The translations under genes were made by a program, and so were the position numbers. A stretch of 64,000 nt of DNA from contig NZ_JAHLYP010000019.1 of assembly GCF_025127995.1 (NCBI RefSeq), positions 1 through 64,000 of the forward strand. Direction: 5' to 3'. This document shows positions 1-64,000 of the stretch, piece after piece (positions within the stretch are counted from its first letter, which is position 1; each line of letters opens with the position of its first letter). The stretch is from Synechococcus sp. CS-1332. Lineage in GTDB: Bacteria; Cyanobacteriota; Cyanobacteriia; PCC-6307; Cyanobiaceae. The notes below the pieces were generated by a model. The model had not been told where the DNA came from and ran no database searches. It worked only from the letters and a program-made list of their open reading frames with translations.

Positions 1-314
1 CCGCCGCCGCCACCACCGCCGTAGCCGCCGCCACCGCCGGAGCGGCCGCCGCCGCCACCACCGCCGCCACCGGTGCGGGGCTCAGCCTTGTTGACGCGGA
101 TGCTGCGACCCATCCACTCCACATCCTGGAGATCGTCGATGGCCTTGGTCTCGTCGGCGTCGTTCGTCATCTCAACGAAAGCGAAGCCCCTCTTGCGGCC
201 GGTGTCGCGATCCAGGGGAAGGGTGCACTGGCGAAGCTCGCCATACTGGGCAAAAAGATTTTTGACGTCTTCCACTTCGGCGTCGAAGGAAAGATTTCCG
301 ATGTAAATGGTCAT
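1..314 (-). CDS. Glycine-rich RRM RNA-binding protein (C-terminus cut by window edge)
   Basis: Reads MTIYIGNLSFDAEVEDVKNL from an ATG at 314. This is the start of a single RRM fold; the RNP2-like strand is IYIGNL and the RNP1-like segment is KRGFAFVEM at about residues 46-54. After the RRM, at about residue 85, the protein turns into a run of glycine codons with occasional Arg and Tyr (GGYGGGG type) that leaves the window. This is the architecture of cyanobacterial cold-inducible Rbp proteins, which bind RNA through the RRM and use the glycine-rich tail for solubility or assembly. Function by family only; the specific RNA targets are unknown. The leader upstream of 314 is locally AT-rich, as in other rbp genes, but I see no defined regulatory element. 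Confidence 0.93.
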   Translation of the reverse strand, partial: MTIYIGNLSFDAEVEDVKNLFAQYGELRQCTLPLDRDTGRKRGFAFVEMTNDADETKAIDDLQDVEWMGRSIRVNKAEPRTGGGGGGGGGRSGGGGGYGGGGGG

Positions 315-574
315 GAACCTGAAAAAAACTTATGAACCGATCCTTCGACAGCCCTTTTAGAAAGTGATGAGCTTGCTGGAGAGAAATCTTGGAATCCCCC
401 CAACCTTAAGCCCCCACGGGCCCAGAACCGGGGGTCGGGATGACCGTCCCTGATGCCGCCGCCACAGTGCTGCGGATATGCAGCCTCCAGGCCCACAGCG
501 GCCCGACCTGTTGCGCCCTGCCACGGTGGCAGGCAGAGCGATCACCCCACAACAAAAATCCCCAGGCCCGAAGA

Positions 575-705
575 CATGGGGAAACCGAGGCTCAGACCAG
601 ACAGAACCTGGATGGGGATGGCCTTGCCCTGGCCCGTGAGCCGCTCTGTGCCAAGCCGATCACGACGCCGAGCATCGCGAGACGCCCAAGAAGTCTGGGG
701 AAATA
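575..705 (-). pseudogene. High-light-inducible protein (HLIP) remnant, frameshifted
   Basis: On the minus strand one frame reads LGRLAMLGVVIGLA, matching the core of a high-light-inducible protein (compare NGRLAMLGFVIGLGTE in the intact copy at 11863-12006). One base later the match continues in another frame as ERLTGQGKAIPIQVLSGL, the equivalent of TEILTGQGILAQIGLG. The break corresponds to one missing G in the GLGTE segment. The frame is also closed by a TGA just upstream of the conserved part and there is no start codon. A CCCCA/TGGGG pair followed by five T residues (about 554-581) may be the relic of its terminator. I read this as a recently broken hlip gene; a sequencing error could explain the frameshift but not the missing start. 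Confidence 0.6.
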
Positions 706-801
706 ACTTCACTGAAGTTAACGCCTAAAATATCGTCGAGCGCCATGGGCTTTGAAAGGTAATCCGGCCTTGCCCAGGGCCATGGAGACCCGCCGTTCCA
801 T

Positions 802-1140
802 TCACATGCGGGACATGGCCGCAATCTTGGTGAGCTTCTCTTGATCCAGTCCTTCCAGTTCGTCCATCTGCAGCAATCCGTCTTTAACGAGGCTGGCAAA
901 CACGAACAGCAGACCAGGAAGACGGAAATCAAAGCGTCCTTCGATTTCGTGGCGTTGAATGCTAAGGAAATCATGAAGTTTCCAGCATTCCTCCACGCAC
1001 TCCATGCGGCTGGCGTGGGCCTGGGCGGCCCGGATGATGCCCTGGGCGGCTCGGGAATGGGCCTTATCGAAGGCGCGACGGGCCACGTCCTGCTCCTGAT
1101 CCGTCCACCCCAACACTGCTGTCACCATGGGTCTCAACAT
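802..1140 (-). CDS. frp: Fluorescence recovery protein (FRP)
   Basis: 112-residue protein whose central part, CWKLHDFLSIQRHEIEG, closely follows the FRP of Synechocystis (LWKLHDFLSAKRHEIDG). The residues that family studies place at the OCP contact are present as Trp53, Asp57 and Arg63. FRP is a small helical dimer that binds the C-terminal domain of photoactivated OCP, detaches it from the phycobilisome and speeds its return to the inactive orange form. It lies 50 bases behind crtW and in the same direction as ocp, so the three are probably co-transcribed. Start at the first ATG (1140); a second Met four codons later is possible. Confidence 0.93.
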   Translation of the reverse strand: MLRPMVTAVLGWTDQEQDVARRAFDKAHSRAAQGIIRAAQAHASRMECVEECWKLHDFLSIQRHEIEGRFDFRLPGLLFVFASLVKDGLLQMDELEGLDQEKLTKIAAMSRM

Positions 1141-1190
1141 CTGATTTTTTGACGTTAACGCGCGACCTTGATCCGCCGCGAGCCGTTCCC

Positions 1191-1889
1191 CTACACGAGA
1201 TCAAGAGAAACGCTCCGCCTCAACTCCGGCAGGCGAAACCAGGGCACCGCCGGGTAGGCATGGTGCTCCCAGTGGTAGCCGAAGTGATAACAAGCCAGCA
1301 GGGAAAGCAGGTGGGAGTACCCCAAACTTTGGATGGAATGGCTGCCGGCAGCGGCAGGTCCTCCGCTGCGATGGGGCAGATAGGTACCGAAAACGAACAG
1401 CTGAAACGAGCTCAGCACCAGCGGCAGGACCCAGAAAGCCATCACATTCATCGACCGCTGGGGTTCCACCACCATCAGCAGTCCTGCCACAGCGAACCAG
1501 CTGATCAGGAGCAGGGCCAGCTGGTTCAAGGAGAGGTAGTGGCCCATGAAACGCACATACCAAGGCAGGGGGCCGTCGCCGCTGGCCAGACGGAAATCAG
1601 GATCCCGGAGGCTGCCGGGGGAACGGTGATGGCGCAGATGGTGGCGGCGGCAACGGCCAAAGGGAAGGCCGGCGTAAAGCATCAAGGCCAGACGACCAAG
1701 ACCGTCGTTGAGGCCTGGGATCCCGGGCACCAAGGTGCGGTGCATGGCGTCGTGACCAAGGATGAACAGACCCGTCTGCAGAAACGTGCGCACAGCAACG
1801 GCCAACACAATGGCCGACGGGGACCAGTGGGCTGGTTGGGCCAACAACAGGCCGACGAGGGTGGCAAACCACCCCCACAAGATCACCAT
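1191..1889 (-). CDS. crtW: Beta-carotene ketolase CrtW
   Basis: 232-residue integral membrane di-iron oxygenase of the fatty-acid-desaturase fold. The histidine boxes are visible: HDAMH near residue 48, HLRHH near residue 84 and WEHHAYP near residue 208. Hydrophobic stretches lie between them. CrtW adds 4-keto groups to beta-carotene, giving echinenone and canthaxanthin; echinenone-type ketocarotenoids are the chromophores of OCP. Its position between ocp and frp fits supply of the OCP pigment. The frame stays open upstream towards the ocp stop but I find no ATG, GTG or TTG there, so 1889 is the best start. The gap to ocp is 50 bases. Confidence 0.92.
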   Translation of the reverse strand: MVILWGWFATLVGLLLAQPAHWSPSAIVLAVAVRTFLQTGLFILGHDAMHRTLVPGIPGLNDGLGRLALMLYAGLPFGRCRRHHLRHHRSPGSLRDPDFRLASGDGPLPWYVRFMGHYLSLNQLALLLISWFAVAGLLMVVEPQRSMNVMAFWVLPLVLSSFQLFVFGTYLPHRSGGPAAAGSHSIQSLGYSHLLSLLACYHFGYHWEHHAYPAVPWFRLPELRRSVSLDLV

Positions 1890-1939
1890 TCCGAGCCAAA
1901 ACCCCCTGCCCAGAAGGGCAGGTTGAATGGGAGAGCTCG

Positions 1940-2896
1940 TCAGCGTGCGAATTGGAGCAGCTCGGCCGGGGAGGCCAGCAGATCGATCGCCACGAAATAG
2001 ATCTTGCCGTCGGGATCAAGCAGGAAGCGCCAAGCCACGTTCATGCCGACACCAGCGCCGAACCAGGGGGTCTGGACCTTTCCGGTGACTTTGATCTGGG
2101 TGAAGCCACCATCGGAGGGCTCGCTAACGCCACTCTCGGGGAGGAGTTTAAGGTTCTGGCAGTCTTCGCGGAAAAAGCGCAGCACAGCGTCGGTGCCGAC
2201 GATGGGGCGCTGGAAGGGAGGCTGCAGAGCGCCGTCGGGAAGGAACAGCTTGATCAGCTGGTCAAAATCGTTGGCATTGAGAAGATCCATGTAGGACAGG
2301 ATCGTGGAGTTGTCGATTCCCGCGATCGAGACCTTGGTGCGTTGCTCAGGAGCCGTGGGCAGCACGATCGGCTCAGCGATGCGCTCAGTCCCATCCACTT
2401 TGCTGGGATCGAAGCCCATGTCGACGACGAAGTTGCGCAGCACGGTGATCTGCTGACCCGCATCGATTCCCTTGAGGGAGGAGAGCACCGAAGCGGCGTT
2501 GGCCGAAAGCTGATAGCCCTCAGGGATAGGGGCGACGAGGCCTTCCTCCATCCACTCGCCCAAGCGATACCAGAATCCCAGCTTGATGTTGACCGACCAG
2601 ATGGCGTAGGTGCGGCAGGTGTCGGTGTCGGCCCTGTTCGCCAGATCCACCATCACCTGGCTCTGCTCGGCGAAGGTCATGGCCTTGACCCGGTTGAGCA
2701 CCGGCTCGGCGAACTGCATGCGGGCGGCTCCGGGCGCCGCGATGGTGATGGTCTTGCCCATCTCGAGGTAGGCGAACCAGATCAGCGCCAGCTGATCCTC
2801 CGCATTCAGCAAAGCAAAACGAGCGGTGAGGGCGGGCACCACATCGGCTGAAAGGGTGTCCGGAAAGATCTGGGACGCTTTTTCGAGCGTGAACAT
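1940..2896 (-). CDS. ocp: Orange carotenoid protein (OCP)
   Basis: 318 residues, the usual OCP length. Residues 1 to about 160 are the all-helical carotenoid-binding domain (LNAEDQLALIWFAYLEMGKT; DLANRADTDTCRTYAIW). After a linker containing EQRTKVSIAGI the C-terminal NTF2-like domain runs to the end (LNANDFDQLIKLF; GKVQTPWFG; AWRFLLDP). The Tyr and Trp that hydrogen-bond the carotenoid carbonyl in Synechocystis OCP (Tyr201, Trp288) have counterparts in LSYMDLLNANDF and AWRFLL. OCP senses strong blue-green light and quenches phycobilisome excitation. The presence of frp and crtW behind it points to the OCP1 type, which depends on FRP; the subtype is inference from context and similarity. Confidence 0.96.
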   Translation of the reverse strand: MFTLEKASQIFPDTLSADVVPALTARFALLNAEDQLALIWFAYLEMGKTITIAAPGAARMQFAEPVLNRVKAMTFAEQSQVMVDLANRADTDTCRTYAIWSVNIKLGFWYRLGEWMEEGLVAPIPEGYQLSANAASVLSSLKGIDAGQQITVLRNFVVDMGFDPSKVDGTERIAEPIVLPTAPEQRTKVSIAGIDNSTILSYMDLLNANDFDQLIKLFLPDGALQPPFQRPIVGTDAVLRFFREDCQNLKLLPESGVSEPSDGGFTQIKVTGKVQTPWFGAGVGMNVAWRFLLDPDGKIYFVAIDLLASPAELLQFAR

Positions 2897-3060
2897 GACA
2901 GGAAAACTCCGGAGGTCAAGTAATCTTTACAAATCCTAATGCATGGTGGCGCCGGCACTGGCGCTGAAACCACCTGCTCCCAAGCCAAGCACGATTCCGT
3001 GTCTGTCAGCACAGCGGGCAATAAGCGGATAACCCATTACCAGACTTCGGGAAACGTCCT

Positions 3061-3078
3061 TGGGGGCGATCGCCCCCA
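3061..3078. repeat. Perfect 18-base palindrome with HIP1 core
   Basis: TGGGGGCGATCGCCCCCA is a perfect inverted repeat centred on the HIP1 octamer GCGATCGC, which is over-represented in many cyanobacterial genomes. It lies 12 bases beyond the cpcL stop codon, in the gap before ocp. As RNA from the minus strand it would form a strong GC hairpin, but there is no following T run, so terminator function is uncertain. Confidence 0.6.
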
Positions 3079-3089
3079 GGGACCCTGAA

Positions 3090-3857
3090 TCAATGCACGG
3101 CGGTGCTCAGCATGGCCGCCGCGGTCCAGAGCACCAGGCCCGTGATCGCAAAGCCACCGGCGGTGACCAACCCTTGCCAGAGCTGGCGCGCCAGGGGCGA
3201 GGGCTGTTCTCCAAGCCAGGCGGCACGTGGGGTGCCCGGCGACCAGGGACTGGAGCCACGGGGCGCCCGGCTGGCGACCACATCACGCCAGCGGCTGTCG
3301 TAGCGAGGAGCCTGCTGGTTGAAGGGGCGCTCGCCCTGCGCCCGACCCGGCAGCACCCGGGAGCGCTGATAGGGCACCGTGTCGTAACCGAAGGCGTCGA
3401 GATACTCGGCCGAGTCGAGCAGGGCGTCCACCAGGGTCACAAGTCCATGCTGGGCGATCAGGATCGAATAGCTGATGCGTTCCTGTTCGCCATAGACAGG
3501 CCGGCCCAGAAGCCTGCCAACCAGCTGCTCCACCAGGCGATAGTTGCTGTTGCAGTCATAGAAACCCTCACGGAATCGCCTGGAAAGCAGAAGTCCGCGG
3601 ATGAAATCCCTCATGGTGATCTGTCCACTGCGAAGCTGGGATTCCAGCACGACTTCACGATCCACCTTGAAGGCGTGAAAGAAGATCTGGCGGTAGGCCT
3701 GCTCGATCTGAGCATCAAGATCCAGGCGGACCCCGGCGGCCTTGCCGGTCTCCAGGGAGGCGACGGCTTGGCGGGGAGATTCCTCACTGGCGATGGCGAA
3801 ACTCGGCACCCTGGCGTTGAGGCTCGAGGGTCGGGCGGCGAGCAGGGGAAGGGCCAT
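3090..3857 (-). CDS. cpcL: Phycobilisome rod linker of the membrane-anchored CpcL (CpcG2) type
   Basis: 255 residues from the ATG at 3857 ([20 protein letters not shown]). Residues about 30-165 form a PBS linker domain: [58 protein letters not shown]. The C-terminal end carries a hydrophobic segment at about residues 230-250 ([20 protein letters not shown]), a single predicted membrane helix. Core-attached CpcG1 linkers lack this helix; CpcL/CpcG2 linkers have it and attach rods without a core to the thylakoid membrane, typically feeding photosystem I or the NDH-PSI complex. The upstream in-frame extension to 4016 has no linker similarity and I exclude it. Confidence 0.88.
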
Positions 3858-3930
3858 GAAGGGCTGCAGGGGGAATGACCCGGAAAGATACCGAAGATCA
3901 AAAGTGGCCCTGGGCAGGCGGCCCGATCCC

Positions 3931-4260
3931 TCACACAGCTTTACTTTTCTGGCCAGCCACGGGTGGTTCCTGCGGAGCCCGAGGCAGCAAAGGCGCGGCA
4001 AGCTCGGAAGGCTCACACTCCATTCTGAGCACCCGCTCGAGGGTCATGTTGCGGTAATTGCGCAGGCAGTATTTGCAGCCGCCGGTGGTCTGGAGATGGC
4101 GCTCAGGAGTGATCACGACCTCCCGGACGGGATGCTCCACGCAACGAATCTTGATTGGAGTGCGGAAGCTCTTGTAGATCATCTGGGAATAGTCGTATCG
4201 CGCGCCGAATCGGGAAATGGCTCTCTCCAGAAACGTGGCTTGATCAATCCGTAAACCCAT
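3931..4260 (-). CDS. Small zinc-ribbon protein of the homing-endonuclease-associated (DUF723-like) type
   Basis: 109 residues. The pattern [20 protein letters not shown], then IKIRCVEHP, then [15 protein letters not shown] is the module found in DUF723 and in many phage and homing-endonuclease DNA-binding repeats (Y-D-Y, C-x2-H, H-L-x5-C-x2-C). The Cys and His residues could hold one zinc ion. No nuclease domain is joined to it. The C-terminal third ([16 protein letters not shown] onward) looks unstructured. It sits upstream of and in the same direction as cpcL, 73 bases away, but a role in light harvesting is not supported by the sequence. Nucleic-acid binding is inferred from the motif only. 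Confidence 0.6.
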
Positions 4261-4509
4261 TGTTCAGTGCGCGGGAATCTCTTCGTAAAGCCCAACGTAT
4301 GGTGGCTCCTGAAACCCATCCCAAGGATGGGTCAGCGATGGGCTCCGTAGGGCGGAACGGTGCCTCTGCCGACTGTCATCGGAACGATCGACGGGTTCGA
4401 CGGTCCCGGAACTGCCGGGATTCTGCCCCCTCAGCCAGGCGGGCAAGCCCAGCGCATGATTTCTCCACACTTGAACGCCGCCGCCGCTGAGGGCTGATCA
4501 CTCCAGGCC

Positions 4510-5337
4510 TCAGTGGTGGGGGCTGTCGGAGGCTGCAAGCTCCTCGGTGACGACGCGAAATCCGGTGAGCTGGTGATCGCCGAAGGAGCGCAGGAAGGGC
4601 ACATCCGCCGCGTCCCGGCCCCGGGCGATCAGCACCCGGCCGATCCGCGGAGTGTTGTAGCGGGCATCAAAGACGTGCCAGCGATCCTCGAGGAACGCCT
4701 CGAACCAGGCCGAGTAGTCAATCGGATCCGGCTGGGCCGCCACGCCCGAGTAACCCAGATAGCCGGTGCAATACCGCGCCGGAATGTTGAGGCAACGGCA
4801 GAGGCTGATCGCCAGGTGGGCGAAATCCCGGCAGACGCCGCGACCCTCCCGCAGGGCGTCGTGGGCGGTCTTGTCGCTGCGGGCGGCGCCGTAGTCGAAG
4901 CGGAGCTGCTCATGCACCCAGTCACAGATGGCCTGGACCCGCGACCAGCCGGGCCGGACCCCACCGAAGCGCCCCCAGGCGACCTGGGCCAGGCGATCGG
5001 TGTCGCAATAGCGGCTGGGGTTGAGATAGGGGTAGGTAACAATCGGCAGCGCCCCCACCGGGCACTCGCCCACATCCGCAGCCACCGGATCGGGATGGCC
5101 GTCATCGGCCACCACCACCTCGAACCCCAGCGTGGTGCTGCCGGCGGAGGCCATGAAGCGGCAGGCACGGTTGCCGTCGGCGTCGGTGAGCACCTCGGCG
5201 ATGCGATCCGGGCTCAGCCACAACCGCTCCGGGCCACGCCGATCCTCCAGGCGGCTGCCATGGGGATGGACCAGGGCCAGCACCGGTGTCGGGGCCCAGC
5301 AGGAGAGGGTCAGTTCGCAACCAAGCCGGATCAGCAT
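4510..5337 (-). CDS. Transglutaminase-like protein with catalytic His replaced by Ser
   Basis: 275 residues from the ATG at 5337. The transglutaminase core is clear: WSRVQAICDWVHEQLRFDYG, then GRGVCRDFAHLAISLCRCLN with the presumed Cys169, and WHVFDARYN with Asp224. At the position of the catalytic His the sequence is DYSAWFEAF (Ser209), where the paralogue at 32295-33134 has DFHAWFEAY. The N-terminal 100 residues are a beta-rich domain like that paralogue's. Without the His a papain-like Cys-His-Asp triad cannot form in the normal way, so the protein may be inactive, regulatory or binding-only. It is a lone gene here, unlike the paralogues in the Anbu run. ATG at 5337 was chosen because the longer open frame has no similarity. 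Confidence 0.85.
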   Translation of the reverse strand: MLIRLGCELTLSCWAPTPVLALVHPHGSRLEDRRGPERLWLSPDRIAEVLTDADGNRACRFMASAGSTTLGFEVVVADDGHPDPVAADVGECPVGALPIVTYPYLNPSRYCDTDRLAQVAWGRFGGVRPGWSRVQAICDWVHEQLRFDYGAARSDKTAHDALREGRGVCRDFAHLAISLCRCLNIPARYCTGYLGYSGVAAQPDPIDYSAWFEAFLEDRWHVFDARYNTPRIGRVLIARGRDAADVPFLRSFGDHQLTGFRVVTEELAASDSPHH

Positions 5338-5523
5338 GGAGAAGGCATGAGGGACGGCAGCACCCCGATGGCTGATTGTGGCCCCCCGACGGAGTATCCG
5401 TGGCAGCCCGGCCAAGGTGTGCCAACACAGAGGGGCGCGCACCTTGGCTATGTCCACGGGCGCCGGAAGCAGCTGCTGCCCGGAAACCTCTGACCCCCTC
5501 CTTGAAGCGACGCCCTCGATAGG

Positions 5524-6534
5524 GTGGATTCCGCTCCCAAGCCCGTTCGCATGGCCATCGTCTGCGCGCAGGGCCTCGGCAAGACCTACCGGGTGGCCGA
5601 CAAGCAACCCGGACTGGCTGGCACCCTGCGTCACTTCGTGAACCGCCGCGAGCGAGCGATCGAGGCCGTGCGGGATGTGAGCTTCTCGATCGAGCCGGGA
5701 GAGTTCGTGGGCTTCCTGGGGGCCAACGGCGCCGGCAAGACCACCACCCTCAAGATGCTCACAGGGTTGATCCACCCCACCAGCGGCACAGTGGAGGTGG
5801 CCGGTTGCCAGCCCCAGCGCCGCCAGGCGGACTTCCTCGGCCAGATCACCCTGGTGATGGGCCAGAAGCAGCAGCTGATCTGGGACCTGCCGCCGCTGGA
5901 TTCCCTGCGGGTCAACGCCGCTGTCTACGGCATTCCCCCTGAGGAAAGCCGGCGTCGCATCGCCGAGCTGGCGGAGATGCTCGAGCTGGGGGACGAGCTG
6001 CGCCGGCCCGTGCGCAAGCTCTCCCTCGGCCAGCGGATGAAGGCGGAGCTCCTGGCGGCCTTGCTGCACCGTCCGGCGGTGCTCTTCCTGGATGAACCCA
6101 CCCTGGGGCTGGATGTGAACGCCCAGGCCCGGGTGCGCAGCTTCCTGGCCGACTACAACCGCCGCTTCGGCGCCACCGTGCTGCTGACCAGCCATTACAT
6201 GGCCGACATCACCGCCCTCTGCCCCCGGGTGCTGCTGATCCACGAGGGCCGTCTCTTCTACGACGGCGGCCTGGAGACGCTCACCCAGCGGCTGGCCCCC
6301 TGCCGGGAGGTGCGCCTCGAGTTGCACGCGCCCATGGGGGCCGACGCCTTCGCCAGCTACGGCGAGGTGGAGTCCATCGAGGGCCGGGAGGTGCGGTTGC
6401 TGATCCCGCGGGAACGGCTCACCGAGCAGGTGGGACGCCTGCTGGCCGATCACGCCGTGGTGGATCTCTCGATCTCCGACCCGCCGATCGAGGACATCAT
6501 CGGGCGACTGTTCCATCAGGGGGCCCTGGCATGA
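5524..6534 (+). CDS. ABC-2 type exporter, ATP-binding protein
   Basis: 336 residues from GTG 5524 (an ATG at 5551 is an alternative). Walker A is GANGAGKTTT at about residue 69, the signature is KLSLGQRMKAELLAALL, and Walker B is AVLFLDEPTLGLD followed by the switch His in LLTSHYM. The sequence is of the DrrA/NatA-like class that powers ABC-2 permeases. The stop overlaps the ATG of the next gene (ATGA), and two permeases and a kinase follow without gaps, so the four genes form one operon. The substrate cannot be told from sequence; related systems export lipids, polysaccharides or drugs. Confidence 0.93.
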   Translation: MDSAPKPVRMAIVCAQGLGKTYRVADKQPGLAGTLRHFVNRRERAIEAVRDVSFSIEPGEFVGFLGANGAGKTTTLKMLTGLIHPTSGTVEVAGCQPQRRQADFLGQITLVMGQKQQLIWDLPPLDSLRVNAAVYGIPPEESRRRIAELAEMLELGDELRRPVRKLSLGQRMKAELLAALLHRPAVLFLDEPTLGLDVNAQARVRSFLADYNRRFGATVLLTSHYMADITALCPRVLLIHEGRLFYDGGLETLTQRLAPCREVRLELHAPMGADAFASYGEVESIEGREVRLLIPRERLTEQVGRLLADHAVVDLSISDPPIEDIIGRLFHQGALA

Positions 6535-7343
6535 GGCGCCCCCTCCTCCAGCGGCTGGCCCACGGCCGCCGCATCGCCGCTGTGCTGCTGTCCAGCCAGT
6601 ACGCCTACATGCTCGAGTACCGGGCCGAGATCGTGCTCTGGGCCCTCTCGGGGGTGCTGCCCTTCATCATGCTGGGCCTCTGGAGCGCCATTGATGCCGG
6701 GGGCGGCCTGGGCATGAGCTCCCTGCAGCTGGCCCGCTACTTCCTGGCGGCGTTTGTGGTGCGGCAGTTCACGATCGTGTGGGTGATGTACACCTTCGAG
6801 GAGGACAACCTCACCGGCCGCCTGTCGCCCTACCTGCTCCAGCCCCTGCCCCTGGTGTGGCGCTATGTGGCCGCCCACCTGTCGGAGCAGGTCACCCGAC
6901 TGCCGTTCGTGGTGCTGCTGGTGGGACTGTTCTTTCTCCTCTATCCCGCCGCCTTCTGGTGGCCCTCGCTGTCGTCGCTGCTGCTGGGGATGCTGGCCAC
7001 CCTGGCCGCCTTCGCCCTGCGGTTCCTGATGCAGTTCACCCTGACGATGGTGTGCTTCTGGAGCGAGAAAGCCAGCGCCCTGGAACGCCTCCTCTACCTG
7101 CCTTACCTCTATCTCTCAGGGCTGGTGGCCCCCCTGGCGCTTTATCCGGAGGGGGTGCGGACCTTCGCCTTCTGGACCCCCTTCCCCTACATGGTCGATG
7201 TGCCCGCCAGGATCCTGGCCGGTGAGACGGTGCCGTTCGGCCCAAGCTTTGCGGCCATGGCCGCCTGGGCTGCCCTGTTCCTGCCCATCAACCTGCTGCT
7301 GTGGCGCCGGGGACTGCGCCACTATTCGGCGATGGGGGCCTGA
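6531..7343 (+). CDS. ABC-2 family membrane protein (PF06182-like), first permease
   Basis: 270 residues with about six hydrophobic segments (for example VLWALSGVLPFIMLGLWSAI and LLFLPIN near the end). The N-terminal part, SSQYAYMLEYRAEIVLWALS, is typical of the ABC2_membrane_6 (formerly DUF990) family, whose members pair with a second related permease. It overlaps the ATPase stop by four bases and the next permease by one base, so translation is probably coupled. It should form a heterodimer with the product of 7343-8131, with the ATPase on the cytoplasmic face. Confidence 0.88.
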   Translation: MRRPLLQRLAHGRRIAAVLLSSQYAYMLEYRAEIVLWALSGVLPFIMLGLWSAIDAGGGLGMSSLQLARYFLAAFVVRQFTIVWVMYTFEEDNLTGRLSPYLLQPLPLVWRYVAAHLSEQVTRLPFVVLLVGLFFLLYPAAFWWPSLSSLLLGMLATLAAFALRFLMQFTLTMVCFWSEKASALERLLYLPYLYLSGLVAPLALYPEGVRTFAFWTPFPYMVDVPARILAGETVPFGPSFAAMAAWAALFLPINLLLWRRGLRHYSAMGA

Positions 7344-8131
7344 TGGGCCGCTATCTCTCCACCCTGCGCATCTTCTGGATCGCCTCGCTGACGGCGGAGC
7401 TGGAATACAAGGCCAACTTCGTGATTGAGCTGGTGGCCACGGCCGGCAATCTGGTCGGCAGCATCTTCGTGCTGTCGCTCTTCTACGGGCGCGGCCAGTC
7501 GCTGGGGGGCTGGAGCTGGGAAGGGGCCCTGGTGGTGCTGGGGGTTTACACCTTGCTGGAGGGGGTCACCAGCACGCTGCTGCAGCCCAACCTCAGCACG
7601 ATCGTCGCCCACGTGCGCACCGGCAGCCTCGATTTCGTCCTGCTCAAGCCGATCGACAGCCAGTTCTGGCTGTCGGCCCGCACCTTCTCCCCCTGGGGTC
7701 TGCCCGGCATCGCCCTGGGGGCCGGCCTGATCGGCTACGCCGCCTGGAGGGCCGGCGCCAGCCCGGCCCCCCTCACCCTGCTGGCGGCAGCCCTGATGCT
7801 GGTTGCCAGCCTGCTGATCCTCTACAGCCTCTGGTTTGTGCTGGCGGCCAGCAGCATCTGGTTCGTGAAGATCTGGAACGCCACCGAGGTGCTGCGCAGC
7901 GTGCTGGTGGCGGGTCGCTTTCCGGTGAGTGCCTTCCCGGCCGGGTTGCGCGCCTTCTTCACCTTCGTTGTGCCGGTGGCCTTCCTCACCACCGTGCCCG
8001 CCGAGGCAATCCTGGGGCGGGCCTCCGGACCCTGGCTGCTGGCCGGGGGGGCCGTGGCCGCCGGCTCCCTGGTGGTGAGCCGTTGGTTCTGGCAGTTCGC
8101 CCTGCGCTTCTACACCTCCGCCTCCAGCTGA
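7343..8131 (+). CDS. ABC-2 family membrane protein (PF06182-like), second permease
   Basis: 262 residues from the ATG at 7343, which overlaps the previous TGA. Six predicted membrane segments, with the family's ELEYKANFVIELVATAGNL near the start and conserved LSTIVAHVRTGSLDFVLLKP, a segment seen in the second permease of PF06182 pairs. It makes the other half of the transmembrane pore. The longer frame beginning at 7301 lies inside the preceding gene and is not needed. Confidence 0.88.
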   Translation: MGRYLSTLRIFWIASLTAELEYKANFVIELVATAGNLVGSIFVLSLFYGRGQSLGGWSWEGALVVLGVYTLLEGVTSTLLQPNLSTIVAHVRTGSLDFVLLKPIDSQFWLSARTFSPWGLPGIALGAGLIGYAAWRAGASPAPLTLLAAALMLVASLLILYSLWFVLAASSIWFVKIWNATEVLRSVLVAGRFPVSAFPAGLRAFFTFVVPVAFLTTVPAEAILGRASGPWLLAGGAVAAGSLVVSRWFWQFALRFYTSASS

Positions 8132-9007
8132 ATGGAGCCGCTCTTCCCCCTTCCCCTGGACGCCCTGCCGGCCCTGCCAGCCCTGGCCCTGGCGGTGGTC
8201 GGCCATGTGGAGATGGTCAGCTTCATCGGCGTTGAGCACCTGCCGGCAGCCGGGGAGATCCTCCACGCCAAAGAGTTCTGTGAACTCCCCGCCGGAGGCG
8301 GCGCCGTGGTGGCGGTGCAGATGGCCCGCCTCACGGGACAGCGCATTACGTTCTTCACCGCCCTGGGCGACGACGCGATCGGGCGCCGGGCCGCCGCGGA
8401 ACTCGAGGCGCTGGGGCTGGAGCTGCACATCGCCTGGCGAGAGGCCACGACCCGGCGGGGGATCACCTTCATCGACGCCGGCGGCGAGCGCACCATCACC
8501 GTGATCGGCGAGCGGCTGATGCCCACCGGCGCCGATGGGCTGCCGTGGCAGCGCCTGGGTCAGGCCGACGGCGTGTTCGTCACCGCCACCGATGCCGGCG
8601 GGCTGCGGCTGGCACGGCAGGCCCGGGTGCTGGCCGCCACCCCTCGGGTGCGGCTGCCCACCTTGAACGCGGCTGGCGTGAGCCTGGAAGCCCTGATCGG
8701 CAGCGCCACCGACCCCGGCGAGGCCTACCGGCCGGGGGATCTGGATCCAGCGCCATCGCTCTACATCGGCACCGAGGCCGAGCGGGGTGGTGCGCTGGAT
8801 CCCGGTGGCCGCTACGCCGCCGTGCCGCGCCAGGGGCCCGTGCTGGATGCCTATGGCGCCGGCGACAGTTTCGCCGCCGGTGTCACCACGGCCCTGGCCG
8901 CTGGCTGGAGCCTCCAGGAAGCCATCAGCCTTGGCGCCCACTGCGGCGCGGCCTGCCTGGATGGCCGCGGACCCTACGCCAGTCAGCTGCAGCTCAGCCT
9001 GCGCTGA
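8132..9007 (+). CDS. PfkB-family carbohydrate kinase
   Basis: 291 residues. Ribokinase fold: PAGGGAVVAVQMARLTG near residue 53 is the sugar-binding GG region, and LDAYGAGDSFAAG near residue 238 is the PfkB anion-hole and catalytic signature with the Asp of GAGD as the base. It phosphorylates a sugar or nucleoside with ATP; the substrate cannot be assigned. The ATG follows directly on the TGA of the ABC permease, so it is the last gene of the ABC operon. Its last 14 bases overlap the convergent VOC gene on the other strand. Confidence 0.9.
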   Translation: MEPLFPLPLDALPALPALALAVVGHVEMVSFIGVEHLPAAGEILHAKEFCELPAGGGAVVAVQMARLTGQRITFFTALGDDAIGRRAAAELEALGLELHIAWREATTRRGITFIDAGGERTITVIGERLMPTGADGLPWQRLGQADGVFVTATDAGGLRLARQARVLAATPRVRLPTLNAAGVSLEALIGSATDPGEAYRPGDLDPAPSLYIGTEAERGGALDPGGRYAAVPRQGPVLDAYGAGDSFAAGVTTALAAGWSLQEAISLGAHCGAACLDGRGPYASQLQLSLR

Positions 9008-9386
9008 CCAGCAGCAGCAAGCGGTTGCCCTCCGGATCGGCCAGCCAGGCCTCGGCGCCGAAGGGTTCCTGCCGCGGTGGCTCCACCGCCACCGCCCCCA
9101 GGGCCAGCATGGCGGCGTGCCAGTCGTGGAGCACCTGCAGGGGTGGGAGCGCCCCCGCCGGGCGGGAGAAGCAGAGGGCCAGCCGGCCCTCGCCGCGGGG
9201 GCGGGGACGCTGGCGCGACGGGGCATAGATCTCCAGCCGCCCTTCGCCCGGCCCCAGCAAGCGCCAGTGGCGGGCGCTGGAGCCAACGAGGGGGGTGCTC
9301 TGGAGCAAGGCGCCATAGAAGGCGGCTAGGCGTTCAGGCTCGTCGGCGGCCAGCACCAGGAAGGGGGGCGGAACGGCAGGGGTCAT
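8994..9386 (-). CDS. VOC (glyoxalase/bleomycin-resistance fold) protein
   Basis: 130 residues from the ATG at 9386 (MTPAVPPPFLVLAADEPERL). It has the two beta-alpha-beta-beta-beta modules of a vicinal oxygen chelate protein: PERLAAFYGALLQS and, in the second half, AEAWLADPEGNRLLLL, the usual D-P-(E/D)-G-N ending. Metal ligands are incomplete (few His or Glu at the classic places), so it may bind a substrate rather than act as glyoxalase I. It converges on the pfkB gene, the two reading frames overlapping by 14 bases at their 3' ends. Confidence 0.8.
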   Translation of the reverse strand: MTPAVPPPFLVLAADEPERLAAFYGALLQSTPLVGSSARHWRLLGPGEGRLEIYAPSRQRPRPRGEGRLALCFSRPAGALPPLQVLHDWHAAMLALGAVAVEPPRQEPFGAEAWLADPEGNRLLLLVSAG

Positions 9387-9452
9387 GGCGGAAAGCGCCA
9401 CCTCGGGCGCCGTGATTCGCCACCATGGCAGCAGAACGGACTCCCGAGGGCC

Positions 9453-10106
9453 ATGGCGGTGCTGGTGCTGAGCGAGGCGGAGCGGCGCAAGCTGGACGGC
9501 TCCGACGACGCCCTCTTCTATGCCGAGCCGCGCTATGTGCAGCACCTTGACGGCGCCTTCCGCCGCCGGCTCACGGCGCTCTACCGCGAGCGGATCCCCC
9601 CCTGTGCGGTGGTGCTGGATCTGATGAGCAGCTGGGTGAGTCACCTGCCCGAGGAGATCCGTTACGAGGAGGTGATCGGCCACGGCCTCAACGGGGCCGA
9701 GCTGGCGGCGAACCCCCGGCTGGATCGGCACTGGCTGCAGAACCTCAACCAGGACCAGCGGCTTCCCCTGGCGGACGCCAGCGTGGATGCGGTGCTGATG
9801 GTGGCGGGCTGGCAATACCTGCAACGGCCCGAACCGGTGGCGGCCGAACTGCTGCGCGTGGCGCGCCCCTGCGGCCAGGTGATCGTGGCCTTCTCCAACC
9901 GGATGTTCTTCCAGAAGGCGCCCCAGGTCTGGACGGACGGCAGCGACCGGGATCACCTCGCCTACATCAGCCGGGTGCTGCAGGCCCAGGGCTGGCCGGC
10001 GCCGCAGCTGATCGCCGAACCGACCAGGGCCGAGGGCCCCCAGGGCTGGCTGGGGGGACAGGGGGATCCGTTCTTTGCCGTGGTGGCCGAAAAGCCTGCG
10101 CCCTAG
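9453..10106 (+). CDS. SAM-dependent methyltransferase domain protein
   Basis: 217 residues. It has a Rossmann-type methyltransferase order: VVLDLMSSWVSHLPEE (motif I region, Asp at residue 53), then a residue-binding segment GLNGAELAANPRLD, LPLADASVDAVLMV (motif around the conserved acidic residue), and LLRVARPCGQVIVAFSNRMF (motif III). It is like class-11 small-molecule methyltransferases but motif I is unusual, with DLMSSW in place of a GxGxG loop. This variant occurs in many cyanobacterial and plant homologues of unknown role. The next gene starts 9 bases on, so the two may be co-expressed. Confidence 0.82.
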   Translation: MAVLVLSEAERRKLDGSDDALFYAEPRYVQHLDGAFRRRLTALYRERIPPCAVVLDLMSSWVSHLPEEIRYEEVIGHGLNGAELAANPRLDRHWLQNLNQDQRLPLADASVDAVLMVAGWQYLQRPEPVAAELLRVARPCGQVIVAFSNRMFFQKAPQVWTDGSDRDHLAYISRVLQAQGWPAPQLIAEPTRAEGPQGWLGGQGDPFFAVVAEKPAP

Positions 10107-10115
10107 GCCCGCACC

Positions 10116-10703
10116 ATGCCCGACGCCCTGCCACCCGCTTCAGAGTCCCTTCCCCCGTGGCGCCCGCTGCTGCGCGGCGCACTGGAACGGCAGGGACGCT
10201 CCCCCCAGGCCCGCTGGCTGCAGCTGGCCAGCCTGGCCCGGGACGGCACCCCGAGGGTGCGCACCTTGGTGTTCCGCTGCTGGGTCGGGGCGGCGGCGCT
10301 TGATCTGCTCACCGACAGCCGCAGCGCCAAGAGTGGTGAACTGACAGGGGAGGCACCGCTGGAACTCTGCTGGGTGCTCCCGAAGGCCCGGAGCCAGTTC
10401 CGCCTGCGGGGCCATCGACTGCAGCTTGGCGGCGAGGAGGGACTGCAGGCCCTGGAACGCCACTGGCAGGCCCTGACCCCCAGGGGCCGCGCCCTCTGGG
10501 GCTGGCCCGCGCCGGGGGAACCCCTTCAGGCAGAAGCGAACTTCCCCCGGGAACTCAACGACGAGGCGCCGAGGCCGGAGCATTTCGAACTGCTGCGGGT
10601 GCAGTTGCAGCGGGTGGAACTGCTGGAGCTGCTGGGTCACCCGCACCATCGCCGCTGCTGGCGAGCCGACACGGGCTGGCAGCAGGAATGGCTCAATCCA
10701 TGA
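10116..10703 (+). CDS. Pyridoxamine 5'-phosphate oxidase-like FMN-binding protein
   Basis: 195 residues with the split-barrel layout of the Alr4036-type PNPOx-like family: ARWLQLASLARDGTPRVRTLVFR (FMN phosphate site), LDLLTDSRSAKSGEL, and ELCWVLPKARSQFRLRG. The C-terminal part (FELLRVQLQRVELLEL and RRCWRADTGWQQEWLNP) contains the usual W-R-x5-W-x5-L-x-P end. It probably binds FMN; true pyridoxamine phosphate oxidase activity is not shown, since the family includes flavin reductases and unknowns. It follows the methyltransferase by 9 bases. Confidence 0.88.
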   Translation: MPDALPPASESLPPWRPLLRGALERQGRSPQARWLQLASLARDGTPRVRTLVFRCWVGAAALDLLTDSRSAKSGELTGEAPLELCWVLPKARSQFRLRGHRLQLGGEEGLQALERHWQALTPRGRALWGWPAPGEPLQAEANFPRELNDEAPRPEHFELLRVQLQRVELLELLGHPHHRRCWRADTGWQQEWLNP

Positions 10704-10728
10704 GTCTTCTCGCCGAAGCGTCGCCCAC

Positions 10729-10749
10729 GTTTAACAGATCTTTACATTA
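10729..10749 (+). promoter_or_regulatory. Possible HLR1-like site (RpaB-type direct repeat)
   Basis: The sequence TTTAACAG-at-CTTTACAT resembles the HLR1 element, two (G/T)TTACA(A/T)(A/T) half-sites separated by two bases, bound by the cyanobacterial regulator RpaB at photosynthesis genes. It lies about 25 bases before the ATG of the 72-residue membrane protein. One half-site is imperfect, so this is tentative. Confidence 0.3.
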
Positions 10750-10772
10750 GGCTGGATGAAAGAGAGACACCC

Positions 10773-10991
10773 ATGCTGGAAGCCCTTTTTCCCATCGTCT
10801 ATATGGTCAGCTTCGCGGTGATCGCTGGCGGCGCCTTTGCCCTGATGACCCAGAACCTACGCAGCGCCTCCACCGGGTCGACCAGGACCAGGCAGCCCTC
10901 CCATCCCGAAGCTCCTGCCCCGGGTGAAGAGGTGCTGTACGTAGACCTCAGTCGCGAACGGCTCGAGCAGCTCTACGAACAGGCCAGCTGA
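10773..10991 (+). CDS. Small single-span membrane protein, DUF2973-like
   Basis: 72 residues: an N-terminal hydrophobic helix (ALFPIVYMVSFAVIAGGAFALM), then a basic, Ser/Thr-rich linker and an acidic amphipathic tail, VLYVDLSRERLEQLYEQAS. A short helix near the N-terminus followed by this kind of tail is seen in the cyanobacterial DUF2973 family, to which I assign it from memory of the pattern rather than a search. It probably sits in the thylakoid or plasma membrane. Function unknown. A candidate HLR1-like element lies just upstream. Confidence 0.7.
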   Translation: MLEALFPIVYMVSFAVIAGGAFALMTQNLRSASTGSTRTRQPSHPEAPAPGEEVLYVDLSRERLEQLYEQAS

Positions 10992-11008
10992 AGCGGCCCT
11001 TCAGCTGG
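10984..11008. terminator. Shared hairpin between convergent genes
   Basis: CCAGCTGAA - GCGGCCC - TTCAGCTGG forms a 9-base-pair stem with a 7-base loop. It spans the stop codons of the 72-residue gene on the plus strand and the 259-residue gene on the minus strand. There is no clear T run on either side, so it would be a weak or factor-assisted bidirectional terminator. Confidence 0.5.
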
Positions 11009-11780
11009 GAAACACGGTGATGCTGGACGTTTCCAGATAGTTGTCGTCCGCCATGCTGTCGACCCGGAAAGAGGTCCAGGTGGCGAAGGGTTCTGGATCC
11101 GTGGCGGCCACCGGCCATTCAATCCGTCGCCTCTGGTACGTGAGGCCGACGCAGGTCAGAGCCTGATCGTCGGCCATCAGTGACCAAAGCAGCCGTAAAT
11201 CACTGCGTTCATAAGGAATCTTCCCCTGCTGAACGCAGGGGTCGGCCGGATATCCGGGTGAAAGCTCAAGGGATCGCTGGTTCTCCCAGCAGAGATAGTC
11301 GCCGTTTTCGGTCGGATAGAACCAGCACGTTTCGTTGTCGGCATCCCTTAACGAGAACTGATCGAGACAGCGAATGGATTCGATGCCCACGCGATCAGCA
11401 GGATGGCCAGAGCGTCCTTCCAGTTCAGGACCACTGAGTTCGTAGGCCCCGAGCCAGAGGGAACGAGGCTCCAGATGGGGCACCAAGGCATCACAGATAA
11501 GCCTGCGTGGGGGCGCCCCATCCGGGCAGGGGCTCGAAGGGACATCCAGGCAGGGATCACTGCGGAGAGGCTCGAAAGGGTCGGCGCCACTGACATTCGC
11601 CTGACCTGAAGCAACAAGGTCGTCGAGACACTGATCGGTAGGCGCTGCCACCCGGAACATGCGCAGGGCGATGCCGCTGCCGATTCCGAGACGTTGAGCC
11701 GCCCTGAGCTCGTCCCAGGTGGCGCCATCGCCCGGGAGAGTTCCCTCGGGAGACAGTACGAAGACGAGAGCGTGCGCCAT
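11001..11780 (-). CDS. Unrecognised 259-residue protein
   Basis: I do not recognise a family. The protein starts MAHALVFVLSPEGTLPGDGA and has no signal peptide or membrane segment. It has nine cysteines (for example DQCLDD, DPCLDVPSSPCPDG, ETCWFYP and DYLCWENQ), several in a proline-rich loop, and an acidic overall composition. The C-terminal half (CWFYPTENGDYLCWENQ; WTSFRVDSMADDNYLETSS) looks beta-rich. Codon use is like that of neighbouring genes. It is read toward the DUF2973-like gene and shares a hairpin with it; upstream, a strong hairpin separates it from the hlip gene, so it should have its own promoter. Confidence 0.72.
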   Translation of the reverse strand: MAHALVFVLSPEGTLPGDGATWDELRAAQRLGIGSGIALRMFRVAAPTDQCLDDLVASGQANVSGADPFEPLRSDPCLDVPSSPCPDGAPPRRLICDALVPHLEPRSLWLGAYELSGPELEGRSGHPADRVGIESIRCLDQFSLRDADNETCWFYPTENGDYLCWENQRSLELSPGYPADPCVQQGKIPYERSDLRLLWSLMADDQALTCVGLTYQRRRIEWPVAATDPEPFATWTSFRVDSMADDNYLETSSITVFPS

Positions 11781-11811
11781 GGGGAAACGGGGGGAACGCT
11801 GCAGACATCAA

Positions 11812-11838
11812 AGCCCGGATGGCAAAACCATCCGGGCT
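11812..11838 (-). terminator. Rho-independent-type terminator behind hlip
   Basis: AGCCCGGATGG - CAAAA - CCATCCGGGCT is a perfect 11-base-pair stem with a 5-base loop. It lies 25 bases beyond the stop of the hlip gene at 11863 on the minus strand and is followed there by TTTG. The T run is short but the stem is long and GC-rich. Confidence 0.75.
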
Positions 11839-11862
11839 GATGTTGGCGAACCTTCCGACTGA

Positions 11863-12006
11863 TCAGCCGAGGCCGATCTGGGCAAGGATGCCTTGGCCGG
11901 TGAGGATCTCGGTGCCGAGGCCGATCACGAAACCGAGCATGGCAAGACGGCCGTTCCAGGTTTCAGCGAAAGCGACGAAGCCGAAGCGGGAGGTGGAGTC
12001 GGTCAT
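11863..12006 (-). CDS. High-light-inducible protein (HLIP/SCP), 47 residues
   Basis: Reads MTDSTSRFGFVAFAETWNGR and continues LAMLGFVIGLGTEILTGQGILAQIGLG. This is a complete one-helix HLIP with the chlorophyll-binding ExxNGRxAM motif. These proteins sit in the thylakoid membrane, bind chlorophyll a and carotenoid near PSII assembly intermediates and dissipate energy under high light. The gene lies 63 bases behind an 86-residue unknown gene of the same strand and is followed by a strong hairpin. Upstream on the minus strand is a CGTTTACACT stretch that could be half of an RpaB-type site. Confidence 0.95.
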   Translation of the reverse strand: MTDSTSRFGFVAFAETWNGRLAMLGFVIGLGTEILTGQGILAQIGLG

Positions 12007-12069
12007 GGAAGAAGTTTGGTTGCGGAACTTGAAGGGAGTGTAAACGATCGTGAAGCGTTGTGACTGTCG

Positions 12070-12330
12070 TCAGCGATGCCGTTGACGACCGAGGGGCTCG
12101 ATCCATTCCTCGAGAACGCCTGGGGCGGTCTCCTCGGGGGCCGGGGCGTCGGCAGACACCAGGCGGCAGCCCAGCTGGATGTCGCCCTGATCGAGCAGAC
12201 GACCGAGCCTGAGGGCTGTGGCTTCCTCCAGGCGGGAGAAACGGTCCTGCCCATGGGTGAGCCAGGAGAGTTCGGTGGGGGTGATGATCCCGGTGGACAG
12301 GGATTCGAGGTAGAGCTCGCCGACCGTCAT
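12070..12330 (-). CDS. Unrecognised 86-residue protein upstream of hlip
   Basis: MTVGELYLESLSTGIITPTE and onward: a helical, acidic small protein with the segment ELSWLTHGQDRFSRLEEATALRLGRLLDQGDIQLG. The composition and spacing look like a genuine cyanobacterial conserved hypothetical protein; a GELY...L..G.IT..EL pattern is common in short picocyanobacterial proteins of unknown role. No signal or membrane segment. It is followed by hlip on the same strand, 63 bases away, so the two may share a light-responsive transcript. No function is proposed. Confidence 0.7.
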   Translation of the reverse strand: MTVGELYLESLSTGIITPTELSWLTHGQDRFSRLEEATALRLGRLLDQGDIQLGCRLVSADAPAPEETAPGVLEEWIEPLGRQRHR

Positions 12331-12452
12331 GGCTGATGTAACGGAACGTAAAGATTCTGGCGTGAGACGAAGGGGACTGTGAAACGGAGCGCGGCTGGGG
12401 GCCTACGGGCCTGCAGCAGACGTACCTTTACAATTCGTAAGACGTTCTTCGG

Positions 12453-12482
12453 GGACGGGTTCGCTGACCCGTCCTTTTTTTT
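12453..12482 (+). terminator. Strong intrinsic terminator with no gene before it
   Basis: GGACGGGT - TCGCTG - ACCCGTCC followed by eight T residues is a textbook intrinsic terminator reading rightward. No plus-strand gene precedes it for about 1.4 kb, so it must end either a short untranslated RNA started within 12331-12450 or act as an attenuator. A possible -10 box (TACAAT, 12429-12434) lies just before it. Confidence 0.85.
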
Positions 12483-12536
12483 GCCCATCTCCCCTCTCCA
12501 CACCTGCAGGATGAAACCTCAGTCGGGGGGAAGCTG

Positions 12537-12647
12537 ATGGAGACGGAAACGCTGCTGCCCCTCGCCGGTGCGGCGGTGCTGACCCTGATGGTGGTGGTGG
12601 GAGTCGTGGTGGTCGTGCTCCGGCCCAGCGACCTGCCAAAGCGCTGA
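12537..12647 (+). CDS. 36-residue single-helix membrane peptide
   Basis: Short open frame METETLLPLAGAAVLTLMVV, then a run of Val, ending VLRPSDLPKR. It is one hydrophobic helix with an acidic start and a basic end, the layout of small photosystem or cytochrome b6f subunits, but it does not match PsbX, PsbT, PsaM, PetG or PetN as I know them. It starts 54 bases after an intrinsic terminator and ends 22 bases before the photolyase gene. I cannot name it; a real small membrane protein seems likely because of the clean hydrophobic core and basic C-terminus. Confidence 0.6.
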   Translation: METETLLPLAGAAVLTLMVVVGVVVVVLRPSDLPKR

Positions 12648-12669
12648 ACGGGATTCCTACCCTGCAGCC

Positions 12670-14244
12670 ATGGCGCTTCAGGTGGTCTGGTTCAAGCGCG
12701 ATCTGCGCATTCACGACCACCGCCCCCTGGTGGAAGCGGCCCGACGCGGCCCCGTGCTTCCCCTGTACGTGGTGGAACCGGAGCTCTGGCAACGTCCGGA
12801 CGGCTCAGCCCGCCAGTGGGACTTCTGCCTGGAGGCCCTTCAGGACCTAAACAACGCACTGGCCGGCCTGGGCCAGCCCCTGGTGGTCAGGGTCGGTGAG
12901 GTGGTGGCCATGCTTGAGGCCGCCCATGGCCGCCACGGCATCGACGGGCTCTGGAGCCACCAGGAGACCGGCAACCTCTGGACCTACGCCCGGGACCGCC
13001 GGGTGGCCGCCTGGGCGAGGGATCGGGGGATCCCCTGGCAGGAATTTGCCAGCTTCGGCGTGATCCGCGGACTGAAGGATCGCCGTGGCTGGGCCAGGTC
13101 CTGGGAACAGCGCATGGCCGAACCCCTGCAGGCACCTCCAGCGGCCCTGTCCCCCCTGGTCGGGATCGCCCCCCGAACCCTGCCCACCTCAGGCGATCTG
13201 GGTCTGGCGGCAGACCCCTGCCCCCAACGACAGCGGGGTGGCCGCCAGGCCGGTCGGGAGCTTCTGGAGGGATTCCTGCGCCAACGGGGACGCGGCTACC
13301 ACCGCCGCCTCTCCAGTCCCCTGACCGCCTTCGAGGCCTGTTCGCGGCTCTCGCCCCATCTGGCCTGGGGCACCCTGTCGATGGGGGAAGTGGTGCAGGA
13401 AACCCGCGAGCGCCGTTTGGCCCTGGCAGAGCTGCCCGCCAACGCCGCCGCCGGCTGGCCCCGGGCCTTGGACGCCTTCGTCTCGCGCCTGCACTGGCAC
13501 TGCCATTTCATCCAGAAGCTGGAACGTCAGCCCTTGATCGAAATCCAGGAGCTCCATCCCGCCACCCGCGGGCTGCGCCACACCGATCCCGAGCGGCTGG
13601 CGGCCTGGAGCGAGGGGCGCACGGGGGTGCCATTTGTCGATGCCTGCATGCGCGCCCTGCACCACAGCGGCTGGATCAACTTCCGCATGCGAGCCATGCT
13701 GCTGTCGTTCGCCAGTCATCACCTCTGGATCGACTGGCGCGACAGCGGCCTCCACCTGGCTCGCCAGTTCGTGGACTACGAGCCAGGCATCCACTGGAGC
13801 CAATGCCAGATGCAGAGCGGCACCACGGGCATCAACACGATCCGGATCTACAACCCGGTCAAACAGGGCCTCGACCACGATCCGGACGGCCTGTTTCTGG
13901 GACGCTGGTTGCCGGAACTGGCGGCGGTGCCAGCCATCTGGCGGCATGAGCCCTGGCGGATGGATCCGGGCACCCAGGAGGCGTGCGGCTGCCGCATCGG
14001 GCTGGACTACCCCGCCCCGATCGTGGATGTGGCCACCGCCGCCAGGGAGGCACGGGAACGGCTCTGGGGACTGCGGCGTCAGCCCGGCTTCGGCGCCGCC
14101 GCCGACGCGATCCAGGAACGGCATGGCTCCCGGCGATCGGGACTGCCCCCCTTCGGCAAGGGCAGGGTCCCCAGGCGGCGGATCGCCGATGGCCAGCTCT
14201 GCCTGGATCTGGGCCTGGATCCTGCTTCACGTTCCGTTACGTGA
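12670..14244 (+). CDS. phr: Cryptochrome/photolyase family protein
   Basis: 524 residues. N-terminal photolyase alpha/beta domain (VVWFKRDLRIHDHRPLVEAA; LPLYVVEPELW), then the FAD-binding helical domain with FEACSRLSPHLAWGTLSMGEV, VPFVDACMRALHHSGWINFRMRAMLLSF, and YEPGIHWSQCQMQSGTTGIN. The GW(I/M)NFRMR and W-x-Q-x-QSGTTGIN blocks line the FAD pocket. The enzyme should bind FAD and an antenna pigment and repair UV-induced pyrimidine dimers with light, or act as a light sensor; the family does not settle which. The C-terminus has a basic, poorly conserved tail. The gene probably shares a promoter region with the 36-residue peptide just upstream. Confidence 0.92.
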   Translation: MALQVVWFKRDLRIHDHRPLVEAARRGPVLPLYVVEPELWQRPDGSARQWDFCLEALQDLNNALAGLGQPLVVRVGEVVAMLEAAHGRHGIDGLWSHQETGNLWTYARDRRVAAWARDRGIPWQEFASFGVIRGLKDRRGWARSWEQRMAEPLQAPPAALSPLVGIAPRTLPTSGDLGLAADPCPQRQRGGRQAGRELLEGFLRQRGRGYHRRLSSPLTAFEACSRLSPHLAWGTLSMGEVVQETRERRLALAELPANAAAGWPRALDAFVSRLHWHCHFIQKLERQPLIEIQELHPATRGLRHTDPERLAAWSEGRTGVPFVDACMRALHHSGWINFRMRAMLLSFASHHLWIDWRDSGLHLARQFVDYEPGIHWSQCQMQSGTTGINTIRIYNPVKQGLDHDPDGLFLGRWLPELAAVPAIWRHEPWRMDPGTQEACGCRIGLDYPAPIVDVATAAREARERLWGLRRQPGFGAAADAIQERHGSRRSGLPPFGKGRVPRRRIADGQLCLDLGLDPASRSVT

Positions 14245-14276
14245 GACGGCAGAATCTTCATAATTCTCCCGCTGAC

Positions 14277-14945
14277 ATGACCACTACGCTTCTGCTCGAG
14301 ATCTTTGCGGGCTTCTTCACCGCCTTCATCGCGCTCTGGGTTCTCGCCCTCAACCGGCCCACAGCGTCCGTCACCACCACGTTGGAATCCGGCACCGGCC
14401 CATCGGCTTCACCGTCCTCCATTCCCGCCAACCTGCGCCGGGGGCTGCAGACCTACTTTCTTCGGGAGGGGCGCCTGGCCAACACCGGCCTGCTGATCCT
14501 GCGGCTGGCGATCGGCGCGATGATGATCCACCACGGCCAGGACAAACTGGCCGATCCCCAGGCGTTTGCGACCAACTACGTGGTGCCCCTGCACCTGCCC
14601 TTCCCCCTGTTCTTCGCCCACGTGGCGGGCTACTCCGAGATCCTGGGCAGCTGGCTGCTGATCCTCGGTCTGCTGTCGCCCCTGGGTGCCCTGGCCCTCA
14701 CCGGCACCATGACCGTGGCCGCCTACCACCACATCCTCACCAGCGGCCTCAACATCTACGTTCTGGAACTCGTTGTGCTCTATCTGGGCGGCAGCCTGGC
14801 CCTGCTCCTTGTTGGTCCTGGCCGCTACTCCTTTGATGCCGGCATCGTGGACGGGTTGCTGGCCGATTCCAGCGCTTCAGCGACGAACGCCTCGGCTGCG
14901 AGCGAGTCTTCTGTCCCCTACGGCGTGGTGGTCGAAGCCAGCTGA
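14277..14945 (+). CDS. DoxX-family membrane protein
   Basis: 222 residues from the ATG at 14277. An N-terminal extension holds one membrane helix (LLEIFAGFFTAFIALWVLAL) and a Ser/Thr/Pro linker. The DoxX core follows: NTGLLILRLAIGAMMIHHGQDKL, then GYSEILGSWLLILGLLSPLG and LYLGGSLALLLVGPGRYSFD, about four helices. The RxxxG...HG.DKL and G..LG..LL.GL patterns are those of DoxX/SURF4-like proteins, involved in redox or sulfur metabolism in some bacteria, with no fixed role in cyanobacteria. It follows the photolyase by 32 bases and converges on the barrel gene at 15008. Confidence 0.88.
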   Translation: MTTTLLLEIFAGFFTAFIALWVLALNRPTASVTTTLESGTGPSASPSSIPANLRRGLQTYFLREGRLANTGLLILRLAIGAMMIHHGQDKLADPQAFATNYVVPLHLPFPLFFAHVAGYSEILGSWLLILGLLSPLGALALTGTMTVAAYHHILTSGLNIYVLELVVLYLGGSLALLLVGPGRYSFDAGIVDGLLADSSASATNASAASESSVPYGVVVEAS

Positions 14946-15007
14946 GCCTGCCCACCTTCCAGCAGATGGCCTGAAGCTCAATCGACCGTCTGTTGGGCCG
15001 TTCCACT

Positions 15008-16579
15008 TCACAAAGTACCAGGCCCAGCAGACGGAGCAACCAGTTCCACAGAGCGTTGCTCAGACGACGTGGCTGTGATCTGGCTTCGGGGAGCACCGCC
15101 CCAGCGCAACTGGATGCCACCTCCCAGATCCCAGGAGGTCCCACCGCCGTAGAAGCCAGCGCCACCACGCACATAGAAGGTGGTGTTGTCGCGCAAGGTG
15201 TAGGCCAGGCCTCCCTGCAACCCCAGGCCACTGCCCTGGATCAGCGAACCGGCGGGCAGGTTCGTGGCCAGGCCGAAGCCGTCGTTCACCCGGTTGGATG
15301 GCGCATTGCCCAGGAAACCGGCCCCGAGCCAGCTCAGGCGCAGGGAGGGAGTGAGCAGATTGTGGCCGTCCTTCAAGGTTGCCCTCCAGGTGAGGCCAAT
15401 GTCCGCCGTGCCCACCGTGCTGTTGGAGGACGGAACATTCCAGAGGCGGTTGGTGGCCAGATCCGGAACGGTGACTCCACCAAGGGACAGGCTTGTCAGG
15501 GTCAACAGGGAGCTGGGCTCGAGGATCTGACTCTCCGACAAACTGATCCTGCCGCCAAAACGGGTGGACAGGTTGAAGGCGCTGCCTCCCACCGAAGGAG
15601 TGCTGCTGCGGTTCCCGAAGGCGTTACTGCTGCTGATGGCGAAGGGCTGATCCGCCTGCAGTCCATCGCCGCCGGCCGCCAGGCCGACGAACCAGCTGGG
15701 CTTGGCCACCTGCACCAGAAGCCCTCCACCCCCCAGCTGCGTACGGGCGGAACGGCCGCTGAACTGGGTGCCACCGGTGGCCGCAAAGGAGCCAGCATCG
15801 GCCGAGAAGCTGCCGAATCGTCCAAAGGCGCCGATCACCAGATCGCCGACGGCGTAATTCAGCAGCAGGCCCGTCTGGGCACCACTGAAGGAGGAGGGTC
15901 CTCCCGAAGCCCCCTGGATCAACGGGCCACCGAAGCCGCCTCCGAACAGGCGCAGCCGCCAGCCATCCCGTTCACTGACGTAGCCGCCCGACTTGAGGCT
16001 GAAACGAACATCCGAATCTGATCCACCGTCCGGCAATGGCTCGGCCAGGGTGGACGTGCTTCGCACCTTTTGGGGAAGGAGCTCCAGGAGTTCCCGGCTG
16101 AAGCTCTGCCAGCCGAGGCCCGCCCCCAGCGGAACCACCCGAGCATCAAGCCGATCGACATCGACCAGCAGCGGGCGGGCCGGGGCCACGGCGGCCGGGG
16201 TGGGGTCCGGCGTGGTGACAGGCGGTGTGACAGACGGTGTGACCGGGGGTGTGACCGGGGGTGGCAGGCAGAACTCAGCCTCGGTTCCGTCGGGGCACAG
16301 AATCGCGTGGGCCTCCCCGGCCCCAAGCATGGCGCCGACAACGACGGGGACAAGCAGAGCGAATCGAAGACCTGGACTCCGTTGGTGACGGCGGGCTGCC
16401 GAGCCGGCGCCAGTGGGTGCCGATAGCTCTGAACTACTGAGCCAGGTGCTCCCTGAAACGGAGGCAAGACGCGCTGGAATCGCAGGATGGTTGACAGTTT
16501 CAACCGCCGATGAAGAGGCCAACGAGGCTGGACGCAAGGGCGATTCAGCAGACGGTTCCGGAAAGCAACCAGACAGCAT
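15008..16579 (-). CDS. Putative outer-membrane beta-barrel (autotransporter-like) protein
   Basis: 523 residues as drawn. Residues about 71-92 (LRFALLVPVVVGAMLGAGEAHA) are a good Sec signal peptide, so the true start is probably closer to this segment than the ATG at 16579; I keep the longest frame. After it comes a short Cys loop (ILCPDGTEAEFCLPP), a Pro/Thr/Val repeat linker, and from about residue 190 a Gly/Ser-rich region of alternating strands (WRLRLFGGGFGG; TRFGGRISLSES; YVRGGAGFYGGG) that should form a barrel. The end is not aromatic, so a classic Omp C-terminal signature is missing. It is transcribed divergently from the giant surface protein, which suggests a joint surface function (inference). 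Confidence 0.65.
   Translation of the reverse strand: MLSGCFPEPSAESPLRPASLASSSAVETVNHPAIPARLASVSGSTWLSSSELSAPTGAGSAARRHQRSPGLRFALLVPVVVGAMLGAGEAHAILCPDGTEAEFCLPPPVTPPVTPSVTPPVTTPDPTPAAVAPARPLLVDVDRLDARVVPLGAGLGWQSFSRELLELLPQKVRSTSTLAEPLPDGGSDSDVRFSLKSGGYVSERDGWRLRLFGGGFGGPLIQGASGGPSSFSGAQTGLLLNYAVGDLVIGAFGRFGSFSADAGSFAATGGTQFSGRSARTQLGGGGLLVQVAKPSWFVGLAAGGDGLQADQPFAISSSNAFGNRSSTPSVGGSAFNLSTRFGGRISLSESQILEPSSLLTLTSLSLGGVTVPDLATNRLWNVPSSNSTVGTADIGLTWRATLKDGHNLLTPSLRLSWLGAGFLGNAPSNRVNDGFGLATNLPAGSLIQGSGLGLQGGLAYTLRDNTTFYVRGGAGFYGGGTSWDLGGGIQLRWGGAPRSQITATSSEQRSVELVAPSAGPGTL
16213..16263 (-). repeat. 12-base tandem repeat coding for P-V-T-P linker
   Basis: About four copies of a 12-base unit (plus-strand form GTGTGACCGGGG and variants) lie in the barrel gene. 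They encode the PPVTPPVTPSVTPPVTTPD-type linker between signal peptide and barrel. The last two copies are identical, so slippage or recent expansion is likely. Confidence 0.75.
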
Positions 16580-16798
16580 TCAGAACAGATAAGGGGTTGG
16601 GAATTTATAGCGAGGTTGAGACGCAAAAGACCGGACAGCGGTGGGTTGCTTAGTAGCCTCTAACATTTCTCTAAGGATTCTCCAAGATCGTAGGCCGGAT
16701 CGGGCTGGCCTCTGATGTGATACGAGCAGGCCGAGTCGCGTGTTGTTCCCCGTACCGCAAAAGGGCCATTGGGCAAGATCGAGCAACCTTCATGAAGT

Positions 16799-19700
16799 GT
16801 GCTTAACATTCACGACATCCTCAGGATCGATGAGCTGATGGCTCACATGGAACAACAGGAGGACCTGCAGGGGCCAGATTCGTTGATTAGACATCAACAT
16901 TTTTACATCCAGAGAAGTTTTGATCCACCCCTGACCCGCTTTGTCAAGAGCCTGTGGGACTCTGCTGTTGCTCGGGTGAATGAGCAACTCACTATCCTGC
17001 CGTTTCGGGATGATTATGGAAGCCTGCTGAACGAGACTTTCGGTTCCGCAGGCACCGACCCGGCCCGTTTCGAAGGCCGCGCCCTTGAACTCAATCAGCT
17101 GCTGCGGGGGCCTGGCCTCGGCTTGGTGATCGAACTGCGCAGTGGCACGGAACTCGCAGGGGCCCAGGGCGCCTACATCGCCCTAGACCCGGAAGGGCGC
17201 GAGCGGATCTCCATCAATGCCAACTGGTTGTCTCTGGCCACCACGAGCGAGGCCATTCGCCGCGTCCTTCTGGAGGAAGTCGGCCATGCCATCGACCACT
17301 GGCTGAATGGCCCCCTTGACTCCCGAGGGGATGAAGGCGCCTTGTTCGCCGCTCTTGTCAGTGGCACCCACCTGAGCCCAGAGCAGCGCACAGCGATCGC
17401 CTCAGAAGACGATCGCCGCCAACTGCTGATCAACGGTCAGCCGGTGGCAGCGGAGCTGTCCAGCGCCCCGGTGCTGAGCGACAGCTTCGTGGCCACCCGC
17501 ATCACCGCTGAAGACACGCCCCTGACCATCACCGGATTCAGTGTGGCCGACGGCGACAACGGTGTGCCGGCACCGATCACGCTGCGGCTGCGGATCACCA
17601 CCACGGGGGGCACGGCCACGCTGGCCAGCGCCGCCCTCGTCACCAGCGGCAGCAACGGCAGCGCCGACCTCACCCTGGAAGGCAGCCCGGCCGCCATCAA
17701 TGCGGCGATCGCCAGCCTCCTGTTCACACCGGCGGCCAACGCCAACAGCGTCAACACGCCGGTGGCTCCCAGACTCACCCTGACGGCCACGGATCTCACC
17801 AACGGCGACGGCCCCATCAGCCTCAGCACGGGTCCGATCCAGGTCACCCCGGTCAACGACGCGCCGGTGCTGGCCGTTCCCGCTAACACCGTCATCGCCA
17901 GCGGCACCTTCATCAACATCAGCAGCGGCTTCGCCATCCAGGACACGAGGGACACCAGCCAGGGAGCCGCGGATGACATTCGGGTGACCCTGAGCGCCAC
18001 CGACGCCGGCAGCCCCTACGGCACCCTGCTGATCCAGAACGCCAACGGCGCCACCCTGACCACCAACGGCACGGCCAGCGTGCAGGTGCGGGGCACCCGT
18101 GCCCAGGTGCAGGCGGCCCTCAACACCCTGCGCTACACCCCGGCCAATCCCAACCTGGATCGGGTGGTGACGATCACCGCCACCGCCTTCGACTTCGACA
18201 ACGGGGCCGAAAGCGTGGGGGTTGGCGGAAACAACACGGCCACGGCGTCCTTCACCATCAACGTGTCCGCCAGCAACGAGGCCCCGGTGCTGACGGTGCC
18301 GGCGGCCCGCACCGTGATCGAGGACAGCAGTGCCAACAGCTTCACCGGCGCCAACCTGATCAGCTTCAGCGACGCCGACGACTTCGGGGCCCTCGAGCGG
18401 CTCACCCTGAGCGTCAACCGCGGCAGCATCAACCTGGTCACCCGCACGGGACTGACCAGGACAGCGGGCAACTACGGCACCGGTTCGGTGACGGTGACCG
18501 GCACCAAGGCCAATCTCAACGCGGCCCTGGCCTCGCTCACCTACACCCCCACGGCCAACTATCACGGCAGCGCCACGCTCACCGTGACCATCAATGATCT
18601 GGGCAGCACCGGCAGCGGCGGCGCCCGGCAGGACAGCAAAACCGTGGCCCTGACGGTGACGCCGCTCAACGACCAGCCCGTCGCCACCACCAACGTCGTC
18701 CTCCCCGCCATCTCGGAAGACGTCGCCGCCGCCGCCATCGCCGGCACCACCCTGAGCTCCCTCGCCTTCGGCTTCGCCGACGCCACCGACAACCAGACCG
18801 CCAACGGCGGCGGCAACACGGCCACCCCCTTCTCCTTCCTCGCCGTCGTCGGCTCGACGAGCTACACCGCCGCCCAGGGCGTCTGGCAGATCTCCACCTC
18901 CGCCGCCCCCAACCCCGGCATCCCCGGCGACTGGATCAACCTCCCCACCACCGGCCTTTCCACCGCCGCCGCCCTGGTCTTCAGCGCCACCAGCCGGGTC
19001 CGGTTCCTCCCCGCCGCCAACTTCCACGGCACCCCCGGCAGCCTCCTGGTGCGTTTCGCCGATGCCAGCGCCCCTCTCGCCACCAGCGCCTCAGCCGCCA
19101 GCACCTTCAACCTCGCCACTAGCGGCGGCACCACCGCCACCGGTGCGTGGAGTGCTGTCAATCGCTCCATCGCCACCACCGTCACCAACGTCAACGACCG
19201 GCCCACCGCCACCGCCGCCAGCCTCGCCGCCACCACAGAGGACAACCCCAACCCACCGGGTGCACGCATCTCCAGCCTCGGCTTCGGCTTCAGGGATGCG
19301 GCCGACGATCAGCGCGCCGTCACCGGCGGCGCCAATGCCGCCACCGCCTTCGGGGGCATCGCCATCACCGGCAATGCCGCCACCGCCACCCAGGGCGTCT
19401 GGCAGTACAACCTCAACGCCGGCGCCAGCTGGGTCACCATCGCCGTCCCCACCGACAGCGCCGCCCTGCTGCTGCCCACCTCAGCCTCACTCCGTTTCCT
19501 CCCCAACAGCCCCAACTTCAACGGCACCCCGGGCGGCCTCACCCTCCGTGTCGCCGACACCCCCCTGGCCTTCAGCGCCGCCACCAACCTCACCCCCCTG
19601 CTCGGTCCCACCGGCCGCTACTCCGACCCCACGTCCCTGGCCACCACCGTCACGCCTGTCAACGACGTGCCGGCCTTCATCAAGGGAGCGGATCAGGCCT

Positions 19701-22036
19701 TGCTGGAGGACGCCGGTGTCCAGGCTGTGGCCGGCTGGGCCACGGGCCTGAGCCGTGGGGGCGGCGCCGACGAGGCCGGCCAGACCCTCAGCTTCCTTGT
19801 CACCAACAACAACAACGCCCTCTTCAGCTTCCAGCCCGGCATCGACGCCAACGGGCGTCTCACTTACACCCCGGCGGCCAATGCCAGCGGCACGGCCACA
19901 GTTTCCGTGCGCATTCGCGACAGCGGCGGCACCGCCAATGGCGGCGTCGACACCAGCACCATCCAGACGTTCCAGATCACCGTCACTCCGGTCAACGACG
20001 ATTTCGTCGACGCCAACGAGACCCGCTCAATCGCCGAGGACAGCGGCACCACCACGGGCAGCCTCCTGAGCGGCACCTCCAGCCCCGATGGCCCGGTCTC
20101 GATCGCTTCGTTCTTCATCGCCGGCCTGAGCGGTCCCTTCTCCCTCGGCAGCGCCACCAGCATCCCCGGTGTCGGCAGCCTCACCATCGCCGCCAACGGC
20201 TCCTATTCCTTCTCCCCGGCCGCCAACTACAACGGCCCGGTTCCGCTTGTCACCTACGTCGTCACCGACGGCTCCGGTCCCAACGACACTTCCACCCTCG
20301 CCATCACTGTCACTCCGGTCAACGACGACTTCAGCGACGCCAACGAAACCCTCTCCATCGCCGAGGACAGCGGCACCACCACGGGCAGCCTCCTGAGCGG
20401 CACCGCCAGTCCCGATGGGCCCGTCTCGATCGCTTCGTTCTCCATCGCCGGCCTGAGCGGGCCCTTCTCCCTGGGCAGCGCCACCAGCATCCCCGGGGCC
20501 GGCAGCCTCACCATCGCCGCCAACGGCTCCTATTCCTTCTCCCCAGCTGCCAACTACAACGGCACGGTTCCCCTGATCTCCTACGTCGTCACCGACGGCT
20601 CAGGTCCCAACGACTCCTCCACCCTCGCCATCACCGTCACGCCGGTCAACGATCCCCCCGTGGCCAGCGACGACTTCCTCGGCAGCCTCACCCGCCCACC
20701 CGGGGGCTCCACCGTGACGGTCAGGGTCACCGACAACGACAGCGATCTCGACGGACCACTGATCCCGAACGCGATCACCATCGTCGGCACCGCCTCAGCC
20801 GGCCAGCCGCTGGTGGTGCCCGGTCAGGGCACCTGGAGCGTCAACCAGGCCACCCAGGAGATCAGCTTCACCCCCATCAACGGCTTCTTCGGGGATCCCA
20901 CACCCATCCAGTACACGGTCACGGATCAGCAGGGAGCCATCAGTAACCCCGCCACGGTGACCGTCGATTACGACAACCTGGCGATCACGCCCAACCCAAC
21001 CAGGCCGGAACCACGGCACGTTGACTTCTACCTGCTGCTCGACAGCTCCACCTCGATGAAGGGCAGCGACCCCAGTGGTGTGTCCAGGATTGAGGCCCAG
21101 AACCGGCTGGCCTTCGAAACCCTCAAGTCGGCCCTGGCCGCCGCCGGCTACGGCTACACCCTCAAGGGCAACACCACCTTCCAGCCCTTCCTCGACGACA
21201 CCCATCTGACGAGCAGCCAGACCCTCGCCACCGACATCCTCAACTACGAACTGGTGGACGATCCCACCGACGGCAGCAGCACCAATGCCAAGTCGCTCAC
21301 GATCCACACCATCGATTTCGGCTATCTCGTCACCCACAGCGAAACCACCTTCACCGGCAGCAATCCCAACTTCGGCGAACGGCTGGCCCGGGATGTGCTC
21401 CTCACCCAGACCCCCGATCTCACCTACGGAGCCACCACCAGCCCCGACTGGATCGCCCGCGGTCTGCCGGCACCCAATTCCCTCGATGCCTACACCGCCC
21501 CCGGCACCAACGGCAACCGCTACAGCGGCACCGAGATGCTCGGGGCCCTAGTGGCCCTCGACCGGCTGCTCGTGAAAGAGCTGCCCAACGTCGCCCTCGA
21601 CACGATCGTGTCGGTGGCGATGATCACCGATGGCCGGCCCGAACGGCGCCCCTGGTGGGACAACCGCCCCGACCTCGGCCAGGGCTGGACCGGCACCAAC
21701 GTCGCCCTGCCCACCAGTTCCTGGCTCGACGGTGATCCGATCCTCAGCTCAGGGCTTCGCTACACCAGCAGCGGCACCCCGATCCGGGTGCCCACGGCCG
21801 CCGGCGTCGACATCTGGGCCCAGGCCCAGACCTCCCTCAACAACACCCTCGACACCGTGGCCGCCAGGGCCGGCGCCAGCAACGTGAACGTGCTGGCGAT
21901 CGGCATGGGCGATGGGGGGATCTCCAACTGGAATGCCATCTACACCGACCTGTTCACCAACCAGACCTTCGATGCCAGCCGCAGCTGGAACTACCAGTTC
22001 TCCACCTCCGGTCAGCTGCCGCAGCTGTCGGGGTGA
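16799..22036 (+). CDS. Giant surface or secreted repeat protein with cadherin-like repeats and C-terminal vWA domain
   Basis: 1745 residues, GTG start at 16799. No N-terminal signal peptide, as is normal for type I-secreted proteins. Around residue 159 is VLLEEVGHAIDHWLNG, a segment with an E-x2-H arrangement found at the front of many cyanobacterial giant proteins. Residues about 220-1390 are tandem Ig/cadherin-like domains of about 100 residues, each ending in a VTPVNDxP-type motif (TITVTPVNDAP, LTVTPLNDQP, ITVTPVNDDF). From about 1405 a von Willebrand A domain starts with FYLLLDSSTSMKGS (MIDAS DxSxS) and contains MITDGRPER. Calcium binding and adhesion are inferred from the fold. Composition is rich in Asn, Thr, Ala and Gly and poor in Cys and Lys. 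The product is probably exported to the surface or medium. Confidence 0.85.
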   Translation: MLNIHDILRIDELMAHMEQQEDLQGPDSLIRHQHFYIQRSFDPPLTRFVKSLWDSAVARVNEQLTILPFRDDYGSLLNETFGSAGTDPARFEGRALELNQLLRGPGLGLVIELRSGTELAGAQGAYIALDPEGRERISINANWLSLATTSEAIRRVLLEEVGHAIDHWLNGPLDSRGDEGALFAALVSGTHLSPEQRTAIASEDDRRQLLINGQPVAAELSSAPVLSDSFVATRITAEDTPLTITGFSVADGDNGVPAPITLRLRITTTGGTATLASAALVTSGSNGSADLTLEGSPAAINAAIASLLFTPAANANSVNTPVAPRLTLTATDLTNGDGPISLSTGPIQVTPVNDAPVLAVPANTVIASGTFINISSGFAIQDTRDTSQGAADDIRVTLSATDAGSPYGTLLIQNANGATLTTNGTASVQVRGTRAQVQAALNTLRYTPANPNLDRVVTITATAFDFDNGAESVGVGGNNTATASFTINVSASNEAPVLTVPAARTVIEDSSANSFTGANLISFSDADDFGALERLTLSVNRGSINLVTRTGLTRTAGNYGTGSVTVTGTKANLNAALASLTYTPTANYHGSATLTVTINDLGSTGSGGARQDSKTVALTVTPLNDQPVATTNVVLPAISEDVAAAAIAGTTLSSLAFGFADATDNQTANGGGNTATPFSFLAVVGSTSYTAAQGVWQISTSAAPNPGIPGDWINLPTTGLSTAAALVFSATSRVRFLPAANFHGTPGSLLVRFADASAPLATSASAASTFNLATSGGTTATGAWSAVNRSIATTVTNVNDRPTATAASLAATTEDNPNPPGARISSLGFGFRDAADDQRAVTGGANAATAFGGIAITGNAATATQGVWQYNLNAGASWVTIAVPTDSAALLLPTSASLRFLPNSPNFNGTPGGLTLRVADTPLAFSAATNLTPLLGPTGRYSDPTSLATTVTPVNDVPAFIKGADQALLEDAGVQAVAGWATGLSRGGGADEAGQTLSFLVTNNNNALFSFQPGIDANGRLTYTPAANASGTATVSVRIRDSGGTANGGVDTSTIQTFQITVTPVNDDFVDANETRSIAEDSGTTTGSLLSGTSSPDGPVSIASFFIAGLSGPFSLGSATSIPGVGSLTIAANGSYSFSPAANYNGPVPLVTYVVTDGSGPNDTSTLAITVTPVNDDFSDANETLSIAEDSGTTTGSLLSGTASPDGPVSIASFSIAGLSGPFSLGSATSIPGAGSLTIAANGSYSFSPAANYNGTVPLISYVVTDGSGPNDSSTLAITVTPVNDPPVASDDFLGSLTRPPGGSTVTVRVTDNDSDLDGPLIPNAITIVGTASAGQPLVVPGQGTWSVNQATQEISFTPINGFFGDPTPIQYTVTDQQGAISNPATVTVDYDNLAITPNPTRPEPRHVDFYLLLDSSTSMKGSDPSGVSRIEAQNRLAFETLKSALAAAGYGYTLKGNTTFQPFLDDTHLTSSQTLATDILNYELVDDPTDGSSTNAKSLTIHTIDFGYLVTHSETTFTGSNPNFGERLARDVLLTQTPDLTYGATTSPDWIARGLPAPNSLDAYTAPGTNGNRYSGTEMLGALVALDRLLVKELPNVALDTIVSVAMITDGRPERRPWWDNRPDLGQGWTGTNVALPTSSWLDGDPILSSGLRYTSSGTPIRVPTAAGVDIWAQAQTSLNNTLDTVAARAGASNVNVLAIGMGDGGISNWNAIYTDLFTNQTFDASRSWNYQFSTSGQLPQLSG
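19982..20635 (+). repeat. Two near-identical 327-base tandem repeats
   Basis: Two successive units of 327 bases (19982-20308 and 20309-20635), each 109 codons, encode nearly the same cadherin-like domain (AEDSGTTTGSLLSGT; IAGLSGPFSLGSATSIPG; LTIAANGSYSFSPAANYNG). Only about ten residues differ between the copies, far fewer than between other domains of the protein. This points to a recent in-frame duplication. Confidence 0.9.
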
Positions 22037-22096
22037 TTCGCCATTGCGCGGATCCTCCTTATCGCGGCAGGCTGGACGAACAGTTCCCCGACGGCC

Positions 22097-22615
22097 ATGA
22101 CCCGCGAGCACGACCCCTTCCGCATCCCCCGCGCCGGCTGGGAGGCCGCGCCCCTGGCCGGTCTGGCCTCGGTGGATCTGAACCACAACGGTGGTGCCGT
22201 GAGTGGTGGTGAGTTCTTTTCGGAATCCACCGTTGGAGGGGTGGTGCTGTACGCCACCTACCAGGCGCTGCTCACCGCCTTGCGCACCGAGGCCCTGCGC
22301 AAACGCGGCGAGATCGACCGCATCACCCAGGTAAGGCTGGTGCTGGGCACGAGCCTGGAATCCGCTAAAACCGGTGTCGCCGTGGGTGCCGTGCTTTCCG
22401 TGGTGTTGCTGGTCTTCCCATGGCTGGCGGCACCGATGGCGGTGATGGGGGTGCTGGGCAGCGCCAAGGCCTCCCTCGATCTGTTCCATGCCTTCTGGGA
22501 TGGCCTCGATGCAGATCAGAAGCTCCAAGTCACCGTGGCCGCCCACGAAGCCGGCGTGAATCTGCGTCGTTTCTTCAGCAATACGTCCGATGGTGCGGGC
22601 ACCGTCGCCGTTTGA
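22097..22615 (+). CDS. Unrecognised 172-residue protein with central membrane hairpin
   Basis: No family recognised. The N-terminal half is soluble (DPFRIPRAGWEAAPLAGLAS; DLNHNGGAVSGGEFFSESTV). At about residues 95-122 a hydrophobic stretch (VAVGAVLSVVLLVFPWLAAPMAVMGVLGS) could form two short membrane helices or a hairpin, followed by an amphipathic tail. It begins 60 bases after the giant surface protein and may be co-transcribed with it. It ends six bases from the convergent secreted-protein gene at 22621. Function unknown. Confidence 0.72.
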   Translation: MTREHDPFRIPRAGWEAAPLAGLASVDLNHNGGAVSGGEFFSESTVGGVVLYATYQALLTALRTEALRKRGEIDRITQVRLVLGTSLESAKTGVAVGAVLSVVLLVFPWLAAPMAVMGVLGSAKASLDLFHAFWDGLDADQKLQVTVAAHEAGVNLRRFFSNTSDGAGTVAV

Positions 22616-22620
22616 CGACC

Positions 22621-23694
22621 TCACTGGCCGCCGAACAACTGCTGCAGCAATCCTCCAAGGGCCTGCCCAAGACCCTCGGTATCGCTTCCCTGCAAGACCT
22701 GTCCATAGGCATCGACCGGCTGCAGGGCCTGATTCAGCTGGGCCGTGGTGGCCTGGGTGGAGCTTCTGAAGCCCAGGTTGAACACATTGCTCCAGCCCAG
22801 CTGAATGTCGGTGCGGTACTGCTCAGCATTGACCTTGGATTGAACGGCGGCCGTGGTGCCGTTGGGCATCTGGATGCTCCATGGGTTGTTGCCCTGGGCC
22901 GTAAACCGGATGGTGCGCAACTGGTTTGAAATCGGCAGCCTGTCGAACGTGAAGGCCAACGTCTTGGAGCCGTTGACGTTGTTCTGCACGATCTCGTAGC
23001 GGCAGGCACCGTTGTAGATCGAGACCCCCGCATTGGTCCAGGCGCAGGTCCCGCTCTGGCGCGTGCGGGTGAATGGCGGCCCGAGGGAGGTGGTGGGCTG
23101 CTGGCCGGGGTTCATGCCGCTGCCCTGACCCCAGGTGGATCCGGAGCCCCCGATCACGGTTCCCTGGCCGCCCTGGTTGCCGCCCCCGGCATTGGAGCCG
23201 AACAGCCAGGGATTCAGCCGTGGGTCGTAGGAGGTGCGCTGGCTGTTCGTCCAGCAACCGCGCAGATTGAAGTTGCAATAGCGGCCATTGGCGAAGGTGA
23301 CATCGACGATCGGATTGTTGACCAGGTTGCTTTCCAGATTGCGGCGCGCACGTCGACCAAACTCTTGCTCGGTTTCGGCCACGGCGGCGCCATTGGCGTT
23401 GAAGCAGACGCTCACGGAGCCGTCACAGATCACCCCCTGGATAGGGAACGTAAGGGATCTGCCGCTCGGTCGGCCGTAGCCCGGAGCCGTGGTTCCCCCA
23501 CCGCCACCCCAGGGAGAATTCCGAGGCTGGGACGGCTGTGTGGGAGACCCCCAGGGATTGCTCTGGGCGAGCGCATCAGGGGATGACGCGAGGACGGGCA
23601 GGGCGACAAACAGAACAGACGAATGCTTGAAAGCCCCGGCGAGAGGGCGAGAAAGAGTGTGCTTGAACAATCCACTGAAGAGACTTTTCATCAT
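22621..23694 (-). CDS. Secreted protein of unknown family
   Basis: 357 residues from the ATG at 23694 (MMKSLFSGLFKHTLSRPLAG). The N-terminus has a positively charged stretch and the hydrophobic segment SSVLFVALPVLASSPDALAQ, a signal peptide with a cleavage site after ALAQ. The mature part begins with a Pro/Trp/Gly/Ser linker, followed by a folded region with paired cysteines (VICDGSVSVCFN; RYCNFNLRGCW; SGTCAWTNAG; GACRYEI), suggesting disulfides. A second Gly/Gln/Asn-rich linker lies in the middle and the end is LGQALGGLLQQLFGGQ. No family name offered. The upstream in-frame extension to 23733 is less likely because the signal peptide fits the inner start. Confidence 0.72.
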   Translation of the reverse strand: MMKSLFSGLFKHTLSRPLAGAFKHSSVLFVALPVLASSPDALAQSNPWGSPTQPSQPRNSPWGGGGGTTAPGYGRPSGRSLTFPIQGVICDGSVSVCFNANGAAVAETEQEFGRRARRNLESNLVNNPIVDVTFANGRYCNFNLRGCWTNSQRTSYDPRLNPWLFGSNAGGGNQGGQGTVIGGSGSTWGQGSGMNPGQQPTTSLGPPFTRTRQSGTCAWTNAGVSIYNGACRYEIVQNNVNGSKTLAFTFDRLPISNQLRTIRFTAQGNNPWSIQMPNGTTAAVQSKVNAEQYRTDIQLGWSNVFNLGFRSSTQATTAQLNQALQPVDAYGQVLQGSDTEGLGQALGGLLQQLFGGQ

Positions 23695-23844
23695 GCTTTG
23701 ATCACTATAATTCAGCATAACAGAGTAGGCCATTTACCCTTCAGTTCCCTTGCAATCTGCTGCATCAAAGCAGAAGAAATCTCAACCGATTGGATCAGCA
23801 GTCAAGGTGGCTATCCCCTGGCCTGGGCGGCCTGGCTGCCCCTC

Positions 23845-24284
23845 TCACTCCGCCTCAAGGCTGCCGCGCACCATGTTCATGCCGCAATGGAACGGGTAGG
23901 GGCCCGGCCGGCTCGGCAGCAGCTCGATGCTGGTGGTAGCCCCCAGGGGGAGGTCGAGGGTGCGCTGGAAGTCCGGAAAGATCACCTGGGCCACGCAGCC
24001 ACTCGGATCGGTGCGGTGAAACCGGAGGATCACGGGCCGGCCGACCTTCACCCTGATCTGGGATGGGGAATAACCGCCATCCACGGCGATCGTGATCTCC
24101 TGCACCCCCTGTTCCCCTTCGCTGGCCTCCACGCCAGCACCATGGCGGCCCAGGAACCACCAGAGCTCCGCAACGACCAGGGCCAGCCCCACCACCACCA
24201 CCAACACCTGCAGGGCCAGGGGTTGGGGGATCGTTCGCCAGAGGGGCGTCGCCATCAGAAGAGGCGTTAAGGCCAAGTGGAGTG

Positions 24285-24288
<4 letters not shown>
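23845..24288 (-). CDS. Membrane-anchored cupredoxin-like protein
   Basis: 147 residues from the ATG at 24288. One membrane helix (PLALQVLVVVVGLALVVAEL) is followed by a cupredoxin domain: EITIAVDGGYSPSQIRVKVG, PVILRFHRTDPSGCVAQVIF, and the copper-site end YPFHCGMNMVRGSL with Cys, Met and His ligands near it. The ATG overlaps the TGA of the copper ATPase gene (ATGA), so the two are translationally coupled. A likely role is to receive or present copper at the membrane beside the pump; this is inferred from context. The domain resembles those of the EfeO/plastocyanin-like group rather than true plastocyanin. Confidence 0.85.
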
Positions 24289-26387
<2,099 letters not shown>

Positions 26388-26420
26388 CAGGGGCTGACCA
26401 GCTCCGAAGCCAGGACATTC

Positions 26421-26452
26421 ACCCTATGGGCTCCTCTCGGCTGGAGAGTCAA
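26421..26452 (-). promoter_or_regulatory. MerR-type copper promoter of copA
   Basis: Reading the minus strand, CTTGACTCTCCAG is followed by CCGAGAGGAGCCCATAGGGT. The -35 is TTGACT (26447-26452) and the -10 TAGGGT (26421-26426), giving a 20-base spacer, longer than the normal 17 and typical of MerR-regulated promoters. The dyad CTCCA ... GGAG sits inside the spacer. The match to the promoter at 40677-40708 covers the -35, the left arm and most of the spacer. Confidence 0.7.
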
Positions 26453-26484
26453 GCCCAGGGTGGCCATCCAGCCTGGTCGCCGCT

Positions 26485-26778
26485 TCAGCCTTGGGCCAGC
26501 AGGGCCCCTAGGCCCATCTGCTGCAGGATCCCCGAACCCGTGAGGGCCTCAACAGCGAGACCGAGGCCGAAGCCGAGCATCGCCAAACGGCCGTTCAGCA
26601 GCTCGGCGCGGTGGTGGAAGCCCCAGCCGCTGTTGCTGCCAGGACTGGCCATGTACATCCTCGGCTCAATGACTTTTGGGTCAAGGAGCTTGGAACCTTC
26701 GGTGTCCCACATCCCGCCTTCCGATTCAGCGAAATGGTTGACGTGGAGCTTTTTCTGAGTCTTTACAGGAGTTGTCAT
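26485..26778 (-). CDS. HLIP-type chlorophyll-binding protein, 97 residues
   Basis: Begins MTTPVKTQKKLHVNHFAESE. The end is the HLIP helix: ELLNGRLAMLGFGLGLAVEA, then LTGSGILQQMGLGALLAQG. The N-terminal 50 residues are a soluble extension (GGMWDTEGSKLLDPKVIEPR) that gives a longer HLIP, as found in some cyanobacterial and phage hli genes. The protein sits in thylakoids and binds pigment under stress. Start at 26778 was chosen over an earlier open frame because the sequence before it has no similarity and the coding N-terminus MTTPVKT is plausible. It is upstream of and in the same direction as copA, about 98 bases away, but the copA promoter lies between them. Confidence 0.88.
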   Translation of the reverse strand: MTTPVKTQKKLHVNHFAESEGGMWDTEGSKLLDPKVIEPRMYMASPGSNSGWGFHHRAELLNGRLAMLGFGLGLAVEALTGSGILQQMGLGALLAQG

Positions 26779-27132
26779 GATGATGCCTTGTATTGGAATT
26801 GTTAAATGTTGGGAAGCTAAACGCTTGGTTGGAATCACCTGCGACATCCAGTCAGAGGGGTTCCGGTCGGGTTGGTGGCGATCTCGACCCTGCACCCGGT
26901 CGGTGATGGTCAGAGGTCTTCTTCCTTCCCACAGCCTAAGGAGGGAAACAAAGAACCAATCAACTGCAGCAGATTGATCTGAACTTCAGGCGGATGACCC
27001 ATCCTTCAGATCAGCAAAACGCAGTGGATGGGAGCCGCTCAGGGTGAAACCCGTACGCCTCCAGGGGGTGTGCGGCGATCCACATAAGGTGAGGGGAAAG
27101 GCGCTGCGAGACGCCGCACCTAGGCTGAATTT
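26779..27132. other. Intergenic gap between hlip and beta-glucosidase
   Basis: 354 bases without a supported gene. The stretch just left of the gap's centre is AT-richer (GTATTGGAATTGTTAAATG) and should hold the promoter of the HLIP on the minus strand; a GTTAACAATT-like motif in this part is compatible with an RpaB half-site but not diagnostic. The right end leads into the GTG start of the glucosidase. I see no hairpin, repeat or tRNA here. Confidence 0.6.
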
Positions 27133-29316
27133 GTGCCTACCTCTCACGACTGGAATCTCCTGGAGGAGCAGGCCCGGACCCTGCTGGATCGGCTCAGCCT
27201 GGGCGAAAAACTCGGCCTGCTCGACGGTGACACCCCGTTCTGGGGGGGCTTGGCGGAGATCGCCCTGCACGATGCCTCCCACCGCCGCCCCTGGCCGGCC
27301 GGGGTGGTGAGCCGCCTGGGCATCGGTGGGCTGCACTTCGTCGATGGCCCGCGCGGGGTGGTGCTTGAAGGCGGCGCCACCACCTTCCCGGCGCCCATCG
27401 GGCGCGGTGCGAGTTGGGACGTCGATCTGGAGGAAAGGATCGGCGAGGCCATGGGCAAGGAGGCCCGATCCTTCGGCGCCAATCTGGTCGGCAGCATCTG
27501 CGTGAACCTGCTGCGCCACCCCGGCTGGGGCCGGGCCCAGGAGACCTACGGCGAGGACCCGCTGCATGTGGGCGCCATGGGGGCCGCCGCCACCCGGGGC
27601 GTGCAGCACCATGCCATCGCCTGCGTCAAGCATTTCGCCCTCAACTCGATCGACAGCGCCCGCTTCCGGGTCGATGTGGACGCCAGCGAGCGGGTGCTGC
27701 AGGAGCTTTACCTGCCCCAGTTCCGCGACTGCATCGAGGCCGGGGCCCTGGCGGTGATGAGCGCCTACAACAGTGTCAACGGGGCCTGGTGCGGCCAGCA
27801 TCCCCATCTGCTCCTGGACATCCTCAAGGGGCGCTGGGGCTTTCGCGGCTTCGTGCTCACCGACTTCATCTTCGGAATCCGCGATGGAGAGGCCGCCATC
27901 GCGGCCGGCCAGGACCTCGAGATGCCGTTTCGGATGATCTTCCAAGCCACGCTTCCGGCGGCGGTGGCCGCTGGACGGGTGCCGATGGCGCGGATCGATG
28001 ACGCCGTGCTGCGGCTGCTGCTGGCCCAGGGAACGGTGCCCGGGGGCGTCTACCCCAAGGCGCTGCGTCATTGCGGCGTGCATCGGGCACTGGCGCGTGA
28101 GGCGGCCACCAAATCGATCGTGCTGCTCAGGAACGAGGGAAGCGTTCTGCCCTTGAATGGGGTCAAGGCGCTGGCGGTGATCGGCCCCCTGGCCGACACC
28201 GTCAACCTGGGGGACCACGGGTCCTCTGACACCCGGCCCGCGCCGGGGTCGGTGGTGACGCCCCTGGCCGGCCTGCGGGCGGCGGCGCCGGAGATCAGCC
28301 TGCATCACACCGATGGCACCGATCTGGCCATGGCCTCGGCTCTGGCGGCCCGCAGCGATGCGGCGCTGGTGGTGGTGGGTCTGGACTGGCGCCACGAGGG
28401 CGAGCACATCCACCCCGGCGACCTCGCTCCGATCCTGGGCCAGGCCCCCCCTCCCGATGCGCTGCTGCGCCTGGTCGGTCGCCGCCGCCTGCTGCCGGTG
28501 TGGTCGCGTCTGACGGCCGCGGTCGCCCAGGTGACACGCCTGGGTTCGGCCCGTGCCGGCGGCGCCTTCGCCTCGGGCGATCGCACCATGCTCCAGCTTC
28601 CTGCTGAACAGGAGGCCCTGATCCTGGCCGTCGCCGCCGCCAACCCCCGCACGGTGGTGGTGCTGATGGGGGGCGGGGCGATTCTGTGCGAAAGATGGCG
28701 CCAGCGGGTTCCGGGCCTGCTGATGCTCTGGTACCCCGGCCAGCAGGGCGGGGAGGCCCTCGCCGACGTGCTCCTGGGAAGGGTGTCACCCTCGGGGCGG
28801 ATGCCCTATGCGGTGCCCACCGATCCCAGCCACCTGCCGCCGTTCGATCCCCGGGCCCGGCAGATCACCTACGACCTCTGGCACGGCTACCGGAGGCTGG
28901 GACGCCACCACCACCCGGCGGCCTTTCCCTTCGGATTCGGGTTGTCCTACAGCAGCTTCAGCCACGGCGACCCGGTGGCCCAGCAGCTTCCCGGGGCCCT
29001 GGAGCTCAAGGTGACGGTGACGAACACGGGGACGATGGGCGCTGCGGAGGTGCTGCAGATCTACGCCGAGCCCCCCGGCCAGGCCGTGGAACGGCCGCGA
29101 CGCAGCCTGGTGGGCTTCCGCCGGCTGAGCCTCCAGCCTGGCCAGAGCGAGCGGGTGGTGATCCAGATCCCGCTGCGGCGTCTGGCCTGGTTCGATGCAT
29201 CCCGCGACGCCTTCGTGCTGGAGGGTGGACCTCACCGGCTCGTGGTGGCTCTCCATGCCGAGGACGAAGGAATCGGCGTGGACCTCGCACTGGAGGGGGG
29301 GGTGGTCGGCCGCTGA
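27133..29316 (+). CDS. bglX: GH3 beta-glucosidase
   Basis: 727 residues, GTG start. N-terminal GH3 barrel: GIGGLHFVDGPRGVVLEGGA, NLVGSICVNLLRHPGWGRAQ, then AIACVKHFALNSID (KHF binding motif). The nucleophile region is GFRGFVLTDFIFGIRDGEAA (Asp of TDF). The alpha/beta sandwich follows, with WYPGQQGGEALADVLLGRVS, and a C-terminal fibronectin-like domain (ELKVTVTNTGTMGAAEVLQI; YAEPPGQAVERPRRSLVGF). It hydrolyses beta-glucosides or oligosaccharides; the exact sugar is unknown. No signal peptide is visible, so it should be cytoplasmic or unusual. It faces the crtO-like gene end to end. Confidence 0.9.
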   Translation: MPTSHDWNLLEEQARTLLDRLSLGEKLGLLDGDTPFWGGLAEIALHDASHRRPWPAGVVSRLGIGGLHFVDGPRGVVLEGGATTFPAPIGRGASWDVDLEERIGEAMGKEARSFGANLVGSICVNLLRHPGWGRAQETYGEDPLHVGAMGAAATRGVQHHAIACVKHFALNSIDSARFRVDVDASERVLQELYLPQFRDCIEAGALAVMSAYNSVNGAWCGQHPHLLLDILKGRWGFRGFVLTDFIFGIRDGEAAIAAGQDLEMPFRMIFQATLPAAVAAGRVPMARIDDAVLRLLLAQGTVPGGVYPKALRHCGVHRALAREAATKSIVLLRNEGSVLPLNGVKALAVIGPLADTVNLGDHGSSDTRPAPGSVVTPLAGLRAAAPEISLHHTDGTDLAMASALAARSDAALVVVGLDWRHEGEHIHPGDLAPILGQAPPPDALLRLVGRRRLLPVWSRLTAAVAQVTRLGSARAGGAFASGDRTMLQLPAEQEALILAVAAANPRTVVVLMGGGAILCERWRQRVPGLLMLWYPGQQGGEALADVLLGRVSPSGRMPYAVPTDPSHLPPFDPRARQITYDLWHGYRRLGRHHHPAAFPFGFGLSYSSFSHGDPVAQQLPGALELKVTVTNTGTMGAAEVLQIYAEPPGQAVERPRRSLVGFRRLSLQPGQSERVVIQIPLRRLAWFDASRDAFVLEGGPHRLVVALHAEDEGIGVDLALEGGVVGR

Positions 29317-29332
29317 GGGACCTGCTGGGCCA

Positions 29333-29848
29333 TCAGGGGGCTGGGGATGAGGAGTGCCTGGCGCGGCTGTCCAGACGCTGCAACGTGCCCTGGACCCGGA
29401 GATGGTTGTAGCGCTGCAGCCAGATGAAGGGCAGGTTGAACAGGGTCGCGAAGATCAGGTTGATCAGCACCCCCACCGGCGTCAGCCACAGGGCCGTCAC
29501 GATCCAGAAGGGCCAAAGCGCCAGATGCACCAGCTCGGCCCGGCGGGTTTCCTCCAACAGGCGCTGCAGGGTGGCGCGATCCCGGCCCACCAGGCTGTTC
29601 TTGGCCACACCCCCCGGGAAGGCCGTGCCGGCGTCCGGCAGCAGGGATTTCCAACGATGGATGCCGAGCCGCTGTTCAAACCCCTCCTGACTTTCCGGCC
29701 ATGGGCGTCTGCCGGTGAGCCAGGTGTCGCGGGCCAGGGCCTGCTGGGGCAGTCGGTGGGCCAGCCAGCCGATCAGCAGCGACCACAGCAACCAACCCAG
29801 GCCGCAGGCCAGGACCGCTAGCGCGTCGAGAATCGTCTGCCTTTCCAT
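29333..29848 (-). CDS. CrtO-like glycosyl-carotenoid acyltransferase
   Basis: 171 residues with four or so membrane helices (LAVLACGLGWLLWSLLIGWL; FWIVTALWLTPVGVLINLIF). The central signature GRRPWPESQEGFEQRLGIHR and WKSLLPDAGTAFPGGVAK follows the CrtO acyltransferase family (glycosyl-4,4'-diaponeurosporenoate acyltransferase in staphyloxanthin synthesis), as does the end NLPFIWLQRYNHLRV. CrtO esterifies a fatty acid to the sugar of a glycosylated carotenoid. It starts inside the last 31 bases of the glycosyltransferase gene, so the pair is coupled. Whether the substrate here is a carotenoid or another lipid is inference. Confidence 0.8.
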   Translation of the reverse strand: MERQTILDALAVLACGLGWLLWSLLIGWLAHRLPQQALARDTWLTGRRPWPESQEGFEQRLGIHRWKSLLPDAGTAFPGGVAKNSLVGRDRATLQRLLEETRRAELVHLALWPFWIVTALWLTPVGVLINLIFATLFNLPFIWLQRYNHLRVQGTLQRLDSRARHSSSPAP

Positions 29849-30909
29849 TCGATTGTTCCCCGCTCAAGATTCAGGATCGCCAGAACGAACACCCCCAGAA
29901 AGAACAGTACGGGGATCGGAAAGATCAGGCAGATCCAGCCGAAGTCGCCGATCCGGCGCGTGACCACCATCAGCTGCACGGCAAAGGCGAGGTAGAGGAG
30001 CAGGTTGGGCAGCAGCGACGCATCCCCTTGCATCGGCCAGCCCAGGAGGGCGGCCGGCAGGCACCAGGCCGACCAGAACAGACCGGAGATCCACAGGACC
30101 ACACCGAGCATCCAGAACCAGCGCACTTCCCCAGCGGCGGTCGCGAAGTTCTTGGCGAAGCCCACCACCATGTCCTGGAAGCCACCGGGATACATGCGGT
30201 AATCGAGCAGGCCCTGGCCGATGTAGGCGCTCACCCGGAGGCCTGCCTGCTCGTAGAGATGGCCGAGAAACCAGTCCTCCACCACCTTGCCGGCGACCGC
30301 CGCATGGCCACCGATGTGGTCGTAATCGGCCCGGCTGGTGGCCATGGCCGGACCGAAGGCCACACCGCACCCCTTTCCCATCGGCACCGCCATCAGCCCC
30401 ACCAGGTTGAAGAGCACCGAGAGCTGCTCGTAGGGCTTCTCGGTGCGGTGGAAGGGCTGCACCGACACCAGGCCGCCCAGCTCCTGCTGCGCCGCCACGA
30501 GACGGTGCAGGAACTCGGGGTGGGGCTCGGTGTCGGCGTCGAGGAAGAGCAGCAGCTCCCCCTGGCTGGCGCGGACGCCATGGTGCAGGGCCCAGGTCTT
30601 ACCGCACCAACCCTCCGCCAGGGGCGGCGGCTGCATCACCCTGACCCCGGCTTCCGCAGCGATGGCGGCGGTGCGATCGCTGGAGTGATCGTCGATCACG
30701 ATCACTTCCGAGGGGGTGAGGCTCTGGAGATGCAGGGCCGCCAGCAGTTTTGGAAGGGTGTGTTCCTCGTTACGGGCCGGAATCAGCACCGAAACCGACG
30801 GGTGACCCTGAACCCTGGAGGGGGGGAGGCGCGGCATGCGCAGGCACAGGGCCCAGCCGAGCAGCCAGCGCACGAGCAGCGAGATGGCCAACAGATTCAC
30901 GGTCGGCAA
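29818..30909 (-). CDS. CrtQ-like membrane glycosyltransferase (GT2)
   Basis: 363 residues. N-terminal helix, then a GT-A domain: SVLIPARNEEHTLPKLLAAL, VIVIDDHSSDRTAAIAAEAG, and LFLDADTEP with the metal-binding DxD at 124-126. The catalytic base region is AVAGKVVEDWFLGHLYE. Three or four C-terminal helices and the ending GTIEWKGRRFSTR match the CrtQ family (4,4'-diaponeurosporenoate glucosyltransferase). It should add a sugar to a lipid-soluble acceptor at the membrane. With the downstream CrtO-like gene it makes the glycosylation-acylation pair of staphyloxanthin-type pathways. It is 19 bases behind the alpha/beta hydrolase. Confidence 0.87.
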   Translation of the reverse strand: MPTVNLLAISLLVRWLLGWALCLRMPRLPPSRVQGHPSVSVLIPARNEEHTLPKLLAALHLQSLTPSEVIVIDDHSSDRTAAIAAEAGVRVMQPPPLAEGWCGKTWALHHGVRASQGELLLFLDADTEPHPEFLHRLVAAQQELGGLVSVQPFHRTEKPYEQLSVLFNLVGLMAVPMGKGCGVAFGPAMATSRADYDHIGGHAAVAGKVVEDWFLGHLYEQAGLRVSAYIGQGLLDYRMYPGGFQDMVVGFAKNFATAAGEVRWFWMLGVVLWISGLFWSAWCLPAALLGWPMQGDASLLPNLLLYLAFAVQLMVVTRRIGDFGWICLIFPIPVLFFLGVFVLAILNLERGTIEWKGRRFSTR

Positions 30910-30928
30910 GGCTGCTTAGGCTTCCAAG

Positions 30929-31543
30929 CTAGGGACGTAGCAGCTCATCGATCAAAGCCTCCAGGGCGGCAGGATGACTCATGAGCTGGTGGTGAAAGCG
31001 CACGGGCAGGTTTTTCCCCGGCCCGATCGGCAGCACGGCCCGCCAGGCCGGCATCACCATCAGATCTGGTTCACAGTAAAAGCTGCAGCAATCCACGTCC
31101 TGCAGCGTGGTGAGATTTCCGTTGAGCCGATGCAGCAGCGGGCTGCCCGCTTTCAGATCGGCGATCCCGGCCAGGGGCCAGCGGGGCCAGGGCCCGGCCG
31201 TGAGGGTGCCCTGCTGGGGGCTGCCCACGCTGATCAGCCGCCGGGTGCGCCGATGGCCGCCCAGTAACTGGATCCAGGCGCGAGCAATCACCCCGCCCAT
31301 CGAAAAGCCCAGCAGATCGATAGGTTGCTCCAGGCCGAAGGACCCGTCGATGTGGGTGCCGAGCAGGGCGGCCTGCAACTCGATCGGCGTAAGGCCGAAC
31401 CGGTGGGGCAGGCGGGGGATCAACAGGGGGGCGCGGCGACCTGCCAGCTGACGCTTGAGCGGGTCGAACACGCCGGGGGTGTCCCACATGCCGTGGATCA
31501 GCACCAGCGGTGGGAAAGGGTGAGGCCGATCCTGGGTGGACAT
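30929..31543 (-). CDS. Alpha/beta hydrolase (lipase-like)
   Basis: 204 residues from the ATG at 31543. The fold is shown by PLVLIHGMWDTPGVFDPLKR (oxyanion strand HG), DLLGFSMGGVIARAWIQ with the nucleophile Ser in GFSMGG, and SVGSPQQGTLTAGPW as in PGAP1/LipA-type lipases. The catalytic His is probably in VRFHHQLMSHPAALEAL and an Asp in EPDLMVMP. It is 26 bases behind Anbu and 19 before the CrtQ-like gene, in one directional run. A role in lipid or ester breakdown is inferred from the fold; substrate unknown. Confidence 0.86.
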   Translation of the reverse strand: MSTQDRPHPFPPLVLIHGMWDTPGVFDPLKRQLAGRRAPLLIPRLPHRFGLTPIELQAALLGTHIDGSFGLEQPIDLLGFSMGGVIARAWIQLLGGHRRTRRLISVGSPQQGTLTAGPWPRWPLAGIADLKAGSPLLHRLNGNLTTLQDVDCCSFYCEPDLMVMPAWRAVLPIGPGKNLPVRFHHQLMSHPAALEALIDELLRP

Positions 31544-31569
31544 TGACCTGTCGCGCCGCGAAGTATCGC

Positions 31570-32298
31570 CTACCAGACCAGCTCCGGCAGCTCCCGGAAC
31601 ACCTGCCGGACGCCCACGCTCCACTCCCTGCTGAGGTCCTTGAAATAGGCATCACCCTCGCTGAATCGGAGCCGCTGGGTGATCTCGAGGCGATCCCGCT
31701 CGTAGAGGAGCAGGTCGATCGGCATCCCCACCGAAAGGTTGCTGCGCATGGTGGAGTCGAACGATACCAGCACACACTTGGCCGCTTCCGCCAGGGTGGT
31801 CTCGGAATGGATCACACGGTCGATGATCGGCTTTCCATACTTCGCCTCGCCCGTTTGCAGGAAGGGCGTGTCCTCGCCGGCTTCGATGAAATTCCCCTCG
31901 GCATACATCCGGAACAGCCTGGGTGCCTCGCCCTTGATCTGCCCACCCACCAGAAAGGAGGCATTGAAACTGGAGCCGGACGCCTTGAGGTAGGGGCCAT
32001 CCCGCTCCTCGATCGCCCGCACCGCATCCGACACCAGACCCATCACCTCAAACATGGTCTGGGCCGTCCAGACAGTGGGCTCCCCATCGCCGGCTTCGGC
32101 CCGCTGGCGCAGCAGGCCGATCACCGCCTGGGTGCCGGCCAGGCTGCCGGAGCTGAGCAGCACGAGCACCCGATCGCCCTTGCGCTCGAACACGGTCATC
32201 TTGCAGAAACTGGCGAAATCGTCCAGACCCGCATTGGTGCGTGAATCAGAAGCGAAGACCATCCCCCCCTCCAGCAGCACGGCCACGCAATAGGTCAT
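31570..32298 (-). CDS. anbu: Anbu proteasome-related protein
   Basis: 242 residues, MTYCVAVLLEGGMVFASDSR at the start. Thr2 after the initiator Met is the expected N-terminal nucleophile of the Ntn fold; ASDSRTNAG and KMTVFERKGDRVLVLLSSGS are conserved Anbu segments. Length and pattern fit Anbu, the ancestral beta-subunit-like proteasome homologue that forms a helical ring-like assembly in bacteria. The ATG overlaps the stop of the transglutaminase gene upstream (4 bases). Anbu is typically found with transglutaminase-like genes, as here. Whether it degrades proteins is not established. Confidence 0.93.
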   Translation of the reverse strand: MTYCVAVLLEGGMVFASDSRTNAGLDDFASFCKMTVFERKGDRVLVLLSSGSLAGTQAVIGLLRQRAEAGDGEPTVWTAQTMFEVMGLVSDAVRAIEERDGPYLKASGSSFNASFLVGGQIKGEAPRLFRMYAEGNFIEAGEDTPFLQTGEAKYGKPIIDRVIHSETTLAEAAKCVLVSFDSTMRSNLSVGMPIDLLLYERDRLEITQRLRFSEGDAYFKDLSREWSVGVRQVFRELPELVW

Positions 32299-33134
32299 GC
32301 CGTCCACACCTGAAACGATTCCAGCTCCGACGGGCCGAAGGTGGTGGTGAGTGCCACATCCGCCGCATCGCGACCACGGGCGATCAGGATCCGGCCGATC
32401 CGGGGCGTGTTGTTGCGCGGGTCGAACACATGCCAGCCATCGCCGAGATAGGCCTCGAACCAGGCATGGAAGTCCATGGCCGTATGGGGCGGCGGCACCT
32501 TGATGTCGCTCAGGTATCCGGTGCAGTATCGCGCCGGGATGTTCATGCAGCGGCACAGGGCGATGGCCAGATGGGTGAAGTCCCGGCAGACCCCTTCCCG
32601 GCTTTCAAGGGTCTGCAACGCCGTTTTTGTCGGGCTCGAACGGCCGTAGCCGAAGCGAACGTGCTGGTGCACGAAATCGCAGATCGCCTGCACCCGGCCC
32701 CAGCCGCCAGGAATCCCCTCGAAGCGCGACCAAGCCATGGGCGAGAGCAGGTCCGATTCGCAGAAGCGGCTGGCCAGAAGGAACAGCAACGCCTCTTCCG
32801 GCAGGTCCTCCACCGGCCGCTGTTCCAGCCAGGGCAACACCGGATCGGGCCGGCCGGAATCGGCCACCAGCCCGCTGCCCCGCAGTCGCAGCACGCCAGC
32901 CGGTGCCACCAGCCGTTGGCAATGGTTGCCGAAGGAATCCACGTACAGGCGCAGGGGCACCTCCGGCTCCACCTGGAGCGGGTCGGCCTCCAGCAGATCC
33001 GCGGAGCGGCTCGAATGCACCCCCAGGGTGACGATCATGGGCGTCGGCGCAGGGAAGCTCAGCGCCACATCGAATCCCACCCGGATCTCGATGGGCTGCG
33101 TCGGCAGCGGCGTAGCGCTCTGGGATTGATCCAT
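32295..33134 (-). CDS. Transglutaminase-like cysteine protease-fold protein (Anbu-linked)
   Basis: 279 residues. A beta-rich N-terminal domain (IEIRVGFDVALSFPAPTPMI) precedes the catalytic core: GRVQAICDFVHQHVRFGYGR, REGVCRDFTHLAIALCRCMN with Cys183, DFHAWFEAYL with His223, and HVFDPRNN with Asp238. The complete Cys-His-Asp triad contrasts with the paralogue at 4510-5337, which shares most of this core but has Ser for the His. Enzymes of this fold cut or ligate peptide bonds. It sits three bases behind the amidohydrolase and overlaps anbu. Confidence 0.9.
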   Translation of the reverse strand: MDQSQSATPLPTQPIEIRVGFDVALSFPAPTPMIVTLGVHSSRSADLLEADPLQVEPEVPLRLYVDSFGNHCQRLVAPAGVLRLRGSGLVADSGRPDPVLPWLEQRPVEDLPEEALLFLLASRFCESDLLSPMAWSRFEGIPGGWGRVQAICDFVHQHVRFGYGRSSPTKTALQTLESREGVCRDFTHLAIALCRCMNIPARYCTGYLSDIKVPPPHTAMDFHAWFEAYLGDGWHVFDPRNNTPRIGRILIARGRDAADVALTTTFGPSELESFQVWTA

Positions 33135-33137
33135 ACA

Positions 33138-33980
33138 TCACCCTAGGAACCGTGGGCGACCCTGCAGCGGCGGGATTTCCTCCGCCAGGGCATTCTCCAG
33201 CACACCGGCGAGGCGCTGCGCCCATTCCTTCTGGCCGGCCTCGGTGGCCAACAGGTCCTGACGGATCTCCAGCTCCACGTGGGGAATCCGGCGCCGCTCG
33301 CCGTGTGCCACCAGCGTGTAATCGCTCGCGTCGCTGACGGCATAGGGCTCGTTGTCCCCCACAGGCAAGCCGCACTCGCGCTCCAACTCCTGGCGGATTC
33401 GCCGGGCCAGACGGCCATCGCGGCCGTACAGCACCCCCACGTGCCAGGGGCGCACGTCCGCGCCGAGTACCGGCGTGAAACTGTGCAACGTCACCAGCAC
33501 GCTGGGCTGGCCGCGCACGCGTCGGGCCTCCAGCTCCGCCCCGATACGGCGGTGGTATGGGTGGAAGATCTCCTCGAGCCGCTGCTGCCGCTCCGCCGGG
33601 GCGAGATTGGCATTGGCGGCGATGGCGCCGGCCTCGCTGTGGCAGACGATCGAATCCGGCGCGTCCGGCGGCCGGTTGGCGTCGACCACCAGCCGTGAGT
33701 AATTGTGCAGGATCAGAAAGGCGTCGAGCCGCGCTGACAGCAGCAGGGCCAGCCCGGCCACGCCCAGATCCCAGGCCACGTGGGTGTCGAGCACCCGATC
33801 GTCCAGGCCAAGGCCGGCCAGCCGACGGGGAATGGCGCGACCGGCATGGTCGGCCGTGAGCAGCACGGCGGAGCGCCCGGTGGGGCAGACGATCCGGAAG
33901 ACGGCCGGATCAGCGGCCCCCAGCAGGGGTTCTAGGGGCACCGTTGCAGCCTGGATCGAAAGGGTCAGGCAGACAAGCAC
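33138..33980 (-). CDS. N-formylglutamate amidohydrolase family protein
   Basis: 280 residues from the GTG at 33980. The core carries the family's LLTADHAGRAIPRRLAGLGL, VAWDLGVAGLALLLS, RLVVDANRPPDAPDSIV, YHRRIGAELEARR and LVTLHSFTPVLGAD, with zinc-binding His and Glu candidates in DHAG, EIF-HPYH and LHSFTP. It hydrolyses an N-formyl or related amide of glutamate-like compounds, by homology. In Anbu-type clusters this gene occurs with transglutaminases, so an amide bond made or released by the other enzymes is a fair guess. Frame extends further upstream but into the preceding gene; GTG 33980 is the sensible start, 13 bases after the previous stop. Confidence 0.85.
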   Translation of the reverse strand: MLVCLTLSIQAATVPLEPLLGAADPAVFRIVCPTGRSAVLLTADHAGRAIPRRLAGLGLDDRVLDTHVAWDLGVAGLALLLSARLDAFLILHNYSRLVVDANRPPDAPDSIVCHSEAGAIAANANLAPAERQQRLEEIFHPYHRRIGAELEARRVRGQPSVLVTLHSFTPVLGADVRPWHVGVLYGRDGRLARRIRQELERECGLPVGDNEPYAVSDASDYTLVAHGERRRIPHVELEIRQDLLATEAGQKEWAQRLAGVLENALAEEIPPLQGRPRFLG

Positions 33981-33993
33981 GGCCGCCTGACAG

Positions 33994-34875
33994 TCAGGGC
34001 TCAAGCTGGCTGGTGAAGCCCTGGAGCTCAGTGATCCAGACGCCCACCTGCATCGACAGCAGCGAGGCTCCGCCGAAGCTGCCGGCGATGGGTGGCACCG
34101 ACTCTGGCCTTCGGGCCACAGCGACGGGGATGTGGGTGTCGCCGACAATGCCGGCATGGGTGGGATCGAAACCCTTCCAGCCAGCCCCCGGCAGAAAGAC
34201 CTCCGCCCAGGCGTGCATGCTGCCGGCTTCCTCCGGTGGCAGCGCCGTGAAGCTGTAACCACTGACGAAACGGGCGGCGAATCCGAAACACCGGGCCGCC
34301 TCCATGAACAGAAAGGCCATGTCACGGCAGGAGCCCCAGCCACTGTTGAGCGTTTCGGCGCAGGTCTGGACGCCAGGCTCATCGCGCTTGCGGTAGGAGA
34401 CGCGCTGGTGGGCCGCCAGATTCAGACGTTTCAACAACGTGTAGCTCTGGATGATCTCTCCTGGCTGCCAGACGGTTGACATCCATTGCAGTAAGGCTTG
34501 ACAGGGTTGTTCTGCGTCAGTTTGTGTCAGATAGGCCTCCAGGATTGGGCGGTCTTTGGATGCATAGCGAAAGGGATAGTGGACGGCCCCATCATCGACA
34601 AGGAAGTCCAATGGAACGCGGTCATATTGCTGAATGATCAGATTGCTTTCGATCAGCAATCTGTCAGCAGCCTCACTGAAGGACGCCGTGGCAAGACAAT
34701 TGCCCTCGACATCGCGGTGCCAGCGCAGCTTTGCCGCCGGGCTGATCGATAACGATGAGGTTTCGATGCGCAGGTCGTGGCCTTCCCGAGGACGGAGACG
34801 CAGTGTATGGGTGCCGAGTCGGACAGGGGCGCTATAGGTGTAGGTGGTGAGGTGATGGATGTTGAAGCGCCGCAT
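33994..34875 (-). CDS. Transglutaminase-like protein with Bact_transglu_N domain
   Basis: 293 residues from the ATG at 34875 (MRRFNIHHLTTYTYSAPVRL). The first 80 residues are the N-terminal domain of bacterial transglutaminase-like proteins (HTLRLRPREGHDLRIETSSL). The core has LNSGWGSCRDMAFLFMEAAR with Cys183, AGSMHAWAEVFLPGAGWKG with His221 and GFDPTHAG with Asp237, so the triad is complete. It is the first gene after the GH13 enzyme, 27 bases away, and is followed within 13 bases by the amidohydrolase. An active peptidase-like or crosslinking enzyme is likely; the substrate is not known. Confidence 0.9.
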   Translation of the reverse strand: MRRFNIHHLTTYTYSAPVRLGTHTLRLRPREGHDLRIETSSLSISPAAKLRWHRDVEGNCLATASFSEAADRLLIESNLIIQQYDRVPLDFLVDDGAVHYPFRYASKDRPILEAYLTQTDAEQPCQALLQWMSTVWQPGEIIQSYTLLKRLNLAAHQRVSYRKRDEPGVQTCAETLNSGWGSCRDMAFLFMEAARCFGFAARFVSGYSFTALPPEEAGSMHAWAEVFLPGAGWKGFDPTHAGIVGDTHIPVAVARRPESVPPIAGSFGGASLLSMQVGVWITELQGFTSQLEP

Positions 34876-34902
34876 CGGCTCGCCTTGCACAGGAAGGGTG
34901 GG

Positions 34903-36687
34903 TCACTGGGAATAGATCAGAACGCTGTAGGGCCCCACCCCAAAAGAGCCGTGACAGGGGAACCCGTCCCGCTCCCCTGGTACGGCTGCAAGATCAGCGC
35001 TAGGAAAACCATCAAAGGATTCACTGTAACCGTGCCAATCACTGTTGAAGCGAAGTGTCCAGCCATTGGCCGCCGGCAAACCAACGATGTAGTTCTCCTG
35101 GGGCTCGTGAGAAAAGTTGGCGATCACCACCACATCATCTCCGGGGCCCCCTTGATCCCAACGGTGAAAAGCGATCACGTTGCGCTGGGTATTGAGGTGA
35201 AACACCTGGGTGAACTGACCACAGAGCCCACGGGAGACGCCCTCCCGATCAAGGCGAAGGCGAATCAGATCCCGGTAGAGGCGCACGATGCCACGAAACT
35301 CCTGGCGCTGGTCCCAGTCGACGGGAACCGTATCGCGAAACCAGCCACCTTCAAGAAACTCCTGCCCCTGAAACAGCATGGGAATTCCTGGTGCCGTGAA
35401 CACCATGGCGGCCGCCAGGGTGGAACGCTTCTGGGCATGCCAGCCGGTGGGATCCGAGGGGTTGACGTCCTGGGGAATCCGGGACTGGCCATTGGCAACG
35501 TCGTCATGGGATTCGCTGTAGATCACCCGTTCAAAGGCGTCGTCGTTGTAGCGATAAAGAATGGCATCACGGATCTTCTCCAGAGCACGATCTTCATCCC
35601 TGGGCGCAATCACGGCCTGACGGATGGGTTGGATGAAGTGGGGATCCCATTGGGATCCAAAGCCCGCGCCCCCAGCCCCCACATCCTTGGTCAACCAGTC
35701 ATTGCTGCGCAGGTCTTCGGCGATCGTGATGTGGCCCGAGTCATGCCGGGCCACGGTTTCATTGATGGCCTGAAGGAGACTCCAGCCATCGGGAATCTCC
35801 TCAGTTCCAGCATCTCCGACACTTCGAATGTAACCCGTGCTGTCGAATCGAAGGCCATCAAGATGATACTCCTTGAGCCACATCGTGACGTTATCCAGGA
35901 TGTACTGACGAACCTCCCCCCGGCCATAATCGGGCCGCGTCTCCCCCCAGGGCGTCAGGGCACGATCATCGTTGTAGAAATAGATTCCCCCCTTGTCATT
36001 CTCAGACCAGCCATCGAATCTCCAGAGGTCAAGGTCACTGGGTCCAAAATGATTAAAAACCACATCCAGAATGACCGCAATGCCAGCTTGGTGGGCGCGC
36101 TTGACGAAGCGCTTGAAGCCCAGGGAACCGCCATAGTCTGAATCGACGGCAAAAATGTGAGATGGGTTGTAGCCCCAGGAGCGCTGACCTGCAAACTGAC
36201 CCACCGGCATGATCTGAATGGTATTGATACCCAGCCGGTTCAGGTGCTCCAGTCGAGCAGAGATGGAATTGAATCGGCCTGGTTGACTGAGGTCATCGTC
36301 ATTGAACGTGCCGACATGTAACTCATAAATCACAAGCTCATTCCAGCACTTCATGGAGAAGTTATCATCATCCCAATCAAAGTCAGGATCATGAATGATG
36401 GCATTGCCCACTGAGCTGGTCACCTCGTGGGCATAGGGATCAATGCGCTTGATCACCCCCCATGGAGTAGAGAGCTGAAACTTGTAGTGGTCGCCGATCC
36501 TGGCACTTTCAACACTGGTGGACCAGAAGCCGTGCGGCTCGGGGTCCATCGGATGGGCGGCACCATCCCAGTCGTTGAAGGAACCGATGACGGAGACCTG
36601 ATCGGCATGGGGCGCCCAGACCCGGAATGCCACCCCGGCAGGAGAGGGCATGGATCCCATGCCAGCAATGATCGGCGGCTTCACCAT
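34903..36687 (-). CDS. GH13 alpha-amylase family enzyme, branching-enzyme-like with CBM48
   Basis: 594 residues. N-terminal CBM48-type domain (AFRVWAPHADQVSVIGSFND), then the (beta/alpha)8 barrel: NTIQIMPVGQFAGQRSWGYN, DVVFNHFGPSDLD (conserved region I), DGLRFDSTGYI (nucleophile Asp282), TIAEDLRS (acid Glu324), YSESHDDV (Asp395). The chain resembles short 1,4-alpha-glucan branching and maltooligosyl hydrolase-type enzymes found in cyanobacteria, but I cannot tell branching from hydrolysis. It heads the minus-strand run of close-set genes to 29333, with 27 bases to the transglutaminase, although it may be transcribed alone. Confidence 0.88.
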   Translation of the reverse strand: MVKPPIIAGMGSMPSPAGVAFRVWAPHADQVSVIGSFNDWDGAAHPMDPEPHGFWSTSVESARIGDHYKFQLSTPWGVIKRIDPYAHEVTSSVGNAIIHDPDFDWDDDNFSMKCWNELVIYELHVGTFNDDDLSQPGRFNSISARLEHLNRLGINTIQIMPVGQFAGQRSWGYNPSHIFAVDSDYGGSLGFKRFVKRAHQAGIAVILDVVFNHFGPSDLDLWRFDGWSENDKGGIYFYNDDRALTPWGETRPDYGRGEVRQYILDNVTMWLKEYHLDGLRFDSTGYIRSVGDAGTEEIPDGWSLLQAINETVARHDSGHITIAEDLRSNDWLTKDVGAGGAGFGSQWDPHFIQPIRQAVIAPRDEDRALEKIRDAILYRYNDDAFERVIYSESHDDVANGQSRIPQDVNPSDPTGWHAQKRSTLAAAMVFTAPGIPMLFQGQEFLEGGWFRDTVPVDWDQRQEFRGIVRLYRDLIRLRLDREGVSRGLCGQFTQVFHLNTQRNVIAFHRWDQGGPGDDVVVIANFSHEPQENYIVGLPAANGWTLRFNSDWHGYSESFDGFPSADLAAVPGERDGFPCHGSFGVGPYSVLIYSQ

Positions 36688-36993
36688 GGTTCAACCCCTT
36701 CTAACCACTGTTTCACAGCCATACCTTTTCTGGTCAAGCGTTTAAAAACATTGAACATGAAGCCCGCGATCGAGGCGAATCCGCCTCCATGGCAATGCAG
36801 GCTGATGCAGAAGGCTGCATCAACGCCCTGTGCTCCGGTGGAGATTTCAGACGCGGGGCGATCCCACAGGACTAGGCTGGGAGGGCAGACCAAGAGAGGA
36901 ACGAATGATGTGAATTGAGTCGACTTCGTCTGCGATGCTGTCACCACAAAGGCGACCCATCGCCAACTGCTGATTCCCATCGCCACCCGAACC
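36688..36993. other. Divergent intergenic gap between GH13 gene and csbD-like gene
   Basis: 306 bases with no supported gene. It must contain the promoters of the GH13 gene (minus) and the CsbD-like gene (plus). The part next to the GH13 start is AT-richer (TTTCTGGTCAAGCGTTTAAAAACATTG). I see no convincing hairpin or repeat. Confidence 0.6.
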
Positions 36994-37206
36994 ATGTCCA
37001 ACAAAATCGACGCTGTCGCCAAGGATGCCGAGGGCAAACTTGAAGCGGCCCTGGGTGAACTGACCGGCGACACGGGCCACCAACTCAAGGGCAAGGCCAA
37101 ACAGGTTCAGGCCTCTGCCATGAACGCGGCAGAAGATCTGAAGGGTAGCGCCAGGTCCATGGCCCGAAAGGTCAGCGACGCTGCCGCGAAACTGGCTGAC
37201 GGCTAG
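36994..37206 (+). CDS. CsbD-family stress protein
   Basis: 70 residues, MSNKIDAVAKDAEGKLEAAL. The CsbD pattern KxEGKxxxAxGELTGDxxxxxxGKAKQ is clear (LEAALGELTGDTGHQLKGKA). The rest is a helical, charged tail (MNAAEDLKGSARSMARKVSD). CsbD proteins are small helical stress-induced proteins of unknown mechanism, general-stress regulated in Bacillus. It opens a region of stress and metal genes, with DUF302 and MerR genes following on the same strand. Confidence 0.93.
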   Translation: MSNKIDAVAKDAEGKLEAALGELTGDTGHQLKGKAKQVQASAMNAAEDLKGSARSMARKVSDAAAKLADG

Positions 37207-37307
37207 GGCTGAGCGTGCCCGAAGGCCCGGAGACTCGCCGCAGCATTCGCCAGGCTTGGCTGCGGCGATGTCCCCACCCAACAACACCCTCAGAGGCCGT
37301 GACACCG

Positions 37308-37700
37308 ATGAATCCCTTCTTCATTGTCCACACATCCAAATCCTTTGAGCAGGCGAGCACCGACCTGCAGGCCGCCATTGTGGCTCAGGACTTCGGCGTG
37401 ATGGCGGTTCATGACCTCGGCCAGACCCTGCGCAGCAAGGGGATCGACTTCTCCGAGGACTGTCGGATCTACGACGTCTGCAACCCAGGGCAAGCGGCCA
37501 GGCTGCTGAAGACCGACATGACGTTGAACATGGCCCTTCCCTGTCGCATCTCCGTGTTCACGGAAGGCCATCAGACCCGGATCGGCATGATCCGGCCTGA
37601 GGGAATGCTGCAGACGCTGTCCTCCGATCCTGACCTGATGAAGGTGGCCCGCGATGTCGAATCCGCCACGACGGCCATCATTGAGGCGGCGGCGTCCTGA
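37308..37700 (+). CDS. DUF302 domain protein
   Basis: 130 residues from the ATG at 37308. Pattern FIVHTSKSFEQASTDLQAAI, FGVMAVHDLGQTLRSKGIDF, CRIYDVCNPGQAARLLKTDM and LNMALPCRISVFTEGHQTRI belongs to DUF302, a small alpha/beta family often encoded beside redox or metal-stress genes. Cysteines in CRIYDVC and LPCRIS may matter. The reading frame is open further 5' (from 37215) but the family begins close to 37308. A MerR regulator follows 114 bases on. Confidence 0.9.
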   Translation: MNPFFIVHTSKSFEQASTDLQAAIVAQDFGVMAVHDLGQTLRSKGIDFSEDCRIYDVCNPGQAARLLKTDMTLNMALPCRISVFTEGHQTRIGMIRPEGMLQTLSSDPDLMKVARDVESATTAIIEAAAS

Positions 37701-37757
37701 TCGATCCTTACGGTGGATGAGGGGCTTCGTCGGGTGCGGCGGCCAGAGCCGCCACTA

Positions 37758-37780
37758 AAGTCTCCACAACAGTGGAGCTT
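37758..37780 (+). promoter_or_regulatory. MerR-type operator in front of merR
   Basis: AAGTCTCCACAACAGTGGAG followed by CTT contains a perfect 6-base dyad CTCCAC-AACA-GTGGAG (37762-37777) within a longer near-palindrome. It has the same CTCCA-N6-TGGAG core as the sites at 26421-26452 and 40677-40708, but without a good -35 hexamer, as expected for an autoregulated gene with a weak promoter. It ends about 35 bases before the MKIG start. Confidence 0.6.
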
Positions 37781-37814
37781 CCTGCCCATGGCGGCCGTCA
37801 GCGTCAACACCGGC

Positions 37815-38204
37815 ATGAAGATCGGCGTGCTGGCTGGGCGCAGCGGATTGCCCGTCAAGACCTTGCGTTATTACGAGGATCTGGGCCTGTTGCCGGCCAT
37901 CGGTCGCAGCGAGGGTGGCTACCGTCTGTTTGCAGAGGAGAGCCTGCGGCGCCTCGAGTTCATCCGCCGGCTGAAGACCCTGGGACTCAGCCTGGAGGAG
38001 ATCCAGGGCTGTCTGGCGGTGCATGACGCCGGCGACCTGCCCTGCGGCGACATCCACATGCAGCTGGAGCGGCAGATCGAGCGGATCGATATCCAGATCA
38101 GGGAGCTGGGTCAGCTCAGGCAGGAACTGCAAAGCCTGCTGGCCGGCTGGCAAAGCGACCCGGCCAAACAAGGGGATGTGATCTGCCCCAATCTTCAGGT
38201 CTGA
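37815..38204 (+). CDS. MerR-family heavy-metal regulator
   Basis: 129 residues from the ATG at 37815 (MKIGVLAGRSGLPVKTLRYY). The wing helix-turn-helix continues YEDLGLLPAIGRSEGGYRLF. A dimerisation helix follows (RQIERIDIQIRELGQLRQEL). Two cysteines that could bind metal are in DLPCGDIHM and at the end in DVICPNLQV, similar to copper/zinc-type MerR proteins (CueR/ZntR pair of Cys near the dimer). Start at 37815 was taken because MerR proteins start right at M-(K/R)-I-G; an in-frame ATG at 37788 is an alternative but falls about 10 bases beyond the operator. It probably binds the dyad at 37762-37777 and the matching ones before copA and the DUF305 gene at 40730 (inference). Confidence 0.9.
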   Translation: MKIGVLAGRSGLPVKTLRYYEDLGLLPAIGRSEGGYRLFAEESLRRLEFIRRLKTLGLSLEEIQGCLAVHDAGDLPCGDIHMQLERQIERIDIQIRELGQLRQELQSLLAGWQSDPAKQGDVICPNLQV

Positions 38205-38325
38205 GGCTTAGCAGCAGCGAACGGCCAAGGCGTTGGGCCCCAAGGTGAAGCCCTGTGCCGGACCACCACCGGCGCCCTGCGGCCTTCCCATGCTGAAGAC
38301 AGCCACAAGCAAGGGAGCCGAGCTG

Positions 38326-38988
38326 ATGGACCATTCCCGAACCACCTGCGGCCGGACCCGGGCGGCGTCGCGCCGGTTTGCTGCCGTCGCCGGTCTGGGG
38401 GCGCTGGTCCTGGGGCTAGGAACGCCAGCGCTTGCCGCGTCGCCCACCGGTGCGGCTCCCATGGGGAGCGGTATGGGTGCCGGCCCGGCAGGTCAAGGCC
38501 GCATGGGCGCCCAGTCGATGGATCAGCACTTCATCGTGATGATGATTCCCCACCACGACGGGGCCATCGCCATGGCGGATCTGGCCCTGAGCCGGGCCAA
38601 GCGGCCGGAGATCAAGGCCCTCGCCCGCAGCATCAAGGACAGTCAGACGCTGGAGAACGCCCAGATGCGCAGCTGGTACCGCCAGTGGTTCGGTGGCGCT
38701 GTGCCGGCGTGGGGCGGCGGGATGGGCCACGGCGGCGGCATGGGAATGATGGGGATGGGAGGAACCGGCACCGATGTCGCCTGGCTGAAGAACGCCTCGG
38801 ATTTCGATCGCGCCTTCATCGAACAGATGATTCCCCACCACCGCATGGGCGTGATGATGGCCACCATGGCCCAGACCAACAGCCAGCATCCCCAGTTGCA
38901 GGCCATGCAGCAGGTGATGGTGAAGGCCCAGAGCCAGGAGATCGAGCAGATGGCCCAGTGGTATCGCAGCTGGTACGGAACCCCCTGA
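38326..38988 (+). CDS. DUF305 protein with signal peptide
   Basis: 220 residues from ATG 38326 (an ATG at 38290 is an alternative). N-terminus has RRFAAVAGLGALVLGLGTPA, a Tat- or Sec-like signal. The mature protein carries two copies of the DUF305 core: FIVMMIPHHDGAIAMADLAL and FIEQMIPHHRMGVMMATMAQ, separated by a Gly/Met-rich loop (GGGMGHGGGMGMMGMGGTGT). The Met- and His-rich segments resemble copper-binding sites in periplasmic metal-handling proteins. A periplasmic copper-related role is inferred, supported by the neighbouring MerR regulator and by the second DUF305 gene at 40730. Confidence 0.9.
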   Translation: MDHSRTTCGRTRAASRRFAAVAGLGALVLGLGTPALAASPTGAAPMGSGMGAGPAGQGRMGAQSMDQHFIVMMIPHHDGAIAMADLALSRAKRPEIKALARSIKDSQTLENAQMRSWYRQWFGGAVPAWGGGMGHGGGMGMMGMGGTGTDVAWLKNASDFDRAFIEQMIPHHRMGVMMATMAQTNSQHPQLQAMQQVMVKAQSQEIEQMAQWYRSWYGTP

Positions 38989-39011
38989 GTGGCGAGGCCG
39001 ACCCTGCCAAC

Positions 39012-39359
39012 TCAGTCGAGGCGACCCTGACGCCCCCCGTGCTGCAGTCCCCAGGCACAGAGCGACTGAATCACCGGGACCAAGGTGCGGCCGTGGTCGC
39101 TGAAGCGGTAGCTGACCTGGGGCGGCCTGGCCGGGGTCACCTGCCGCAGCACCAGCCCATCACGCTCCAGGTCGCGCAGGCGCTGGGTGAGCACCTTGTC
39201 GCTGATCTCCGGGATCAGGCGACGCAGATCGCCATAACGCTGGGGGCCCTGCCGCAGTTGCCAGAGGATCGGCAATGTCCACTTGCCCTCCAGCACCTGG
39301 AGTGCGGCGCGCACGAAAGCGGTGGCTTCGATGGGATCCGCATCCCTGGTCGGCGCCAA
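39012..39359 (-). CDS. HxlR-family transcriptional regulator
   Basis: 115 residues if the TTG at 39359 is the start; the frame is open further upstream without ATG or GTG that would give a better family start. The winged helix domain is clear: LQVLEGKWTLPILWQLRQGP, RYGDLRRLIPEISDKVLTQR, LRDLERDGLVLRQVTPARPP, then VSYRFSDHGRTLVPVIQSLC. HxlR regulators sense aldehydes, quinones or electrophiles, sometimes by Cys, and control nearby genes. It is divergent from an SDR gene with an 87-base gap, so it probably regulates that gene and itself. The start is uncertain by up to some tens of codons. Confidence 0.82.
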   Translation of the reverse strand: MAPTRDADPIEATAFVRAALQVLEGKWTLPILWQLRQGPQRYGDLRRLIPEISDKVLTQRLRDLERDGLVLRQVTPARPPQVSYRFSDHGRTLVPVIQSLCAWGLQHGGRQGRLD

Positions 39360-39446
39360 CGCACCCGCAGGTAAGTCCTTCCGTTCCAGGGCCGGGGGCC
39401 ATAGGTTGCTGGCCCATTCTTGTCCTCGCCGAGGGGCCTGCCGACG

Positions 39447-40181
39447 ATGACGCGACTGCAAGGCAAGGTGGCCCTGGTCAGCGGCGGATCCCGCGGCATC
39501 GGCCGGGCCATCGCCGAGCGGCTGGGGCGCGATGGCGCCGACGTAGCCCTCACCTACGCCGGCAACCGCGACAAGGCGGAAGCCGTGGCCGACACCATTC
39601 GCGCCGGTGGGGTGCGGGCCCTGGCCCTGCCCTCCGATCTGCGAGAGGTGAGCCAGACCCGAGCCCTGTTCGCCGCCGTGCTCGAGCAGTTCGGCCGCCT
39701 CGACATCGTCGTCAACAACGCCGGGATCTCGGTGTTCAAACCCACCACCGACATCGACGAAGCGGACTACGACCGGGTGATGGACACCAATGCCCGCGGC
39801 ACCTTTTTTGCCCTCCAGGAGGCGGCCCGCCACGTGGCCGACGGGGGCCGGATCATCAACCTGGCCAGTGGCGCCACCCGCCAGGCCCTGCCGGCGGCGG
39901 GGGTGTATGCCGCCAGCAAGGCGGCGGTGGAGCAGTTCGGCATGGCCCTGGCCAAGGAACTCGGCCCCCGCGGCATCACCGTCAACCAGATCGGCCCCGG
40001 GGTCACCGACACCGACGGACTGATCATGCCGGCCGAAGCCCTGGCCCATCTGATCGCCTCCACGCCCCTGGGTCGCCTTGGCCAGCCCGCCGATCTGGCG
40101 GATGTGGTGGCCTTCCTGGCCTCCGATGACGCCCGATGGGTGAACGGCCAGACCCTCCAGGTGAATGGCGGCATCCTCTGA
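39447..40181 (+). CDS. Short-chain dehydrogenase/reductase (SDR)
   Basis: 244 residues. Rossmann NAD(P) site LVSGGSRGIGRAIAERL, then NNAG, YAASKAAVEQFGMALA with catalytic Tyr and Lys (YxxxK), and the end ITVNQIGPGVTDTDG. The sequence is like the FabG/3-ketoacyl reductase-like group. The R in TGxxRGIG-type motif favours NADPH (inference). The divergent HxlR gene suggests induction by an aldehyde or quinone substrate. An ABM-domain gene follows 35 bases on. Confidence 0.93.
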   Translation: MTRLQGKVALVSGGSRGIGRAIAERLGRDGADVALTYAGNRDKAEAVADTIRAGGVRALALPSDLREVSQTRALFAAVLEQFGRLDIVVNNAGISVFKPTTDIDEADYDRVMDTNARGTFFALQEAARHVADGGRIINLASGATRQALPAAGVYAASKAAVEQFGMALAKELGPRGITVNQIGPGVTDTDGLIMPAEALAHLIASTPLGRLGQPADLADVVAFLASDDARWVNGQTLQVNGGIL

Positions 40182-40216
40182 GCCAGTCCTCTGAACCACC
40201 CCCCTGCGCCCCCTCC

Positions 40217-40657
40217 ATGAGTGAATCCCCCACCAGCTTCAGCAACGGCTTTCCCGTCAACACGATCCGTGTCGGCGACGGGGTCGTGCTGATCAACGTT
40301 TTTCACCTCGATCCGGATCGGGCCGAGGCCTTCGTGGCCACCCAGGTGGGCGAATACAAACGCCTCCAGGGCGTTTTTCCGGGAAGCCTCAGCGCCAATC
40401 TGCACGTCAGCCTCGATCGCACCAGGGCCGTCAACTACGCGCACTTCAGCTCCCTGGAGGCCTATCTGACGATGCGAGACAGCCCTGCCTTCGCCGAGCA
40501 CCTCGAGCGGCTCAAGGGATTGGTCCTGAAGGCCGAGCCCCAGCTGTACACCGTGGCCTACACCCAGAACGCCACACAACCCGTCTCTGAGGCCTCCTTG
40601 GCGCCCCTGGGAGATCCTGCCTTGGCGCCGCGGCTCGGCCCGGTGCCTCTGGCCTGA
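40217..40657 (+). CDS. Antibiotic-biosynthesis monooxygenase (ABM) domain protein
   Basis: 146 residues from ATG 40217. The ABM ferredoxin-like fold runs as TIRVGDGVVLINVFHLDPDR, AEAFVATQVGEYKRLQGVFP, LHVSLDRTRAVNYAHFSSLE, AYLTMRDSPAFAEHLERLKG. This family includes quinol and polyketide monooxygenases and haem-degrading enzymes. Context (HxlR, SDR) would fit quinone or electrophile detoxification. The C-terminal tail is unstructured. It is 35 bases behind the SDR gene and followed by the MerR-type promoter of the second DUF305 gene. Confidence 0.85.
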   Translation: MSESPTSFSNGFPVNTIRVGDGVVLINVFHLDPDRAEAFVATQVGEYKRLQGVFPGSLSANLHVSLDRTRAVNYAHFSSLEAYLTMRDSPAFAEHLERLKGLVLKAEPQLYTVAYTQNATQPVSEASLAPLGDPALAPRLGPVPLA

Positions 40658-40676
40658 TCACGGCGTGCCTGAACCC

Positions 40677-40708
40677 TTGACTCTCCAGACAAGTGGAGAC
40701 CATACTGT
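40677..40708 (+). promoter_or_regulatory. MerR-type promoter of the second DUF305 gene
   Basis: TTGACT (-35, 40677-40682) and TACTGT (-10, 40703-40708) are separated by 20 bases, a MerR-type spacing. Between them lies CTCCA-GACAAG-TGGAG. The stretch CTTGACTCTCCAG (40676-40688) is identical to that before copA on the other strand. The start of the gene is 21 bases after the -10. Confidence 0.75.
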
Positions 40709-40729
40709 GAAAGCTCCTCCTGAGTCCCC

Positions 40730-41446
40730 ATGCGCCCCAGCCGATTCTCCCCCGCCCTGCTCGGGACCCTCTGCGCCCTGGGCCTGACGCTCCCCGCCCT
40801 GGCGCAGGACCGCGGCGGCATGAACCACGACCACCACGCCATGCCGGTCAAGCCCACCCCGGCCGGAGCGACTCCTGGGCACAGCGGCCACGCCCATGAC
40901 GTGGGCCCCGCCGGTGCCACCTACGACCTGCGCTTCATCGACGGGATGGTGCAGCACCACACCGGCGCCCTGCGGATGAGTGAATTCGTCTTCGGGATCG
41001 GTGCGCCCGGTGTGGGGGCCCTCGGCAAGACAATCTGGCGCGATCAGGCCAATGAGAACCGGGCCATGGGCCTCTGGCGGAAGGCCTGGTATCCCCAGGC
41101 GCCCGTCTATCCCGTGGCCCTGGCGAGCGGCGGTGATCCGAACAGCCTCGCCGGCCTCACCCGCATGAGCCAGGCCCAGATCGACGGGATGCGGATGATG
41201 GGCGACGCACCCACCCCGGACAAGCGCGTTGTCTGGTTCCTGGAAGGGATGCTCCACCACCACGGCGGGGCGCTGATCATGGCCCACGACGCCCTGGCCA
41301 AGAGCACCAATCCCACAATCCGGCGCTTCGCCAGGGGCGTGATCGTGGCCCAACGCGCCGAGATCATCGAACTGCGGCGGATGCTGGCGGTCGAAGGCCT
41401 GCGCAAGCCGGAGTACGGCCGCTATGACGCACTGTTCGCGCTCTGA
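40730..41446 (+). CDS. DUF305 protein with signal peptide, predicted copper-regulated
   Basis: 238 residues. Signal peptide PALLGTLCALGLTLPALAQ with cleavage before DRGG. A His-rich stretch follows (MNHDHHAMPVKP, GHSGHAHDVG), then two DUF305 modules: FIDGMVQHHTGALRMSEFVF and FLEGMLHHHGGALIMAHDAL. The His- and Met-rich composition suits metal binding in the periplasm. It differs in length and sequence from the paralogue at 38326. It is the gene directly controlled by the long-spacer promoter at 40677-40708; this gives the strongest sequence link between DUF305 and copper in the window. Confidence 0.9.
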   Translation: MRPSRFSPALLGTLCALGLTLPALAQDRGGMNHDHHAMPVKPTPAGATPGHSGHAHDVGPAGATYDLRFIDGMVQHHTGALRMSEFVFGIGAPGVGALGKTIWRDQANENRAMGLWRKAWYPQAPVYPVALASGGDPNSLAGLTRMSQAQIDGMRMMGDAPTPDKRVVWFLEGMLHHHGGALIMAHDALAKSTNPTIRRFARGVIVAQRAEIIELRRMLAVEGLRKPEYGRYDALFAL

Positions 41447-41496
41447 GCCGCCAGCCGGACTGACCATGCCAGCCTGGCAGGACTGAAGGATAGGGA

Positions 41497-41511
41497 TGAG
41501 AATGATTCCCG
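41497..41511 (+). promoter_or_regulatory. Possible Fur box before the porin gene
   Basis: TGAGAATGATTCCCG matches the 7-1-7 Fur pattern TGATAATnATTATCA at about ten of fourteen positions. It lies 29 bases upstream of the porin ATG. Cyanobacterial porins of this class are often called iron-uptake porins, so iron control is sensible, but the match is only partial. Confidence 0.4.
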
Positions 41512-41540
41512 TTCCTTCCATTTATCCCGGGGGAGCTTCC

Positions 41541-43145
41541 ATGAACAGACGTGGTGTCGTTTCCAGGTTCAGGCAGGCCCCTGTGGGCCTGGTCCTTCTG
41601 GCCGCCCTGTCCCCGGCCGCCACGGCCGCTGAGCTCAATCTCGACACCATCAACCGCTACGCCAGGTCTGCGGCGGGCCAGAACCAGGAGCAGGTCACCA
41701 GCCTCAACCAGTTTTCCGACGTCAAGCCCACCGACTGGGCCTTCCAGGCCCTCTCAAACCTGATCGAGCGCTACGGCTGCGTCGCCGGCTACCCGAACGG
41801 CACCTACAAAGGCGGCCAGGCCATCACCCGCTATGAAGCGGCGGCCCTGCTCAACGCCTGCCTCGACCGGATCACCGAGGTGACTGACGAGCTCAAGCGC
41901 CTGATGGCCGAGTTCGAGAAGGAGCTCGCCGTGCTGCGCGGCCGGGTGGATGGACTGGAGGCCAAGGTGGGTGAGCTGGAAGCCATCCAGTTCTCCACCA
42001 CCACCAAGCTGAGTGGCCAGGCCACCTTCGTGATCGGTGCCAATGCGTTTTCGGGCAGCGACACCCCCAACGTTGATGCCGCCCGGGCCGCCGTGGGGGC
42101 AACCACCTTCAGCTACGACATCCAGCTGAGCTTTGACACCAGCTTCACCGGCAAGGACCTGCTGCGCACGATCCTGCGGGCCGGCAACTTCGCCGATTCC
42201 GCCTTCGGCGGCGCCGGTCCCACCGGCTCCCTCTCCACCCTGGAAGCGGCCTTCCAGGAAGACTGCGGTGGAGCCGCCGACTGCGGCGATGTGGTGGCGA
42301 TCGACAAGCTCTTCTACCAGTTCCCCATCGACAGCCAGTTCACCGCCACCTTCGGCGGCCGGGTGGGCCAGGAGGACATGCTCGCCCTCTGGCCGAGCGC
42401 CTATCCCGCCGACACGATCCTCAACCTGTTCACCCTCAACGGCGCTCCGGCGGCGTACAACAAGAACCTCGGACCCGGTGCCGGCCTGTGGTGGCAGCAG
42501 GGGGGGCTGAGCATCAGCGCCAGCTATGTGGCCGCCAACGGTGACGTGGGCGATCCCAACCTCGGCGGCATCGGCACCAAGGCCTCTGCGGGCACCGGCA
42601 CCGTGCAGATCGGCTATGCCAAGGAGCGGTGGGGCCTGGCGGCGATCTACTCCCGCATCCAATCGGGCGTCGATGTGCCTGGCACCACCCCCTTCACCGG
42701 CCTCACGTACGCGTTCAACCCCAACAGCCGCACTGATGCCTTCGGCGTCAGCGGCTACTGGCAACCGGCCCGCTCCGGCTGGATTCCCTCGATCAGCGCC
42801 GGCTGGGGCCTCAATGGCACCAACTACGACTCCCCCCAGGCCCCCGGAGCGTTGCGCACCAGCCAATCGTGGATGGTGGGCCTGCAGTGGGACGACGCCT
42901 TCATCAAGGGCAACGCCCTCGGCATGGCGGTGGGTCAACCCATCTTCGCCACGGCCCTGACGGGCGACCAGACGCCCCAGGACGGCAACGTCGCCTGGGA
43001 GTGGTGGTACAAACTGCAGGTCACCGACAGCATCAGCGTCACTCCGGCCCTCTTCTACCTGAGCCGGCCCCTGGGGCAGGACACCACGCCCGTCACCACA
43101 TTCCGCCAGCTGGGTGGACTGGTGAAGACCACGTTCCGCTTCTGA
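41541..43145 (+). CDS. SLH-domain porin (iron uptake porin, OprB-like)
   Basis: 534 residues from ATG 41541. Signal peptide APVGLVLLAALSPAATAAE. An SLH domain follows: QFSDVKPTDWAFQALSNLIE, GYPNGTYKGGQAITRYEAAA, then a short coiled coil (LMAEFEKELAVLRGRVDGLE AKVGE region) that links to the outer-membrane barrel. The barrel part has alternating short strands and ends in aromatic TTFRF, the usual C-terminal signal. It forms the main outer-membrane pore in cyanobacteria, and this branch is proposed to allow iron or inorganic-ion entry. Start chosen at the signal peptide. Confidence 0.93.
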   Translation: MNRRGVVSRFRQAPVGLVLLAALSPAATAAELNLDTINRYARSAAGQNQEQVTSLNQFSDVKPTDWAFQALSNLIERYGCVAGYPNGTYKGGQAITRYEAAALLNACLDRITEVTDELKRLMAEFEKELAVLRGRVDGLEAKVGELEAIQFSTTTKLSGQATFVIGANAFSGSDTPNVDAARAAVGATTFSYDIQLSFDTSFTGKDLLRTILRAGNFADSAFGGAGPTGSLSTLEAAFQEDCGGAADCGDVVAIDKLFYQFPIDSQFTATFGGRVGQEDMLALWPSAYPADTILNLFTLNGAPAAYNKNLGPGAGLWWQQGGLSISASYVAANGDVGDPNLGGIGTKASAGTGTVQIGYAKERWGLAAIYSRIQSGVDVPGTTPFTGLTYAFNPNSRTDAFGVSGYWQPARSGWIPSISAGWGLNGTNYDSPQAPGALRTSQSWMVGLQWDDAFIKGNALGMAVGQPIFATALTGDQTPQDGNVAWEWWYKLQVTDSISVTPALFYLSRPLGQDTTPVTTFRQLGGLVKTTFRF

Positions 43146-43226
43146 TCGGGGCCACGCCAGGGCCTGCGGCGAACTACCCCCGGATGGGGATAGGTACAAA
43201 TCCCTTGAGATCCGTATGTTGTATTC

Positions 43227-43418
43227 ATGACGCGAAGGGACCCCGCCATGGTCAGAACGGAGGACGTCAAACCTGAAGAGGCCCTGGGCCACCTGACCTG
43301 TCTGGGCCGCACCTGCATGAAATGGCGTGAAAACGGCGAGCTCACCGAGCTCGATTTTCAGCTGATCCTGCAACGGCTGGTCAACGTCGACGAGCAGGCC
43401 GGCGGACTGCTCGACTGA
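43227..43418 (+). CDS. Unrecognised 63-residue protein
   Basis: MTRRDPAMVRTEDVKPEEAL and on, with GHLTCLGRTCMKWRENGELT. It is a helical, charged small protein with two Cys that could bind a metal or form a disulfide. The gene has a typical 5' region (TATGTTG-like -10 about 15 bases before the ATG). It stands alone between the porin and the LuxR gene. No function is proposed. Confidence 0.62.
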   Translation: MTRRDPAMVRTEDVKPEEALGHLTCLGRTCMKWRENGELTELDFQLILQRLVNVDEQAGGLLD

Positions 43419-43504
43419 CCCCCGGGAGCGGCGACGGTCCAGGCCCACAGGGTCGGATGATGGCTGGCAGCTGGATGGCCCGCAGGGCCTCAGGGGTCGT
43501 CGCC

Positions 43505-44194
43505 ATGGATCTCACGCCGTTCCTGAAAAACCTGGAAGGAAACACCATCGACGAGGTGCTGCTCTCGGTGGCCGTGAAGGGCAAGGTGGCCATCGCCATG
43601 AAGGGCCGCTTTCTGTTGCGGGCGATCTGCGAAAGCATCACCGACCGCAGCCTGATCGGCTGCGCCATCACCGATGAGGCGACCTGCCTCGACTATCTGC
43701 GCCGCGAACCCTACGAGCTGCTGATCTGCACCGATCATCTGGAGAGCGGCAATGGCTTTGAACTGACCCGCAAGGCCAAGGAACTGCGGCCCAATCTCAA
43801 GGTGGTCATGCTTGCCCTGGGGGACGTGATTCCCGCGGAATACGAACACGCCCCCTGGCTGGAGGCCGTGGTGGCGGAGGCCGACATCGTCGATGACCAG
43901 CGGCCCCTGCAGGCCGCCGTGATCGCGGTGATGGGCCATCACTCCTACCGCAGCCCTTCGCTGCGCTCGGGCAAGCTCCCCTATCTCAGCTGTCCGCGGC
44001 TGACCACAAGGGAATACGAAGTGCTGGACCTTCTGGCCAGCGGCCTCAGCGACCGGGAGATCGCCCGCAAGTTGGTGGTGAGCGATGAGACGGCCCGCAC
44101 CTACACCAAACGCCTGCTGCAGACCCTGAGCGTCAACAACCGCCTGCAGGCCGTGCTCAAGGGCGTCCGCTGCGGCATGGTGCAGCTGGGTTGA
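43505..44194 (+). CDS. LuxR-type response regulator
   Basis: 229 residues from the ATG at 43505. A receiver-like domain contains YELLICTDHLESGNGFELTR with an Asp at the phospho-acceptor site in TDHLE, and LKVVMLALGDVIPAEYEHAP. The DNA-binding domain is LTTREYEVLDLLASGLSDRE followed by IARKLVVSDETARTYTKRLL (LuxR HTH). The N-terminal 45 residues are an added segment. No partner kinase is next to it. The gene is 86 bases downstream of the 63-residue gene, and upstream ATG in the frame was not used because its extension is not conserved-looking. Confidence 0.85.
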   Translation: MDLTPFLKNLEGNTIDEVLLSVAVKGKVAIAMKGRFLLRAICESITDRSLIGCAITDEATCLDYLRREPYELLICTDHLESGNGFELTRKAKELRPNLKVVMLALGDVIPAEYEHAPWLEAVVAEADIVDDQRPLQAAVIAVMGHHSYRSPSLRSGKLPYLSCPRLTTREYEVLDLLASGLSDREIARKLVVSDETARTYTKRLLQTLSVNNRLQAVLKGVRCGMVQLG

Positions 44195-44247
44195 GTCCAG
44201 CTCGTCCCGGAAAGAATGAGGGTGAATACACCCATTCAGATGACTGC

Positions 44248-44484
44248 ATGGCCACCTCCGCTCGCCTGGACCCAGCGACAGAGGCGCGGCTGGATCGGCT
44301 GGCCTCCGAAACGGGGCGGACCAAGGCCTTCTATCTGCGGGAGCTGATCGAGCAGGGTCTGGACGACCTGGACGATGCCTACCTGGGCGCCGCCGCAGTG
44401 GAACGGATTCGCCTGGGCCAGGAACGTACTTACAGCCTCGACGAGATGGTGGCAGAGCTTGGCCTGAACGCTTCGGATCTCTGA
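44248..44484 (+). CDS. Ribbon-helix-helix antitoxin (RelB-like)
   Basis: 78 residues from ATG 44248. TSARLDPATEARLDRLASET is the RHH beta strand and first helix, GRTKAFYLRELIEQGLDDLD the second. The tail (VERIRLGQERTYSLDEMVAE) fits the toxin groove. It resembles chromosomal RelB/DUF6290-type antitoxins that bind their own promoter and neutralise a RelE-like toxin. The frame overlaps the toxin-like frame that follows. Confidence 0.88.
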   Translation: MATSARLDPATEARLDRLASETGRTKAFYLRELIEQGLDDLDDAYLGAAAVERIRLGQERTYSLDEMVAELGLNASDL

Positions 44485-44725
44485 AACGGCCAGGCGGCAG
44501 CTTGAGAAGCTGGATCGGTCAACCGCTCAGGGCCTGCTTTGGGACATGAACCGGCTGCTGCTGCAGACCGTGGATCCGCGCCAGCGAGGGAAGGCTCTGA
44601 CGGCCAACCTGGCCGACTTCTGGCGCTACCGGGTCGACGACAACCGGGTGATTTGTCAGATCGAAGCTGACCACCTTGTCGTGCCGGTGGTCGGGCTCGG
44701 CCACAGCAGCGAGGCCTACCGCTGA
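44468..44725 (+). CDS. RelE-like toxin frame without a recognisable start codon
   Basis: After a TGA at 44465-44467 a frame reads TLRISETARRQLEKLDRSTA and continues with LLLQTVDPRQRGKALTANLA and DFWRYRVDDNRVICQIEADH LVVPVV, ending HSSEAYR. This is a RelE/ParE-superfamily mRNA-interferase core. The conserved part begins at the very start of the open frame, with no ATG, GTG or TTG before it: the codons are ACG, CTT, CGG, ATC. The first in-frame ATG lies in LLWDMNRLL and would delete the first helix. Either a non-standard start (for example ATC at 44477) is used, overlapping the antitoxin stop, or the toxin has lost its start and is a decaying gene. The end is complete. Confidence 0.7.
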   Translation, partial: TLRISETARRQLEKLDRSTAQGLLWDMNRLLLQTVDPRQRGKALTANLADFWRYRVDDNRVICQIEADHLVVPVVGLGHSSEAYR

Positions 44726-44781
44726 CGACACCGCCGTAGGAAGGAGCAGCGTTTGGCTGAAATCCCAAGCGGTGGTTGGGA

Positions 44782-44853
44782 TGGGTCGCCTGAGATTCGA
44801 ACTCAGGACCAGTCGGTTAAAAGCCGAATGCTCTACCGCTGAGCTAGCGACCC
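44782..44853 (-). tRNA. trnK: tRNA-Lys(UUU)
   Basis: The minus strand folds as a complete cloverleaf. Acceptor GGGTCGC pairs with GCGACCC, the D arm is GCTC...GAGC, the anticodon loop is CTTTTAA with anticodon TTT, and the T arm is CTGAG-TTCGAAT-CTCAG. The discriminator base is A and no CCA is encoded. Neighbours are the RelE-like gene and the gamma-carbonic anhydrase gene. Confidence 0.95.
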
Positions 44854-44938
44854 GTCGCTTGGGAAGCTATCACCCGGCGGCGACCCTCTCCAAGCCCGCC
44901 GACGACTGCACAATCAGCACAGCCCACCGCCACGCGCC

Positions 44939-45454
44939 ATGACCAGCCCCGAGGCCTGGCCCACTCGCTGGGAGGAGCCCTGCATCAACGCCGCCGCCTG
45001 GGTGGCCCCCTCGGCGGTGGTGATCGGCGATGTGCGGCTGGCGGCGGGGGCCAGCCTCTGGCCCACCGCCGTGGCCCGGGGGGATGTCTGCACGATCGTT
45101 GTGGGGGAAGGCAGCAACGTGCAGGACGGCGCCGTCCTGCATGGGGATCCGGGCCAGCCGGTGACGATCGGCGCCGACGTGACCATCGGCCACCGGGCCG
45201 TGGTCCATGGCGCCACGCTGAAGGACGGCTGCCTGATCGGCATCGGCGCCATCGTGCTCAACGGCGTCACGGTGGGGGCCGGGGCCCTGGTGGCGGCCGG
45301 CTCGGTGGTCACCCGCGACGTGCCCGCCGGCGCCCTGGTCATGGGGGCCCCGGCCCAGGTGAAACGCCAGCTCGATGCCGCCGCGATCGAGGCCCAGCGT
45401 CAGCACGCCCGCCGTTACAGACAGTTGGCGGAGGTTCACGCTGGACTCCGTTAG
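44939..45454 (+). CDS. Gamma-carbonic anhydrase family protein
   Basis: 171 residues. The left-handed beta-helix is shown by hexapeptide repeats ([60 protein letters not shown]). Zinc ligand His residues are in [15 protein letters not shown] and similar. In cyanobacteria these proteins include CcmM-like and stand-alone gamma-CAs; this one lacks RuBisCO-like repeats, so it is the stand-alone type. Catalysis of CO2 hydration is likely but many homologues are inactive. The last 40 residues form a helix. Confidence 0.9.
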
Positions 45455-45484
45455 GATCCCGCCATCGTTTTCCCCTCCCCCGCC

Positions 45485-45607
45485 ATGGACCTCCGGCTGC
45501 TGCTCGTCGCTGCTCCGATCCTCCTGGCCGTGGGTTGGGCCGCCTTCAACATCGGCCGCGCCGCCGTGGGCCAGCTGCAACTGATGCTCAAGCGCGCCCG
45601 CGCCTGA
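45485..45607 (+). CDS. psbY: Photosystem II protein PsbY
   Basis: 40 residues, [20 protein letters not shown], then [20 protein letters not shown]. One transmembrane helix with the [11 protein letters not shown](V)GQLQ pattern of PsbY. PsbY sits at the edge of PSII near cytochrome b559. The stop overlaps the ATG of trmFO (TGATG), so the two are coupled. Confidence 0.93.
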
Positions 45608-47004
45608 TGGTCGTCGTCATCGGTGCTGGCCTGGCCGGCACCGAAGCCGCCTGGCAGATCGCCGAGGCCGGGATTCCGGTGCGGCTGGTGGAGATGCGGC
45701 CGGTGCGCCCCTCCCCGGCCCACCACAGCGGCGATTTCGCCGAGCTCGTCTGCAGCAACAGCTTCGGGGCCCTCTCCCCCGATCGGGCCGCCGGCCTGCT
45801 CCAGGAGGAGCTGAGGCGCCTGGGATCGCTGGTTATCGGCACCGCCGATCTCCATGCGGTGCCCGCCGGCGGCGCCCTGGCGGTGGACCGGGGCCGCTAC
45901 AGCGCCGCCCTCACGGCCGCGCTTGAGGCCCACCCCCTGGTGACGGTGGAGCGGCGTGAGCAGCTGGCGCTGCCCGACCCTTCAGACATTGCCGTGCTGG
46001 CCACCGGCCCCCTCACCGGCGCCGACCTGGCCGAGGACCTGGGCCAGTTCACCGGACGGGAGTCCTGCCACTTCTTCGATGCCGCCAGTCCGATCGTGGA
46101 AGGCGAAGGCATCGACCTGTCGTTGGCCTTCCGGGCCAGCCGCTACGACAAGGGCGACGCCGACTACATCAACTGCCCCATGGACCGGGAGCAGTACCTC
46201 GCCTTCCGTACCGCCCTGCTGGAGGCCGTGAAGGCGGAGCTGAAGGATTTCGAACAGGAGAGCGCCACGTTCTTCGAGGGCTGTCTGCCGATCGAGGAGC
46301 TGGCCCGCCGCGGCGAGGACACGATGCGCTATGGCCCGCTCAAGCCGATCGGCCTCTGGGATCCCCGCTGGGGCGACCTGCACGACCGTGACGTGCGCCG
46401 CACCAAACGGGCCCACGCGGTGGTGCAGCTGCGCCAGGAAGACCGGGACGGCCGCCTCTGGAACCTCGTCGGCTTCCAGACCAACCTGAAATGGGGCGAA
46501 CAACAGCGGGTGCTGCGGATGATCCCCGGACTGGAGAACGCCTCCTTCGTGCGTTTCGGGGTGATGCACCGCAACACCTTCCTCGACTCCCCCGAGCTGT
46601 TGCAGGCCACCCTGCAGTTCCGCCAGCGCCCCAGCCTGCTGGCCGCCGGCCAGATCACCGGCACCGAGGGGTATGCGGCCGCGGTGGCCGGTGGCTGGCT
46701 GGCCGGCACCAACGCCGCCCGCCTGGTGCGGGGGCTGACGCCCCTGAGCCTGCCGCCCACCACCATGGCCGGCGCCCTGCTCGCCTTCATCAGCGATGCC
46801 GAGCGCAGCCACGGCGCCCGCAAGGGGGGCTTCCAGCCCATGCCTCCAAGCTTCGGGCTGATGCCGGAGCTGCCTGAGCGCATCCGCGACAAACGCCGCC
46901 GCTATGGCGCCTACCGCGACCGGGCCCTGGGGGATCTGGCCGCCTGGGACAGCGAGCGCCAGGCGTGGAGGCCAGCCGCGGTGCCCGTAGCCGCAGTCGG
47001 CTGA
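45607..47004 (+). CDS. trmFO: Methylenetetrahydrofolate-tRNA-(uracil-5)-methyltransferase TrmFO
   Basis: 465 residues. FAD-binding [20 protein letters not shown] at the start, then [20 protein letters not shown] and [20 protein letters not shown] with the family's Cys. Near the end [20 protein letters not shown] closes the FAD domain. TrmFO makes m5U54 in the T loop of tRNA using methylene-THF and FAD; it replaces TrmA in many bacteria. The ATG overlaps the psbY stop. The longer frame starting at 45535 runs through psbY in another frame and is not used. Confidence 0.95.
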
Positions 47005-47051
47005 GGGTGGCCGCTTCCTAGGGTCAGATCGCTTCCGTTTGCCTGGTTCCG

Positions 47052-48629
47052 GTGACCGTCACGGCCCGTTCGTCCGCCGCCGCCCCCCTCGCCGCTGACG
47101 ATGGCCGCCCCTGGGACACCGTCGTGATCGGCTCGGGCATCGGCGGGCTGGTCACCGCCACCCAGCTGGCGGCCAAGGGGGCGAAGGTGTTGGTGCTGGA
47201 GCGCTACCTGATCCCGGGCGGTTCGGGCGGCAGCTTCAAGCGTGAGGGCTACACCTTCGATGTCGGCGCCTCGATGATCTTCGGCTTCGGCGAGACGGGC
47301 CACACCAACCTGCTCACCCGGGCCCTGGCGGACGTGGGCGAGCACTGCGACACGATTCCCGACCCAGCCCAACTCGCCTACCACCTGCCCGGCGGCCTCC
47401 AGGTCGCGGTGGATCGCGACTACGAGCGCTTCCTGGCCGATCTCACCGCCCTGTTCCCCCAGGAGGCGGTGGGCATCCGCCGCTTCTACGACACCTGCTG
47501 GCAGGTGTTCCGCTGCCTCGACGCCATGCCCCTGCTGTCGCTGGAGGACCCGGCCTACCTGGCCAAGGTGTTCTTCAAAGCGCCCCTGGCCTGCCTGGGG
47601 CTGGCCCGCTGGCTTCCGGTGAACGTGGGGGCGGTGGCCCGCGCCCACATCAGCGATCCGGATCTGCTCAGGTTCATCGACATGGAGTGCTTCTGCTGGT
47701 CGGTGATGCCGGCCGATCGCACGCCGATGATCAACGCCGGCATGGTGTTCTCCGATCGCCACGCCGGCGGCATCAACTACCCCCGCGGCGGTGTCGGGGT
47801 GGTTGCCGAGAAGTTGGTGGCAGGCTTGCGCAAGCACGGCGGCGAGATCCGCTACCGGGCGCGGGTGGTGAAGGTGCTGCTGGAGGGCGAGGGAACGCAG
47901 ACCCGGGCCGTGGGGGTGACGCTGGCCAGCGGCGAGGAGATCCGCGCCCGCCGGGTGGTCAGCAACGCCACCCGCTGGGACACCTTCGGCTCCCTGGTGG
48001 ACGCGGAGCACACCCCTGAGGCCGAGCGCACCTGGCGGCGGCGCTACAAACCCTCCTCCTCCTTCCTCTCCCTGCACCTGGGGGTGAAGGCGGAGGCGAT
48101 CCCCCCGGGCAGCCATGTCCACCATCTGCTGCTGGAGCGCTGGGAGGACATGGAGGCTGAGCAGGGGGTGATCTTCGTGTCGATCCCCACCCTGCTCGAT
48201 CCCTCCCTGGCCCCGGCCGGCCACCACATCGTGCACACCTTCACCCCGTCGGCGATGGCCAACTGGCAGGGGCTGGCGCCTGGGGCCTACAGGGCCGCCA
48301 AGGAGGCCGCCGCCAGCCGGCTGATCCGCCGCCTGGAGGCGATCCTGCCGGGCCTGGAGGGGGCCATCACCCACCAGGAAATCGGCACCCCCCGCAGCCA
48401 CCGCCGCTTCCTGGGCCGCCACGGCGGCAGCTACGGACCGGTGCCGGCCCTGCGACTGCCCGGCCTGCTGCCGATGCCCTTCAACCGCACAGCCATTGCG
48501 GATCTCTACTGCGTGGGTGATTCCTGCTTCCCCGGCCAGGGGCTGAATGCGGTGGCCTTCAGCGGCTTCGCCTGCGCCCATCGCATCGGCGCCGACCTGG
48601 GCCTCAATCCCTGGACCCTGCCGGCCTGA
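47052..48629 (+). CDS. crtH: Carotenoid isomerase CrtH (CrtISO)
   Basis: 525 residues, GTG start. FAD motif VVIGSGIGGLVTATQLAAKG, then VLERYLIPGGSGGSFKREGY (a CrtISO hallmark) and DVGASMIFGFGETGHTNLLT. The C-terminal FAD segment is LYCVGDSCFPGQGLNAVAFS. It isomerises 7,9,7',9'-tetra-cis-lycopene to all-trans lycopene, needed for all later carotenoids, including the echinenone for OCP made by CrtW elsewhere in the window. It is 47 bases behind trmFO; co-expression possible. Confidence 0.94.
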   Translation: MTVTARSSAAAPLAADDGRPWDTVVIGSGIGGLVTATQLAAKGAKVLVLERYLIPGGSGGSFKREGYTFDVGASMIFGFGETGHTNLLTRALADVGEHCDTIPDPAQLAYHLPGGLQVAVDRDYERFLADLTALFPQEAVGIRRFYDTCWQVFRCLDAMPLLSLEDPAYLAKVFFKAPLACLGLARWLPVNVGAVARAHISDPDLLRFIDMECFCWSVMPADRTPMINAGMVFSDRHAGGINYPRGGVGVVAEKLVAGLRKHGGEIRYRARVVKVLLEGEGTQTRAVGVTLASGEEIRARRVVSNATRWDTFGSLVDAEHTPEAERTWRRRYKPSSSFLSLHLGVKAEAIPPGSHVHHLLLERWEDMEAEQGVIFVSIPTLLDPSLAPAGHHIVHTFTPSAMANWQGLAPGAYRAAKEAAASRLIRRLEAILPGLEGAITHQEIGTPRSHRRFLGRHGGSYGPVPALRLPGLLPMPFNRTAIADLYCVGDSCFPGQGLNAVAFSGFACAHRIGADLGLNPWTLPA

Positions 48630-48670
48630 GCCCACGGGCGAGGATCGATCCTTCCGCTTCCCCGCCCAGC

Positions 48671-49606
48671 ATGGTTCCTGAGCATCGCCTGCACTGCGTC
48701 GTACGGCCCGGGGTGCCGGCCTTCGGCGAGGGGCTGCGGCTGGGGATCTGGCAGGGCACCGGCAAGGCTGGCAGTCCAGTGGCGATCGCCGAAAACCTGG
48801 AACGGCTGGAGCTGGTCTGCGGCCAAGCGGCGGGCCACGGGGTGCAGCTGCTGGCCTTTCCAGAGCTCTACCTCACCGGCTACATCGTCACGCCCGCCAT
48901 CGTGCGGCAGCTGGCGGAGCCGGTGGACGGCCCCAGCCTGCAGCGGGTGGCCGCCGCCGCCCGCCACCACGGGCTGGCCGTGGCCTGTCCCTACGCCGAA
49001 CGGGCCAGCGTGTCCGGGCAGGAGCGCTTCTATGACGCCATCGCCCTGTTCGACCGGGACGGCACCCTGCTGCGCAACTACCGCAAGACCCACCTCTGGG
49101 GACCTGATGAGAAACGCTGCTGGAGCGCCGGCTATCGCTATCCAGAAGAGGGACCAGCCTTCACGGTGCAGTCGGTGAATGGGGTGGGGGTGGGCCTGCT
49201 CAACTGCTACGAAGCGGAATTCCCCGAACTCACCCGGCGTCTGGCGCTGGAGGGGGCGACGCTGGTGCTGATTCCCACGGCCGCCGATGCCTGGGCCGAG
49301 CTCAGCACTGGAGAGCGCACCGACAGGCCCTACCCGGACGTCTCCCGCACCCTGATCCCGGCCCATGCGTTCCAGAACGGCTGTTTCGTGGCCTACGCCA
49401 ACCGCTGCGGCGAGGAGACGGTGAACGGGCGGGTGATGGCGGCCTACCTGGGCAACAGCCTCATCTGCGGGCCCCATGGCGATGTGCTGGCAGCTGCCCG
49501 GCCAGAGCCGACCCTGCTGATCGCCGACTGCCGGCCCGGCGAGTACGGGCCCACCCATCCCGCCGCCACCCGCTACCACGAGGACCTCCGGCCCGATCTC
49601 TATTGA
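48671..49606 (+). CDS. Carbon-nitrogen hydrolase (nitrilase superfamily)
   Basis: 311 residues. The catalytic triad residues are all present: Glu in LLAFPELYLTGY, Lys in NYRKTHLWGPDEK, Cys in LLNCYEAEFPELTRRL. The IPTAADAWAELSTGERTDRP stretch and AFQNGCFVAYANRCGEETVN fit amidase-type members (beta-ureidopropionase or carbamoylputrescine amidase-like). The reaction is hydrolysis of a C-N bond in an amide or nitrile; the exact substrate is not fixed by sequence. The gene follows crtH by 41 bases. Confidence 0.9.
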   Translation: MVPEHRLHCVVRPGVPAFGEGLRLGIWQGTGKAGSPVAIAENLERLELVCGQAAGHGVQLLAFPELYLTGYIVTPAIVRQLAEPVDGPSLQRVAAAARHHGLAVACPYAERASVSGQERFYDAIALFDRDGTLLRNYRKTHLWGPDEKRCWSAGYRYPEEGPAFTVQSVNGVGVGLLNCYEAEFPELTRRLALEGATLVLIPTAADAWAELSTGERTDRPYPDVSRTLIPAHAFQNGCFVAYANRCGEETVNGRVMAAYLGNSLICGPHGDVLAAARPEPTLLIADCRPGEYGPTHPAATRYHEDLRPDLY

Positions 49607-49694
49607 GGGCTCCGCACCCCCCTGGCAGGCCCAGGCGGCGCACCACGCCCACTCGCCGGCGCCTGTAGGGTTTGTAAATATTTGTTTCGTGTCC

Positions 49695-49976
49695 ATGGCG
49701 GCTCCGATTCCCAGCTCTTCCGACCTGGCGCACTACCTCGAAGCCCGCGGCGAGATGGGTAAGCCCTGGGTCTGGCACCTGCTGCGGCTCAGCAAACTCA
49801 AGGAGGCCAAGGACACGATGGAGCCCAACGAGTACGTCGAGCGACTGGGCGAAGCCCACGCCGATCTGATGCGCCTCGGCAACTTCTGGAAAGGTCGGGA
49901 GGCGGAGGTGTTCGGGGGCCGCTACCAGCCCTCCCAGGTCATCGAACCGCTGCCCGGGTCCCCCGAGGACCGATGA
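49695..49976 (+). CDS. Conserved cyanobacterial protein of unknown function (93 residues)
   Basis: ATG 49695 (a GTG two codons upstream is possible). Helical and basic/acidic mix: LARYLEARGEMGKPWVWHLL-like stretches (AHYLEARGEMGKPWVWHLLR) and DTMEPNEYVERLGEAHADLM, RLGNFWKGREAEVFGGRYQP. I recall similar short proteins in picocyanobacteria but not a function. The stop overlaps the next ATG (ATGA), so it pairs with the membrane protein at 49973. An AT-rich promoter-like segment (GTTTGTAAATATTTG) lies just before it. Confidence 0.72.
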   Translation: MAAPIPSSSDLAHYLEARGEMGKPWVWHLLRLSKLKEAKDTMEPNEYVERLGEAHADLMRLGNFWKGREAEVFGGRYQPSQVIEPLPGSPEDR

Positions 49977-50521
49977 GCGCCGAGCCGTCGTGCCATCGCT
50001 ACCCGATGGCACCACTGATCCGCTTCACGCTGCTCGGCCTCTACCTGGCCCTGGTGCTGCCCCTCCCCCTGCTGGCACCGGAGCCGCTGCGGCTGCCGCT
50101 ACTGCTGGCTTGCATCGCCGGACTGGCGCTGGTGCTGGCCATCACCAGTGAGCGGGTGGAACTCGATGGGCAGGAACTCCGGGTGGGCCATCCACCGTGG
50201 TGCTCCTGGCTGCTGCGCCGTGGCTGGCGCTTGTCCTGGAACCGCATCACCGCCCTGACGCCCGTGACCACAAGCCAGGGGGGCCGGGTGTATTACGTGC
50301 GCAGCGTCGCTGCGGAGGATGGCCGCAGCTCAGAGTCCTGGCTGCTGCCCCAGCGAGTCGCTCACTTCGACGATTTCCTGGAGCGCTTCTCCAGCACCAC
50401 AGGCTTGTCCACCAAGGGAATCAGCAGAATCAGTCCACCGTGGACCTACCAATTGCTGGCCGTGCTTTCGGCCCTGCTGCTGGCTGGAGAAATTTTGGCC
50501 CTTCTACCTGGGGTGGGTTGA
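49973..50521 (+). CDS. Small membrane protein of unknown function
   Basis: 182 residues. Two hydrophobic segments near the N-terminus (LLGLYLALVLPLPLLAPEPL; LLLACIAGLALVLAITSERV) and one at the end (LLAVLSALLLAGEILALLPG). Between them is a soluble beta-rich part (VELDGQELRVGHPPWCSWLL; RVYYVRSVAAEDGRSSES) that looks like a small PH-like or photosystem-assembly domain. The ATG overlaps the previous stop, so translation is coupled. It converges on the response regulator gene. Function unknown. Confidence 0.72.
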   Translation: MSAEPSCHRYPMAPLIRFTLLGLYLALVLPLPLLAPEPLRLPLLLACIAGLALVLAITSERVELDGQELRVGHPPWCSWLLRRGWRLSWNRITALTPVTTSQGGRVYYVRSVAAEDGRSSESWLLPQRVAHFDDFLERFSSTTGLSTKGISRISPPWTYQLLAVLSALLLAGEILALLPGVG

Positions 50522-50529
50522 TGTCCGCC

Positions 50530-51321
50530 CTAGTTGAGGCGGGAGGAACTGCTGGGTGAAGTGAGCAGGAGTCCGGCGCTGGTGCTTCCTGTGGCCTCCT
50601 CACTCAGTTCGGGAAGGGTGTCGAGGCTGAATCTGTACCCTTGTTGCCGCATCGTTTCGATGGCACCCCCCTCGCCGAGGCCGGCTTGCTCGAGCTTGCG
50701 GCGCAGGGTGAGGACCTGGGTATCGACAGAACGGGGCCCGCCACTGAAGGGAGGCCAGGCCATGCGCAGCAGTTCCTGGCGGCTGCGCACCACGCCGGGA
50801 GGCATCAGCAGGGCACAGAGCAGGGCGAATTCCCGGGGGCTGAGTTCCACCGGCTGGTCGCGCAGGGTCACCTGGCGCAGCAGCAGGTGCACTTCCAGCG
50901 GGCCGACGCAGACCCGCTCCTGAAGGCCGCTGCCACTGCGACGCAGCAGGGTGCGGCAACGGGCCGCCAGCTCCTCGAGACCGAAGGGCTTGCGCAGCAC
51001 GTCGTCAGCTCCGGCATCCAGCAGAGCCACCACGGGCTCGGAGCCAGCACGGGCCGTGAGCACCATCACCTGGCAATGCAGCTGGGCCGCCAGCCGCAGC
51101 GCCGAGGTTTCCTCGAGGAGCTCGGCGCTCACCAGAAGGTCGGGCGATTGCTCCTGGCAGATCTCGAGAGCTTCACGGGCCGTGGCCACCGCCGCAGCCA
51201 GATGGCCGTCCTGGCGGAGGCGCTGGGCCAGCACCGTGCGAAGGGTCGCGTGGGGGTCGACCACGAGCACCCTGCGTGGGGTACCTCCGGGGTCGGTCAG
51301 TATGTCCTGGGCCACGGCCAT
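50530..51321 (-). CDS. OmpR-family response regulator with degenerate receiver
   Basis: 263 residues. The receiver has VLVVDPHATLRTVLAQRLRQ, LTARAG, GADDVLRKPFGLEELAARCR (Lys111), but the segment SPDLLVSAELLEE gives Ala66 where a phospho-acceptor Asp is expected in PDLxxxD, and the acidic pair after beta-1 is D-P rather than D-D. The DNA-binding domain is normal: PVELSPREFALLCALLMPPG, RSRQELLRMAWPPFSGGPRS, VDTQVLTLRRKLEQAGLG, TMRQQGYRFSL. This looks like a receiver that no longer depends on phosphorylation. It is divergent from the small gene at 51525. Confidence 0.88.
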   Translation of the reverse strand: MAVAQDILTDPGGTPRRVLVVDPHATLRTVLAQRLRQDGHLAAAVATAREALEICQEQSPDLLVSAELLEETSALRLAAQLHCQVMVLTARAGSEPVVALLDAGADDVLRKPFGLEELAARCRTLLRRSGSGLQERVCVGPLEVHLLLRQVTLRDQPVELSPREFALLCALLMPPGVVRSRQELLRMAWPPFSGGPRSVDTQVLTLRRKLEQAGLGEGGAIETMRQQGYRFSLDTLPELSEEATGSTSAGLLLTSPSSSSRLN

Positions 51322-51524
51322 CTCCTCGGCATCACGATGAAATCAGAAGCGGAAGTGCCGGCAGCCGATTAAGTGAGCCAACGCTAACTGGGAATGTGCG
51401 TGGACGCCGGTGACGGGCGATGCCTTGTCAACTGTCTGCTCCCGAAAGGCGGTCGCGGCACGGCAGGATGGGACCATCTGCCGGCTCTCGCCGCCACAAG
51501 GACGCCAGGGGCCTGACCCCAGCC

Positions 51525-51791
51525 ATGACAGCACTTCAACATCCCGACGCGATCCGCCACTTCCAGTCCCTGTGCGATGCCTGCCAGGACCTTTCCGATC
51601 GTCATCACGGACCCTCCGAGCTGCGGCTGTACGCGGATGGTTACCTGCATGCATTACGCCGCACGGCCGTGCTGGACCACCACTCCCAGCGGCGGCTCGA
51701 GGAACTGATCGACCGCTGGATCCAGGACCCATCCAGCTTCATGGGGCCCGACGGCCAACCCCAGCTGCTCATGGAGACAAGCCGCTACTGA
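51525..51791 (+). CDS. Small conserved cyanobacterial protein (DUF6761-like)
   Basis: 88 residues from ATG 51525. MTALQHPDAIRHFQSLCDAC begins it, then SELRLYADGYLHALRRTAVL and a charged helix ending LMETSRY. I associate this pattern with the cyanobacterial DUF6761 family, from memory. All-helical, no signal. It is divergent from the response regulator, with about 200 bases between, and is followed by the converging glutaredoxin gene. Confidence 0.72.
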   Translation: MTALQHPDAIRHFQSLCDACQDLSDRHHGPSELRLYADGYLHALRRTAVLDHHSQRRLEELIDRWIQDPSSFMGPDGQPQLLMETSRY

Positions 51792-51824
51792 GTGGTTCGT
51801 TGGGCCGGGCAGGCCAATCCTGGC

Positions 51825-52148
51825 CTAGGAAGCCAGGACCACTTCCAGCTTCTCGCGCAGTTCACCGCTGTTGTACATCTCGATCAGGATGTCGGAGCCG
51901 CCGAGAAACTCCCCTTTCACGTACACCTGGGGGATCGTGGGCCAGTCGGAGAACTCCTTGATTCCCTGGCGGATCTCCGAGTCGGAGAGCACATCAAAGG
52001 TCTCGAAGGGCACACCCAGTGACTGCAGGATCTGGACCACATTGTTGGAGAACCCACACTGCGGCATCAGCTTGTTGCCCTTCATGAAAACCACGACCGG
52101 ACTGGTCGTGATCAGGTCGTCGATGCGTTGACGGGTGCTGGCGTCCAT
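51825..52148 (-). CDS. grxD: Monothiol glutaredoxin (Grx4/GrxD type)
   Basis: 107 residues. CGFS active site in KLMPQCGFSNNVVQILQSLG, GSH-binding GVPFETFDVLSDSEIRQGIK and FSDWPTIPQVYVKGEFLGGS (cis-Pro and GG). Monothiol Grx of this class binds a 2Fe-2S cluster with glutathione and hands clusters on or takes part in iron sensing. It lies behind bolA on the same strand, 23 bases away, forming the well-known Grx4-BolA pair, which can bind a shared cluster. Confidence 0.95.
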   Translation of the reverse strand: MDASTRQRIDDLITTSPVVVFMKGNKLMPQCGFSNNVVQILQSLGVPFETFDVLSDSEIRQGIKEFSDWPTIPQVYVKGEFLGGSDILIEMYNSGELREKLEVVLAS

Positions 52149-52171
52149 GGTGACGAAATCGGGAAAGAACT

Positions 52172-52405
52172 TCAGGAGGGAAGGGAGGTCTGCACAGCCA
52201 GGGCATGGATGGCCTCGCTGGCCAGTTCGCTGCGCAGGGCGCCGTAGACAAGCTGGTGCTGACGCACCCGGTTAAGGCCGGCGAAAGCGCCGGACACCAC
52301 CTTGACCTGGAGGTGGTCGCCACCACCGGTGAGATCCTCCACCTCCACGGCGGCATCGGGAAGCGCGCGACGGATGGCGTCCTTGACCTGCTCCGGTTGC
52401 ACCAT
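52172..52405 (-). CDS. bolA: BolA-family protein
   Basis: 77 residues. [20 protein letters not shown], then [20 protein letters not shown] with the GGG-D-H loop, and [20 protein letters not shown] with the conserved R-x2-H-Q-x-V-Y. BolA binds monothiol glutaredoxins and helps in iron-sulfur handling. The H in the loop and in HQLVY are likely cluster ligands with Grx. It is just upstream of the glutaredoxin gene, and behind the secreted-protein gene. Confidence 0.95.
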
Positions 52406-52452
52406 GGTCGCGGGGATCGGGGGGATGAAGGGAAGCTGGAATCTAAGGACGA

Positions 52453-53028
52453 TCAGCCACCGGTGGACGATCCAGGCGCGGTGTAGGGGGTGACAACGAA
52501 ACCCAGTTCCACCAGTTGCTGGTAAGCCTTGCGACCACCCTCGTTGGTGGGGGTCATGATCTTGACCACCTCCACCAGCAGGGGAATGGCCACCTCCGGC
52601 TGGTTCTGGCGGCGGAACAGGGCCGCCAGCCTCAGGTTGGTCTCGGCCAGCAGTGTCAGGGCCTCCCGCCCCTTGTCATCCATCTCCCTGGGGATGCGGG
52701 CATCAAGGCCGCGGAAGGAACCGCTCAGATCGCGGTAGAAGCCCAGCAGACGCCGGCTGGCATCCCGGGCCAGGTCGTAGAGGCGCCGCCCTTCGGCCAG
52801 GTTGCCGCTGGCCACCGCCGCGTCACCGCGTGCAAGCAGGGTCTTCACCGAGGACAGGTTGAGATCGGTGCCGGCGGGTTGCACCGTCTGGGGTGTGGCC
52901 TGGGCCCGCGCCGGGGGCTGGAGAAGCGGCTGTGCCAGGGCGAACAGGGCAAGGACGCCTCCGCAGACCCCGGCGAAGCCCGATGGTCGAGCGGATCGAA
53001 GGGAAGGAATGGCGGAAGGCCTGATCAC
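52453..53028 (-). CDS. Secreted helical protein of unknown function
   Basis: 191 residues. Signal peptide [20 protein letters not shown] followed by PPARAQA. The mature part is helical with TPR-like pairs ([60 protein letters not shown]), so it may be a periplasmic or lumenal scaffold. The end TAPGSSTGG is loose. It is 47 bases before bolA on the same strand and 29 bases behind the PlsC gene. No function assigned. Confidence 0.75.
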
Positions 53029-53057
53029 GTCGGCGCCTGATGGGTAACGGCGGAACT

Positions 53058-53789
53058 TTACGGGGAGCCGATCGGACGGCCCACCACGGCTCGGGCCGCT
53101 TGCTCGGCCGACTCCATCGCGGCGGCGACTTCAGCTCCGAAGGCCAGGGCCGCCTGACGACCCTGGCCCGCCGCCCGCAAGGGGGCCCCGAAACACACGG
53201 CACCTTCATCTCCCGGGCGAGGATCGGCGTGGCCGTAGGCGATGCCCACTGGCACCACCGGCACATCCACACCCTGGCTGGCGGCCAGCAGGGCCAGGCG
53301 GGCGAGCCCCTGGTGCAGCCGGATGGGGCCGTCCTCGCGCCGGATGCGGCCCTCGGGAAACACGACCAATTGCTGGCCTGCGGCCAGCAATTCCACGGAG
53401 AATCGCAGGCTGGCCAGGGTGGGGCGACCCTGATCGACAGGGAAACAGCCGAGCCGATGCAGGAACCAGCCCTGCAATCCCTTCATTTCGTCCGCTGTCA
53501 CCATGAAGCGACAATCTCTGCCACTGACACGGCGCCCGGCGGCCCAGGGCAGCATCAGGGCATCCCAGCGGGCCCGGTGGGTGGGGGCCAGCAGCACCGC
53601 CCCATCCGTGGGCAGATTCTCCCGATCGAGCACCCTCAGCGCGCCGAAATAGCCCTTCAGGACCAGGTCAATGGTGACCACCATCGCCAGCGGCGACAGC
53701 CAGGGGCTGATGCCATTGCAAAGCGAACTTTCCCGCGAGCTGATCGCCGGAGAAAGGCCTGATCCGGGGGGCGTCTGCGCCGCCAACAC
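53058..53789 (-). CDS. plsC: 1-acyl-glycerol-3-phosphate acyltransferase family protein (PlsC-like)
   Basis: 243 residues (GTG start at 53789). The acyltransferase block is TDGAVLLAPTHRARWDALML with H-x4-D (motif I), then FPVDQGRPTLASLRFSVELL and QQLVVFPEGRIRREDGPIRL (motif III, FPEG-R), and VPVVPVGIAY (motif IV). It transfers an acyl chain to a lysophospholipid or related alcohol. Start could be later: the family region begins near MVVTIDLVLKGYFGALRVLD. The gene is divergent from pdxJ. Confidence 0.9.
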   Translation of the reverse strand: MLAAQTPPGSGLSPAISSRESSLCNGISPWLSPLAMVVTIDLVLKGYFGALRVLDRENLPTDGAVLLAPTHRARWDALMLPWAAGRRVSGRDCRFMVTADEMKGLQGWFLHRLGCFPVDQGRPTLASLRFSVELLAAGQQLVVFPEGRIRREDGPIRLHQGLARLALLAASQGVDVPVVPVGIAYGHADPRPGDEGAVCFGAPLRAAGQGRQAALAFGAEVAAAMESAEQAARAVVGRPIGSP

Positions 53790-53929
53790 TCTTGATTCAG
53801 CAAAACATCGAAATCGAAACTAAGGGCTGAATCCCCCTGCTGCAGGGCCTAGGCAGGCAGTTGGCCCTGCGGCCGCGGCCCCGACGACCGATACGGTTCG
53901 GTCAGGATTGCTCCAACCACCTGCCGCCC

Positions 53930-54679
53930 ATGGCCAGCCTCGGGGTCAACATCGACCACATCGCCAACGTGCGGCAGGCCCGCCGCACCGTGGAGCCCGA
54001 TCCGGTGCGCTGCGCCCTGCTGGCCGAGCTGGGTGGCGCCGACGGCATCACCGTGCACCTGCGGGAGGACCGCCGTCATATCCAGGACAGGGACGTGGAG
54101 CTGCTGCGGGCCACCGTGCGCACCCGTCTCAACCTGGAGATGGCCGCCACCGCGGAGATGGAGGCGATCGCCCTGCGCCTCCGCCCCGACATGGTCACCC
54201 TGGTACCGGAACGCCGCGAGGAGGTGACCACCGAGGGGGGCCTGGACGTGGCCGGACAGATGGAGGGCCTCGCTCCTTTGGTGGGGCGCCTGATGGGTGC
54301 AGGAATCGGCGTCAGCCTGTTCGTCGACCCCGACGATGCTCAGCTGGAGGCCTCCCGCAGCTGCGGGGCCCGCTGGGTGGAGCTCCACACCGGTGCCTAC
54401 GCGGAGGCCGCCTGGGAGCAGCAGCCGTTCCAGTTAGCCCGGATCAGCGAAGCCACCGCCATCGCCCGGGGCCTCGGCCTGCGGGTGAACGCCGGGCACG
54501 GGCTCACCTATCACAACGTCGAGCCGATCGCCGCGATCGAGGCCATGGAGGAGCTCAACATCGGCCACACGATCGTGGCCCGTGCCCTGGCCGTCGGGCT
54601 CCAGGAGGCGGTGCGGCAGATGCGGGCGCTGGTGCAGAATCCCCGCCGCGACCCGCTGTTCGGCGACCGCCAGCCCTGA
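53930..54679 (+). CDS. pdxJ: Pyridoxine 5'-phosphate synthase PdxJ
   Basis: 249 residues. [60 protein letters not shown] (catalytic Glu/His sites), [20 protein letters not shown], and [20 protein letters not shown] are the PdxJ hallmarks. It condenses 1-deoxyxylulose 5-phosphate with 3-amino-2-oxopropyl phosphate to make PNP in the de novo B6 route. ATG at 53930 is the start. Ycf54 follows, 13 bases away. Confidence 0.96.
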
Positions 54680-54692
54680 GGCCCCTCCCTCC

Positions 54693-55013
54693 ATGACCCG
54701 CTACCACTTCGTCGCCGCCAGCCGCGCCTTCCTGCTCGAGGAGGAACCCCTGGAGGAGGTGCTGCGCGAACGCGTGCGCAACTACGCCGAGAAGGACAAA
54801 ACCATCGACTTCTGGCTCCTGGAACGGCCCTCCTTCCTGGAGGCGCCCGAGCTGGCCGCCACCGTGGCCTCCGTGCCCCGGCCCGCGGCGGCGATGTTGT
54901 CCACCGACGAGAAATTCATCACCTTCATGAAGCTGCGCCTGGAGTTCGTGGCCCAAGGCAGCTTCGAGGCTCCGAGCAGCGCCATCCCCGACCCTCTGGC
55001 CACCCTGGCCTGA
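54693..55013 (+). CDS. ycf54: Ycf54 (Mg-protoporphyrin cyclase accessory protein)
   Basis: 106 residues from the ATG at 54693: MTRYHFVAASRAFLLEEEPL then EEVLRERVRNYAEKDKTIDF and AAAMLSTDEKFITFMKLRLE, ending EAPSSAIPDPLATLA. This is the Ycf54 family (DUF2488), conserved in cyanobacteria and plastids. It associates with the AcsF (CycI) oxidative cyclase and is needed for normal chlorophyll synthesis at the Mg-protoporphyrin IX monomethyl ester cyclisation. No membrane segment. It follows pdxJ closely and converges on the gene at 55027. Confidence 0.95.
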   Translation: MTRYHFVAASRAFLLEEEPLEEVLRERVRNYAEKDKTIDFWLLERPSFLEAPELAATVASVPRPAAAMLSTDEKFITFMKLRLEFVAQGSFEAPSSAIPDPLATLA

Positions 55014-55026
55014 ACAGCACAGCCCC

Positions 55027-55368
55027 TCAGAACAGACCCAGGAAGCGGCGCCTGGGCTCGTCGTCCGTTGATCCCTCCTTGGTGGGCTTGCCCTGGCCGC
55101 CGTCCTGCTGGTAGCGGGGCTTGCTGTCGCCGATGGTCAGGGGCGCTTCCTTGTTTTTCCACCAGATCCAGTCGCGGATCGGCGGTGTGTTCTCCAGTTC
55201 CCAGCGGGTCAGGCCCAGACCCAGCCGGGAGGAGGCATTCAGCAGCACATCCAGCATGGCCTCGCCATCACCGCAGCGGGCCAGGGCCTCATTGGTGCGT
55301 TTGGCCCCGTCCAGCGCCTTCACCAGGGCATTGACGCGCTGCGTGACCGGCAGATCCTTCAGGTCCAT
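55027..55368 (-). CDS. Unrecognised 113-residue protein
   Basis: Start MDLKDLPVTQRVNALVKALD. Helical N-terminal half (RTNEALARCGDGEAMLDVLL NASSRLGLG), then TRWELENTPPIRDWIWWKNK and a charged, disordered tail (DGGQGKPTKEGSTDDEPRRR). The first part could be read as a short Nif11-like helical domain, but I am not confident. It converges on ycf54, 14 bases from its stop. No function is given. Confidence 0.7.
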   Translation of the reverse strand: MDLKDLPVTQRVNALVKALDGAKRTNEALARCGDGEAMLDVLLNASSRLGLGLTRWELENTPPIRDWIWWKNKEAPLTIGDSKPRYQQDGGQGKPTKEGSTDDEPRRRFLGLF

Positions 55369-55479
55369 CGCCCGTTACCTCCGTGGGCGCACCGTATCAG
55401 CGCTGAAGCCCTGCCAGAGCCGGCGGGGGTGACAGAAGCCCACCTCAAGGGCAACACTGAGGAGGAAGCTTCCTTCTTG

Positions 55480-56154
55480 ATGACGTTCCCGGTCCAACGT
55501 CCACCGCGCCACTGGGTCATCGGGGACGTCCATGGCTGCGCGGAAGCTCTCCAACAGTTGGTGGCCCAGCTTCCCCCCGGCGACCGGCTGGTGTTCTGCG
55601 GCGACGTGATCAACCGCGGGGCCCGCATTGAGGCCGCCATGGAGTTGGTCTGGGACATGGTGCGCCGCAATCGGGCGGTGTGGCTGAAGGGCAACCATGA
55701 ACGGGATCTGGTCACCCGGCTCGACCTGGGCCTTACGCCCACCAGCCACCCGGAACTGAACGGCAACGACACCTACCGCCAGCTGGGAGCGGCCCGCTGC
55801 CGGCTCTGGCGCGACCGGCTCGCCCATCTGCCCCTCGCCTACTGGGGCCAAGGCTGGGTGGCCACCCATGCCGGCTTCAATCCGCGCACCTGGCAGCCCG
55901 ACCTCAACGTCCGACTGGCCTTCTGGCAGGCCTACGACAACCGCTTCGGCGAGGTGATCGTCGGCCACACCCCCGGGCCCGGCCTGCGCAGACTTGGATC
56001 GATCGTCCTGCTCGACACCGGTGCCTGCTACGGCGGTGACCTCACGGCCTATTGCCCCGAAACCCAGGAGACCCGACGGGTCAGCGGTCTACCTGCGACA
56101 AGCAAAAACTTGCCCGCCCTCGTTCATGGCTCAGCCTTGAGCTGCGTCCTCTGA
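55480..56154 (+). CDS. Calcineurin-like metallophosphoesterase
   Basis: 224 residues from the ATG at 55480; a GTG at 55429 gives a longer form with a weak N-terminal extension. Motifs: HWVIGDVHGCAEALQQL (GDVHG), LVFCGDVINRGARIEA (GDVINRG for the usual GDxVDRG), WLKGNHERDLV (GNHE), and VGHTPGPGLRRLG (GHT). This set is of the PPP/ApaH-like group; the enzyme could be a Ser/Thr phosphatase or diadenosine-polyphosphate hydrolase. Active-site metals are two divalent ions bound by Asp, His and Asn. The gene ends just before recC. Confidence 0.9.
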   Translation: MTFPVQRPPRHWVIGDVHGCAEALQQLVAQLPPGDRLVFCGDVINRGARIEAAMELVWDMVRRNRAVWLKGNHERDLVTRLDLGLTPTSHPELNGNDTYRQLGAARCRLWRDRLAHLPLAYWGQGWVATHAGFNPRTWQPDLNVRLAFWQAYDNRFGEVIVGHTPGPGLRRLGSIVLLDTGACYGGDLTAYCPETQETRRVSGLPATSKNLPALVHGSALSCVL

Positions 56155-56164
56155 GCCCGGCCCC

Positions 56165-59100
56165 TTGCTGACGGTCTTTCGCAGCAACCGGGCGGAACTG
56201 CTGGCGCGCGTGCTGGCCACCCAGCTGCGCTTGCAGCCCCCCGATCCTTTCGAGCAGGTGCAGGTGGTGGTGAACACCTGGCCCACCAGCCGCTGGCTCG
56301 GGGAGCAGCTGGCCGAGCACCTGGGCGGTATCGCCGCCAACCTGCGCTTTCCCTTCCCGGGCAGCCATCTGCGCCAGCTGGTGGACCAGTTGCTGGCCCC
56401 GGCGGCGACGAATCCAGAGGAGGGATCTGCCGATCCTTGGCGCGCCGACCAGCTGGTCTGGCCCCTGCTCGGCCAGCTGCCGGCGGTGGCCGCCGCTCCG
56501 GAAGGGGGGCCGCTGCGCCGCTGGCTGGCTGAAAGGAGCGGCGGCGACCAGCTGGAACTGGGCCACTGGCAGCTGGGCCGCGCCATCGCCGATGCCTTCG
56601 ATGACTACGCCCTTTATCGGCCGGAGCTGCTGGGCGCCTGGGAGGCGGGGCAGGCGATCGATGCCAGCGGCCAGCCCCTGCCGGCAAACCAGCGCTGGCA
56701 GCCGCTGCTGTACCGCTCCCTGCTCCAGGAGCTGGGCCAGGAACCGTTCGGATGCCGGGTCCAGGAGCTGGTCAGGAGGCTGCGCCGCGGCGAGCTCGCC
56801 GAGGAGGCCCGCGGCACCCCCCTGCGCCTTTTCGGCCTCAGCAGCATGGCCCCGATCCAGGTGCAGCTGCTCCAGGCCCTGAGCCTGCATCGGCCGGTGG
56901 ACCTCTACCTGCTCACCCCCTGCCGAGATCTCTGGCAACGCTGCGGCGAGCGTCGTCGCCAGCTCAGTGATGCCCTGGCCCTGCGCCAGCCACTGGAGGC
57001 CGCCTGGCTGCTGAAGGCTCCGGGTCTGGACGCCCGCTTCGGACGCCTGGGGGGGGAGTTTCAGCAGCTGCTGGAGGGCACCGGTGAGGCCCAGCTGGGG
57101 GAAGAGCAGGAGAAGGACCTCTTCTTCGCTCCGGCCAGCGGCACCGGGCCGGCATCCCTGCTGGCCCAGCTGCAGGAGCAGCTGGCTGACGCCAGCCGGA
57201 TTCCCCTTCTGCAGGTGGATCCGCAGGATCGCTCCCTGGAGTTCCATGCCTGCCCTGGCCGGCTGCGGCAGGTGCAGATCGTGCGCGACCGCCTGCTGCA
57301 GTTGCTGGCGGCCGACCCCAGCCTCGAACCACGCGACATCCTGGTGATGACGCCGGACATCAACGGCTTCGCCCCCCTGGTGGCCTCGGTGTTCGGCGAT
57401 CGCCACGCCACGGGGGTGGACCTCCCCTGGCGACTGACCGACCGCAGCCAGGAGGAGGGGGCAGGAATCGGCAGCACGTTGCTGCTGCTGCTGGAGCTGG
57501 CCGGCACCCGCCTCACCGCCTCCGGTCTGGAGACCCTGTTGGGTTGTGGACCCCTGCTGGAACGCTTCGGCCTCGAGGCCAGGGAGGCGGCCCGCCTGGT
57601 GGAGGCCCTGCAGGAGGTGGGCTTCCGCTGGGGTCTCGACGGCCAGGAGAAGGAGGGCGCCTGCCATAGCCTGACCTGGGCGATCGACCGGCTGCTGCTT
57701 GGCCTGGTGCTGCCCGCCGGTGTGGGCCTGGCGCCGGGGGACACGGCCCCCTGGGAGGGGGGCGTGCCCCTGGAGCTGAGCGGACGCTGGCTGCATCTGC
57801 TCGGCCGTCTGCGCCACTGGCTGGGGGAGCTGCGCCGCGGCGGTGCTGTGACGGTCTGGGTGGAACGGCTGCGGCGGCTGATCGGCGATGTCTTCGATGA
57901 TGGGGGCGAGGCCTCCGGCGAACTGCCGGACCTGATGGGGGCGATCGACGCCTGGCAAACCGCCGCCGGCAGCTCTCCGCTGAGCCTCGAAGCCCCGGTG
58001 GTGGCGGCCGTGCTGCGGGAGCTGCTTGGGGCCGAAAGCGGCCGCTTCGGCCATCGCAGCGGCGCCCTGACGATCAGCGCCCTCGAACCGATGCGGGCCA
58101 TCCCCTACCGGGTGATCGTGCTCATGGGGCTGGAGGCGGGCCTGTTCCCCCGTCCGGGCGACCGTCCCGCCTTCCACCTGATGGAAAGCCAGCGCCAGCT
58201 CGGCGATCCCCACCCCGCCGACCAGGATCGCTACGTCCTGATGGAAGCCCTGCTCTCTGCCCGGGACCACCTGCTGCTCAGCTGGAGCTGCCGCGACGAC
58301 CGGACCGGCGCCGCGCTGCCCCCCTCCGGACCGGTGGGTCAATGGTTGCAATGGCTGGCCGGCCAGCTGGACCCTGAAGCCATGGGGCGCCTGCTGGTGG
58401 TGCACGCCGCCAACCCCCTCGACCGGCGGAACTTCCTGCCCGCCGCCGGACGGGAGGCCCCCAGCTGCGACCGGCGGCTGCTGGAGGCGGTGCGCCGCCT
58501 GAGCGGCGATCCACCGCCACCAACCACTCCGCTGCTGGGCGGACCGAGCCCCCTGGAAGCCACCACCGACACCGACACCGACGCCTTCAGCGACCTGCGG
58601 GACTGGCTGGCGGCCCCCCAGAAGCACTGGCTGAACTCCCTGGGCCTGCGGCCCGGTGAGTGGGAGAAGCGGATCGACGACCTCGAGGCCCTCGCCCTCG
58701 GGGAACGGGAGCGTTCCGCCCTGCTGCGGGGGAGGCTGCAGCGCAGCGACGGCGATCCCGGCAGCGAGGGCCCAGGCACGGCTGAGGACTGGCTCGAATG
58801 GCACCGCGGGCAGGGTCTGCTGCCCCCCAGAGCCGCCGGAGGCCTGGAAGCGGGCCTCCTGCAACGGCGCTGGTCGAGCCTGGCGAACAGCCTCGAGCGC
58901 CTCGGCCCGCCGCAGCAGCTCGCCCACCACTGGGGGCCCTGGCAGGCCCCGATCCCCTGGCGCGGCGAGGCGGTCGTGCTGGTGCACACAGCCCAGGCCC
59001 GCGTCGGCCACCGGCTGGAGCTCTGGCTGCAGTTGTTGCTCGCCGCCGCCGCGGGCGGGCAGCCGCGCCGGGGCGTGCTGATCGCCCGCGACGGCGACGT

Positions 59101-59446
59101 GTTCGCCCCGGCCCTGGAGCTGATGGCGCCGGCACCCCAGGCGGCACGGGACGAGCTCGAACGGTTGGCCGGCCTGCAGCGGGACTGGCGGAGCCGCGGC
59201 TGGCCGGTGCCCCCGGAAACGGCCTGGAGCTACGTGGTGGCCGAGCGGAAGCGGCAGGGCCAGGGGCGGCTCAAGGCCGCCGGCACCTGGGAAGGTTCCG
59301 GCTTCCACAGCGGTGAGCGGGAACGGGCCGAGATGGAGGCCTGCTTCGGCGCCCGCCTGCCAGCGGAAGCCCTGCTGACACCGGAGGTCCTGGAGCTGGC
59401 CAGCGCTCTGTTCTCCCCCCTGCTGGCGGCGGAGGTGGAGCCATGA
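56165..59446 (+). CDS. recC: RecC subunit of exodeoxyribonuclease V
   Basis: 1093 residues with TTG as start (56165). The N-terminus (LTVFRSNRAELLARVLATQL) and the stretch VQVVVNTWPTSRWLGEQLAE match RecC, and LRLFGLSSMAPIQVQLLQAL and FMTPDINGFAPLVASVFGDR (VMTPDINGFAPL) belong to its helicase-like fold. RecC holds the Chi-recognition domain of the RecBCD complex and has no working helicase site. The stop overlaps the recB start by four bases (ATGA). Together with recB and recD it repairs double-strand breaks. Confidence 0.93.
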   Translation: MLTVFRSNRAELLARVLATQLRLQPPDPFEQVQVVVNTWPTSRWLGEQLAEHLGGIAANLRFPFPGSHLRQLVDQLLAPAATNPEEGSADPWRADQLVWPLLGQLPAVAAAPEGGPLRRWLAERSGGDQLELGHWQLGRAIADAFDDYALYRPELLGAWEAGQAIDASGQPLPANQRWQPLLYRSLLQELGQEPFGCRVQELVRRLRRGELAEEARGTPLRLFGLSSMAPIQVQLLQALSLHRPVDLYLLTPCRDLWQRCGERRRQLSDALALRQPLEAAWLLKAPGLDARFGRLGGEFQQLLEGTGEAQLGEEQEKDLFFAPASGTGPASLLAQLQEQLADASRIPLLQVDPQDRSLEFHACPGRLRQVQIVRDRLLQLLAADPSLEPRDILVMTPDINGFAPLVASVFGDRHATGVDLPWRLTDRSQEEGAGIGSTLLLLLELAGTRLTASGLETLLGCGPLLERFGLEAREAARLVEALQEVGFRWGLDGQEKEGACHSLTWAIDRLLLGLVLPAGVGLAPGDTAPWEGGVPLELSGRWLHLLGRLRHWLGELRRGGAVTVWVERLRRLIGDVFDDGGEASGELPDLMGAIDAWQTAAGSSPLSLEAPVVAAVLRELLGAESGRFGHRSGALTISALEPMRAIPYRVIVLMGLEAGLFPRPGDRPAFHLMESQRQLGDPHPADQDRYVLMEALLSARDHLLLSWSCRDDRTGAALPPSGPVGQWLQWLAGQLDPEAMGRLLVVHAANPLDRRNFLPAAGREAPSCDRRLLEAVRRLSGDPPPPTTPLLGGPSPLEATTDTDTDAFSDLRDWLAAPQKHWLNSLGLRPGEWEKRIDDLEALALGERERSALLRGRLQRSDGDPGSEGPGTAEDWLEWHRGQGLLPPRAAGGLEAGLLQRRWSSLANSLERLGPPQQLAHHWGPWQAPIPWRGEAVVLVHTAQARVGHRLELWLQLLLAAAAGGQPRRGVLIARDGDVFAPALELMAPAPQAARDELERLAGLQRDWRSRGWPVPPETAWSYVVAERKRQGQGRLKAAGTWEGSGFHSGERERAEMEACFGARLPAEALLTPEVLELASALFSPLLAAEVEP

Positions 59447-62400
59447 CCGCCGCCGTCACCGGCCCCATCGCCCCCGACAGCTTCGATCCCAACGACGTCA
59501 GTCTCGACGACGGCGTGATGCTGCTGGAGGCCAGCGCGGGCACCGGCAAGACCTTTGCCCTGGCCCATCTGGTGCTGCGGCTCCTGGCCGAGCGGCAGCT
59601 GGGGCTGCGGCAGTTGTTGGTGGTGACCTACACCAACGCCGCCGCGGCGGAACTGCGCGATCGCATCGGCCGTCGTCTCCAGGAGGCCCTCACCGGCCTC
59701 CAGCCCCCCCCCGACTGGCGGGCACCCGACCCCGTTCTGGAGCATTGGCTGGAGCGCCAGCCCCACGAGGCCGGAGCCCGCGGCACGGTGCAGGGCCTGC
59801 TGCTGCTGGCCCTCGAAGAGCTCGACGCCGCCGACATCACCACCATCCACGGCTTCTGCCAGCGGACGCTGCGGCGCCAGGCCATGGAGGCCGCCCGGCC
59901 CCCGGACCTGACGGTGGAGACCGACGCCGGTGAACTGGTGCGCCAGGTCGCCCACGACTACTGGCAGCAGCAGGTGCTGGCCCTTCCCCTGCATCTGGTG
60001 GAAGGGCTGGCGGCGGGCCCCGGGCTGGAGGACCTGGAGCGCCTGTTGGAGATGCTCGACGGGGACCCCGGCCTGGTCCTTGACCCCCTGCCGCAGGGCC
60101 TGAGCCTGGAACAGCCACTGCAGGAGCAGTTGGAGACGCTGTGGCATGAGCCCTGGAGACGCTTCAAGAACGCCTGGGCGGGCCAGGGCCAGGCCCTGGA
60201 GCAGGCCTTCCGGGACGCCGCCGGTGGTTGGCGCGCCGCTGGCGCCAGCAGCACCACGCCCTACGCCGCCAAGCCCAGAACCGATCACTTCGGGCTGGTC
60301 GAGGCCTGGCTCGCCGACCAGGGCGAAACCGGCAGCTTCGCCGCCGTCTGTGCCGAGAAGGAGCTGGGGGGGTACTTCCACCCCGACCCGTTCAGCCGGA
60401 TGGCCAGGAAGGTGGAAGGCCTGGAGCGGGACATCCGGCTGCCCTGCCCGGACCTCCTGGAGGCGGTGGCTGCCCTGCGGGACGGTCCGGCGGAGGCGGT
60501 GCTGCTGCACGGCTGCCACTGGGGACGCGCCGAGCTGGCCCGGCGTCGGGAGCGCAGCGGCAGCATCGGCTTCGCCCAGCTGCTCGAAGGGCTCGACCCC
60601 GGCCCTGACGCCACGGCCCCCACCCCCCTGCTGCGGGCAGTGGGGGCGCGCTACAGGGCCGCCCTGATCGACGAATTCCAGGACACGGACCCCGTCCAGT
60701 GGCGGATCCTGCGGCTGGCCTTCACAGGCGGCAGCCACCTGCTGGTGATGGTGGGCGACCCGAAGCAGGCCATTTACCGCTTCCGTGGCGGCGACCTGGA
60801 CACCTACCGGCTAGCCCGCCGGAGCGCGGCGCGTGTCCTGGCGCTGCAGGAGAACCGGCGCTCCGCTCCGGCGCTGATCGACACCCTGAACAAGCTGATG
60901 GCCCCGGCGGGCCTGCCCCGCTCGTTCCTGCCGGTGCCGGCGGTGGAGGCCCGATCGAGGCGCCGCGGCCCCGACGGCCTGGCCCCGGTGCGCCTGCTCT
61001 GGCTGGGCAGCGAGCGGACGGCCGACGATCCCCTGCCGAGCAGGAGTGCGCTGGAGAGCTCGCTGCCCGACCTGGTGGCCGCCGCCGTCCAGGAGCTGCT
61101 GGAGGAGGCCCCCGCCCTGGTGGCGGGCGACGGCCAGTCCCCCCGCCCCCTCTGTGCCGGCGACATCGCCCTGCTGGTCCACAACCACCACCAGGCGGAG
61201 GAGCAGCGCAGCGCCCTGGAGCGGCGGGGCATCGCCAGCCGGCTGGTGAGCAAGGCCGACGTCTTCGCCAGCCCGGCGGCCACCGCCCTGCAGCGCCTGC
61301 TCGATGCCCTCGCCGATCCCGCCGATCCCAACCGCCTGCGGCTGCTGGCCGCCTCTCCCCTGCTCGGCTGGTCGGCGCGGCAGATCGCCGCCACCGACGC
61401 GGCCGAATGGAGCGAGCTGGCCGGGCGGCTTCAGGCCCTGGCCAGGGATCTGCCCCACCAGGGACCGCTCGGGGTGCTCTCCCAGCTGGTGGACGGCAAA
61501 GGCCTGGCCCGTCTGAGTGCCAGCGGCCGGTTGCTGGCGGATCTGCAGCAGGTGGCCGAACTGCTGCAGGAACGACTGCACGAGGAACAGCTGGCGCTGG
61601 TGGCCGCCGCCGACTGGCTGCGGCGCCTGCGGCTGGACCAGAGCCGGGCCACGGGCACCATCCCGGACTCCCATCAGGCCCACAGCGACAAGGTGGACGA
61701 GGCGGTGACCGTGATCACGGTGCACCGCAGTAAGGGCCTGGAGTTTCCCGTGGTGGTCTGCCCCTATCTCTGGCAGGCGGCCGGCACCCCTTCGGCCCGC
61801 GGGCACCGGGTGGGGATCCGCTGGCAGCCGCCCGGCAGCGCCGAGTCCCACCTCGACCTTCACCGGCGTCCCTCCTGGGGCCAGGGGTGGCAGGCACTCC
61901 GCCAGCAGCGGCAGGCCGAACGGGCCGAGCGGGAGCGGCTGGCCTACGTGGCCGTCACCCGCGCCCAGCACCTGCTGGTACTCGCCTGGGCGCCGGCGAA
62001 AGGCCAGCAGGCCAACCCCCTGTTCCCCTGGCTGTTTCCCGGCGAGCCCCTGCCCGATCCCGATGACGAGGCCTCCGTCGCGGCCCATGGCGACGGGGAA
62101 TGGCAGGAACGGCTGCTGGGGCAGATCGCCCAGCGATCGCTGGACCTCGATCTGCACCAGCCCACCGGGGAGCGGCCCGCCCACCGGAGCGTGCCGCTGC
62201 CCCCGGAGGCGATCGCAGCCCTGCGCTGCGGCCCTGTTCCCTTGCGCCAACTGGACACCGACTGGGGCCGCAGCAGCTACACCGCCTGGACCCGCGCCGC
62301 CCACGGCGCCGCGGTGTCGGTGGCGGCCCTCGACGAAGGCCGCGACACCAGCGATCCCAGCCCCAACGACGAGGCCCCGGAGGCTGGGGCCGACCAGTGG

Positions 62401-63246
62401 CCCGAGCAGGGCCCCCTGGCCGGCTTCGCCCGCGGAGCGGCCGCCGGCGACTGCCTGCACCGGATGCTGGAGCAACTGGACTACCGCCTTCCCATCGATG
62501 CGGCGGTCAACCGGGAGCTGGTGGAGCGGGAGCTGCGCCGGGCCGGCCTGGAGGCCAACCCCCTGGAGCCGCTGCTGCTGGGGCTGGAGCTGGTGCGCCT
62601 CACCCCCTTCGGCGCTGAGCTGGGCTCCCTGCGCGTGGCCGACCTGGGGCCGGAGCGCCGACTCAACGAGATGAACTTCGATCTCACCCTGGGCTTCGCC
62701 AGGGCCGCGGCCCTGGCGGCGGCCTTCGCCGACCACCCCGGCGGCGCCTTCGGTGCCGCCTATGCCGAAACCGTGGCGGCGCTGCCGGTGGCCAGCCGCG
62801 GCTTTCTCACCGGTTCGATCGATCTGATCTTCACCGCCACCGGGACCGACGGACAGGAGCGCTGGTGGGTGGCCGACTGGAAAAGCAACTGGATCGGCCG
62901 GCGGGACGGGGAGGGTCGACCCCTGGCCTGCGGCCCCCGCCACTACGGCCCAGAGGCGATGGCCGCCCTGATGGCCCACAGCCACTACCCCCTTCAGGCC
63001 CATCTCTATCTGGTCGCCCTGCACCGCTACCTGGGCTGGCGCCTGCCGGGCTATGCGCCGGAGCGCCACCTGGGGGGCTACGCCTATGTCTTCCTGCGCG
63101 GCACCCCCGGGGAAGCGGGGGTGCAGGCCCTGCCCGGAGCGGTGCCGGGCCTGTTCGTGGAACGACCGCCCCTGGCCAGGGTGCTCGCCCTCGATAGGGC
63201 CCTGGGCGGCCACGCCGCGGCCGGACTCGGGGAGGGGGCGCCGTGA
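59443..63246 (+). CDS. recB: RecB helicase-nuclease subunit of exodeoxyribonuclease V
   Basis: 1267 residues. Walker A ASAGTGKTFALAHLVLRLLA near residue 29, UvrD-type motifs LLVVTYTNAAAAELRDRIGR and ALIDEFQDTDPVQWRILRLA (DEFQDT), MVGDPKQAIYRFRGGDLDTY, VITVHRSKGLEFPVVVCPYL, and YVAVTRAQHLLVLAWAP. At about residues 1144-1150 WWVADWKSNW holds the nuclease Asp and Lys of the C-terminal RecB nuclease. All parts of an active helicase-nuclease are present. The stop overlaps the recD start (GTGA). Confidence 0.95.
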   Translation: MTAAVTGPIAPDSFDPNDVSLDDGVMLLEASAGTGKTFALAHLVLRLLAERQLGLRQLLVVTYTNAAAAELRDRIGRRLQEALTGLQPPPDWRAPDPVLEHWLERQPHEAGARGTVQGLLLLALEELDAADITTIHGFCQRTLRRQAMEAARPPDLTVETDAGELVRQVAHDYWQQQVLALPLHLVEGLAAGPGLEDLERLLEMLDGDPGLVLDPLPQGLSLEQPLQEQLETLWHEPWRRFKNAWAGQGQALEQAFRDAAGGWRAAGASSTTPYAAKPRTDHFGLVEAWLADQGETGSFAAVCAEKELGGYFHPDPFSRMARKVEGLERDIRLPCPDLLEAVAALRDGPAEAVLLHGCHWGRAELARRRERSGSIGFAQLLEGLDPGPDATAPTPLLRAVGARYRAALIDEFQDTDPVQWRILRLAFTGGSHLLVMVGDPKQAIYRFRGGDLDTYRLARRSAARVLALQENRRSAPALIDTLNKLMAPAGLPRSFLPVPAVEARSRRRGPDGLAPVRLLWLGSERTADDPLPSRSALESSLPDLVAAAVQELLEEAPALVAGDGQSPRPLCAGDIALLVHNHHQAEEQRSALERRGIASRLVSKADVFASPAATALQRLLDALADPADPNRLRLLAASPLLGWSARQIAATDAAEWSELAGRLQALARDLPHQGPLGVLSQLVDGKGLARLSASGRLLADLQQVAELLQERLHEEQLALVAAADWLRRLRLDQSRATGTIPDSHQAHSDKVDEAVTVITVHRSKGLEFPVVVCPYLWQAAGTPSARGHRVGIRWQPPGSAESHLDLHRRPSWGQGWQALRQQRQAERAERERLAYVAVTRAQHLLVLAWAPAKGQQANPLFPWLFPGEPLPDPDDEASVAAHGDGEWQERLLGQIAQRSLDLDLHQPTGERPAHRSVPLPPEAIAALRCGPVPLRQLDTDWGRSSYTAWTRAAHGAAVSVAALDEGRDTSDPSPNDEAPEAGADQWPEQGPLAGFARGAAAGDCLHRMLEQLDYRLPIDAAVNRELVERELRRAGLEANPLEPLLLGLELVRLTPFGAELGSLRVADLGPERRLNEMNFDLTLGFARAAALAAAFADHPGGAFGAAYAETVAALPVASRGFLTGSIDLIFTATGTDGQERWWVADWKSNWIGRRDGEGRPLACGPRHYGPEAMAALMAHSHYPLQAHLYLVALHRYLGWRLPGYAPERHLGGYAYVFLRGTPGEAGVQALPGAVPGLFVERPPLARVLALDRALGGHAAAGLGEGAP

Positions 63247-64000
63247 GGGAGCCCCTCCACACCCCCCAGCCCTGGGCGGTGGCCCTCGGCCCCAGCCTGG
63301 TCGAGGCCCTGCCGCGGCTCTACGACACTCCCTGCGATCCCTTGATCGGCGAACTGATCAACGCCCTCACCGCGGCCCTGGGGCGGGGGGAACTGGAACT
63401 GAATCTGAACGGGCCACCTCCCGAAGAGGTGAGCGAGGCCTCCTGGCCAGATGACCATCGCAGGGCCTTGGCCGACAGTCCGCTCTCCAGGGAGCCCGAC
63501 GGCCCCCTGGCCCTGGAGGAAGGGCGGCTGCAGTGGCGCCGCTGGCAGCGGCAGCGGCAGGAGGTGATCGACGCCCTGATCGGCCGTGCCGGCGCCCTGG
63601 AGCGGCCGGCTGCCGGCGAGATGGCGGCAGTCCGGGACCTCCCCGAGCTGGCGGGCCTCGATGAGCTCCAGCGGCAGGCGGTGGCCGCGGTGCTGCGCTA
63701 CGGGCTGGTGCTGCTGGAGGGGGGGCCCGGCACCGGAAAAACCAGCACGGTGTCCGGCATGATCGCGGCCCTCCGGGCCCGGGAGCCCGGAAGCCGCCTC
63801 CATCTGGCGGCACCCACCGGCAAGGCGGCGGGCCGCCTGGGGGCCGCCACCGGTGGCACCCTCCCCTGCACGACCCTGCACCGGCTTCTGGAGAGCCGCG
63901 GCGACCGTTTCGGCCGCCACCGCGGCCGCCCCCTCGACCTCGACCTGCTGGTGGTGGATGAGGTGTCGATGCTGGATCTGGGCCTGATGGCCGCCCTGCT
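63243..64000 (+). CDS. recD: RecD helicase subunit of exodeoxyribonuclease V (3' end beyond window)
   Basis: GTG start, first about 252 residues visible. N-terminal RecD domain (YDTPCDPLIGELINALTAAL; RLQWRRWQRQRQEVIDALIG), then Walker A LEGGPGTGKTSTVSGMIAAL at about residue 158, APTGKAAGRLGAATGG, TTLHRLLESRG and Walker B LLVVDEVSMLDLGLMAAL where the window ends. RecD is the 5'-3' motor of RecBCD. The GTGA overlap with recB indicates one operon. Confidence 0.95.
   Translation, partial: MREPLHTPQPWAVALGPSLVEALPRLYDTPCDPLIGELINALTAALGRGELELNLNGPPPEEVSEASWPDDHRRALADSPLSREPDGPLALEEGRLQWRRWQRQRQEVIDALIGRAGALERPAAGEMAAVRDLPELAGLDELQRQAVAAVLRYGLVLLEGGPGTGKTSTVSGMIAALRAREPGSRLHLAAPTGKAAGRLGAATGGTLPCTTLHRLLESRGDRFGRHRGRPLDLDLLVVDEVSMLDLGLMAAL

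Follow-up and report, generated by a model that had tools for sequence, protein, structure and literature searches.

Background

To our knowledge, Anbu is a widespread relative of the proteasome whose structures have been solved and whose substrate and function are unknown. Three systems described earlier come close to the locus reported here. The canonical Anbu operon consists of genes for an ATP-grasp protein, Alpha-E, a transglutaminase and Anbu (Iyer et al. 2009, as cited in PMC5666114 and PMC6376114). Proteasome inhibitors bind to Anbu, and in P. putida its level rises under nitrogen limitation (PMC5666114), yet peptidase activity went undetected and standard peptides were cleaved by none of the Anbu proteins tested (PMC6376114). 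The other two are the HutG/PF05013 amidohydrolases (structures 2ODF and 2Q7S) and 3ISR of Cytophaga hutchinsonii, a transglutaminase-like putative cysteine protease.

The locus lies in a stretch of 64,000 nucleotides from Synechococcus sp. CS-1332 (the window) and resembles the canonical operon in that its Anbu is encoded directly downstream of a transglutaminase-fold gene and has an Anbu-1 active site. In contrast to that operon, ATP-grasp and Alpha-E are absent from the run and form a separate cluster without Anbu, an amidohydrolase (FGase) is added, and the adjoining transglutaminase-like protein (TG2) belongs to a 3ISR-like family without Bact_transglu_N, not to the type represented by TG1 of the same run and by TG3, encoded elsewhere in the genome. 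FGase shares its fold and conserved residues with HutG, but falls far below the equivalog cut-off and has a different gene context. TG2 is a member of the 3ISR family by sequence, yet most FGase-linked TG2 proteins possess Ser or Ala where 3ISR keeps the canonical His. We regard the locus as a variant of the known Anbu cluster. Our literature search returned no paper connecting either this amidohydrolase or a glutaminase gene with Anbu; the 2009 survey of Iyer et al., which may mention such a link, lay outside that search.

Gene arrangement in the window

The host genome (2.97 Mb) is that of a freshwater, Cyanobium/Synechococcus-like cyanobacterium, judged from its named relatives. Four closely packed minus-strand genes, whose families were verified by Pfam, encode TG1, FGase, TG2 and Anbu. 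With their neighbours they are, in the direction of transcription:

34903..36687, minus strand: GH13/CBM48 glucan-active enzyme, GlgB/TreZ-like, below the equivalog cut-offs; opens the same-strand run
33994..34875, minus strand: TG1, transglutaminase-like with Bact_transglu_N (84.7 bits) and Transglut_core (60.4 bits)
33138..33941, minus strand, start GTG 33941 or 33980: FGase, PF05013 amidohydrolase subfamily (158.9 bits)
32295..33134, minus strand: TG2, transglutaminase-like without Bact_transglu_N (Transglut_core 82.3 bits), a relative of 3ISR
31570..32298, minus strand: Anbu, Ntn-hydrolase, proteasome beta-like (Proteasome 23.7 bits, cut-off 22.4)
30929..31543, minus strand: lipase-like alpha/beta-hydrolase, kept only by close relatives
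29818..30909, minus strand: glycosyltransferase family 2, the last neighbour conserved among close relatives

The initial annotation gave gaps of 13, 3 and -4 bp between the four genes. The latter two (FGase-TG2 and TG2-Anbu) hold, and the first is correct only if FGase starts at GTG 33980; the start at GTG 33941, preferred by the alignment of relatives, leaves 52 bp between TG1 and FGase. The four-gene boundaries proved too narrow, as the GH13 gene lies 27 bp upstream of TG1 on the same strand and the lipase-like gene 26 bp downstream of Anbu, followed by the glycosyltransferase. Read from the genes alone, Anbu shares an operon-like arrangement with a transglutaminase, which comprises both adjacency and overlap. 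No sigma-70-like site was found within 30800-37100, although a sigma-70 model is weak evidence in a cyanobacterium, and an exact NtcA box (GTAN8TAC) is absent from the window and from the two other loci searched. A further TG2-like protein of about 275 amino acids (49% to TG2) is encoded at 4510 to about 5340 on the minus strand; its catalytic His position holds Ser, and its gene is unlinked to FGase.

Anbu and its paralogues

The window's Anbu begins with MTYC and matches the solved Anbu structures over its full length (E 4e-89 to 2e-68, best 4.4e-89). The Thr nucleophile noted earlier is borne out: Thr1, Asp17 and Lys32 are present here and in 36/36 sequences of the same clade. The S1 pocket (T20/F30/S48/L52/T55) is Anbu-1-like in the residue scheme of PMC5666114. 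Three Anbu paralogues occur in the host genome. A tree of 60 Anbu sequences unites the window's clade with proteobacterial Anbu (split support 100) and sets the two other copies apart from it. One of these (contig 31, L070:7925-9686, plus strand) has a glutaminase A gene immediately behind it, and all 21 short-form glutaminases of the host's order likewise lie directly after an Anbu gene (at most 200 bp from match to match). The third copy (contig 17, L071:7837-9572, minus strand) lies directly downstream of hrcA, the heat-shock repressor gene, an arrangement also found in three relatives (L104, L108, L109). The linkages of Anbu to glutaminase and to FGase together indicate that its partners in this group recurrently act on glutamate or glutamine amides, or resemble enzymes that do; the glutamate and amide theme proposed at the outset is thereby strengthened.

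FGase and the transglutaminase-like proteins

FGase matches PF05013 in both profile and fold. Its predicted model is confident (pLDDT 86.6), with 2ODF (TM 0.87, 35% identity) and 2Q7S as the closest folds and weaker matches to zinc carboxypeptidase, deglutamylase and aspartoacylase folds. Asp31-His32, His153 and Glu223/Glu225 are invariant and would fit a metal site. FGase is thus probably a metal-dependent amidohydrolase of HutG/carboxypeptidase-like fold.

Full Cys-His-Asp triads had been reported for both transglutaminase-like proteins, and each does carry one in the window. TG2 matches PF01841 and has the Cys nucleophile, its triad being Cys183, His223 and Asp238. As a description of the TG2 family, which is 3ISR-like (E 9e-55) and distinct from the TG1/TG3 type, the claim is misleading, because His223 is confined to one shallow clade of 12 sequences that includes the window's own. 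Outside this clade the position is occupied by Ser or Ala, and in the TG2 tree the clade is nested among such sequences, so that a single change suffices to account for it. Cys183 and Asp238 are invariant throughout the family, as is His188, shortly after the Cys, which neither TG1 nor TG3 possesses. AlphaFold models TG2 poorly (pLDDT 65).

The ATP-grasp/Alpha-E cluster

The initial annotation saw the amidohydrolase as a substitute for ATP-grasp and Alpha-E and proposed a search for these two genes elsewhere in the genome. Both are present, on contig 11 (L002:7976-15924, plus strand), where Alpha-E lies between a circularly permuted ATP-grasp gene and a transglutaminase of the Bact_transglu_N type (TG3). 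Next come a glycogen phosphorylase-like gene, identified from a reading of its sequence, and a DUF2126 amidoligase-like gene; Anbu is absent from this cluster. Of 150 genomes in the host's order, 129 have Alpha-E, most of these without Anbu, which is present in 34. FGase is therefore no stand-in for ATP-grasp and Alpha-E, which coexist with it and have their own transglutaminase; in this lineage the genes of the canonical Anbu operon are divided between loci, and Anbu is accompanied by other partners.

Conservation within the order

Among the 150 genomes of the order, 24 possess the window's Anbu clade and 10 have only other Anbu paralogues. FGase is found in 23 of these 24 and in none of the 126 others, a phyletic profile uncorrected for shared ancestry. 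In 18 of the 23 FGase genomes about 2.5 kb or less separates the gene from the window-clade Anbu, so the linkage proposed from the window alone recurs in other genomes. In two more (L078, L079) the FGase-TG2 pair is divergent to a different Anbu paralogue with its glutaminase, and in the remaining three no Anbu is near, although the genome retains the window's clade at another site. TG2 adjoins FGase in 21/23 genomes (L100 is without TG2), and the 4-bp overlap between TG2 and Anbu is kept at most loci. TG1 occurs only among the nearest relatives of the cluster, and TG1 and GH13 are common to close relatives only, which, given the wide FGase-TG2 adjacency, reduces the conserved core to FGase-TG2, usually with Anbu.

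In one subclade (L081, L085, L086) FGase and TG2 are truncated or lost beside an intact Anbu, both being truncated in L086. Anbu is thus kept without them there.

Occurrence outside Cyanobacteria

Strong FGase matches are restricted to 2 of 292 sampled cyanobacterial genomes, both of the window's genus. Outside the phylum, FGase relatives at 50-58% identity belong to Xanthomonadaceae, Acetobacteraceae and others; a minority of them have TG2 adjoining or within a few kb, and none of the proteobacterial loci read has Anbu adjoining FGase. In 149 Xanthomonadaceae genomes (thresholds above 450 bits for TG2 and above 300 bits for FGase), TG2 occurs in 12, FGase in 32 and Anbu in 44. All 12 TG2 genomes possess FGase, and 11 of them have Anbu, compared to 33/137 without TG2 (uncorrected for ancestry). 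Anbu likewise accompanies FGase in 21/32 genomes versus 23/117 others, again without correction for ancestry, and is absent from the other 11/32. At most of the loci inspected, Xanthomonadaceae Anbu adjoins Alpha-E and ATP-grasp. Genes for a Nudix protein, an exonuclease and a PrmC-like methyltransferase near Xanthomonadaceae FGase look like chance neighbours and were rejected as partners.

Elsewhere the arrangements vary. On a Sphingomonas plasmid TG2-TG1 is divergent from FGase, and Anbu is absent. More distant FGase homologues (42-49% identity) on rhizobial and enterobacterial (Klebsiella) plasmids (L110-L113) adjoin a MurR/RpiR regulator and an isochorismatase-type cysteine hydrolase; three of the four loci also have a glutamine-synthetase-like gene, and the context probably reflects an N-acyl or gamma-glutamyl amine pathway. 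A conjugative plasmid of Klebsiella pneumoniae (L117) carries a canonical ATP-grasp, Alpha-E, transglutaminase and Anbu operon, and on a megaplasmid of Acidithiobacillus caldus (L115) a pair of Anbu genes adjoins ntrBC, which places them in a setting of nitrogen regulation; DUF2126, ATP-grasp and Alpha-E are encoded there as well. An FGase-TG2-Anbu block in a metagenome-assembled genome labelled Candidatus Binatia (L145/L198) groups with the cyanobacteria and may reflect bin contamination or transfer.

The cyanobacterial TG2 sits inside Pseudomonadota in the TG2 tree, whose root is uncertain. FGase, TG2 and Anbu were likely acquired jointly from Pseudomonadota, as far as the sequences indicate.

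Discussion

FGase, TG2 and the window's type of Anbu have retained a conserved linkage within the order, FGase or TG2 co-occurs with Anbu in two phyla, and a second Anbu is linked to a glutaminase. We tentatively favour the interpretation that FGase, TG2 and Anbu form an amide-hydrolysing module that works in the catabolic direction, a possibility to which we would not yet commit ourselves. Anbu would cleave peptides or conjugates, after which TG2, as a transglutaminase-fold cysteine enzyme, and FGase may hydrolyse amide bonds of acyl or isopeptide type in the glutamyl products, and free glutamate with its nitrogen could thereby be recovered; in parallel, the Anbu paralogue coupled to glutaminase would handle glutamine-type products. 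A common substrate, the direction of the reaction and the action of the enzymes one after another are suggested by this pattern. We favour the catabolic module because FGase and the window-clade Anbu are both kept in the five genomes where they lie apart, because of the FGase profile and the conserved 4-bp overlap in the order, and because the FGase-TG2 pair of L078 and L079 stands beside the other Anbu and its glutaminase. The co-occurrence of TG2 and Anbu in Xanthomonadaceae, the position of the 21 glutaminases, the fold of FGase, the ntrBC genes next to Anbu in Acidithiobacillus, and the published inhibitor binding and nitrogen-limitation response of Anbu (PMC5666114) point the same way. 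Against it stand the failure of any Anbu to cleave standard peptides (PMC6376114), the Xanthomonadaceae with FGase-TG2 without adjacent Anbu or with FGase and no Anbu at all, the survival of Anbu where TG2 and FGase decay (L085, L086), and the lack of an exact NtcA box at the loci searched.

The conserved linkage also has rival explanations. On the one hand, the ATP-grasp/Alpha-E/TG3 cluster might tag peptides or proteins with a group of glutamyl type, which FGase, TG2 and Anbu would remove or recycle. Genes of such a writer type are present in the same genome, and elsewhere in bacteria ATP-grasp, Alpha-E, transglutaminase and Anbu share one operon (PMC6376114). However, most Alpha-E genomes of the order possess neither Anbu nor FGase, which argues that the writer works without these erasers, and we consider this eraser variant of a glutamate-releasing module rather unlikely. 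We know of no glutamyl-type tag that has been observed. On the other hand, the three genes might have entered the Cyanobium lineage jointly from Pseudomonadota and stayed together by descent, each in an unrelated housekeeping role. The near restriction of this kind of FGase to one order among the 292 cyanobacterial genomes sampled and the grouping of the window's Anbu with proteobacterial Anbu, apart from the other two copies of the genome, are in line with common descent. Yet the genes co-occur even where they are separated, FGase and TG2 are independently held close together in Xanthomonadaceae, a family in which the presence of TG2 also follows that of Anbu, and the pair has re-associated with another Anbu in L078 and L079, so mere passengers seem a rather doubtful account. 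That FGase is simply the HutG of histidine degradation, as membership in PF05013 might suggest, is highly improbable: it scores 30.9 bits against an equivalog cut-off of 278.75 (TIGR02017), its relatives score equally low, and its neighbours are not hut genes.

The catabolic module admits a wider version, which is more speculative. FGase and a mostly His-less TG2 could be general functional partners of Anbu across phyla, with Anbu complexes taking part in a glutamate-releasing pathway (deglutamylation or deacylation) and the paralogous Anbu rings of one cell each specialised for a partner of its own, be it FGase-TG2, glutaminase or the heat-shock context of HrcA. We hold this to be rather unlikely.

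With conserved partners active on amide bonds of the glutamate type, the Anbu substrate can be sought among a few assayable reactions, and because one small, culturable genus harbours three Anbu paralogues, each with a fixed partner of its own, the function of Anbu becomes testable. The conserved FGase-TG2-Anbu trio thus provides a testable clue, glutamate release, to the working partners of Anbu.
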